A stretch of 47,809 nt of DNA from Gammaproteobacteria bacterium (lineage in GTDB: Bacteria > Pseudomonadota > Gammaproteobacteria > Nitrosococcales > Methylophagaceae): the NCBI GenBank assembly GCA_028598975.1, contig JAQRMU010000065.1:1-47809 (forward strand). Reading direction: 5' to 3'. A program made the translations under genes and the position numbers. The notes beneath the pieces were generated by a model. That model did not search any database, was not told the DNA's origin, and was given only the letters and a program-made list of their open reading frames with translations. Positions 1 through 47,809 of the stretch are shown piece after piece. Numbering within the stretch: the stretch's first letter is position 1; every line of letters starts with the position of its first letter.

Positions 1-103
1 ATAACTTGTTATTAACAGGAATAAAAATTCCCTGTAATTCTTATACATAGCCGGACATGATTTCCTAGTAATACGATAACGAAGAGAAAACAAGGAATTA
101 TTT
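1..103. repeat. dispersed structured repeat, copy R1 (left window end)
   Basis: taacttgttattaac.gga...ttccctgtaattctta.acatag.cgga...ttcctagtaa...gataac.aaga..aaaca; matches right window end. Confidence 0.65.
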
Positions 104-315
104 GTCCGTAAACCGTTTCCGTTTTTGGGCTGTAGCCTAGCCTACTTTTTAGCGGCTAACAATACGGTGTTTTAGCTAAGTCTTTGTAAGTTGGGGTATT
201 AATTGGGTGGGGGAGTAATTGTAAAAAATAACACTAACATCTTTGTTTGATTTACTGTATTCTTCTCGCTTCTTCAAGTTATCCGGTTAGTTTCTAACTT
301 TACTTGAAGTGGTGT

Positions 316-392
316 GGAGCGGTAGTTCAGCTGGTTAGAATGCTGGCCTGTCACGCCGGAGGTCGCGGGTTCGAGTCCCGTCCGCTCCGCCA
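316..392 (+). tRNA. tRNA-Asp (anticodon GTC), CCA encoded
   Basis: GGAGCGG...CCGCTCC acceptor pairing, anticodon loop CCTGTCACG, GGTTCGAGTCC T-loop, terminal CCA; 77 nt. Confidence 0.96.
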
Positions 393-426
393 ATTTTCTT
401 TTTGTATTTATTTTCTTAAATACGGA

Positions 427-1179
427 TTACAAATCAATAAATTCTGTCAGATTAATCGTCGTTATTTCGGGTTTTTTCTGTGCATCAGTTTTATCTTGAT
501 CGGTATTGTATCCCCAGTCTGCGAATAAACAGTTTACATGGCTTAAACGCTCATCGTTAATGACGTTATGCAATGTTGGTAATCTATCTTCCACAAATAA
601 AACGTCGTCATTAGGGTGTTGTTCTGAAAGGTCGCTTAGGACTTGTTGCTTACTTAGTTGCCGATCTAGGCCAAAGATACGTTCTGGAGGGAAGCTGATG
701 TCATTGGCATCAAAGATCTGGCTAACAAAGCGTTCTTGTTTGGTGGTGATGATGGTGCACTGTTCTGTGTCGATCTGTTTGAGCTTGTTTGCCACACCAT
801 CAAATAGTGGGTTCATTTCGATCCATTCGTCGATATTATCTTTAATCCAGTGATCACGGGTTTCACCAAAGTGTTTTTTTAATTCGACAGTGCTTAGCTT
901 ATCTTGAGTAATGATCGTTTCGATTGATGCTGAAAAATCATTAAGTAAGGTTTGAGCAGGTACACCTTCAAATAGTAAGCGCATGATCAGAATGGCTTCA
1001 AAGCCGGTTTCCATGACTGGTCTGACTTGTCGAAATGATTCAATCAAGTCGGCGGGTGTTTGCTCTGGCATATCTTGCCAAATTTGTCCTGCTACTTTCC
1101 AGCCAGTAATGCCTGTTTCTATTGCGCTGTCACAGATGACACCATCAAAGTCGAGTGCGTATAGTTTTGTTTTTGCCAT
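427..1179 (-). CDS. HAD-superfamily hydrolase/phosphatase
   Basis: N-terminal LYALDFDGVICDS motif I and late FVEDRLPTL motif. Confidence 0.85.
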   Translation of the reverse strand: MAKTKLYALDFDGVICDSAIETGITGWKVAGQIWQDMPEQTPADLIESFRQVRPVMETGFEAILIMRLLFEGVPAQTLLNDFSASIETIITQDKLSTVELKKHFGETRDHWIKDNIDEWIEMNPLFDGVANKLKQIDTEQCTIITTKQERFVSQIFDANDISFPPERIFGLDRQLSKQQVLSDLSEQHPNDDVLFVEDRLPTLHNVINDERLSHVNCLFADWGYNTDQDKTDAQKKPEITTINLTEFIDL

Positions 1180-1181
1180 TG

Positions 1182-1361
1182 TTATTTCAACAAGCAGTGT
1201 TTAGTGAAGTTACCGGCATCATTCATTGTCCAGTCGCCTTTAGGCATGTCTTTCATGGTATTACACCACCGTTCACTACCGACTTCGGGGGTGCAAGCAG
1301 AGATTGACAGTAAAAAGACGAGAGCAAGTAGTCCACTTATTACTTTGCTGATAATGGTCAT
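1182..1361 (-). CDS. small lipoprotein, DUF3012-like (59 aa, absent from the supplied ORF track)
   Basis: Translated by eye: MTIISKVISGLLALVFLLSISACTPEVGSERWCNTMKDMPKGDWTMNDAGNFTKHCLLK; lipobox ISAC, GSERWC motif. Confidence 0.75.
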   Translation of the reverse strand: MTIISKVISGLLALVFLLSISACTPEVGSERWCNTMKDMPKGDWTMNDAGNFTKHCLLK

Positions 1362-1381
1362 TTGTTTTCCTGATAAATTGT

Positions 1382-1849
1382 TTATTGTGAGACTCTGGTT
1401 TCACCATTTACGGTCATGAGACGAACTCTGTCGCCGACATGAAATGGTTTTTCTGGATTATGTTGTTGGACTAAAGAGATTATCTTATTGGTATTATTCA
1501 TACGAATAACAAGTTCGATACCTTGGGTTTGAGTTATCGCTTCTTCTGCGGCACTTCCTGCTAATCCACCTGCTACAGCACCGATAACAGTGGCAACGGC
1601 TGCACCCTTACCATCGCCAACACTACTGCCTGCAATACCACCAACGACCGCACCAGCCGCTGAGCCAATGGGTGTTTTGGTGCCTTCAATCACAACCAGT
1701 CGTACATCTTCAACGGTTCCATATTGAACTGTTTGGACTGCACGGGCATCTTCACGTGAGTAGGTGTCGCCTTGTAGCTTGCTGGCACAACTCACCAGTA
1801 GCAACGAGAGTGGAGCGAGAATTAGAATTGTTAATGCTTTTGTATTCAT
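1382..1849 (-). CDS. outer-membrane lipoprotein with glycine-zipper 2TM domain (SlyB-like)
   Basis: Lipobox LLLVSC; GAVVGGIAGSSVGDGKG..GAVAGGLAG glycine zipper. Confidence 0.75.
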   Translation of the reverse strand: MNTKALTILILAPLSLLLVSCASKLQGDTYSREDARAVQTVQYGTVEDVRLVVIEGTKTPIGSAAGAVVGGIAGSSVGDGKGAAVATVIGAVAGGLAGSAAEEAITQTQGIELVIRMNNTNKIISLVQQHNPEKPFHVGDRVRLMTVNGETRVSQ

Positions 1850-1882
1850 GAGGGCTCTCCAATTGTTGTTATTTTTAGACAT

Positions 1883-2027
1883 ATACCCAAACTACCTGGA
1901 GATGCAGATTTTTTTCGTCATCCCAGCATGTTTTTAGCTGGGATCTGCTTAATACAATAGATTCTCGATAAGAGTATTCGAGGATGACGGGAGCTGTAAG
2001 CCCTGCATCTTCATTTATCATGGGTAT
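1883..2027. repeat. MITE-like/palindromic intergenic element, copy A
   Basis: Terminal inverted motif ATACCC...GATGCAG / CTGCATC...GGGTAT; internal CATCCCAGCATGTTTTTAGCTGGGATC also found at about 31770-31800 in inverted orientation. Confidence 0.6.
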
Positions 2028-2041
2028 AGCAGGGACCATTT

Positions 2042-3319
2042 TTATCCCTTTTGGTAGACAATATTGCCGCTGAATAAGGTCGTTTGAACTTCATTGTTAA
2101 ATAACCAGCCAGAGAAAGGACTGTTTTTACCGGCACTGACAAAGTGTTCAGGTCTGCATTCATGGTGAGCATCTGTATTGATAATGCAGATATCAGCCTG
2201 CGCCCCCACTTTAAGTTGTCCTGCTTCAATGCCGAGTATGTCTGCGGGGTGGCATGTCAGGCTGGCAATCGCTTGTTGTAGTGAAAGCTCATCGTCATCC
2301 ACTAGCTTGAGCGTTAGTGCTAATAAGGTTTCAAGACCTGAAATTCCGGGTGTTGTTTCTGCAAAAGGGCCGAGCTTGGCATCATTATCAAGCGGTTGAT
2401 GATGAGATGAGATGGCGGTGATAACACCTTCTCTTACTGCTTGTTGTAAAAGTTCGCGATCACGGGTACTGCGCAGAGGGGGTAGGACATGACTTAAGCT
2501 GTCGTAGTTACCAATGTCATGTTCGCTTAGGTGTAAGTGATGTGCGCTAACATCGGCAGTAACATTTAAGCCCTTCTCTCTAGCTTCTTTAATTAGATCT
2601 ACCGCTCTAGACGTGGATAGATTATGGAAGTGAGCACGTACTCCCGTTCTCTCAATTAATAACAGGTCACGTGTAACGGCAATCGTTTCTGCTTCTTCTG
2701 GAATACCGCCTAGCCCAAGTCGAGTGCTAACTAATCCTTCATGAGCACAACCTTGAGATGCGAGGGAGGGATCGGAGGCATTAATGAAAAAAGTGAGATC
2801 GAGTGTGGCGGCATATTCCATCGCCCGACGTTGAACTAAACTATTTTTAATGGGTGTTAATCCGTTACTGACAGCAATACAGCCCGCCTCTTTTAAGGCA
2901 AGCATTTCGCTTAGGTATTCGCCTTCAAGGTGTTGAGTGAGTGCGCCAACGGTTAAGACCATGGTTCGGCCCGCTTTCTTGGCGCGATCTTCAATTAGCT
3001 CGATCACTGCGGGCGTGTCGATTACTGGTGCGGTATCGGGTGGCACACATAATGTCGTAATGCCGCCTTTAACCGCTGCTTGTGTTTCACTGTCAATGGT
3101 GGCGGCGTGTTCTTGACCTGGCTCTCTAAGGCGAGCACTTAAATCAATAAGGCCAGGACAGACAATGTGATTGCTAGCATCAATCGTTTGATCAGCAATG
3201 AAGTTATCAAGATGATCACTCATAGCGATAATCTTTCCATCATCAATGAAGATATCAAGTTGGGCATCAAGTTGGCTGGCGGGATCGATCACGCGGCCAT
3301 TTGTTATACGTAATTTCAT
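2042..3319 (-). CDS. pyrC': dihydroorotase-like protein, probably non-catalytic PyrC' type
   Basis: Dihydroorotase homologue adjacent to pyr[11 protein letters not shown] where DLHVHLREPG is expected. Confidence 0.85.
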
Positions 3320-4287
3320 GCCTGCGCCTCTTGTTCTGATTGTGCACCGAGTGTCATAGACATCACTGCCATGCGAATTGCGATACCGTGTGTGACTTGT
3401 TCTAAGATGACGGATTGTGGCCCATCGGCAACCGTTGAGGCTATTTCAACGCCTCGATTTATTGGCCCAGGATGCATGACAATGGCATCTGGTTTTGCGC
3501 AGCGTAACTTTTCTTCTGTTAGGCCATAGCGTTTAAAGTATTCACGGGCGCTAGGCAGTAATGCACCTTGCATGCGTTCATGTTGGAGACGAAGCATAAT
3601 AACAACGTCGACATCGTGTAGGCCTTCTTCCATATCATGATAAACATGGACGCCGAGCGACTGACAGTCTGTGGGTAATAAGGTCTTTGGTCCAATCACT
3701 CTAATTTCACCGACACCTAGAATCGCGAGTGCTTGGATTTGTGAGCGAGCAACACGAGAGTGCAATATATCGCCAACAATAGCGACACGAAGGTCAGGAA
3801 AGTGGTGTTTATGGCGACGAATGGTAAACATATCTAACATGGCTTGTGTTGGGTGTGCGTGACAGCCATCACCGGCATTAATAACACTGACATGGGGGGC
3901 AACATGTTGGGCGATAAATTCTGCCGCACCACTTTGGTTGTGGCGAACAACAAACATATCGCTGTGCATTGATTCTAGGTTGTGCAGGGTATCAAGCAGG
4001 CTTTCACCTTTTGATGTGGCTGAGGTGCTGATATTAAGGTTCATAACATCAGCAGACAGTCGCTTAGCGGCAAGCTCAAAGGTGGTACGTGTGCGGGTGC
4101 TATTTTCAAAGAATAGGTTAACAATCGTTTTACCGCGAAGTAACGGGACTTTTTTGACCTGTTGGTGTGAAATGCTAGAAAACTGCTCGGCACGATCCAT
4201 TATTTCTGTCAGTAATGGCCGCTTGAGACCTTCAATCGTTAAGAAGTGCCGTAAACGACCACTTTCAGTAAGTTGATTATTGGTCAT
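3316..4287 (-). CDS. pyrB: aspartate carbamoyltransferase catalytic subunit
   Basis: [38 protein letters not shown] motifs. Confidence 0.97.
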
Positions 4288-4802
4288 TTACTACTCCCAT
4301 CAGAAATTATTTCAAGTTGGAGCTTGCCATCATTTGTAAGCTTAATTTGTTGTTCGGCGGCAAGACTAATAGATTGTCCTGCGATATCAGCATGAATTGG
4401 AAGTTCATGGCCTTCTTCACGTTCAATTAATACGGCAAGAGTCACGCTGGCTGGGCGACCATAATCAAAGAGCTCATTGAGTGCGGCACGTACTGTGCGG
4501 CCACTGTGCAAAACATCATCTACAAGTAATAAGTGGCGATCATCAACACTGAAAGGTAAGTCTGATGGTGCAACTTGAGGATGCATGCCAATGCGTGTGA
4601 AGTCATCACGGTAATAAGCAATGTTTAGTGTGCCGAGAGGTGCATCGAAAAAATCAGCACCTAACAAGTCTGAAAGCGCTTCTGCAATCCATATTCCGCC
4701 GGTGTGAATTCCCACGATGAGGGGCTTTTTATCACCGAGTTGTTGGCGAATCTCTTCAGCCATAGACTGTAGTAAAGCGTGAATATCTGTCGCTGTTGTC
4801 AT
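4284..4802 (-). CDS. pyrR: bifunctional pyr operon regulator/uracil phosphoribosyltransferase PyrR
   Basis: PRPP motif [18 protein letters not shown]; pyrimidine operon context. Confidence 0.92.
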
Positions 4803-5218
4803 TGTTCATTCAACCATGATTGAAGGATAAGTTGGGCGGAGATGCGGTCAACATCATCGCGGTGATTGGCCTGTAGTTTACTATGAATTCCTAATTGTTC
4901 TAGGGCTTCAAATGTTGTTAGGCGTTCATCTTGCCATTCGACGGGGATTTGGAAGCGGCCATTGAGTCGATTACCAAATTTTCGTGATGCTTTGGTCATT
5001 GCTTGTTCGGTGCCATCCATATTCAGTGGTAAGCCAACAATAAGCAGTTGAGGTTTCCATTCATCTAAGAGTGTTTGAATGTCATCCCAGTTTGGAATGC
5101 CATCTCGCGCTTTGATAACGGTAAGGGGGTTAGCCGTGCCGGTGAGTTCTTGGCCAACAGCAACGCCAATATTTTTAAGGCCATGATCAAAACCAAGAAT
5201 TGTACGAGGTGTACTCAT
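4799..5218 (-). CDS. ruvX: Holliday junction resolvase-like protein RuvX/YqgF
   Basis: LGFDHGLKNIGVAVGQ, LIVGLPLNMDGTE, DERLTT motifs. Confidence 0.94.
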   Translation of the reverse strand: MSTPRTILGFDHGLKNIGVAVGQELTGTANPLTVIKARDGIPNWDDIQTLLDEWKPQLLIVGLPLNMDGTEQAMTKASRKFGNRLNGRFQIPVEWQDERLTTFEALEQLGIHSKLQANHRDDVDRISAQLILQSWLNEQ

Positions 5219-5772
5219 GCATGTCCTACTGAATGTGACATTAAATTTATATCAACGCCAAGTAACTTTGCGGCAGCTTGCCAACGTTGATCTGCGGGCG
5301 TATGAAACAAAATATCATCATTGGCGGCAACGGTTAACCAACTATTTTCGACAATTTCTTGTTCAAGCTGGCCTGCATCCCAGCCAGAATAGCCTAGTGT
5401 GATGATGGCATCTTTAGGTCCTTTGTCGGAACCAATGGTTTCTAAAATATCAGTTGATGTGGTGAGGAAGAGGTCGGCTGAAAGTTGTAATGTCGTTTGC
5501 CATGGTGAATCACTATTGTGAATGACCATGCCCTGCCCTTTTTGTACTGGGCCGCCAAATAAAACGGGTGTTGTTTTTGGTTGAGCCTCAGTGTTAGCTA
5601 TTTCTAAGTGATCTAATAGCTCGGTCAGCATCACATGTGTTGGCCGGTTAATAATCAGTCCCATAGCGCCTTGTTCATCATGTTCACAGATATAGACCAC
5701 AGAGCGATGAAAGAAGGAGTCAGCCAAAGCGGGCATGGCGATGAGGAAATGGTGTTGTAGTGATGATTCCAT
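5215..5772 (-). CDS. yqgE: YqgE/AlgH family protein
   Basis: HHFLIAMPALADSFFHRSVVYICEH...GAMGLIINRP; neighbour of ruvX. Confidence 0.94.
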   Translation of the reverse strand: MESSLQHHFLIAMPALADSFFHRSVVYICEHDEQGAMGLIINRPTHVMLTELLDHLEIANTEAQPKTTPVLFGGPVQKGQGMVIHNSDSPWQTTLQLSADLFLTTSTDILETIGSDKGPKDAIITLGYSGWDAGQLEQEIVENSWLTVAANDDILFHTPADQRWQAAAKLLGVDINLMSHSVGHA

Positions 5773-7149
5773 TTAGAAGAAGCTAAAATCAACTTGGAAT
5801 AAGCGCTCAACCTCAGTGATGTACTTTTTATGAATGAGGAAGAGCATGACGTGATCTTCTGCTTCAATGACGGTGTCATGATGAGTAATAATTACTTCAT
5901 CACCACGTACAATCGCACCGATAGTGGTACCCGGTGGCAGGTCAATTTCATCAATTCGGCGACCAACAACTAGGGAGGATTTTTTATCACCATGAGCAAT
6001 GGCTTCCAATGCCTCAGCAGCGCCACGACGCAATGAGTGAACGGCAACAATGTCACCGCGACGAATATGGGCAAGCAAACTACCGATAGTGGCTTGTTGA
6101 GGTGATAAGGCAATGTCAACGGTGCCACTTTCAATGAGATCAACGTAGGCGGCACGGTTTATTAATGATAATACCTTTCGAGCACCGAGACGTTTTGCCA
6201 ACATTGCAGACAGAATATTGGCTTCATCATCATTGGTTAGAGCACAGAACAAGTCGATTTTATCGATATCTTCTTCTTTTAGGAGTTCTTCATTGGCTAC
6301 GTCACCCAGTAATACGATGGTGTTTGAGAGATCTTCCGAAAGTAAGTCTGCTCGCTGGGGGTTGGCTTCAATTAATTTGACTTGATAATCATCTTCTAGC
6401 GCTTTGGCGAGTCTTGAACCAATCTGACCACCACCCGCTAACATAATACGTTTATAAGGTTTATCAAGACGACGTAGTTCACTCATTACTGACAAAATAT
6501 CTTTACTTGCCGCGATGAAGAATACTTCATCATCTGCTTCGATAACGGTGTCATGTTTGGGGATAATCGGATAACCATTTCTGAAAATGGCGGCAACACG
6601 CGTATCTGTTTTTGGAATATGTTGGCGTAATTCTGATAAAGGGTTGCCGACTAAAGGACCTCCATGAAACGCTTTTACAGCAACAAGTTGAACTTTACCC
6701 TCAGCAAAATCTAAAACTTGTAAGGCATTAGGGTGGTTGATTAATTGTTTTATGTAATCTGTCACGATTTGCTCGGGACTGATGAACATATCGATGATGG
6801 TTGATTCAGGCGTATTAAATAACTCAGGTTGAGTTAAATATGAATTATTACGAATTCGAGCTATTTTGGTCGGTGTTTTATATAAATTATGGCAAATCTG
6901 GCAGGCAATAATATTAGTTTCATCGTTATTGGTAACAGCAAGCACAATATCTGCATCTTCAGCGCCGGCACGAGCTAAAACATCAGGATGAGAGCCTCGA
7001 CCATGAACGGTTTGAATATCATAATGATCTTGTAGTTTAACTAACAATTCATTGGTTTCATCAACGACGGTGACATCATCATCTTCACGTGCAAGCGTTG
7101 CCGCAACAGATGAACCAACTTGACCTGCACCAATAATAAGAACTTTCAT
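5773..7149 (-). CDS. trkA: Trk system potassium uptake protein TrkA
   Basis: Two Rossmann ([25 protein letters not shown]) and TrkA-C domains; 458 aa. Confidence 0.95.
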
Positions 7150-7163
7150 CTTATTGCCTCAAA

Positions 7164-8444
7164 TTAAACATGTTTACTATCGATACCTAATGTCCGCAAT
7201 TTGCGATATAAGTGCGTACGTTCCATTCCTGCTAGTTTGGCCGCCTTGCCTACATTGCCGTCTGTTTCTTGCAGTTTTTGCAGTAAATAAAGACGTTCAA
7301 ATTGCTCTCTAGCCTCACGTAAAGGGAGATCATAGTTGATACCTGTTGTATCGCCAAGCTGCTCTGATTGTTCAGACATCAATTGTAATACGTTATCGAT
7401 CTCTGCTACATCAATATCTTCTGACTCACTCAGCACGAGCAGGCGCTGAATAATGTTTTTTAACTCTAGAACATTGCCGGGCCAAGAATAGTTTCTTAGT
7501 CTATTTTGTGCTGCTACTGTAAAGTGGCGATAGGGTAAGTCTGAGTGTGATGTTTGTTCATCTACAAAGTGTTGTACCAGCTCGGGAATGTCTTCAACAT
7601 GGTTTCGCAGTGCTGGGAGAGCTAGGGTAATACTGTTTATTTGATAGAGTAGCCCTTCTAAAAAGCTGCCATTGCTGATTGCCGATTCTAATGAATGTTG
7701 GGTCGCAAAAATAAGCTGGCACTGAGTAAGTTTTTTATTGTCGAGAAGATGAGACAGTAAGGCCTGAGAAGATTCAGATAATAATGCAACATCATTGATG
7801 AAAAGGCAGTTGTTTTCAGCAAGAGAAGTAAGTTTTAGACTGTCTGCAGGAAAACTCTCTGGTGTGAGTTCAATAAACTTCCCTGATGCATAGCGACCAA
7901 GACTATGTAAATAATGAGCAAAGCAATGCTTTCCTGAGCCATCTTCACCTTGCAGTAAGGTGGGCATTTCATGCTGGGCTACACGTTGAGCTTGTTCACG
8001 GAGTAATGTGAGTTGATTACTTTTTCCAACAGGTTCTTGGCTGTAGAGTTGTTGTAGGGCAACATGTTTGCTTTGGCTTTCAAGTGCGAGTTCGATACCG
8101 CGTATTAACTTGGCCATTGATAGTGGTTTTTCAATAAAATCACTGGCACCGAGGCGTGTTGCTTCTACTGCCGTTTCAATCGTGCCATGGCCAGACATCA
8201 TAACGATGGTGGCATTGGAGTCGTGTTGTTTGAATTCTTTTAGTAGACTTATTCCATCGACATCTGGCATCCAGATATCAAGCAAGGTTAACCCCGGCTT
8301 TTGTGTGGTAAATGCCGAACGCGCTTCTTCTCCGTTTTCTGCAATAGCGACCTTATAACCTTCATCGAGAAGAATGTCTTGGATAAGTTCGCGAATATCT
8401 GGTTCATCATCAACAACTAGGATGAGGGGCTTATCATTACTCAC
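7164..8444 (-). CDS. ntrX: NtrX-like response regulator with degenerate AAA+ domain
   Basis: Receiver domain LVVDDEPDIRELI; Fis-type HTH GNVGKAAKLAGMERTHLYRKLRTLGI; AAA+ remnant without GAFTGA. Confidence 0.85.
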   Translation of the reverse strand: MSNDKPLILVVDDEPDIRELIQDILLDEGYKVAIAENGEEARSAFTTQKPGLTLLDIWMPDVDGISLLKEFKQHDSNATIVMMSGHGTIETAVEATRLGASDFIEKPLSMAKLIRGIELALESQSKHVALQQLYSQEPVGKSNQLTLLREQAQRVAQHEMPTLLQGEDGSGKHCFAHYLHSLGRYASGKFIELTPESFPADSLKLTSLAENNCLFINDVALLSESSQALLSHLLDNKKLTQCQLIFATQHSLESAISNGSFLEGLLYQINSITLALPALRNHVEDIPELVQHFVDEQTSHSDLPYRHFTVAAQNRLRNYSWPGNVLELKNIIQRLLVLSESEDIDVAEIDNVLQLMSEQSEQLGDTTGINYDLPLREAREQFERLYLLQKLQETDGNVGKAAKLAGMERTHLYRKLRTLGIDSKHV

Positions 8445-10606
8445 TGCATCATTTCCTTTAACGGTAGTCGAATAATTATACATGCACCAGTGGGCTCCGT
8501 ATTCTCTGCCCAGACTTGACCATGATGTTCTTCTATTATTTTTTTAACAATAGCTAAACCCAGTCCTGTGCCTTTTGTTTTGTTGGTAGCATAAGGTTCA
8601 AAAAGGGTATTGACCATATCATCAGGAATTCCTGGGCCATGATCTTGTAGTGTTATCTCTAACCAGAGCTGTTCATCAAATGTAATGGTGTGGTAACTGA
8701 TAACAATATCAACATCAGATTGCGCTTCTTCACTGGCCTCAATAGCATTCTTAAATAAATTATGGAGAACCTGTCTTATTTGGGTGCTATCAACCTCAAG
8801 TGAAATATCTTTAGCAGGGCTTAACAACGTGAACTGATGATTATGATTGCTTTGGTATAAGGCTAATACTTCACGAATAAGCTCGCCAATTGCTTGCGAC
8901 TGTAGTTGTAGACCTGGGTTTCGAGCATAATCTGAAAAGTCATTGACCATTTCTTTCATGGCTTCAACTTGGCTGATAATCGTGTTGGTGAGCTTTGTTA
9001 GTGTGTGGGTTTGCTCTTCAGGTAATAGTGGTAAATATTTATGTTGCAAGCGGTCAGCAGATAATTGAATGGGTGTTAGTGGGTTCTTTATTTCATGAGC
9101 AAGCCGTTTTGCAACTTCGCCCCATGCGGCATTACGCTGTGCTTGTAGAAGTGTAGTGACATCATCAAAGACAACAACCCAACCAGCATCATTAGGAAGT
9201 AGCGTTCCTCGACACATCAGCGTTTGCAAGCCTTTCTTTTGTTGTAATTCAATTTGTTGTTGCCAGCTTTCTTGTTGAGTTAGCTGGTGTTTTATTAAGT
9301 GAGTGAGCGGGTGAAGATAAGGGTTTTTGTCGCCCAGCTTCTTAATCGTACTCTCTAAACGCTGTTGCAGGTCAAGGTGAAGAATCTTACTGCTCGCAAT
9401 ATTAGCCGTACGTAATAGGTGTTTATTATCAATAGTGATAACGCCACTTGAGAGACTGCCAAGTACCGTAGAAAGGTAGTGTGTTTGCTGTTCTAATTGC
9501 CGGTGACTATTTTGAGTAGCATGACGTTCTTGTGTAAGTCGCTGTGTCATTTGGTTGAAAGAACGCACTAAGAAGCCAATTTCATCATGGCTAGAAACAC
9601 CGTGTAGTTTGGTATTGTAATTACCCGAAGCGACGGACTTAGTCCCTTCTGCAAGCTCTTGCAATGGGTGAACAACTCGGCGAGATATCCAAAGAGAAAA
9701 CCAGATTGAGGCTAGTAATGTTAATAATACGATTAAGCTTAGCGCTAGAGTAAAGATATCAATTAATGGCTTACGTAGGTAACTCAACTCTTTATAGTCG
9801 GTGTAGGCATTTTGTACTGTTTTACCAAGTGAGCTGAGGTGAGCATTGACGGGGAAAATAACCTGTAAAAAGCGTTCTTCTTGGTCAGACCTTTTAATGG
9901 GTAAACGGACGGCGGCTCTTAGTTGTAAGTTATCGTGGTCAGGATCTAAGCCAATATAGTCTTCTTTTTGTTCTAGCTGATGGAAAATTGCTTCATTTGG
10001 GCGGCTTGGAATAATCAGCGCTGGGTTTTCAAGGCTGGTGGTTATTAGTTGACCGCTCATTGTCCACAAGCTGAGCTCGATGGCACCACTTAGTTGGGTC
10101 AGTTCGCGAATATTATGGTTGAGATCTCTTTCTGGCAATTCACTCAAAAGCCCTGTCATCATGCGTGTTTGTCGTAGCAAGGTTCGCATGCGAATTCCAA
10201 ATGCTGTTCGACTCAATTCGAGTGAATCATTCAGTGCTTGTTCTACTTTGACATCAAACCAGCTATTAATGCCTCGATGTAAAAAGTGGATGGAGAAGCT
10301 ATATACGATGGTGGTAGAAACAAGAATAAGCAAGGCAAACAAACTAACGAGACGGAGTGTTAGGCGGGCACCTTCTTTTTTGGCTTTAAAGTCTCGGTAG
10401 AGTTTGAAAAGACTTCGACCAAGAATACCGACGAGCAGGACAAGAATGGCAATGCCAAGCCCAAAAATAGATAAAAACAAGTCATTGAAACGGGAACTAT
10501 CTTGCGTTGCTGCACTTAATAAATAAGCGAGGGCAAGCAAAGATACACCTAATAAAATATAAGGTGTGACACCTGAACGGAGGCGAGTGAATAAATTTAA
10601 TCCCAT
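8441..10606 (-). CDS. ntrY: NtrY-like transmembrane sensor histidine kinase (HAMP, HisKA, HATPase)
   Basis: HEIKNPLTPIQLSADRL H-box, HNLFKNAIEASEEA N-box, GTGLGLAIVKKI G-box; N-terminal TM segments. Confidence 0.92.
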   Translation of the reverse strand: MGLNLFTRLRSGVTPYILLGVSLLALAYLLSAATQDSSRFNDLFLSIFGLGIAILVLLVGILGRSLFKLYRDFKAKKEGARLTLRLVSLFALLILVSTTIVYSFSIHFLHRGINSWFDVKVEQALNDSLELSRTAFGIRMRTLLRQTRMMTGLLSELPERDLNHNIRELTQLSGAIELSLWTMSGQLITTSLENPALIIPSRPNEAIFHQLEQKEDYIGLDPDHDNLQLRAAVRLPIKRSDQEERFLQVIFPVNAHLSSLGKTVQNAYTDYKELSYLRKPLIDIFTLALSLIVLLTLLASIWFSLWISRRVVHPLQELAEGTKSVASGNYNTKLHGVSSHDEIGFLVRSFNQMTQRLTQERHATQNSHRQLEQQTHYLSTVLGSLSSGVITIDNKHLLRTANIASSKILHLDLQQRLESTIKKLGDKNPYLHPLTHLIKHQLTQQESWQQQIELQQKKGLQTLMCRGTLLPNDAGWVVVFDDVTTLLQAQRNAAWGEVAKRLAHEIKNPLTPIQLSADRLQHKYLPLLPEEQTHTLTKLTNTIISQVEAMKEMVNDFSDYARNPGLQLQSQAIGELIREVLALYQSNHNHQFTLLSPAKDISLEVDSTQIRQVLHNLFKNAIEASEEAQSDVDIVISYHTITFDEQLWLEITLQDHGPGIPDDMVNTLFEPYATNKTKGTGLGLAIVKKIIEEHHGQVWAENTEPTGACIIIRLPLKEMMQ

Positions 10607-11166
10607 TGTGCTTCTACCCATGGGCTTGTCAGTTGCCATTTGCTGGAGATAAGCGCACCCGGTCTCATTGGTGTCGGTAGTGCATGCAAGTCAATTCCAC
10701 TACGTAGCTGAAAGACTAAATTGTCGATGTCATCTAAGTGCTCAGGAGGTAGGCTGAACCCTTCTATCTTGCCTAAGGCATGAAGCGCACTGATCAGGGA
10801 GGGAAAGTTACGTTGGTTATCTGTATCTAGTGCATGTAATACGTATTGCTGAGATAAGGCATGGTAGCGTAATTCATGGTGAATATTTGTTGACCATAGC
10901 GTTTCATTCCATTGCCAATAGCCTCCTAACAGTGGGATTGATTCGATTAATTCAAACTGCTGTTCAAAGGTGATGGGAACGCCATTGTCTATTGCTTCTA
11001 ATACTCTTGCCGTTAGTGGGTACTCTATTTTTGCATTGAGTACATAGCCATTTCCTATTTTACTTATCTGTGCAGAACTTACTTTAAAGGTATCAGCATG
11101 CACTACTACACTAAACAGTAGAAATAGGAAAAATGCATTTATTCTAGCGATGACGGAGGCATGCAT
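10597..11166 (-). CDS. DUF4390 domain protein
   Basis: Signal peptide; position between rsmB and ntrY, typical of gammaproteobacteria. Confidence 0.75.
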   Translation of the reverse strand: MHASVIARINAFFLFLLFSVVVHADTFKVSSAQISKIGNGYVLNAKIEYPLTARVLEAIDNGVPITFEQQFELIESIPLLGGYWQWNETLWSTNIHHELRYHALSQQYVLHALDTDNQRNFPSLISALHALGKIEGFSLPPEHLDDIDNLVFQLRSGIDLHALPTPMRPGALISSKWQLTSPWVEAQWD

Positions 11167-12460
11167 AATAAAAACCATCTAAGTTATCGTCTCCTGGCAA
11201 GCGTTGATAGCCGAAAGGCCTTCTATTGGCAGGGGCAGAAGAGGCTTCTATTTCTTGGGCCTCGGGGTGGTGGTGCAAGAAGTTCGCAATTTGGTGTTCA
11301 TTTTCTTGTTTAAGCGCAGAGCAGGTTGTGTAAACAAGAAGACCATCAGGTTTAAGAAGTGGCCAGAGTGTATTGAGTAATTGTTTCTGTTGCGCATCTA
11401 ATGAATCAATATCATCAGCGCGACGCAATAATTTGATATCAGGGTGTCGGCGAATAACCCCTGTGCCAGAACAAGGCGCATCAATCAAAATGCGATCAAA
11501 TAATTGGCCATCCCACCAGTTATCAATGTCTGCTGCATCAGAAGCTATTAAGGTAGCTTGTAGTTGCAGGCGATCTGTATTTTGCTGGATTTGTTGTAGA
11601 CGGTTAGCGGCAATATCAAGTGCTGTGACTTCATTATCAGGTGCGTGCTCAAGAATATGACATGTTTTCCCGCCTGGGGCGGCACAGGCATCCAGAATTC
11701 GTAGGCCTGATTTTAAGTCTAATAAACTAGCAACTTGTTGAGCCGCACCATCTTGTACCGATGCATCACCTTCAGTAAAGCCGGGGAGTTGATAAACATC
11801 GCAGGGTTTGTCGAGTAATATTCCTTCAGGACAGCCGGTAATTGCGGTTGCAGGGATATCTGCTTCAGCGAGGCGTGTTAAGTAGTTTTGCTGAGATTCT
11901 TTTTGTTGGTTCACGCGAAGCATCATCGGAGGCTGTTGATTGCCTGCATTAAGTATCGCTTGCCACTGTTCTGGCCAATCCTGTTTGAAGCTTTGAATGA
12001 GCCAGTCAGGGTGGGCATAATGTGCGGAGTCAGACTGTTGTAATTTCTTATCTATCTCTTCTTGCTGGCGTTGATAGTTTCTCAGGCTGGCATTGATTAG
12101 GCCTTTTGCCCATTTTTTGCCGAGCGTTTTTGTTGCGTTAACTGTTTCAGAGATCGCCGCATGAGAGGGAATACGTAAGTCCCGTAGTTGATAGAGGCCA
12201 CATAATAGCAATGCTGCGATATCGGCATCTTTTTCTTTTAATGATTTTGATAAGAGTTGCTGGCTGATCGCATTTAATTGTGGATGCCAGCGTAACACGC
12301 CATAACAAAGTTGCTGACATAGGCTTCGCTCATTATCTGGTAACAGAGGCAATGCTACGGTTAATACGGCATTAAGAGACTGTTTTTTTTGAACAACATC
12401 TGCGATGACGCGGGCAGCGGTTGCGCGAGCACTGTGTTTTTGTTTAGCCAAGTTGGTCAC
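11144..12460 (-). CDS. rsmB: 16S rRNA m5C967 methyltransferase RsmB
   Basis: NusB-like N-terminus; [15 protein letters not shown] and [17 protein letters not shown] motifs. Confidence 0.96.
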
Positions 12461-13373
12461 CTACATTTAAGGTGTTGGCATTGAGGAAATCTGCGACAGC
12501 CATCGCCTTTTTACCGGGGACTTGTACTTGATGTAAGCGTAAAACACCTTGCCCTGTCGCTACGTCAATACCATCACGGCTGACGGCAATAACCTCTCCT
12601 GCTGATGCCGTGCTTGCTTCATCAATAAGGGATGTAAGCCAGATGCGAAAGACATTCTCTTGCCAAGCTGTTTGAGCTACAGGCCAAGGATTGAAGGCGT
12701 GAACCTGATGGTTAATGTCGACTGCGGATTGGTTCCAATCAATAGTGGCTTCTGCTTTAAGTAATTTCTTAGCGTAACAACTAAAACTATCATCTTGAAC
12801 TTGGGCGCTTGCTTGTAGGCTATCAATATCATCTAGCGTTGCTAATAAGGCTTCTGAGCCGAGAATAGCAAGGCGGTCATGAAGGATTTGAGCAGTATCA
12901 TCTGCATAAATAGGGCAGGCTGATTTAAACAATACAGGCCCTGTATCTAAGCCTGCTTCCATTTGCATAATGCAGATGCCTGTTTCAGGATCGCCTGCGA
13001 GAATTGCTCTTTGTATTGGTGCTGCACCGCGCCAGCGAGGCAATAATGAGGCATGAATATTTATACAGCCAAGTGTCGGCGTGTCTAATACTGTTTGCGG
13101 CAGAAGCAAACCATAGGCGACAACAATCATTAAATCAGCACGGTAATCGGAAAGTATTTGTTTGGCTTCATCCTCTTTGAAATTAAGAGGCTGTTCGACG
13201 GGAATATTATGTTCTTGGGCAAGCTGTTTTACAGGGCTGGCTGTTAATTTACGACCTCGACCTGAAGGACGGTCTGGTTGTGTATACACTGCACAAATAT
13301 CATGTTCTGTTGTGAGTAAGGCTTTAAGTGTTTCAGCAGAAAATTCGGGGGTGCCGGCAAAAATAATTCGCAT
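12444..13373 (-). CDS. fmt: methionyl-tRNA formyltransferase
   Basis: [40 protein letters not shown]. Confidence 0.97.
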
Positions 13374-13380
13374 CGTGATG

Positions 13381-13884
13381 TTAGTTCTTTTGTTTCTGTT
13401 GTTTTTCAAGGCGCTTTTTGATGCGCTGGCGCTTTAGGTTGCTCAGGTAATCAACAAATAACTTGCCATCAAGATGATCTATTTCATGTTGGATACAGGT
13501 GGCGAGTAATTCATCAGCATCCAATTCAAACTTTTTGCCATCACGATCAAGTGCTTTAACACGGACAGTGTCTGCGCGTGTAACCATTTCATAGGCTTCG
13601 GGCACGGAGAGGCAGCCTTCTTCGTGTTCGCGCTCCCCTTCTTCACGAATGATCTCAGGGTTGATAAACACTAAAGGCATTGATTTGTCTTCGGAAGTAT
13701 CAATAACAACCAGTCGCTTTTGAACATTAACTTGGATAGCGGCAAGGCCAACACCGGGCGCGTCATACATGGTTTCAAGCATATCATCTGCGAGTTGACG
13801 GATTTTATCTGTGACTTCTTTTATTGGTGTCGCTTTTTTACGCAGGCGAGGATCTGGAAAGTGAAGGATATTAAGTAGCGCCAT
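13381..13884 (-). CDS. def: peptide deformylase
   Basis: [26 protein letters not shown] motifs. Confidence 0.97.
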
Positions 13885-13991
13885 GGCGAAATAAACTCGT
13901 TCTTAATGTGAAGATAAGGTCTATTGTAATGCGGTAATAGGCAGATGAGAAATCTTTTACTGAATCATGCACCTTGAAATAGTTTGGCTAT

Positions 13992-14021
13992 AAAAAAGGC
14001 GGCTCATTAGCCGCCTTTTTT
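13992..14021. terminator. bidirectional-looking Rho-independent terminator
   Basis: aaaaaaggcggct-catt-agccgccttttttta hairpin with A/T tracts. Confidence 0.85.
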
Positions 14022-14040
14022 ATATGATGCAATGACAGGC

Positions 14041-14397
14041 TTATTTTAAGCTTGCAAAATGAGCCGCAATATTATCAATATCTTCATCAGTTAAGTTTGC
14101 TGCTTGCATCTGCATAATTCCAGCCATGCCGCCATTACGTTGTTTGTCGCGATATGCTTTTAAAGAGGACACAAGGTAAGGTTCATTTTGCCCTGCAAGG
14201 TTTGGGTAGGCAGGCATTGTTGCAATACCATTTGCACCATGACATGCTGCGCAAAGTGCTGATTTTGCTTTTCCGGCAGCGGCATCTCCAGCAAGTACGC
14301 TCTGAGCGCTGAATAAGGCTGTTAAGCCAAATAATGTATATGCAAAATATTTCATGGTCATTCTCCATTGAGTTAAATAAACATCGATGGTCTTCAC
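14041..14397 (-). CDS. class I c-type cytochrome (secreted)
   Basis: Signal peptide; CAACHG haem motif; probable start at an internal Met ([13 protein letters not shown]). Confidence 0.9.
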
Positions 14398-14556
14398 TTT
14401 ATACTATTAATTAAGTGAAGCCAAATGACTATTTTGTCACGCTTTTTTATTGAATAACTTGATTAGTCGTGGCGCTTAGACGAAACTGTAGGGTATTCGT
14501 TACTTAGGCTTGTATAGCTAAAGTAGTATTGCTTGAATGCCATTGAGGATATATTG

Positions 14557-15633
14557 ATGATACGTCGTGTCTTTTTAAGCCTGTTGTTCTTATTGTTAAG
14601 TCTACCTTTAGTTGCTGATGAACTGGAGTTGAACCCTGACCATCCACAGCAATATGAAGTCGTTCGTGGTGATACCTTATGGGATATCTCGGGGCGGTTT
14701 TTGAAATACCCATGGCATTGGCCTGAGCTGTGGAGTGCAAACTCTCAGATTGAGAACCCTCATCTTATTTACCCTGGCGACTTACTTACACTAGTGTATC
14801 GCGATGGTAAGCCTGTACTGGAATTACAACGTGGTTCTACAGCGTATAAAATGTCACCAGAAGCACGTGAAATTGTATTAGAAAAAGCAATTGCAACGAT
14901 TCCTCTCGATGAAATAAGAGCCTTTTTAACGCGACCTCAAGTCCTGACTGAGGGCGAATTAGCTATCGCACCCTATATTGTTGCAAGTTCAGATGAACGT
15001 TTGATTTCTGGCTCTGGTGATCGTGTTTATGCGCGAGGCCTAGATGAAACAAAAGGCAAAAACTACAGTGTGTTTAGCCAAGGAGAAGTTTATAAAGATC
15101 CTGAAACGCAAGAAGTGCTGGGTTATGAGGCCATCTACAAAGGTGATGCTTTAGTATCGGCAGTGGGAGATCCTGCAACGATAAGTTTAGCGAAAACAAC
15201 ACAGGAAATATTAATTGGCGATAGGTTGCTTGCTATTCCTGAAGATAATTATGAAATGAACTTCTTTCCTCGTTCACCAGAACATGAAGTGAATGGTGCC
15301 ATTATTTCGGTGTTTAATGGCGTATCTCAAATAGGTCAATATCAAATTGTCGTCTTAAATCAAGGCCAGCGCGATAATTTAGAAGCAGGTCATACATTAT
15401 CTGTTTATCAGGCAGGAAAAACGGTAATTGATACTGTTCTTTCAGGAAGAGAAGATGAAACATATTTTAATACCCATAATAAAGGTGTTGATCGGAACCA
15501 AACAGTGACATTGCCAGATGAGCATGCCGGTGTTGCAATGGTATTTAAAGTATTTGAAAAAGTGAGCTATGCCATTGTGATGAAGGCGAGTAGAGCCATT
15601 CATTTGAATGATAGAGTAACGTCAGCGGGATAA
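14557..15633 (+). CDS. LysM peptidoglycan-binding domain protein
   Basis: YEVVRGDTLWDISGRFLKYPWHWPELWSAN LysM; upstream of dprA. Confidence 0.9.
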   Translation: MIRRVFLSLLFLLLSLPLVADELELNPDHPQQYEVVRGDTLWDISGRFLKYPWHWPELWSANSQIENPHLIYPGDLLTLVYRDGKPVLELQRGSTAYKMSPEAREIVLEKAIATIPLDEIRAFLTRPQVLTEGELAIAPYIVASSDERLISGSGDRVYARGLDETKGKNYSVFSQGEVYKDPETQEVLGYEAIYKGDALVSAVGDPATISLAKTTQEILIGDRLLAIPEDNYEMNFFPRSPEHEVNGAIISVFNGVSQIGQYQIVVLNQGQRDNLEAGHTLSVYQAGKTVIDTVLSGREDETYFNTHNKGVDRNQTVTLPDEHAGVAMVFKVFEKVSYAIVMKASRAIHLNDRVTSAG

Positions 15634-15639
15634 AGAAAC

Positions 15640-16764
15640 TTGAATAGGTTTGCTGATGAGCAACGCGCTTTAGCATGTTGGCTGGCCTTGCACCATACGC
15701 CAGGTGTTGGGCCCAAAACGTTTGCGAGATTGTTAACGCAGTTTGATGATTTGGAAACTTTGTTTGCAAATCCAAAAGATGCAGAGACTATTTCTGAGCG
15801 AACACGTACTGCTTTATTGAACCCAAGCTGGGATCGTGTTGAGCAAGATTTGGACTGGTTTTCAGCATCAGACCGACACATTGTTACATTGCATGATCCT
15901 CGTTACCCTGAATTACTAAAGCAAATTCCTGATCCTCCAAGTATCTTATTTGTTCAAGGTGATGTCGCTTTATTATCACAATGGCAGATTGCATTGGTGG
16001 GGAGTCGTAACCCTTCTGCTTCTGGGCGTGATACTGCTTATGAGTTTTCCCGCTATATGGCGCAAGGAGGTTTGGCGATTACCAGTGGACTTGCCATGGG
16101 TATTGATGCGGCGGCACATCAAGGAGCCTTAGCCACACAAGGTAAAACAATTGCGGTGGTTGGTACTGGGCTTGATCGTGTCTATCCTGCTAAGCACAGG
16201 GAGTTAGCACATGATATTGCGTTAACGGGTGCATTAGTCTCTGAGTTTTCATTGGGAACATCGCCACGAGCAGAGAATTTTCCAAGGCGAAATAGAATTA
16301 TTAGTGGTTTATCATTAGGGACGCTGGTGGTTGAAGCCGCCGTTCGTAGTGGGTCATTAATTACGGCACGAATGGCTTTGGAGCAAGGTAGAGAAGTTTT
16401 TGCGATCCCGGGCTCTATTCATAACCCATTGGCTCGTGGTTGCCATCAGTTGATTCGTGAGGGTGCAAAGTTAGTTGAAAAGGCTGAAGATGTATTAGAA
16501 GAGCTAGGTGCTTTAGCGGGTTTTCAGCGTCATTCTGAACAGAGTGATGAGCAAGAAGAATTAGCGCAAGATGAAGATGGTGAGTATCAACTCCTCTTTG
16601 AACACTTAGGCTATGACCCAATACAAATAGACAGTTTGATAGAACGTTGTGGATTGACGGCAGATATTGTTTCATCCATGCTGTTATTATTAGAGCTACA
16701 AGGTCAAATTGAATCATTACCTGGCGGGCGTTATGTCCGAGTAGGCAATCAAGGAACACAATGA
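15640..16764 (+). CDS. dprA: DNA processing protein DprA (putative TTG start)
   Basis: LVGSRNPSASG, SGLAMGIDAAAHQGAL, GTGLDRVYPAKH, NFPRRNRIISGL. Confidence 0.95.
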   Translation: MNRFADEQRALACWLALHHTPGVGPKTFARLLTQFDDLETLFANPKDAETISERTRTALLNPSWDRVEQDLDWFSASDRHIVTLHDPRYPELLKQIPDPPSILFVQGDVALLSQWQIALVGSRNPSASGRDTAYEFSRYMAQGGLAITSGLAMGIDAAAHQGALATQGKTIAVVGTGLDRVYPAKHRELAHDIALTGALVSEFSLGTSPRAENFPRRNRIISGLSLGTLVVEAAVRSGSLITARMALEQGREVFAIPGSIHNPLARGCHQLIREGAKLVEKAEDVLEELGALAGFQRHSEQSDEQEELAQDEDGEYQLLFEHLGYDPIQIDSLIERCGLTADIVSSMLLLLELQGQIESLPGGRYVRVGNQGTQ

Positions 16765-17240
16765 AAGAAAATGTAATCGATGTATTACTGTATCTATTTG
16801 AAAATTATATTGATACAGATGATACCAATAAGCCGGATAAAGACGCTTTAGAGCTTGAGCTTGAGCGTGTTGGCTTTCAGCAATTAGAAGTAAATAAAGC
16901 GTTTGACTGGTTAGAAAGTATGACCGTTGTTTCAGTAGATAGCGATGAGAAAAATAAAAATTCTGATTTGCTTTTACGTTTATATAGCAAGCAAGAAATG
17001 GAACGGTTAGATACGCAATGCCGAGGCTATTTATTATTTTTAGAACAGGTCGGTGTGTTAGATGCAGCTACACGCGAGGTGGTTATTGAGCGTGTTATGG
17101 CTTTAGATACGGATGAAATTGATTTAGAGCAAATGAAATGGGTAGTCTTAATGGTATTGTTCTATCAGCCGGGTCGTGAAGTTGCGTATGCATGGATGGA
17201 AGATTTAGTATTTGAAGATATGGAAGCTGTTATTCATTAA
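16761..17240 (+). CDS. smg: Smg family protein (DUF494)
   Basis: MKENVIDVLLYLFENYID N-terminus; dprA-smg-topA order. Confidence 0.92.
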   Translation: MKENVIDVLLYLFENYIDTDDTNKPDKDALELELERVGFQQLEVNKAFDWLESMTVVSVDSDEKNKNSDLLLRLYSKQEMERLDTQCRGYLLFLEQVGVLDAATREVVIERVMALDTDEIDLEQMKWVVLMVLFYQPGREVAYAWMEDLVFEDMEAVIH

Positions 17241-17299
17241 GCTTGTTTAATAGATTGATATTGTTTTGGTAACATTAAATTTAGAGATATCCTGAAAAC

Positions 17300-19579
17300 A
17301 TGGTAAAAAAATTAGTCATTGTAGAGTCGCCAGCTAAATCAAAGACCATTAAAAAGTACTTAGGTAAAGATGTAGAGGTTTTGGCCTCATATGGTCATGT
17401 GCGAGATCTCCTACCCAAAGAAGGTGCTGTTGATACTGCAAATGACTTTGCAATGAAGTATCAGGTCATCGATCGAAATAGTAAGCATGTGGATGCCATT
17501 GCAAAAGCAATGAGAAAAGCAGATGAACTCTATCTCGCAACGGATCCGGATCGCGAGGGAGAGGCGATTTCATGGCATTTGTACGAGTTATTAAAAAAAC
17601 GCGGCATACTGAAAAATAAAGAAACTCACCGTGTGGTATTTCATGAAATAACCAAGCAAGCAGTTAATGATGCAGTTGCCAATCCTCGAGGATTATCGAT
17701 GGATATGGTTAATGCGCAACAAGCGCGTCGCGCATTAGATTATTTGGTAGGTTTTACCTTATCACCGCTATTATGGAAAAAAGTACGTCGAGGATTATCT
17801 GCGGGCCGAGTTCAAAGCCCTGCATTACGTATGATTGTCGAACGTGAACTTGAGATTGAAGCGTTTGTACCTAAAGAATATTGGACAATCGAAGCCGATG
17901 CGGCAGTCAAGAAACAAGCGATTGAAGCTAAGCTGACTCACTACCAAGGTGAGAAACTGTCACAGTTCACGGTGAATAATGAAACGCAATCTGCCGAAGT
18001 TGTTGCAACATTAAATAAAGCTGCAGAGGGCAAGTTATTAGTTACGAAAGTTGATAAAAAACAACGTAAACGCAACCCTGCTGCACCTTTTACGACATCG
18101 ACATTACAACAAGAAGCCTCACGTAAATTAGGTTTCGGTGCACAAAGAACAATGAGTGTTGCTCAGCAACTGTATGAAGGTGCTGATACAGGTGAAGGCG
18201 CTGTTGGTTTAATCACCTATATGCGTACGGACTCGGTGTCATTAGCAGCTGAAGCGGTTGAAGAAATTCGTGGCTTTATCGCTGAAAAATATGGCACAAC
18301 ATCTGTCCCATCCAAGCCACAGGAATATAAAACCAAGTCTAAAAATGCCCAAGAGGCGCATGAAGCAGTACGTACAACATCAATTTTGCGTACACCAGAG
18401 TCTTTAAAAGCCTATTTATCATCGGATCAGTTGAAACTTTATACCTTAATTTGGCAACGTACCATTGCCAGCCAAATGGTTCACGCAACAATGAATACAG
18501 TTGCTGTTGATTTAGGCTGTGGTGTTGGTAATACCTTCCGTGCCAATGGTTCTACTGTTGTAAATCCTGGCTTTATGAGTGTGTACCTTGAAGGTAAAGA
18601 TGACACAGCTAAGTCAGATAAAGATGAACGTCTTTTACCGTCTATGGAGGTGGGTGATGTGATCGACCTTAAAGACATTCGCCCAGAGCAACATTTCACC
18701 GAGCCACCTCCACGCTTTAGTGAGGCAAGCTTGGTTCGAGCGTTAGAAGAGCACGATATTGGTCGTCCTTCAACATATGCCAGTATTATTTCAACTCTAT
18801 TACAGCGTGAATACGTTGAGTTAGAGAAGAAACGTTTCCATCCAACAGATGTCGGTCGGGTTGTCGGTAAGTTCTTAGCGCAACATTTCACAAAATATGT
18901 TGACTATGACTTTACTGCGAAACTTGAAGATGATCTTGATGCTGTCGCTCGAGGTGAAAAAGAATGGGTTCCATTATTACGTGATTTTTGGACACCCTTT
19001 AAAGAGCAAGTTGAAACCAAAGATAAAGAAGTCCAGCGTAGTGACGTGACGCAAGAAGATATTGGTGAAGATTGCCCAAAATGCGGCAAACCTTTATCAA
19101 GTCGTTTAGGGCGAAGTGGCCGTTTTATCGGCTGTACTGCCTATCCTGAATGTGATTACACGCGCAATATCAATGGTGAAGAAACGTCTAATGAACCTGA
19201 GGTTGTTGCTGATCGGAAATGTCCAAAGTGTGAATCTGACTTGTGGGTGCGCACAGGTAAATACGGCAAATTTATTGGTTGTAGCAGTTATCCGAAATGT
19301 AAACATATTGAATCATTAGAACAACCAACAAATACGGGTGTGACATGTCCGCAATGTAGTAAAGGTGAAATCCTTACTCGTAAATCTCGCCGAGGCAAAA
19401 TCTTCTTTTCATGTTCTGATTATCCAGAGTGTGATTATGCCTTATGGAATGAACCTGTGAAGGAAGAGTGTCCAGACTGTAAATGGCCAATTTTAACGAT
19501 TAAAACGACAAAGAGTCGCGGTACTGAAAAAGTGTGTCCTCAGAAAGAATGTGGTTTTACTGAGAAGGTTGAGTCGTAA
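17300..19579 (+). CDS. topA: DNA topoisomerase I
   Basis: LVIVESPAKSKTIKKYLG, YLATDPDREGEAISWH, YMRTDS; C-terminal 4-Cys zinc ribbons. Confidence 0.98.
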   Translation: MVKKLVIVESPAKSKTIKKYLGKDVEVLASYGHVRDLLPKEGAVDTANDFAMKYQVIDRNSKHVDAIAKAMRKADELYLATDPDREGEAISWHLYELLKKRGILKNKETHRVVFHEITKQAVNDAVANPRGLSMDMVNAQQARRALDYLVGFTLSPLLWKKVRRGLSAGRVQSPALRMIVERELEIEAFVPKEYWTIEADAAVKKQAIEAKLTHYQGEKLSQFTVNNETQSAEVVATLNKAAEGKLLVTKVDKKQRKRNPAAPFTTSTLQQEASRKLGFGAQRTMSVAQQLYEGADTGEGAVGLITYMRTDSVSLAAEAVEEIRGFIAEKYGTTSVPSKPQEYKTKSKNAQEAHEAVRTTSILRTPESLKAYLSSDQLKLYTLIWQRTIASQMVHATMNTVAVDLGCGVGNTFRANGSTVVNPGFMSVYLEGKDDTAKSDKDERLLPSMEVGDVIDLKDIRPEQHFTEPPPRFSEASLVRALEEHDIGRPSTYASIISTLLQREYVELEKKRFHPTDVGRVVGKFLAQHFTKYVDYDFTAKLEDDLDAVARGEKEWVPLLRDFWTPFKEQVETKDKEVQRSDVTQEDIGEDCPKCGKPLSSRLGRSGRFIGCTAYPECDYTRNINGEETSNEPEVVADRKCPKCESDLWVRTGKYGKFIGCSSYPKCKHIESLEQPTNTGVTCPQCSKGEILTRKSRRGKIFFSCSDYPECDYALWNEPVKEECPDCKWPILTIKTTKSRGTEKVCPQKECGFTEKVES

Positions 19580-19737
19580 TATAAGTATGTAAGTTATTGG
19601 CAAAATAAAGGAAGTTTAAACAAGCACTTTTTGGTATCTGGTTATCAGATAAGCTCGTTAAAGAGCGCTTGAAAAAGAAATTATTAGGTCAATAAGAATA
19701 GCCTTTGCACAACCTGCAAAGGCCTTGGTAGCTTAGC

Positions 19738-20229
19738 TTATTTAGCGAGAGATAAGACGACTTTTTTGTCTGCCGCTGCTTCAGCCAAAGCTGCTTTAAT
19801 TTTTTCGTCATCATTATCAAGTAAACCATTCTTCAAGCCAATCCCAATATAGATTAGATTTTCAAAGCTAAGAAATAGAGGTTTGATTGAGTTTTTAGAA
19901 ATAAAGTCGCTATTTTCTTTATAAACAGTTTGGTAATGCGTTTTTTTCTTAATAAAAGCGGGTGTCCAAGTATGGTTTCTAAATTTAACGAAACCATAAC
20001 TTTCTCCCGATTTCTGATAACTATAAAACGCATCTAGCAGATCTTTTTGCGTACTTACATAATCGTTAGCAATAGCCTGGGTGAATTGTTTAATATTTTC
20101 ATCATTTAGAACTGTTATTTGTTCCACTTGACCAGCTGTTTTTTCAGGACCACTATCACAAGATATTAGGGCAAGTCCTATAAATAGCCAAAATACAATA
20201 GCAGTTATGCGGTGAAGATATGATGGCAT
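19738..20229 (-). CDS. hypothetical lipoprotein
   Basis: N-terminal signal with lipobox ALISC; no family recognised. Confidence 0.6.
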   Translation of the reverse strand: MPSYLHRITAIVFWLFIGLALISCDSGPEKTAGQVEQITVLNDENIKQFTQAIANDYVSTQKDLLDAFYSYQKSGESYGFVKFRNHTWTPAFIKKKTHYQTVYKENSDFISKNSIKPLFLSFENLIYIGIGLKNGLLDNDDEKIKAALAEAAADKKVVLSLAK

Positions 20230-20426
20230 GACTATTTCGCCCCTAAATTATAGATAATAGCGATATGATATCGCTAAAAGGCTTGGAGAGTGTCTGAAAT
20301 ATTTCTAAAAATTGAATTTACTAGTACTTACGCAAGGGTGTTTGGGAGAGTATGGCAGGCTAAATTTCCCTATTTTCAACAAATTAGATAAAATGATGCG
20401 TTGTTTTTAAGATAAGCAACGGATAA

Positions 20427-20921
20427 ATGATGGATAAACCTGTAGTTGGCGTAGTGATGGGTAGCAATAGTGATTGGCCTGTTATGCAAAAAGCGGTCGA
20501 GCAGTTAGAAGCCTTTGGTGTGGCGTATGAAGCTAAAGTTGTTTCGGCACATCGTACACCTGACTTATTGACTGACTATGCAGTTACTGCAAAAGAGAAA
20601 GGTTTAGCATGTATCATCGCGGGTGCTGGTGGTGCGGCTCACTTGCCCGGCATGTTGGCGGCCAACACAACACTTCCTGTGTTAGGTGTTCCGGTTCCTT
20701 CTCGTTACCTTAAGGGCCAAGATTCTTTACTCTCCATTGTACAAATGCCAAAAGGTATTCCTGTTGCTACATTTGCAATAGGTGAAGCAGGTGCAGCAAA
20801 TGCGGCATTGTTTGCCATTGCACAACTAGCAACAACAGATAAAAATCTTGCCGATAAATTAGAGCAGTTCAGACAAGACCAACATAAAAATGTGTTGGCA
20901 ATGACGCTTCCTCCACAATAA
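20427..20921 (+). CDS. purE: N5-carboxyaminoimidazole ribonucleotide mutase
   Basis: [34 protein letters not shown]. Confidence 0.97.
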
Positions 20922-20938
20922 TTAAAGACGGTACTATT

Positions 20939-22069
20939 ATGATTTTACCTGGCGCTACTCTTGGAATGCTCGGCGGTGGTCAACTGGGCCGCATGTTTGT
21001 AACTGCTGCTCAAACGATGGGTTATAAAGTTATTGTGTTAGAACCGGATGCAAACAGCCCTGCCGGTATTATTGCTGATCAACATATTTGTGCAAAATAT
21101 ACTGACGAAACGGCACTTGCTCAGCTTGCAGAGCTTTGTGATGCCGTGACAACAGAGTTTGAAAATATTCCCGCGACAGTTTTATCTTACCTAGAAGCGA
21201 AAACAGTTGTACATCCTTCATCACAAGCTTTGTCTTCAACTCAGAACCGTTTAGTTGAAAAAGCATTTATCGAGTCATTAGGTATCAGTGTTGCACCGTA
21301 TGCGGCGATCCGTAGCATGGCTGACATTGATGCAATCGCTGATTCTTTCACGTTCCCAGCAATCATCAAAGCAGCGAGCTTTGGTTATGATGGTAAAGGT
21401 CAGGCAGTATGTGACACTGCTGATGATGTACGTGCTGCATTTGCGGCATTAAATGAAGTTGAATGTGTACTTGAGCAACGAATCAATCTTGAACGTGAAG
21501 TCTCTACTGTTTTAGCGCGTAGCCAGTCGGGAGAAGTCACTAATTTTCCTGTATCTGAAAATGTACATGTCAATGGCATTTTACATTCCACTACCGTTCC
21601 AAGTAGCGTTCCTGAACAACAAGCTCAAAAAGCAGTTGAAATGGCAGATACGATTGCTGATGGCCTAGGGTATGTAGGCACAATGGCCGTTGAATTCTTT
21701 ATCTCTAAAGAAGGCGATATCCTTGCCAATGAAATTGCACCTCGCCCCCATAACTCGGGTCACTTTACATTAGATGCGTGTGAAACATCTCAGTTTGAAC
21801 AACAAGTGCGTATGTTGTGTGGTCTACCTTCTGGTAACTGTGAGTTAACATCACCGGTAGTCATGATAAATCTTTTAGGTGATGTTTGGGGTAGTAGCCA
21901 GCCACATTGGGATACCTTATTGTCACAGCCAGAAAACAAACTTCACCTTTACGGTAAAAAAGAAGCACGTCCTGGTCGTAAAATGGGTCATTTTAATGTC
22001 TTGTCTGACACTGTTGAGCAAGCTACAAAGGTTGCTCTACAAACATTTGAAGACTTGCAGGCTGATTAG
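20939..22069 (+). CDS. purK: N5-carboxyaminoimidazole ribonucleotide synthase
   Basis: GATLGMLGGGQLGRM; ATP-grasp; NEIAPRPHNSGH. Confidence 0.97.
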   Translation: MILPGATLGMLGGGQLGRMFVTAAQTMGYKVIVLEPDANSPAGIIADQHICAKYTDETALAQLAELCDAVTTEFENIPATVLSYLEAKTVVHPSSQALSSTQNRLVEKAFIESLGISVAPYAAIRSMADIDAIADSFTFPAIIKAASFGYDGKGQAVCDTADDVRAAFAALNEVECVLEQRINLEREVSTVLARSQSGEVTNFPVSENVHVNGILHSTTVPSSVPEQQAQKAVEMADTIADGLGYVGTMAVEFFISKEGDILANEIAPRPHNSGHFTLDACETSQFEQQVRMLCGLPSGNCELTSPVVMINLLGDVWGSSQPHWDTLLSQPENKLHLYGKKEARPGRKMGHFNVLSDTVEQATKVALQTFEDLQAD

Positions 22070-22075
22070 ACTTAA

Positions 22076-23611
22076 TTATTTCGGCTTTAATAGCTGTTTA
22101 ACGTTAATGCCAACAAGTGATAACGCAGCAAAATAAGTAAGCATTGCGCCCGCAATTAAAGTAAATAACATGGTTACTCGTTGCCAAGCTGAACCTTCAA
22201 TCCATGCGCTGGTTTCTGGTGTGAACCAGAATAACAGTAATAATAATAGTGAGTTTGGTATGACGAGTTTGAGTATAAATCGACCCCAGCCGGCATCAGG
22301 TTGATAGACACCGATCTTTCTTAAGCCTGTATAAAGCAGACCCGCATTGAGCATCGCTGATAATGCTGTGGCTAAAGCCAAGCCCACATGGGCATAGTGC
22401 ATCATTAAGATAATGTTTAACACCATATTGGTGACCATCGCGATAATGCCAATCTTGACCGGTGTTTTGGTGTCTTGGCGAGCATAATAGCCCGGTGCGA
22501 GCACTTTAATGAAGATAAAGGGTAATAAGCCTAAACCATAAGCCATTAAGCTGAGAGAGGCCTTGTGAGCGTCTTGAGCGGTGAACTCGCCATATTGGAA
22601 CAATGTCATTAATAAAGGCTCTGCAAGCCAAATAAGGCCTATTGCAGCGGGTGTTGCGATGATAAACACCCAACGCAATGCCCAGTCGATAGTATGAGAG
22701 AACTCTGCCTTTGATGCCGAAGCGTGCTTCTTAGATAAGCTCGGTAATATAACGGTAGCGAGTGCGATACCAAAGATTCCAAGAGGAAACTCAACCAGCC
22801 GGTCAGAGTAATACAACCAAGAAATACTACCTGTAACAAGGAATGAAGCTAATAAGGTGTCAAGTAATAGGTTGATTTGCGCGACTGATACACCAAACAT
22901 CGCAGGGATCATTAAGGTGGTGATCTTTTTCACGCCACTGTCTTTCCAGCCCCAGCGTGGTTTTGGTAGTTGGCCTAGTTTGATTAGGAAGGGGATCTGG
23001 AAGAGTAGCTGTACAACACCGCCAATAAATACTCCCCATGCTAATGCCATAACGGGTTCATCTAGGTGGGGTGATAGCCATATCGCACAAGCAATGAGTG
23101 ATAGGTTAAGAAAAACAGGGGTAAATGCAGGTACTGCAAACTTACCAAAGCTATTTAATATGGCCCCTGCGAAGGCTGTTAATGAGATAAAAAATAGATA
23201 AGGAAAGGTGATTTTTAGTAAGTCACCCGCTAGTCCAATTTTATGAGGGTTATCAATAAATCCTGGAGCAAAGATCATGATTAACAGTGGTGCGGCGATA
23301 ACGCCGAGTGCAGTGATCGTAAATAAAATACTTGCCAGTGTTCCGCTTGTATTGGCAATCAGTTGCTTTAGATCTTTGTCACCGCGCTGGCGGTACTCAG
23401 CTAAAACAGGAATAAACGCCTGAGAGAATGCACCCTCGGCAAATAGGCGACGTAAAAAGTTAGGTATTTTAAAAGCGACAAAAAAGACATCGGCCCCTAA
23501 GCCGGCACCAAACATGCGGGCGATAACGATGTCGCGAATAAAGCCTAAGATCCGTGAGATAAAAGTCATCATGCTGACAATGGCTGTTGACTTAAATAAC
23601 TTCTCGCTCAT
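22076..23611 (-). CDS. murJ: lipid II flippase MurJ
   Basis: GFIRDIVIARMFGAG...FFVAFKIPNFLRRLFAEGAFSQAFIPV. Confidence 0.97.
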   Translation of the reverse strand: MSEKLFKSTAIVSMMTFISRILGFIRDIVIARMFGAGLGADVFFVAFKIPNFLRRLFAEGAFSQAFIPVLAEYRQRGDKDLKQLIANTSGTLASILFTITALGVIAAPLLIMIFAPGFIDNPHKIGLAGDLLKITFPYLFFISLTAFAGAILNSFGKFAVPAFTPVFLNLSLIACAIWLSPHLDEPVMALAWGVFIGGVVQLLFQIPFLIKLGQLPKPRWGWKDSGVKKITTLMIPAMFGVSVAQINLLLDTLLASFLVTGSISWLYYSDRLVEFPLGIFGIALATVILPSLSKKHASASKAEFSHTIDWALRWVFIIATPAAIGLIWLAEPLLMTLFQYGEFTAQDAHKASLSLMAYGLGLLPFIFIKVLAPGYYARQDTKTPVKIGIIAMVTNMVLNIILMMHYAHVGLALATALSAMLNAGLLYTGLRKIGVYQPDAGWGRFILKLVIPNSLLLLLLFWFTPETSAWIEGSAWQRVTMLFTLIAGAMLTYFAALSLVGINVKQLLKPK

Positions 23612-23674
23612 TCATTTAGCTCTTATTTAGTGTAGGATTTAGCCTTAATAATTTATTGGTGAGAACAACTATCC

Positions 23675-24325
23675 ATGGCCAAACGTTGTAAAGGTCTTAA
23701 TTCTAAGTGTTTTTTATTCACATATCTCATCATTGTGACTTTTTTATTAGTATTGTGGCTAAATCGCCTACCATTAGTGCATGAAGATCTACGTGACATA
23801 CCGCTTGATATGCAAAGCTATACCTCTTCACCACCGATACAGCTTCCCTCATTTTTGCTTAATACAAAAGAGAAGTTAGCACTTACTAATGATTGGTTTG
23901 AGAATAAGTGGAGCTTTGTTTATTTTACGCATGGACACTGTTTACCTGCCTGTCAGCCCAGCTTAGAAAAAATGAAAGAATTACAGACATCATTTGCAAA
24001 TTCCGACTTTCAGTTCTTAGCGGTTGGCATTGATAGTGAGCATGAAACAGTAGATGACTTAGCTCAATTTCTAGATGCTCATAATTTGAAGCTTACAGCA
24101 GCAAGCGCATCAACAGAAGAAATTGATCAGTTAGCAAGGTCTTTTGTAGCACTTTTTTTACAGACTGATTTTAGTGATGGTAGTTATCAAATTGAACAAG
24201 AACACCATATCTTCTTAGTTGATCCTAAGGGACGTGTTTATGCGACATTCAAGACTGCGAATTCAAGTGCAAGCATTCGTGCGAAGTTTCTTAAGTTGCG
24301 TCATTTTTATGCAAAAACAGAATAG
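23675..24325 (+). CDS. SCO1/SenC-like thioredoxin-fold protein
   Basis: TM anchor; CLPAC (CxxxC) motif, distal His in EQEHHIFLVDPKGRV. Confidence 0.75.
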   Translation: MAKRCKGLNSKCFLFTYLIIVTFLLVLWLNRLPLVHEDLRDIPLDMQSYTSSPPIQLPSFLLNTKEKLALTNDWFENKWSFVYFTHGHCLPACQPSLEKMKELQTSFANSDFQFLAVGIDSEHETVDDLAQFLDAHNLKLTAASASTEEIDQLARSFVALFLQTDFSDGSYQIEQEHHIFLVDPKGRVYATFKTANSSASIRAKFLKLRHFYAKTE

Positions 24326-24327
24326 AA

Positions 24328-25233
24328 CTAGTCTTTTAATGCATGGCTAAAAGCTTGGGTAAGATGCTCCAATGTTTCCATCCGTTGATAACTTGGCCGC
24401 CAAACTAAACCAAGCTCACGCATCGGCTTATGTTTGTTTACTGCTAATGGACGAATACAAATATCTGCATGGCGCACCATGTCGGTGTGAATTGCCATGT
24501 CAGGAATTAAGGTGATGCCAAGCCCTCCGGCAACCATTTCAATCAAGGTATACAAGCTAGTACCTTGAACACTGGCGCGCTGGCGGCTTGTTGGTAGTTG
24601 GCAGGCGCTGAGTGCATGTTCTCGTAAACAATGGCCTTCTGACAGTAGTAGTAGATCATTAATGGGCAATTGTTCAGGGTTAATATGTGTTTCAGAACTC
24701 AGTGGGTGATTACTGGGTAATGCCACCCAAAATTGTTCTTCAGCAAAAATACGATGGCTAAAGCCATGAATGTCGAAAGGAAACGCGAGTATTGCTAAAT
24801 CAATATCCCCTGTTTTGAGTTGCGTTAATAACGGTTCAGATTGATCTTCAATTAACACTAACTCGAGCCTTGGAAGTTGCTTGCGAATTAAAGGTAATGC
24901 TTTAGGTAGTAAGAATGGACTAATACTCGGGATAACGCCAATTCGGATCCTGCCAGAGAGCGGGTCATTTTCAGATCGTGCAATATCTACGAGATCGGCA
25001 GATAAGGATAAAATATCTTGAGCGCGTTCAGCAACCTCTATACCTAATGCGGTTGGCATTACCTTTCGGTTTGTTCGTTCTAATAGAGGCAGTCCTAATA
25101 GTTGCTCTAGATCTTGTATGCCAGCACTCAACGTTGATTGGGTAACAAAACAGCGATCAGCGGCTTGGCCAAAGTGTTTTAGCTCGACAACGGCGGTGAG
25201 GTACTGAAGCTGTCTAAGTGTTGGTAAATTCAT
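24328..25233 (-). CDS. oxyR: hydrogen peroxide-inducible regulator OxyR (LysR family)
   Basis: LysR HTH; HCLREHALSAC matches the OxyR redox-cysteine segment spacing. Confidence 0.92.
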   Translation of the reverse strand: MNLPTLRQLQYLTAVVELKHFGQAADRCFVTQSTLSAGIQDLEQLLGLPLLERTNRKVMPTALGIEVAERAQDILSLSADLVDIARSENDPLSGRIRIGVIPSISPFLLPKALPLIRKQLPRLELVLIEDQSEPLLTQLKTGDIDLAILAFPFDIHGFSHRIFAEEQFWVALPSNHPLSSETHINPEQLPINDLLLLSEGHCLREHALSACQLPTSRQRASVQGTSLYTLIEMVAGGLGITLIPDMAIHTDMVRHADICIRPLAVNKHKPMRELGLVWRPSYQRMETLEHLTQAFSHALKD

Positions 25234-25348
25234 AATCGGAAATTCCACTTAATACTATCGTAATAACTTGTTGGATCTAAATTAACACAAAACGTAGACT
25301 TGTTTCCAACCTGAAGTGACAGGCAAATATTTTTAAGAGGAAAAGATA

Positions 25349-25828
25349 ATGGCAAATCAAGAGCAACAAGTATCACAAACAATTCAAAACTTAGAAGCAG
25401 CCTTTGCAGGTGAATCAATGGCAAATAGAAAATACCTTTATTTTGCAAAACAATGCCGTGCATTGGGTGCGAATGATATTGCTGAGGTGTTTGAGAAAAC
25501 AGCAGAACAAGAAACTGCACATGCCTTTGGCCATCTTCAGCTATTATTTCCTGCGGATACCTTAACGGTTGAAAAGATGTTGCAACTTGCAATTGATGGC
25601 GAAACATATGAATACACAGAAATGTATCCTGAATTTCGTAATACGGCACTTGATGAACGTAACGCTGCTGCTGTAGCTGAAATGGATGAGCAAATTGAAG
25701 AGTCTAAGGAGCATGCTGAAATGTTTGCTAAAGTATTGCTTACGGCAGAAAAACGTTTTGCTGCATTAGCAAAAGTTGAAAAGCGTCATGCTCAGCATTA
25801 TCAAGATGCATTAGATTCAACAAAATAA
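25349..25828 (+). CDS. rubrerythrin-like diiron protein
   Basis: AFAGESMANRKYLYFA, AEQETAHAFGHL, EEHA-type ligands; next to rubredoxin gene. Confidence 0.88.
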   Translation: MANQEQQVSQTIQNLEAAFAGESMANRKYLYFAKQCRALGANDIAEVFEKTAEQETAHAFGHLQLLFPADTLTVEKMLQLAIDGETYEYTEMYPEFRNTALDERNAAAVAEMDEQIEESKEHAEMFAKVLLTAEKRFAALAKVEKRHAQHYQDALDSTK

Positions 25829-25973
25829 AATTAGCATATGTATATTTAAGATCAGAATTATTGATTGGTTAATATCGACCTAGATATATTATCCATGCGA
25901 AAAATTATTTTCTGATAAAAATATGAATGTGTAAAATATGAATAGATAAACTTTAAAATTTGGAGAGTAAAAA

Positions 25974-26138
25974 ATGAGACAGTGGGAATGTGTTGTATGT
26001 GGTTTTATTTATGATGAAGCTAAAGGTCTTCCAGAAGAAGGTATTGCACCAGGAACTAGTTGGGATGATATTCCAGATGATTGGGAGTGCCCAGAGTGTG
26101 GTGTCGGTAAAGAAGACTTTGACATGGTAGAAATCTAA
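25974..26138 (+). CDS. rubredoxin (54 aa, absent from the supplied ORF track)
   Basis: [54 protein letters not shown]; two CxxCG motifs. Confidence 0.97.
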
Positions 26139-26147
26139 ATCATTACT

Positions 26148-26173
26148 GGGGAGGCTTTCCCCTCCCCCTTTTT
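26148..26173 (+). terminator. Rho-independent terminator after rubredoxin
   Basis: ggggagg-ctttc-ccctcccc followed by T-tract. Confidence 0.7.
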
Positions 26174-26190
26174 AAATACGAGAAGATTTT

Positions 26191-27345
26191 ATGGATCCTG
26201 TAATTATTATTGGTACTGGCATGGCCGCGTATACGCTAGCGCGTGAATTTCGTAAGCGTGACTTGGAAACGCCAGTGCTATTAATCAGTGAAGATGATGG
26301 TCGTAGTTATCCAAAGCCAATGCTGTCCAATGCTCTAACAAAGGGGAAAACAGCAGAGCAAGTAGCCATGTTTGATGCCGCTACAATGGCAACAAAACTG
26401 AATGCAGACATCATGACTCATACTGTCGTGGAGACAATAGATCCTAATGCTAAAACGATTCGTCTTGGTAACGGAACGTCACTTGTATATGACAAATTAG
26501 TTTTAGCTGTTGGTGCAAATCCAATTCGAATTCCAATTGAAGGGAATGCATCTGCTGATATCTTGTCTGTGAACAACCTTGCTGATTACACGATCTTTCG
26601 TGACAAGCTTATTGATGCACAACGCGTTGCTATTATTGGCCCGGGATTGATCGGCTGTGAATTTGCTAATGATTTACTTAATGTTGGTACAGCGGTGTCT
26701 ATAATTGGCCCAAGTGCCTTGCCGATGGATGCATTATTACCTGAGCCTATTGCCGAAGAATTGAAATTAACACTTGCTAGTGATGGTGTTGATTGGCATT
26801 TAGAGACAACTACAGAAAGTATTAATTATGCTGATGATGGCTATGAACTGAGCTTAACAAATGGCGATATCGTTCATGCTGACATTGTTATTTCAGCCGT
26901 TGGTTTACGTGCCAATATCAAGCTTGCTGAAAGCGCGGGGTTGAACATCAATCGAGGTATCGTTACAGATCAATATTTGCAAACAAGTCAGTCAGATATT
27001 TATGCCTTGGGTGATTGTGCCGAAGTATCAGGTCACAACTTACTATTTATTGCCCCCATTATGGCGGCAGCAAAAGCGCTTGCAAGCACCCTTTCTGCTG
27101 AGCCAAAAGCAGTCAAATATCCAGCAATGCCCGTTGCGATTAAAACACCGAGCTATCCCCTTATTACTGCTCCACCTGCTCGCAACTCTAAAGGTGAGTG
27201 GCATTTCGAGAAAGCAGAATCAGGCTTTGGCATTAAGGGATTATTTGTTGGTGCTGATGATGCCCTTCTTGGCTTTGTTTTAAGTGGTGATACAGTGTCA
27301 GAGAAGTCAGTATTAAGTAAACAGCTCCCAGATTTACTTGGTTAA
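26191..27345 (+). CDS. FAD-dependent rubredoxin reductase
   Basis: IIGTGMAAYTLAREF and IIGPGLIGCEFAND dinucleotide folds, IYALGDCAEV; follows rubredoxin. Confidence 0.88.
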   Translation: MDPVIIIGTGMAAYTLAREFRKRDLETPVLLISEDDGRSYPKPMLSNALTKGKTAEQVAMFDAATMATKLNADIMTHTVVETIDPNAKTIRLGNGTSLVYDKLVLAVGANPIRIPIEGNASADILSVNNLADYTIFRDKLIDAQRVAIIGPGLIGCEFANDLLNVGTAVSIIGPSALPMDALLPEPIAEELKLTLASDGVDWHLETTTESINYADDGYELSLTNGDIVHADIVISAVGLRANIKLAESAGLNINRGIVTDQYLQTSQSDIYALGDCAEVSGHNLLFIAPIMAAAKALASTLSAEPKAVKYPAMPVAIKTPSYPLITAPPARNSKGEWHFEKAESGFGIKGLFVGADDALLGFVLSGDTVSEKSVLSKQLPDLLG

Positions 27346-27422
27346 TAATTAAGGTTTATAGCAGATAGATTTTCAAGTACAGTAAGTACTTTAATTCTGA
27401 AGTCTTACGAGATCATCTACTG

Positions 27423-28481
27423 GTGTTAAGCCAAATAAGCATTTCCAATTTACGAAATATCACGGAAATTTCACTCCAACCTGCGAGTGGCATTAACCTA
27501 ATATTAGGTGATAATGGCGCGGGGAAAACAAGCATACTTGAAGCCATTCACCTACTTGCTTTAGGGCGATCTTTTAAAGCTAGAACACTAAAAACAACAA
27601 TCAAATTTGGTCAAAAACAACTTCAAGTTATTGCAAGAATAGCGAATGATACACCTGTTGGTGTTCAGTTTAATGAGCAGTCAGGTCTAAAAATAAGGCT
27701 TAATAGTGCACCTTTAAAACGCTTGTCAGAGCTTGCTATGCAACTGCCTTTGCAATTCATTCCCGCAAACTGTCATCAGTTCTTCGAACAAGGTCCGCGT
27801 TACCGTCGTCAATTACTTGATTGGGGATTGTTTCACGTGGAACCAAGTTTTAATTTCCACTGGCAATCTTATAAAAAGATATTACAGCAACGCAATTCTG
27901 CTATCAGACAGCATAAAAAAATAGAAGAAATTCAGCTTTGGGATGAGCATTTAGCTGAGCATGGAGAGAAGATAACGGAGTTAAGACGGTTACAGTTGGA
28001 TGCGATATTGCAAGAGTTTGAAGCTATTTTTCAGCGGCTTTGCCCTGAATACCAAGGTGCAAATTTCGCTATTAAATATCGTACCGGTTGGAATAAAGAC
28101 AAGAAGCTTAAAACCTCACTACAAGATGCTATCGAAAGAGATCGGCAATTGGGTTATACCCGATCAGGAAGCCACGCTGCAGACTGGTCATTTACTATTA
28201 ATGATTTTAACCCTGCTGAGGTGTTTTCACGTGGGCAGCAGAAGCTGTTTTTCTTAGCACTTTGCATGGCTCAGGCAAAAATAACTGAGCATGTTCGACG
28301 CGAGAAAAGCATATTATTGCTCGATGATATTAGCTCAGAATTAGACTCGTCTCACCAGAAAAATGTTTTAGATGAGATGGCAACATTGCCGGTTCAAGCA
28401 TTTATTACGGCAACGGATCATTCCTTAGATTTACATGAAAAAGTGACAGTGTTCCACGTGAAACAGGGGGCAATCCTCTAA
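27423..28481 (+). CDS. recF: DNA replication/repair protein RecF (GTG start)
   Basis: LGDNGAGKTSILEAIHLLALGRSF Walker A; LLLDDISSELD Walker B; upstream of gyrB. Confidence 0.96.
   Translation: MLSQISISNLRNITEISLQPASGINLILGDNGAGKTSILEAIHLLALGRSFKARTLKTTIKFGQKQLQVIARIANDTPVGVQFNEQSGLKIRLNSAPLKRLSELAMQLPLQFIPANCHQFFEQGPRYRRQLLDWGLFHVEPSFNFHWQSYKKILQQRNSAIRQHKKIEEIQLWDEHLAEHGEKITELRRLQLDAILQEFEAIFQRLCPEYQGANFAIKYRTGWNKDKKLKTSLQDAIERDRQLGYTRSGSHAADWSFTINDFNPAEVFSRGQQKLFFLALCMAQAKITEHVRREKSILLLDDISSELDSSHQKNVLDEMATLPVQAFITATDHSLDLHEKVTVFHVKQGAIL
27829..27844 (+). promoter_or_regulatory. parS-like ParB-binding site 1
   Basis: TGTTTCACGTGGAACC, near match to TGTTTCACGTGAAACA. Confidence 0.7.
28450..28465 (+). 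promoter_or_regulatory. parS-like ParB-binding site 2
   Basis: TGTTCCACGTGAAACA, full match to TGTTNCACGTGAAACA. Confidence 0.85.
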
Positions 28482-28539
28482 GCCTCATGATGTGTTAAAA
28501 TAAGCCTTTAAGTTCAAATCCTAACCCTTCAATGGATAG

Positions 28540-30960
<2,421 letters not shown>

Positions 30961-31043
30961 CCATTCAGAATAGGAATTATTCCTAAAGATGAAGGTCATA
31001 ATAACCACTATTATGGCCTTTGTTTTTATTAGGCACCGAGAAA

Positions 31044-31610
31044 ATGGAGAACAAGATGGAAAACAATGTGACACGCTATAACCGTGTACAGATAATTTTA
31101 CATTGGTTAATAGCAGCAATCATATTTGGCATGATTGCATTAGGTTTGTTTATGGTTGAATTGCCAAAACAATCTGAATTACCACCAGGCGAAGAAAGTG
31201 TGCGAGCATTTTATTTCTTATTGCATAAATCAATGGGAATTACGGTTGCAATGCTGATTGTATTGCGCGTGCTATGGCGTTTAACGCATAAAGCACCTGC
31301 ACTGCCAGATACTATCTCAAAATGGCAACAGAAGGCTGCTGGGGCCGTTCATATCCTACTTTATGCAGTGATGGTTGCGATGCCTTTATCGGGATATGCT
31401 CAATCGATGTTTAGTAAGTACCATACTAAATTCTGGGGAATCGAGCTGCCTCGTTTGGCAGAGGCTGATTCTGCTATGCGGGAAACCTTTTCACAAGTGC
31501 ATGAATGTTTAGCATTTTTGCTGATTGGATTAATTGTGATTCATCTTGCTGCAGCAATTAAACATCGCCTTGCAGGAAGTGGTATTTCTGAGAGAATGTC
31601 ATTAAAGTAG
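31044..31610 (+). CDS. cytochrome b561 family protein
   Basis: RYNRVQIILHWLIAAI, LLHKSMG, four TM helices with His. Confidence 0.9.
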   Translation: MENKMENNVTRYNRVQIILHWLIAAIIFGMIALGLFMVELPKQSELPPGEESVRAFYFLLHKSMGITVAMLIVLRVLWRLTHKAPALPDTISKWQQKAAGAVHILLYAVMVAMPLSGYAQSMFSKYHTKFWGIELPRLAEADSAMRETFSQVHECLAFLLIGLIVIHLAAAIKHRLAGSGISERMSLK

Positions 31611-31628
31611 TTGTTTGATTTAAAACAC

Positions 31629-31667
31629 AAAAAAGGCCTGAAAGAGAATATCTTTCGGGCCTTTTTT
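31629..31667. terminator. Rho-independent terminator
   Basis: aaaaaaggcctgaaaga-gaata-tctttcgggcctttttt. Confidence 0.88.
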
Positions 31668-31689
31668 ATGCGCTTAATCCGTGGTTTGT

Positions 31690-31815
31690 TACCCATAGAA
31701 AATGAAGATGCAGACGTTTACACTCCTCGTCACTCCTGCATTTTTTCAGCGGGAGTCTACTGTTTTAAACAAGATCCCAGCTAAAAGCATGCTGGGATGA
31801 CAAGGTAGTTCAGAG
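31690..31815. repeat. MITE-like intergenic element, copy B (inverted relative to copy A)
   Basis: TACCCAT..AATGAAGATGCAG and GATCCCAGCTAAAAGCATGCTGGGATGAC; reverse complement aligns with 1883-2027. Confidence 0.6.
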
Positions 31816-31840
31816 TCTTGGAATGAGTAGTGTATAGAAA

Positions 31841-33163
31841 TTAGTGTAGCTTGATTTTTGGATGTACACTGCGGCGGAATAAGTGAGACAGCGATAACAT
31901 GCCAACACGAAATAAGCCGAACAAGGCAACTTGATGCATTTTGTATAAGGATAAATACATCATGCGAGCCATAAAGCCTTCGATCATTAAGCTACCTTTG
32001 CTTAAGTTCCCCATCATATTACCCACCGTACTGTATTTTCCGAGTGATACTAATGAACCATAATCGTGGTAATGGTATTCAGGAATAGACTTGTTAGCCA
32101 TGCGGCGTGCAATTGATGTATACGTTAAAGAAGCCATTTGGTGCGCTGCTTGTGCACGAGGTGGCACATTTTGGTCTTCTCCAATCCACTTACAGGCACA
32201 ACAGTCACCAATAGCGTAAATATCATCATCAAGCGTTGTTTGTAGTGTTTGCTTAACAACGAGTTGGTTCATCCAGTTTGTTTCCAAACCTGCAATGTCT
32301 TTTAAAAAGTCTGGTGCTTTAATACCAGCAGCCCATACTTTGATGGCTGCAGAAATAGATTTACCACTTTCTGTTTTAATGGCATCTTCAGTTATTTCAA
32401 CAACACGTTCATTAGTAAACAAACTCACACCAAGCTTTCCCAGTTCTTTTTCTGTCGCTGTTGATAGGTTTTCAGGCAACCCAGGTAATACACGAGGCGC
32501 AGCTTCAATAATGCTGATTTTTACGTCCGCAGGTTGCACTTCATCAAGTCCATAAGCGGTAAGAAGATGTGATACTTCATGCAATTGGGCACTTAACTCA
32601 ACCCCTGTCGCACCTGCGCCAACAATAGCAATATCAAGCTGGCCTTCATCAAGAGGTTTACCTTGTGCATGAGCACGTAAATAGGCCTCTAGAAGTTGTG
32701 ATTGGAATGTTTCAGCTTGTGTGGTGGTATCTAAGAACAGACAGTTTTGTTCAACACCCTTGATGCCAAAGTCATGGCTGACACTACCCACTGAAATAAC
32801 TAAGTAATCATAGTCAAACTCACGGCGAGGAATAATTTCTTCGCCCTTATCATTGAAGGTTGGTGCAACACTGATTTTTTTATTTGCGCGATCTAAATCA
32901 TCCATACGACCTAAGCGGAAGCGAAATCCACTACACATTGCTTGACCAAGATATTCAATTTCATCTTCGTGAGAATCAAGTGTACCGGCGGCAACTTCAT
33001 GTAATAAAGGTTTCCAGATATGGGTATGAGTACTATCAACAAGGGTGACTTCAGCTTTACCTTTTTTACCGAGTTTACGACCTAATTTTGTGACGAGCTC
33101 TAAGCCTCCTGCCCCGCCTCCGACAACAACGATTTTAGGAATTGTATTTGCTGAATCAGCCAT
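31841..33163 (-). CDS. type II NADH dehydrogenase / NAD(P)/FAD-dependent oxidoreductase
   Basis: IVVVGGGAGGLELVTKLGRKLG, VGAGATGVELSAQL, IYAIGDCCA. Confidence 0.9.
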   Translation of the reverse strand: MADSANTIPKIVVVGGGAGGLELVTKLGRKLGKKGKAEVTLVDSTHTHIWKPLLHEVAAGTLDSHEDEIEYLGQAMCSGFRFRLGRMDDLDRANKKISVAPTFNDKGEEIIPRREFDYDYLVISVGSVSHDFGIKGVEQNCLFLDTTTQAETFQSQLLEAYLRAHAQGKPLDEGQLDIAIVGAGATGVELSAQLHEVSHLLTAYGLDEVQPADVKISIIEAAPRVLPGLPENLSTATEKELGKLGVSLFTNERVVEITEDAIKTESGKSISAAIKVWAAGIKAPDFLKDIAGLETNWMNQLVVKQTLQTTLDDDIYAIGDCCACKWIGEDQNVPPRAQAAHQMASLTYTSIARRMANKSIPEYHYHDYGSLVSLGKYSTVGNMMGNLSKGSLMIEGFMARMMYLSLYKMHQVALFGLFRVGMLSLSHLFRRSVHPKIKLH

Positions 33164-33301
33164 TGTTTTTTGACCCCAAATGTCTTGAAATTTATACGAT
33201 GATTTTAACGTATAAATCGTAATGATAACTATCTTATTTTTACTATCTGGCTCGACTCTGGCAAAATTTATCAAATAAGCTGTTTAATAAAGGTTGATAT
33301 C

Positions 33302-33859
33302 ATGCAAGCAAGCCCCGAAAAACCGCGTTTAGCATGGGCTGTAACAGGCTCAGGACATTATCTTGAAGAATGTTTAGAGATTATCCGTGATTTGGATGAT
33401 GTTGATTTGTTTTATAGTCGCGCAGGTGAAGAAGTTATTCGCATGTATGGCCATGATCCAAAATCAGTCAATGGTGATGGACGAACCTATCATGATCGTG
33501 CTGCAAGCTCACCGCCTGTTGGCTTATTTTATCGCGGTGATTACCATACATTAGTGGTCGCACCTGCAACATCAAACACTGTGGCAAAAATGGTTTTAGG
33601 TTTGTCAGATACCTTGGTGACAAATGTCTATGCACAAGCAGGAAAATGCCGAATTCCGAGTATTATTCTAGCGTGTGATACCGAGCCAGAGATGGAAACC
33701 CCTGCACCAGATCGAATTGTAAAAGTATGGCCTCGCGAAGTTGATTTAGCACATACCCATAAATTACGCTCATTTGAAGCAACCACTGTTGTTGAAAATC
33801 CAGAAACGTTATTGGCTGCTATTAAGATACGTTTGGCTGAACTTGAGTCTAATGGCTGA
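33302..33859 (+). CDS. AfpA/DmrX-like flavoprotein (dihydromethanopterin reductase (acceptor)-like)
   Basis: WAVTGSGHYLEECLEII flavoprotein fold; VVAPATSNTVAKMVLGLSDTLVTN; next to methanopterin-linked genes. Confidence 0.75.
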   Translation: MQASPEKPRLAWAVTGSGHYLEECLEIIRDLDDVDLFYSRAGEEVIRMYGHDPKSVNGDGRTYHDRAASSPPVGLFYRGDYHTLVVAPATSNTVAKMVLGLSDTLVTNVYAQAGKCRIPSIILACDTEPEMETPAPDRIVKVWPREVDLAHTHKLRSFEATTVVENPETLLAAIKIRLAELESNG

Positions 33860-35261
33860 AAAAATACTCTTTTTAACAGGTAAGCTTGCAAAGACTAGCT
33901 TACATAAAGTGCTTAACAGCATGACTGATCTGCCCTTTGAATATAGTGTGCATCAACTAGGGCTGACTGTTGCTGCGCTGATGACGGATAAGATGATAGC
34001 CCGTCGTATGAAGCCAGAAGATGTAACAGCTTACGATCAGATCATTGTTCCTGGACGTTGTCGTGGTGATTTAGAGTCATTAAGTCAGCAGTTAGGTGTG
34101 CCAGTTATTCGCGGGCCAGAAGAGGTGAAAGATTTGCCATTATTCTTTGGTCGAGAACGAAAACAGCCTGATTTAAGTCGTTATGATGTCAATATCTTCG
34201 CTGAAATAGTCGATGCACCTGAACGTGATGTTGAAAGTATCATTGAACGTGCACGTTATTATCGTGATTGTGGTGCGAACGTCATTGATATTGGTTGTTT
34301 ACCGGAAGAAAAGTTTCCTCATCTGGAAGATGCAATTGTTGCCCTGCATGAGGAAGGCTTTAAAGTCAGTGTCGATTCTTTATATGTTGACGATCTACGT
34401 CGAGCCGGCAAGGCAGGTGCTGATTACTTACTGAGCTTGACTGAAAAAACATATCATTTGGCTGAAGAAGTAGACTCAGTTCCTATCTTGGTGCCAGCAG
34501 AAATGGGATCTTTGGCATCACTAGAGCGTGCCATGGAGTTGATGGATAAAATCAATCGACCTTGGATTGCTGATCCGATCTTAGATCCGATTCATTTTGG
34601 GCTGACAGATTCGATTGTTCGTTATCATGAATTACGTCGAAAATACCCTGATGCACCAATGATGATGGGGGTGGGAAATTTAACTGAATTAACAGATGCG
34701 GATACCAGCGGTGTTAATGCACTTTTATTCGGAATTATTTCTGAACTTAATATACACAACGTGCTTGCAACAGAAGTAAGTCCTCACGCTCGAAATGCTA
34801 TTGAAGAAGCAAATGTCGCGAGAAGAATGATGTTTTCTGCACGTGAAGACAGTAGTTTGCCGCGTGATATTACCAGTGACTTATTGATAACACATGATCG
34901 TCGTCCCTTCCCTGATGATGCCGAAGATATTGCAGAGCTTGCCAGTAATATAAAAGATCCAAACTATCGGATTAAAGTCGCCGAGCAAGGGATTTATATG
35001 TTTAACCGTGATGGTTTAATGCAGGATGTTGACCCTTTTGCATTTTATCCACAATTGGATTTAAAAGACGATACTGGTCACGCGTTCTATCTTGGTGCTG
35101 AGTTAGCTCGGGCACAAATTGCATGGCAATTAGGTAAGCGCTATACCCAAGATGAAGAACTTGAATGGGGTTGTGCACTGAGTAAAGAAGAGACCGATTT
35201 GAACGAACAAAAAGAAGAAGGTACAACAATGACAACAGGAAAGAAATGTGGCACAGCTTGA
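33852..35261 (+). CDS. dihydropteroate-synthase-like protein (DUF6513, H4MPT-linked)
   Basis: GANVIDIGCLPEEKFPHLEDAI...FKVSVDSLYVDDLRRAGKAGADYLLSLTE pterin-binding-type TIM barrel; overlaps preceding gene by 8 nt. Confidence 0.8.
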   Translation: MAEKILFLTGKLAKTSLHKVLNSMTDLPFEYSVHQLGLTVAALMTDKMIARRMKPEDVTAYDQIIVPGRCRGDLESLSQQLGVPVIRGPEEVKDLPLFFGRERKQPDLSRYDVNIFAEIVDAPERDVESIIERARYYRDCGANVIDIGCLPEEKFPHLEDAIVALHEEGFKVSVDSLYVDDLRRAGKAGADYLLSLTEKTYHLAEEVDSVPILVPAEMGSLASLERAMELMDKINRPWIADPILDPIHFGLTDSIVRYHELRRKYPDAPMMMGVGNLTELTDADTSGVNALLFGIISELNIHNVLATEVSPHARNAIEEANVARRMMFSAREDSSLPRDITSDLLITHDRRPFPDDAEDIAELASNIKDPNYRIKVAEQGIYMFNRDGLMQDVDPFAFYPQLDLKDDTGHAFYLGAELARAQIAWQLGKRYTQDEELEWGCALSKEETDLNEQKEEGTTMTTGKKCGTA

Positions 35262-35832
35262 AAGTAAAATCCATGAAGTCATTGTGACAACCTTGTCAGA
35301 AAGTGGTCAGGCTCATTCTGCACCAATGGGAATATCAGAAGTGAATGGTTACTTCATTATCCAGCCTTTTAAACCCTCAGCAACCTATGAGAACCTAAAA
35401 CGTCACCGCCAATGCACCATTAACTATACCGATGATGTCCGTGTTTTTGCTGGTTCATTAACGGGGCGACGAGAATGGAAAACCATTCCTTGCCAAAAAA
35501 TTGAAGGGCAATACTTAGCACAAGCATTAGCCCATACAGAGCTAGACATTGTGTCTTTTGATGATGGTGACCCTCGTGCTTGTTTTAAGGCCAAGATTGT
35601 TGGTGACTATACGCATGCGCCCTTTCGTGGTTTTAACCGTGCTCAAAGTGCCGTTATTGATGCGGCCATCCTCGTCAGCCGTTTAACGATGTTACCAGTG
35701 AAAAAGGTTCAACAAGAAATTAACTACCTAACCATCGCGATTGAAAAAACTGCAGGGCCAAGAGAGTTAGAGGCATGGGGTTGGTTAATGGCTAAAATTA
35801 AAGATGCTGGGATCGAGCTAGATAATGACTAA
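35248..35832 (+). CDS. DUF447 family protein (GTG start)
   Basis: IHEVIVTTLSESGQAHSAPMGISEVNG; operon context. Confidence 0.75.
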   Translation: MAQLESKIHEVIVTTLSESGQAHSAPMGISEVNGYFIIQPFKPSATYENLKRHRQCTINYTDDVRVFAGSLTGRREWKTIPCQKIEGQYLAQALAHTELDIVSFDDGDPRACFKAKIVGDYTHAPFRGFNRAQSAVIDAAILVSRLTMLPVKKVQQEINYLTIAIEKTAGPRELEAWGWLMAKIKDAGIELDND

Positions 35833-36505
35833 ATGGTTAGCAAGCGTCAAATCGCTGGAAGAGTCTCAGATTTTATTGCCTACCCTACCAGACATCTTAG
35901 ATATGAAAGACCCATCTAAAGGTGCGCTAGGTGCCTTGAGTGTCGATATTGTGGCAGAGATCGTTGAGATGATAGATGGTCGATGCCAAACAAGTGCAAC
36001 GATTGGTGATTTACCGATGCAAGCAGACATAATCAGTGATGGCATGATTGCTATGGCTGATAGTGGTGTTGATTATGTCAAGATAGGTATATTTCCAGAT
36101 GTGAATTTAATACGCTGTATTCAAGCACTAAGAAAGACGGTTGAAGGACTTAAAAAGCCGGTCATTGCTGTGCTGTTTGCTGACAAAGAGCCTGCCCTTG
36201 AGATTATTCCACACTTGAAGACGAGTGGCTTTAAGGGGGTGATGATTGATACCGCGGCTAAAAATGGACAAGATTTACTTGATCACTGGGATAGGCCTCG
36301 ACTCTCATCATTTGTTGAGATGGCACGAGAATATGACATGCTCTGTGGTTTAGCGGGTGCATTGAAAATGGAAAACATTGTTGAATTAAAACCACTTAAT
36401 GCGGATTACTTAGGTTTTCGTAGCGCACTGTGTGAGCAACAGCAACGTACATCGCAGTTACAACTAAGCTTGGCAAAGCGGCTTCAAGCTAAGATTAAAC
36501 AATAA
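35825..36505 (+). CDS. (5-formylfuran-3-yl)methyl phosphate synthase-like protein (MfnB/DUF556)
   Basis: LASVKSLEESQILLPTLPDILDMKDPSKGALGAL and DYVKIGIF lysine motifs. Confidence 0.85.
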   Translation: MTKWLASVKSLEESQILLPTLPDILDMKDPSKGALGALSVDIVAEIVEMIDGRCQTSATIGDLPMQADIISDGMIAMADSGVDYVKIGIFPDVNLIRCIQALRKTVEGLKKPVIAVLFADKEPALEIIPHLKTSGFKGVMIDTAAKNGQDLLDHWDRPRLSSFVEMAREYDMLCGLAGALKMENIVELKPLNADYLGFRSALCEQQQRTSQLQLSLAKRLQAKIKQ

Positions 36506-36650
36506 CACGCTGTTTTATACTGAGAATCACTTAAACTGTAGGTTTCAAGCCTAGTCATCTCCTGAAAACAGGAGGTCAGAGCAAAGCATAATATGCGATT
36601 AATGGTTAGCGCTCTTGTGCTGATACGTTCTGATTTTAGCATTATTAGGA

Positions 36651-36764
36651 CTATCACCCTCATCCCAACCTTCTCCCTCAAGGGAGAAGGAGCTATAACT
36701 CTCTTAAGAAAAAGGTTTAGCTCTTAGCTCCCTCTCCTGCTGGAGAGGGCTGGGGTGAGGAGAT
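36651..36764. repeat. palindromic intergenic repeat (BIME/MITE-like)
   Basis: ctatcaccctcatcccaaccttctccctcaagggagaagg ... ccctctcctgctggagagggctggggtgagg; imperfect terminal inverted repeat. Confidence 0.6.
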
Positions 36765-36778
36765 AAAACTAAGGGTAG

Positions 36779-37660
36779 CTATCTACCACGAACTCTAGGT
36801 TTACCTTTACCCTTTGGTTTACCATCTGTTCGACTCGCTTTCTGACGTGCTTTTGGAACTGTCGCCTTTAATGGGCGCATTTTCTTCTCACGCTGAGCAC
36901 GACCTACATTTTCCACTACCTTTTGCTCAAGGTTTACTTCTTCGTATAACGCTTCAAGATCACTACCTTCCAGCATCATCCAACGGCCCATTTTTAGCTG
37001 TTTAGGAATAATGATTGGTCCATAGCGAACGCGCATTAATCGACTTACTTGTACGCCTTGGCTTTCCCATAGTCTACGAACGGCTCGGTTACGACCTTCT
37101 TGAATAACAACGTGGAACCAACGGTTTGCACCATCACCACCAGCAGGTTGAATATCAGAGAATTTCGCTGGGCCATCTTCAAGCTCAACACCATCACGTA
37201 GCGTTTGCATCATTTCAGGTGGCACTTCACCTAATACTCGTACAGCATATTCTCTATCCATTTCATTGGAAGGATGCATTAAGGTATTAGCTAACTCACC
37301 ATCGGTAGTCAGGATGATTAGGCCACTGGTATTAATATCTAAACGTCCAACGCTGACCCAACGACCCTCTTCAGGTGCAGGTAGTGATTGGAAAATAGTA
37401 CGGCGACCCTCAGGATCTTTTCGCGTACATACTTCACCAACAGGCTTGTTATATAACAAGACTTGTTGTGGCTGTTGCCATAAACGCTTGGCTGATAACG
37501 GTTTGTTATCTAGGCGCACAGTGTCTGCACTGGTGATTTGATCACCCAAACTGGCAACATCACCATTAACGGTGACTTTGCCTTCTTTAATCATTACTTC
37601 AAGTCCACGGCGTGAACCGTAACCTGCGCGTGCTAGTACTTTTTGAATTCGTTCACTCAT
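36779..37660 (-). CDS. rluB: 23S rRNA pseudouridine2605 synthase RluB
   Basis: S4 domain RIQKVLARAGYGSRRGLE; GRLDINTSGLIILTTDGEL; Lys/Arg-rich tail. Confidence 0.92.
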   Translation of the reverse strand: MSERIQKVLARAGYGSRRGLEVMIKEGKVTVNGDVASLGDQITSADTVRLDNKPLSAKRLWQQPQQVLLYNKPVGEVCTRKDPEGRRTIFQSLPAPEEGRWVSVGRLDINTSGLIILTTDGELANTLMHPSNEMDREYAVRVLGEVPPEMMQTLRDGVELEDGPAKFSDIQPAGGDGANRWFHVVIQEGRNRAVRRLWESQGVQVSRLMRVRYGPIIIPKQLKMGRWMMLEGSDLEALYEEVNLEQKVVENVGRAQREKKMRPLKATVPKARQKASRTDGKPKGKGKPRVRGR

Positions 37661-37698
37661 TTCTATTGTCTCCCGACATTGTTTAAATTTATTTATTC

Positions 37699-37802
37699 AC
37701 CACAGAGGCACAGAGTTCACAGAAATTATATATTTCAACATAACTCTAGATTAAAAAATCCAAGCTATTCTTTTCTCTCTGTGCCCTCAGTGCCTCTGTG
37801 GT
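37699..37802. repeat. inverted repeat between rluB and trpS
   Basis: accacagaggcacagag ... ctctgtgccctcagtgcctctgtggt. Confidence 0.6.
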
Positions 37803-37810
37803 AAGATTTT

Positions 37811-39028
37811 CTATTTGTAGCTCAAACCCATTGCTGCCCGCACTTCTTCGAGTGTATCACGCGCCACTTCACGTGCCGCTTCATTACCATCTTCAATAAT
37901 ACGACGTACATCTTCTGGGTGTTTTGCTAACTCTATTGCACGTTCACGAATTGGTTTTAATTCGGCAGATATTGAATCAATCAAAGGCCCTTTACATTCT
38001 AGACAACCAATTCCAGCAGTGTTACAGCCTTCTTGTACCCATTCTTTTTGCGCATCATCTGAGTACACTTCGTGTAACTGCCAAACAGGACATTTTGCAG
38101 GATCACCAGGATCAGTCAGGCGAACACGACTAGGATCGGTTGGCATTTTCTTAATCTTTTCAGCAATTGATGCTTCAGATTCTCGTAAAGAAATTGTATT
38201 GCCATACGATTTAGACATCTTCTGTCCATCTAAGCCAGGCATTTTAGGTGAAGGTGTTAATAAAGCTTGAGGTTCTGGCAAAATCACTTTACCACCGCCT
38301 TCAAGGTAACCAAACAAGCGCTCAGTATCACCTAATGCAAGGTTTTGTTGGCTTTTTAATAATGCACGGGCGGTTTCTAATGCTTCAGCATCACCTTGCT
38401 CTGTATAGGCGCGGCGTAAGTTGGAATACAGTTTTGCATTCTTCTTACCCATTTTTTTGACGGCTTCTTCTGCTTTTTGTTCAAAGTCTTTTTCGCGACC
38501 ATAAATATGATTAAAACGACGAGCTACTTCACGGGTTAATTCAACATGTACTACTTGATCTTCACCTACTGGCACTTGGCCTGCTCGGTAAATCAAAATA
38601 TCAGCACTTTGTAGTAGCGGGTAGCCCAAGAAACCGTAGGTTGATAAATCTTTTTCTTTTAACTTTTCTTGTTGATCTTTATAGGTTGGGACACGTTCTA
38701 ACCAAGACATTGGCGTCATCATAGAGAGCAATAAGTGTAGCTCTGCATGCTCAGGTACTTTAGATTGCAAGAATAATGACACTGCCGAAGGTTCGATACC
38801 TGCTGCAATCCAATCAATCACCATTTCCCAAACACTTTCTTCAATAATCTGACTATCTTCATAGTGTGTCGTTAATGCATGCCAGTCGGCTACAAAGAAA
38901 AAACAATCAAATTCATGTTGAAGTTTAATCCAGTTTTTTAACACGCCATGATAGTGACCGAGATGAAGCTGTCCTGTTGGACGCATTCCTGAAACGATTC
39001 GACGGGATTGTAATGCTACCGTATCCAA
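37811..39028 (-). CDS. trpS: tryptophanyl-tRNA synthetase (probable TTG start)
   Basis: SGMRPTGQLHLGHYHGVL (HIGH), KMSKSYGNTI (KMSKS). Confidence 0.95.
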   Translation of the reverse strand: MDTVALQSRRIVSGMRPTGQLHLGHYHGVLKNWIKLQHEFDCFFFVADWHALTTHYEDSQIIEESVWEMVIDWIAAGIEPSAVSLFLQSKVPEHAELHLLLSMMTPMSWLERVPTYKDQQEKLKEKDLSTYGFLGYPLLQSADILIYRAGQVPVGEDQVVHVELTREVARRFNHIYGREKDFEQKAEEAVKKMGKKNAKLYSNLRRAYTEQGDAEALETARALLKSQQNLALGDTERLFGYLEGGGKVILPEPQALLTPSPKMPGLDGQKMSKSYGNTISLRESEASIAEKIKKMPTDPSRVRLTDPGDPAKCPVWQLHEVYSDDAQKEWVQEGCNTAGIGCLECKGPLIDSISAELKPIRERAIELAKHPEDVRRIIEDGNEAAREVARDTLEEVRAAMGLSYK

Positions 39029-39065
39029 TGTGTTCTCCTGATTGTTATCAACAACAATCGTTATT

Positions 39066-41310
<2,245 letters not shown>

Positions 41311-41314
<4 letters not shown>

Positions 41315-41685
41315 AACTGTCTTCCCATTACCAATCCAAGCCACGTAGCCATCAAACACAAAGCGACACTTAAAAAGATATTAAGCGCGGCACGGCTTAA
41401 TTCACCGGACTCTAATAAAGTTAAGGTTTCGATTGAGAAAGTAGAAAAGGTCGTAAATGCACCTAAAAAACCAACGATAATCACACTTCGCCATTCTGCA
41501 GATAACAGGCCTCGCTCAATGATTAGGATGAAGAAAATCCCCATCAAAAATGAGCCTAAGACATTCACCGCCAAGGTTCCATAGGGAAAGTCTCGGCCAA
41601 GCAAGCGATAAATAGTAGATGACATACCAAAACGCAACACAGCGCCTAAGGCACCACCACCAGCAATTGCTAATAACTGTTGCAC
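41311..41685 (-). CDS. crcB: fluoride efflux channel CrcB/Fluc
   Basis: GGALGAVLRFGMS, GTLAVNVLGSFLMG, GFLGAFTTFSTFS. Confidence 0.96.
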
Positions 41686-41801
41686 TTTGTTTTCTCAATT
41701 AAATTAAAGGCATAGTTTACATTATTACGCACAATCACTTCCAACTGATTGTATTAATACTAGTGAACGAACTTACACGCAGCTTGCTCTTGATTTCTTA
41801 T

Positions 41802-43010
41802 TTAAACCTGTGGTGCTAGTTCTGGAAAGTACCACGGTTCTGCATGCTCAGGTATTTCCCATCGCAGGGGGGATTTACTGCTAGTTTCACTTAACAGGCC
41901 GTCACTTTTTAACTGGCTAATTAAACGACGAGCACTACGTTCAGGCATTGCACATAACTCTAAGGCATGTGAACGCTCTATCTCACCTTGTATAAATGCA
42001 GTATGTAATATCAAACTTGCAACCGGTTTCAACTTATCAGCCATCCCCCTAACTCGAAAGTCATTTCGCGCTTGAACATAAGCATCAATCCGCTTACGTA
42101 AATACACCAAGTTTAATAAGCCAGACGTATAATCAACCTGATCAATCGCCGTATCCATCATATACTCACAAAAGACCAACACACCTTTTTCTGTGAGAGG
42201 CCCTCTTCCATCATAAACACCCTGCTGAACATTATCTGCACCAGCCAGCAACGTCTGATAGTGCTTTGAACTACGCGCTAAACCACGACTTAAACACCAT
42301 GAACCATAGCTTTCCAAGCCAACAGCTCTTAATGCAGCATCGCTTAACAATCGCCCAACGCGACCATTACCATCAATAAAAGGATGGATCCAAGCAAAAC
42401 GATGATGTGCCGACATAATCGCAATTAGTTTACGGTCGCCTTTAAACTTATTTGGATGATACACCTCACAGAACCGAGACATAAGCGATGCAATATCTTT
42501 GGCTTGGGGAGGAATATGGCGCCCGACTTTTACAGTACGTTCTCGCCATTCACCAGGAACAACCTTATCAACCACCTCACCTTGTTCATTCTTAATCAGC
42601 CATAAACTTTCAGGAATATGTTGATAAAACTGTTGATGGATTTCTTGAATAAAATCCGGTGAAAATAGTATATCCAAATCAGGGTTTTGTTCTCGCAACC
42701 ACGCTTGCACAGCGATATGACCAAGAGATTCAGACTGCAAATCACGCTTAGCAGGATCATGACTATACTCACCACGATGTGCCGCTCTAATTTCGTACGG
42801 CTTCGTTGGATTACCTTCAATTAAATTTGAATAATACGAATTAATCACACGCATATAACGCTCTAACGTGGTAAGTGTAATTGGTGATAATTGCCCTGCT
42901 AAGCGAGCGGATGATGTCATTAACTCCACCGCTTTATCGGCCACGACAGAGTCATGCAAAGCCTTATCACTGGGTATGAAAGGTGTGATATTTAGTATCG
43001 ATTCAGACAT
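41802..43010 (-). CDS. Fic family protein with N-terminal inhibitory helix (class II-like)
   Basis: HPFIDGNGRVGR active-site motif; SNLIEGN matches inhibitory [S/T]xxxE[G/N]; C-terminal winged-helix-like region. Confidence 0.92.
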   Translation of the reverse strand: MSESILNITPFIPSDKALHDSVVADKAVELMTSSARLAGQLSPITLTTLERYMRVINSYYSNLIEGNPTKPYEIRAAHRGEYSHDPAKRDLQSESLGHIAVQAWLREQNPDLDILFSPDFIQEIHQQFYQHIPESLWLIKNEQGEVVDKVVPGEWRERTVKVGRHIPPQAKDIASLMSRFCEVYHPNKFKGDRKLIAIMSAHHRFAWIHPFIDGNGRVGRLLSDAALRAVGLESYGSWCLSRGLARSSKHYQTLLAGADNVQQGVYDGRGPLTEKGVLVFCEYMMDTAIDQVDYTSGLLNLVYLRKRIDAYVQARNDFRVRGMADKLKPVASLILHTAFIQGEIERSHALELCAMPERSARRLISQLKSDGLLSETSSKSPLRWEIPEHAEPWYFPELAPQV

Positions 43011-43238
43011 GTATTATCTCTATACCGTGTTATAGATTTATATTTCAGGCCGGTTATATGGCCGCACATAAATAATGGTAACACAATGATAATAGAAGTT
43101 TATTTCTATATGGTTCATCATAAAAATAGACGGTCTGGCTGGTTGGTTGTCCGGTTTAAGTTGATCAGTATATATAGTCTGAGAAAAGAATAAATTATTT
43201 AGATAAATCACACTCTGACCCTAATTTATGTTGAGGAA

Positions 43239-43397
43239 ATGGGACGAGCAACTTCGCAAGCAGAAAAAGATAAAATAATCTCTAAATATAGTCATTTATT
43301 GCATGACAACCATAGCTATAAAAGCTTAACTTTAATATTCTCTAAAGATGGTAAGTTAAGTGTTACAGCTGATGATATGCCAGTTAAATTTAGTTAA
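43239..43397 (+). CDS. small ORF (52 aa), unknown; possibly a truncated gene
   Basis: MGRATSQAEKDKIISKYSHLLHDNHSYKSLTLIFSKDGKLSVTADDMPVKFS; frame open upstream to 43203 without ATG. Confidence 0.3.
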   Translation: MGRATSQAEKDKIISKYSHLLHDNHSYKSLTLIFSKDGKLSVTADDMPVKFS

Positions 43398-43420
43398 GTT
43401 CTCAGCACGAGTCTTGTAAA

Positions 43421-43548
43421 CATAACGCCAAATTCAGTGGCCGCTGGCAGATATAAGATGGACTCTGCAAGAACACTGAACTTTGATATAAAATGACCTT
43501 TGAAAGCAAACTGCGCTGCCAGCGGTCAACTGGAATTTTTTGTTAGCC
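43421..43548 (-). other. integron attC site 1 (downstream of vapC)
   Basis: Minus strand GGCTAACAAA...CCAGTTGACCGCTGGCAG...CTGCCAGCGGCCACTGAA...GGCGTTATG; R''/R' boxes and imperfect stem. Confidence 0.85.
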
Positions 43549-43551
43549 TTT

Positions 43552-43932
43552 TTATTTATATAAATCAATGCTCAATACTTGGTTTAATAACCGAAAATGT
43601 TTATCTAAAGAATAAACTTTGCTACCATTCTGCTTTGCATTTTGTGCAATAATAAAATCAGGGATACCTATTCCATTTGCACCACTTTCCAAACATTTCA
43701 CCTGAAACTCAATAATTTCTTTCCAGTTAATATCTAATTGAATTTTATTAATTTCGTATAACAGTGCAATTACTTTTGTTTGCTTTTTAATTTTGAGGTA
43801 TGGCAGTAATTCTGCTAGTACAATCTCGTTAGTTACGATCAGGTTTTCATCTATTAACAAATCTAGTTTTTTAGAATCACCACTACCCCGAAAGTAATCA
43901 ATCCAAACTGATGTATCTACTAAAACTTGCAC
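43552..43932 (-). CDS. vapC: VapC-type PIN-domain toxin RNase
   Basis: MQVLVDTSVWIDYFRG; IVLAELLPYL; GIPDFIIAQNA. Confidence 0.88.
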   Translation of the reverse strand: MQVLVDTSVWIDYFRGSGDSKKLDLLIDENLIVTNEIVLAELLPYLKIKKQTKVIALLYEINKIQLDINWKEIIEFQVKCLESGANGIGIPDFIIAQNAKQNGSKVYSLDKHFRLLNQVLSIDLYK

Positions 43933-44126
43933 TAATGACGGTCTCTGATTTCATCAAGATTAATATCTATATCAATTTTTCCTTTATACTTTTTAAGGTC
44001 AGAAATTTTTGATTTTCTAACCAATTCTTCTAATGCCCGAACAATTACTCCAGTTTTTGTGTTCGTGTGAGTTACTTTCATTGCTTCAATAAGCAAATTT
44101 TCTGGTAAATCAAGAGTGGTTCTCAT
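43932..44126 (-). CDS. vapB: VapB-type antitoxin
   Basis: MRTTLDLPENLLIEAMKVTHTNTKTGVIVRALEELVRK; overlaps vapC by 1 nt. Confidence 0.85.
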   Translation of the reverse strand: MRTTLDLPENLLIEAMKVTHTNTKTGVIVRALEELVRKSKISDLKKYKGKIDIDINLDEIRDRH

Positions 44127-44260
44127 ATTTTTCTCCAAAAGTTATGCATATAAATTTACAACATTATGCATAACTTTTCAAGAGGCTAAAACCAAAGCTT
44201 TCAGATAAAATCTGCTTGCTCATTCAGGTATTCCTCAAATTTGATATTTCGCAAAAAGCA

Positions 44261-44355
44261 CATAACGCCTTGCTCAGCGGCAATTTAAAGTGGCACGTTT
44301 TTGCGAATGCAAAAAAAGTGACGCTTTAAATTGTCCGCTGGAGCTATTTGTTAGC
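44261..44355 (-). other. integron attC site 2 (between PP2C gene and vapBC)
   Basis: Minus strand TGCTAACAAAT-AGCTCCAGCGGACAATTTAAAGCGTCAC ... CACTTTAAATTGCCGCTGAGCAA-GGCGTTATG; near-perfect stem with single unpaired bases on one arm. Confidence 0.92.
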
Positions 44356-45097
44356 ATTTTTTTAATATTCCTAAACTGCAATCATCATGAGTTTTATGCT
44401 TAATAATCTCATTCAAATTACTTTCTAATGCACTCTTAACTTCTTTGCTGCTTCCTACATTTAGCCAATTTATTATTTCTGCATTAACTGGTGCTAATTC
44501 TTTTGTTCTAGAATCATACAAACTTTCATCCGACCCATCAGACATAAGAATAAAGCCTGTACTATCGACTATATTTCCTTTTATTATCCTTAATCTATCA
44601 GGGTAGCTATCAGTAGTTGTAAAAAAGGTAGAATTTGAATACTCGCCATTATCTGGATGAGACAATACGGAAATTTTATTATCTTTATCCAATACTCCAA
44701 TTACTCCATCGCCAATATGACCTACTATAAATTTATCATTTTTTATAACAACAAATAACAAAGTAGATGAAAGCTCTTTAATGTCTATTTCTCTATTTTT
44801 TGCTTCTTTTGCAAGTTGTTCTTCGATATTGTTTATGATTTTCTTTGAGGTATTTTTTACCTGCAACAAGTTAGAAAAATTAGATTTTAGATATGTAAGA
44901 ATCTCCTTTGTTACAATCTCTGCACCAATGTCTGAAAGCTTGTAGCTACCCGCACCATCCGCAAGTGACAATCCATAGAAAACACCCGTTGAATGTTTAC
45001 TAACAAGTTCAAATGTTCTATCTTGGCATGGGATGTTTTTTGTCAAATGCCCCCTGCCTGTTACATAAGCACTTGCTGATTTCCAAGTATCGCTCAT
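44351..45097 (-). CDS. PP2C-like Ser/Thr phosphatase (TerY-P triad)
   Basis: LADGAGSYKLSDIGA, GHIGDGVIGVL, MSDGSDESLYD. Confidence 0.88.
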   Translation of the reverse strand: MSDTWKSASAYVTGRGHLTKNIPCQDRTFELVSKHSTGVFYGLSLADGAGSYKLSDIGAEIVTKEILTYLKSNFSNLLQVKNTSKKIINNIEEQLAKEAKNREIDIKELSSTLLFVVIKNDKFIVGHIGDGVIGVLDKDNKISVLSHPDNGEYSNSTFFTTTDSYPDRLRIIKGNIVDSTGFILMSDGSDESLYDSRTKELAPVNAEIINWLNVGSSKEVKSALESNLNEIIKHKTHDDCSLGILKKC

Positions 45098-45780
45098 AGT
45101 TCAATTTCTATTACTGGTGGTGTTGGTGGCAAGGATGGCTTATCACCTGGAACAGATTGTGAAGCAACACTTACGCTTTGGCTTAACCATTCAAAGAACT
45201 CTTTAAAGTGTTCTGCTGATTTTACTTTTAAAACTAAATTATTTTTCATTGAAGAGAATTGTTTAAGAACAGTAATGTCCGCGTTATCTCCTATAGCAAC
45301 AGAAAATACAGTTAGTTTTTTCTTGCTGGATAACTCTTGGACTCGACGAACGGCAGTTGATATATTATCGGTGGGGCCACCATCACTCATAAGAACTAAC
45401 CAAGGCTGATAATAATCAACACCTTTATTTGAGAACTCTCTTTTTCTTTGCTCTAGTAAATCCAGCGCTAATTCAACACCTTCTCCCATTGATGTAGCAC
45501 CATCAGCCTCTAAAAGAGTTATTGTTTGCCTGTCAACACTAGAAAAATCAGATATTGTTTCAGCTTCACTATTAAATGAAACCACTGCCAATTCAACTGA
45601 ATACCGAGCTATTTCATCTGTTTTTATGGCATCAAAAAAATACTGCACGCCTTTGTTTAATTCATTAATAGGTGCGCCATTCATTGAATAGCTGGAATCA
45701 AGACATAGACAAACTGGTAGCCTAGTAGTAGGGTTTTCTATCAAATCCCGCTCTCTTAGCACCATTAGATTATTGCTCAT
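45094..45780 (-). CDS. TerY-like vWA-domain protein (TerY-P triad)
   Basis: MIDAS LCLDSSYSMNGAPI, GATSMGEGVELAL, LMSDGGPTDN. Confidence 0.92.
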   Translation of the reverse strand: MSNNLMVLRERDLIENPTTRLPVCLCLDSSYSMNGAPINELNKGVQYFFDAIKTDEIARYSVELAVVSFNSEAETISDFSSVDRQTITLLEADGATSMGEGVELALDLLEQRKREFSNKGVDYYQPWLVLMSDGGPTDNISTAVRRVQELSSKKKLTVFSVAIGDNADITVLKQFSSMKNNLVLKVKSAEHFKEFFEWLSQSVSVASQSVPGDKPSLPPTPPVIEIEL

Positions 45781-45799
45781 AATATTTTCTCCTAAACAT

Positions 45800-47629
45800 T
45801 TAAAATAAAGACTTCAAGAAACTAAATAAGTCACTGCTACTTGTCTCTTGAGTGGTGGAATCAGATGATCTCGAATATGTTGTTTGATCGTATTTTTTTT
45901 GATTTGAATGATTACGATCTTTTTTATTTTTTCGACATGACTTGCATCTTTTCGGTATATCAAAACCTTTTCCTTCGAAAAAAGACTTTTCTGGATCAGT
46001 AAGAAAGTAATCTGCTCCACAAGATACGCATTTGTACTTAGACGTTTCCTCGTTAACAACATTTCCGTCTTCGTCAATTTGTTTAAACGAGGATGGAAAT
46101 ATTAAATCCGTTTGATGTCCTTTTTGTAGTTGATGAATATACGATTTGATATTTTTTACTGCTTCATATAACTGTATGTTTTGATCTAGTTTGAATATTT
46201 TCCAAAAAAGCTCTTTTAATTTGTAAGGTAGGTGACTCCATATATAAACCCATTGCCCATCAGGTGCATTCTTATAGTTACTATCCTCGCCAAATTTATA
46301 TGGAAAGTTTTCTGGCTTCATATTTTCTCTTTCACTGCCACCGCCGCTAAATGAGTACGGAAGTTTTCCTGGCATCAGAATTTGGAATATTAATGTCATG
46401 ATTGCAAAAATATCATCATCCTTTGTTCTAAGATATTCAGAATATTTTTTCCCGTGGTTTTCTATTTTTGTATAGGGAGTCATTCCAACAGAACATGGGT
46501 AGCCTTCAACTTGAAAGCTGTCGGTATCAATAAAATAGATATTAAGCTCATCTTTAATCAATATATTATTAGGATTAATGTCGCCTAATATAATATTATT
46601 TTCATGTAGTGTTTTTACGGTATCCAAAATACTTAAAGCAACAACAGCAAGATGTAATCTTGTCCAATGCGGAAATTTCTTTTTTAAGAGCGGCGGTATA
46701 AAAATAGATGTTTTTATTTCCACACCGTCTGCTTGCTTCATAAAATATCCAACGAATTCCTTATTCTTGTTGAACGCTATAAATTCAGGAAGACATACAC
46801 CTTTAATATTTATTTTGTTTTTCGTTAATAATGTGATTTTTTTCTGTTTGAAGTTTGTATTTTTGTCTGACTTGTATATTTTACATACATATCCATTTTT
46901 ACTTGTAAAATAAACTGAACCTTCCCCGCCAGCTCTACCTATTTGTTTTTCAAGATGATATTTATTGCCTTTTTCATCAAAGACATAATCATTAACTTCA
47001 GGAATCATACTAACAGAAGTTTTATACTCTCCGTTTTTTACGCTTTTAGGTAGGCTAAATGGTGCTGCTTTCTGGTGAAAGTTCGGCTTCGGATTGCTGT
47101 ATTGTTTGTTATTATAACTAACAGCTCTTCTGCTATTATTTTTAAACTGTACGATATTTCGGTCTTTTCTGCTGAGGTAAAAAACAACGATGTCTTTTAT
47201 CCTATCAACAGATCTTGCATTTTTTAAATCAAGTATATCTTGTGATAAATTGCCGGATTTTTTATAGCTATTATCATTTGTAATTAGGCACAAGTTGTAT
47301 TTAATCCGCAGAGAGGAAAATAGAGAAATAATTGCATTATCTGCAAACTGTTTGTCAAATGTGCTTTCTACCACATATAGGTTATTTTCAGCAAAGTCAT
47401 TAAGTATTTTTATTCCTGAGTTAATATTTTTTATTTTTCTTGAGCGGCTGTGCTTATAAACCTCATTATAAACGGACTTTGGTATGATTATTTGCTTTTG
47501 ATGCAAGCATAGTAATGGGGCAATAATTTTAAAGAAAATATATTCAGAATTGTCTTGTAAAAGACTAGACGTATCAACAAATACTTTGTAGTCACTTGAA
47601 ATGACTTTTTCAAAATCAATGTATTCCAT
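45800..47629 (-). CDS. PIN domain - protein kinase - C-terminal zinc-ribbon fusion (TerY-P triad kinase)
   Basis: PIN: VFVDTSSL / YNEVYK / FADNAIIS / LITNDNSY; kinase: IGRAGGEGSVY, VCKIYK, LGDINPNNILI, FIDTDSFQ; Zn ribbon CVSCGADYFLTDPEKSFFEGKGFDIPKRCKSCRK. Confidence 0.85.
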   Translation of the reverse strand: MEYIDFEKVISSDYKVFVDTSSLLQDNSEYIFFKIIAPLLCLHQKQIIIPKSVYNEVYKHSRSRKIKNINSGIKILNDFAENNLYVVESTFDKQFADNAIISLFSSLRIKYNLCLITNDNSYKKSGNLSQDILDLKNARSVDRIKDIVVFYLSRKDRNIVQFKNNSRRAVSYNNKQYSNPKPNFHQKAAPFSLPKSVKNGEYKTSVSMIPEVNDYVFDEKGNKYHLEKQIGRAGGEGSVYFTSKNGYVCKIYKSDKNTNFKQKKITLLTKNKINIKGVCLPEFIAFNKNKEFVGYFMKQADGVEIKTSIFIPPLLKKKFPHWTRLHLAVVALSILDTVKTLHENNIILGDINPNNILIKDELNIYFIDTDSFQVEGYPCSVGMTPYTKIENHGKKYSEYLRTKDDDIFAIMTLIFQILMPGKLPYSFSGGGSERENMKPENFPYKFGEDSNYKNAPDGQWVYIWSHLPYKLKELFWKIFKLDQNIQLYEAVKNIKSYIHQLQKGHQTDLIFPSSFKQIDEDGNVVNEETSKYKCVSCGADYFLTDPEKSFFEGKGFDIPKRCKSCRKNKKDRNHSNQKKYDQTTYSRSSDSTTQETSSSDLFSFLKSLF

Positions 47630-47688
47630 TCATTTAATCTCATTTTTCTCTGTTGATGCTGACATTGTTCGATACCTGTTTTATATGC

Positions 47689-47792
47689 TAACTTGTTATT
47701 AACGGGAAAGGATTTTCCCTGTAATTCTTAGACATAGTCGGAACTCCTTTTCCTAGTAAGTTGATAACCAAGACCAAACAGGGAAAGAATTA
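47689..47792. repeat. dispersed structured repeat, copy R2 (right window end, same orientation as R1)
   Basis: taacttgttattaacgggaaaggattttccctgtaattcttagacatagtcgga...ttcctagtaag..gataaccaagaccaaaca. Confidence 0.65.
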
Positions 47793-47809
47793 CTCTGAAC
47801 TATAACGCT

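Follow-up and report, generated by a model that had tools for sequence, protein, structure and literature searches.

The window analyzed here, a stretch of 47,809 nucleotides, is one entire contig (C62) of a gammaproteobacterial assembly of 1.88 Mb in 94 contigs. Near one end of it, open reading frames and Pfam matches define adjacent, codirectional genes for a kinase, a vWA protein, and a PP2C phosphatase, all on the minus strand. The kinase and vWA genes are separated by a gap of 19 nt, and the vWA and PP2C genes overlap by 4 nt (ATGA), so that the genes, their order, and their spacing are as the original prediction had described them. A sequencing artifact was ruled out by the intact reading frames and the conserved operon. 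The features of the locus, with the evidence for each, are as follows.

47800..47809, minus strand: attC 3′ core aGCGTTATAG, belonging to the cassette before this one (contig end)
45800..47629, minus strand: fusion protein of 609 aa that joins a PIN, a Ser/Thr kinase, and a zinc ribbon; its gene is first in the cassette (Pfam, alignment)
47135..47629, minus strand: N-terminal PIN domain of the fusion, aa 1 to 165, acids D19, E56, D97, and D119 (Pfam, AlphaFold, fold search, alignment)
46190..46981, minus strand: kinase domain, aa 217 to 480, with K250, GDINPxN (D350/N355), and DxD at 368/370 (Pfam, alignment, tree, structure match)
45911..46036, minus strand: C-terminal treble-clef/zinc ribbon, aa 532 to 573, CxxC...CxxC, zf_Tbcl (Pfam)
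45094..45780, minus strand: TerY-like vWA protein, 228 aa, MIDAS complete (D28xSxS, T96, D133) (Pfam, residue check)
44351..45097, minus strand: PP2C phosphatase of 248 aa that retains its metal-binding aspartates (Pfam, residue check)
44260..44355, minus strand: attC closing the triad cassette, GCTAACAAA...GGCGTTATGT (inverted repeat, fold)
43552..44138, minus strand: next cassette, a toxin-antitoxin pair of VapB (43932-44138) and VapC (43552-43932) (Pfam)
43420..43548, minus strand: attC that ends the VapBC cassette and, with it, the contig's array (repeat, fold)

The triad as an integron gene cassette

The triad has the makeup of a three-gene integron gene cassette. An attC site lies 3′ of the genes; it starts with GCTAAC, which contains the stop codon of the PP2C gene, and ends with GGCGTTATGT. 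Its bottom strand folds at −29 kcal/mol (z = −6.5, with no shuffle as good) into a hairpin in which one arm carries unpaired bases, in keeping with an attC. The site is 80% identical to an attC-like repeat on another contig (C15), where the repeat lies 3′ of a HigBA-like pair that is itself flanked by attC-like sites. On the upstream side of the triad, the attC core alone is visible before the contig ends. Since this core ends the contig and an attC follows the PP2C gene, the cassette would measure approximately 3.54 kb. The VapBC cassette that comes next is closed by a site whose ends match although its fold is weaker (z = −2.5). The genome also encodes an integron integrase (TIGR02249, 433.7 bits) on a separate contig (C73), where the gene is interrupted by one in-frame TGA. 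None of this integron setting figured in the original prediction.

The triad differs from its surroundings in composition, with a GC content of 32.7% versus 42.0% for positions 1 to 41000 of the window, in which no stretch of the same size falls below 39.5%. A set of 97 relatives, including 28 from the same genus, lacks it. Among 399 Pseudomonadota genomes, the window's genome was the only carrier of a PIN-kinase; when 387 genomes from its class were searched, no other gave a match at E ≤ 1e-40. Judged by composition and distribution, the triad is foreign and recently imported. At the locus, Rfam returned nothing save a weak, subthreshold match inside a Fic gene. A promoter scan found no excess over shuffles, and PADLOC gave only generic kinase and phosphatase matches.

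The cassette resembles the integron defense cassettes of Darracq et al. (2025) and Getz et al., so far as these are characterized in the review PMC12409362, in that foreign, probably defense-related genes are bounded by attC sites and lie beside a toxin-antitoxin cassette. It differs from the cassettes covered there in holding three genes over about 3.5 kb. The toxin-antitoxin neighbors, VapBC adjoining the triad and the HigBA-like pair between attC-like sites on the other contig, would also suit an addiction-like role, in which a PIN toxin is restrained by its own kinase and phosphatase and stabilizes the cassette array. Proteins with an HTH and a pseudoPIN, encoded upstream of related triads in Bacillota and Fusobacteriota (see below), could act in an antitoxin-like manner. 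However, the window's cassette has no small antitoxin gene, and three enzymatic or scaffold genes far exceed the needs of a toxin-antitoxin pair. We regard addiction as quite improbable.

The PIN domain and the kinase that carries it

According to the original prediction, the kinase begins with an intact PIN domain. The Pfam match to PIN_4 had an E value of 0.006 for the whole protein and 0.0006 for residues 1 to 165 alone, both falling below the cut-off, the latter at 20.5 bits against 21.9. PIN_4 was matched by all 14 aligned relatives, with a best E value of 3.6e-8. When residues 1 to 165 were modeled with AlphaFold from 14 sequences, the predicted structure had a pLDDT of 84.5 and a pTM of 0.82. 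Using Foldseek against solved structures, we obtained high-probability matches that included Utp23, Utp24, small-subunit-processome PINs, a Thermus PIN-domain protein, SMG6, SMG5, and VapC, of which only the best had an E value below 0.001. Searching solved structures by profile, with the PIN alignment as the query, returned nothing relevant, the matches coming from the fold search, and comparison of the region with viral predicted structures gave weak matches only. The relatives' PIN_4 matches, together with conservation and fold, rule out that the subthreshold hit was a chance match. The comparison with PIN families that had been suggested as a check thus recovered the fold in residues 1 to 165, and this region is almost certainly a real PIN domain.

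The acidic residues that the original prediction had picked out in VDTS, NEVY, FADNA, and ITNDN turned out to be the conserved D19, E56, D97, and D119. The first three are present in 17/17 relatives and D119 in 16/17, the single exception coming from Megasphaera, which has two copies in tandem and lacks the residue in one. In the model, D19 follows a strand (residues 14 to 18), E56 lies in a helix (51 to 61), D97 is at the start of another helix (96 to 107), and D119 comes after a strand (112 to 117). Judged by the topology of the model alone, the four residues occupy the usual positions of PIN acids. The PIN domain is probably a metal-dependent nuclease in the window's lineage.

SMG6, Utp23, Utp24/Fcf1, and VapC have the same fold, with their acidic residues in the same order. 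Unlike these proteins, the window's PIN is fused to a kinase and a zinc ribbon, is closest to PIN_4 (VapC matches the PIN family of Pfam), and has no VapB partner. Kinship with VapC was ruled out by the different Pfam family and the lack of an antitoxin: VapC is a small, stand-alone PIN with VapB adjacent, whereas here the PIN belongs to a 609-aa kinase and the nearby VapBC pair is a separate cassette.

Behind the PIN domain, the Pkinase match (aa 224 to 426, E = 6e-6) is below the cut-off, and the active-site residues K250, D350, N355, and D368/D370 are retained in the alignment. The kinase part of the full-length AlphaFold model matches solved kinases. Because that model is moderate to weak overall (pLDDT 65, pTM 0.50), contact between the PIN and kinase domains is not predicted. 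The CxxC...CxxC zinc ribbon expected at the end of the protein was recovered as a zf_Tbcl match above the cut-off (E = 2.8e-8). In the vWA protein (VWA, E = 2.2e-14), D28/S30/S32, T96, and D133 are retained, as are D26, D47, D130, D187, and D238/D239 in the phosphatase (PP2C_2, E = 2.2e-45). The window's kinase is shorter than each of 12 full-length relatives compared (690 to 978 aa), and its PP2C lacks the C-terminal extension of most relatives (about 330 aa or more).

The triad had been described as TerY-P-like, and this holds for its composition. Like TerY-P (PMC11090510, PMC7699616, PMC10889362), it combines the same three protein types in a tight operon, with a zinc-ribbon kinase and intact catalytic residues. 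TerY-P kinases end in a zinc ribbon or OB fold, a tail that may bind nucleic acid (PMC11090510), and the window's kinase ends in the former. It is homologous to known TerY-P kinases and falls in the same tree. The triad departs from canonical TerY-P in the clade of the kinase, which is a separate one, and in gene order, which is kinase-vWA-PP2C here and vWA-PP2C-kinase in canonical loci. The N-terminal PIN is a further difference. Gene order is not a stated defining feature of TerY-P; it marks the window's triad as a variant. The E. coli locus yegL-pphC(yegK)-yegI likewise encodes a vWA protein, a PP2C, and a divergent kinase, YegI, which autophosphorylates and is dephosphorylated by PphC, as summarized in PMC13232886. 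YegI differs in having no PIN, an N-terminal kinase domain, and another gene order, and is about 27% identical to the window's kinase (tblastn, E = 7e-17).

Recurrence across phyla and lineages without an intact PIN

We searched plasmids and genomes for relatives using the kinase as the only query. Full-length PIN-kinases were found in Lysinibacillus, Fusobacterium, Paenarthrobacter, Lachnospiraceae, Peptostreptococcus, Epulopiscium, Caryophanon, Megasphaera, and others, with further PIN-kinases in Campylobacter and Helicobacter. A search for such fusions beside vWA and PP2C genes, which had been proposed as a check, thus showed them to recur across phyla. At all 17 loci with enough flanking sequence, one of which (L028, Fibrobacter) is a triad without a PIN, the vWA and PP2C genes lie directly downstream in the order kinase-vWA-PP2C, the vWA sometimes as two genes in tandem. 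The PIN-kinase triad in this order recurs in Bacillota, Fusobacteriota, Actinomycetota, and Campylobacterota, besides the PIN-less locus of Fibrobacterota. Within phyla, a related kinase occurred in 15 of 299 sampled Campylobacterota genomes, many of the degenerate-PIN type, and the phylum of Peptostreptococcus gave matches in 7 of 400 genomes, one of them covering the C-terminal domain only. The kinase had no relatives in viral contigs and two weak matches in phage genomes, neither reaching the PIN region.

The mobility and defense context of these loci is mixed. It comprises the toxin-antitoxin cassettes at the window; a plasmid location in Lysinibacillus and Paenarthrobacter; a Type III restriction-modification (R-M) system on one side and a Type I system on the other in Peptostreptococcus, the only locus besides the window with clear defense neighbors; and housekeeping genes at several loci, e.g., for cytochrome assembly, Hsp70, and NrdD. 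The housekeeping surroundings would fit a regulatory or stress module, of the sort proposed for the E. coli yeg locus or Ter systems, that tunes RNA processing or a metal-stress response and is not dedicated to phage defense. One hypothesis sees TerY-P as a phosphorylation switch that senses metal (PMC11090510), and no phage role is stated for yegI and pphC in the summary of PMC13232886. Yet the very patchy distribution (absence from the 97 relatives, 7/400 in the Peptostreptococcus phylum) and the plasmid, cassette, and R-M contexts argue for a role in conflict. A regulatory or stress module without a dedicated role in phage defense strikes us as improbable.

Some relatives have additional features. 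A gene for an HTH and PIN-like protein that has lost D97 immediately precedes the PIN-kinase gene in Fusobacterium, Lachnospiraceae, Peptostreptococcus, and Epulopiscium. In three Campylobacter and Helicobacter loci, the frame of the PIN-kinase is broken at or next to a homopolymer (C9 in L025, A8 in L030, and A7 in L029; L025 and L026 are identical copies). Phase variation in Campylobacter and Helicobacter often affects restriction systems, and the frame breaks resemble phase variation of costly genes. In eukaryotic mRNA decay, SMG5-SMG6 forms a composite PIN from an active PIN and a paralogous one (PMC12923823). Several Bacillota and Fusobacteriota loci are similar in encoding the HTH-pseudoPIN upstream of the PIN-kinase, and by analogy the pseudoPIN could pair with the active PIN; the window's cassette, unlike SMG5-SMG6, has no pseudoPIN partner.

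A maximum-likelihood tree built from the kinase domains places the PIN-kinases in one group, with support of 89/81 when the Paenarthrobacter sequence is included and 96/80 without it, and apart from the YegI-type TerY-P kinases. The PIN-less Fibrobacter kinase is nested inside the group. The group's neighbor in the tree is a Campylobacterota clade whose N-terminal domain aligns with the PIN and has mostly lost E56, D97, and D119. Because related lineages carry this degenerate form, the PIN domain is not always a nuclease. The same neighboring clade makes it possible that the fusion is ancestral to both groups: the nuclease site may have been kept in one clade and lost in the other. Canonical TerY-P loci without a PIN include E. 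coli yegL-pphC-yegI and those of Deinococcus, Pseudomonas fulva, Sphingobium, and six Pseudomonadota genomes; nearly all have the order vWA-PP2C-kinase, L041 being vWA-kinase-PP2C.

The original prediction counted the TerY-P triad among experimentally screened anti-phage candidates. For canonical TerY-P, protection has been reported against T7-like phages and against Pseudomonas Autographiviridae (PMC7699616, PMC10889362). Since that protection comes without a PIN, the effector here could be something other than the PIN. The kinase itself could be the effector of a defense triad, acting on host or phage proteins, with the PIN fold serving as a noncatalytic RNA sensor or dimerization module. 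The acid-less PIN-like domain of the Campylobacterota relatives is compatible with such a role, as is the loss of D97 from the upstream HTH-PIN proteins as well. In the window's clade, however, the four acids are retained in essentially every member across four or more phyla, which would be unexpected if only the fold mattered. We consider a kinase effector unlikely.

A candidate effector for TerY-P-like triads

Because the gene set recurs across distant phyla and sits in a mobile cassette, the triad looks like a phosphorylation-controlled, RNA-cutting variant of an anti-phage module. The explanation that we prefer, with a probability of roughly 0.55, is that it is a PIN-bearing TerY-P variant in an integron cassette and most likely a defense or stress module; we infer an RNase-effector, defense-like role as the best reading. 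Our search of the literature on PIN domains with TerY-P or with vWA and PP2C proteins found no description of the combination, within a coverage that stops short of the founding TerY-P papers and Gao et al., where an earlier mention is possible. On that basis, the PIN-kinase triad is a variant of the TerY-P kind for which no published description was found.

In the mechanism that we propose, the kinase and PP2C would keep the complex in one phosphorylation state in the resting cell, joined by the vWA protein as a metal- or ligand-dependent scaffold. A signal of infection or stress would shift this state and free the fused PIN. The freed PIN, guided by the zinc ribbon, would then cut RNA, either of the phage or host tRNA, rRNA, or mRNA, and thereby halt growth or phage replication. 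That the kinase and phosphatase control the PIN is somewhat favored, and the odds of an anti-phage function are about even. More tentatively, and with the balance tilted against it, the triads could represent a class of immune systems not described before, in which RNA cutting is gated by phosphorylation. Their effector would be a PIN endonuclease switched by its fused kinase and PP2C and tuned in some lineages by an HTH-pseudoPIN and phase variation, and the whole system would be small enough for one three-gene cassette.

TerY-P triads consist of a switch (kinase and phosphatase) and a scaffold (vWA) with no evident effector to account for how they stop phages. An intact nuclease fused to the switch would be a built-in readout, allowing RNA cutting to be measured against phosphorylation, for which the degenerate-PIN sister lineage and the PIN-less canonical triads provide natural controls. 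If the reading is true, then integron cassettes can carry a three-gene, 3.5-kb signaling-effector system, beyond the defense cassettes reported.

Cassette array in the window

Within the window, the triad makes up one apparently complete integron gene cassette (44260-47809), and the core of the preceding attC site, upstream of this cassette, forms the contig terminus. The array's final cassette encodes VapBC, with chromosomal genes beyond it, and the gene directly beyond the last attC site is apparently chromosomal and outside the array.

43552-44138: VapBC toxin-antitoxin cassette, flanked by attC sites on both sides
41802-43010: Fic/AMPylation protein (PADLOC SoFic, 1.3e-33)

Integron parts elsewhere in the source genome

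Two other contigs carry integron components. The HigBA-like cassette lies at a contig start, where its neighbor gene is apparently chromosomal; the integrase is near a contig end, adjoining a glnE-like gene. Given the interrupted integrase, the ability of the integron to acquire cassettes may have been lost.

Contig C15 (locus L033), 60-840: HigBA-like toxin-antitoxin cassette, flanked by two attC-like sites
Contig C73 (locus L003), 134-1099: integron integrase, reading frame interrupted by an in-frame TGA

Variation among relatives' PIN-kinase loci

At four Bacillota/Fusobacteriota loci, a gene encoding an HTH and a pseudoPIN domain lies immediately upstream of the PIN-kinase.

L012, 4979-5887
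L016, 4934-5923
L020, 1893-2852
L054, 437-1501

All four pseudoPINs lack the third catalytic acid, and their genes could possibly encode a regulatory partner of the PIN-kinase. Operons at L015, L016, L020, and L023 contain a tandem pair of vWA genes rather than one. The Megasphaera locus (L023) also has tandem PIN-kinase duplicates (5905-7539 and 7907-10432), the second with its fourth PIN acid replaced by N.

In Campylobacterota, TerY-P-like kinases (L068-L075) have a PIN-like but degenerate N-terminal domain. One genome carries two loci, L025 and L026, as identical copies. PIN-kinase frames are broken at or beside homopolymer tracts in three Campylobacter/Helicobacter loci: L025 (near 6509, C9), L030 (near 6856, A8), and L029 (near 6854, A7). 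These breaks are suggestive of phase variation of the three PIN-kinase genes.
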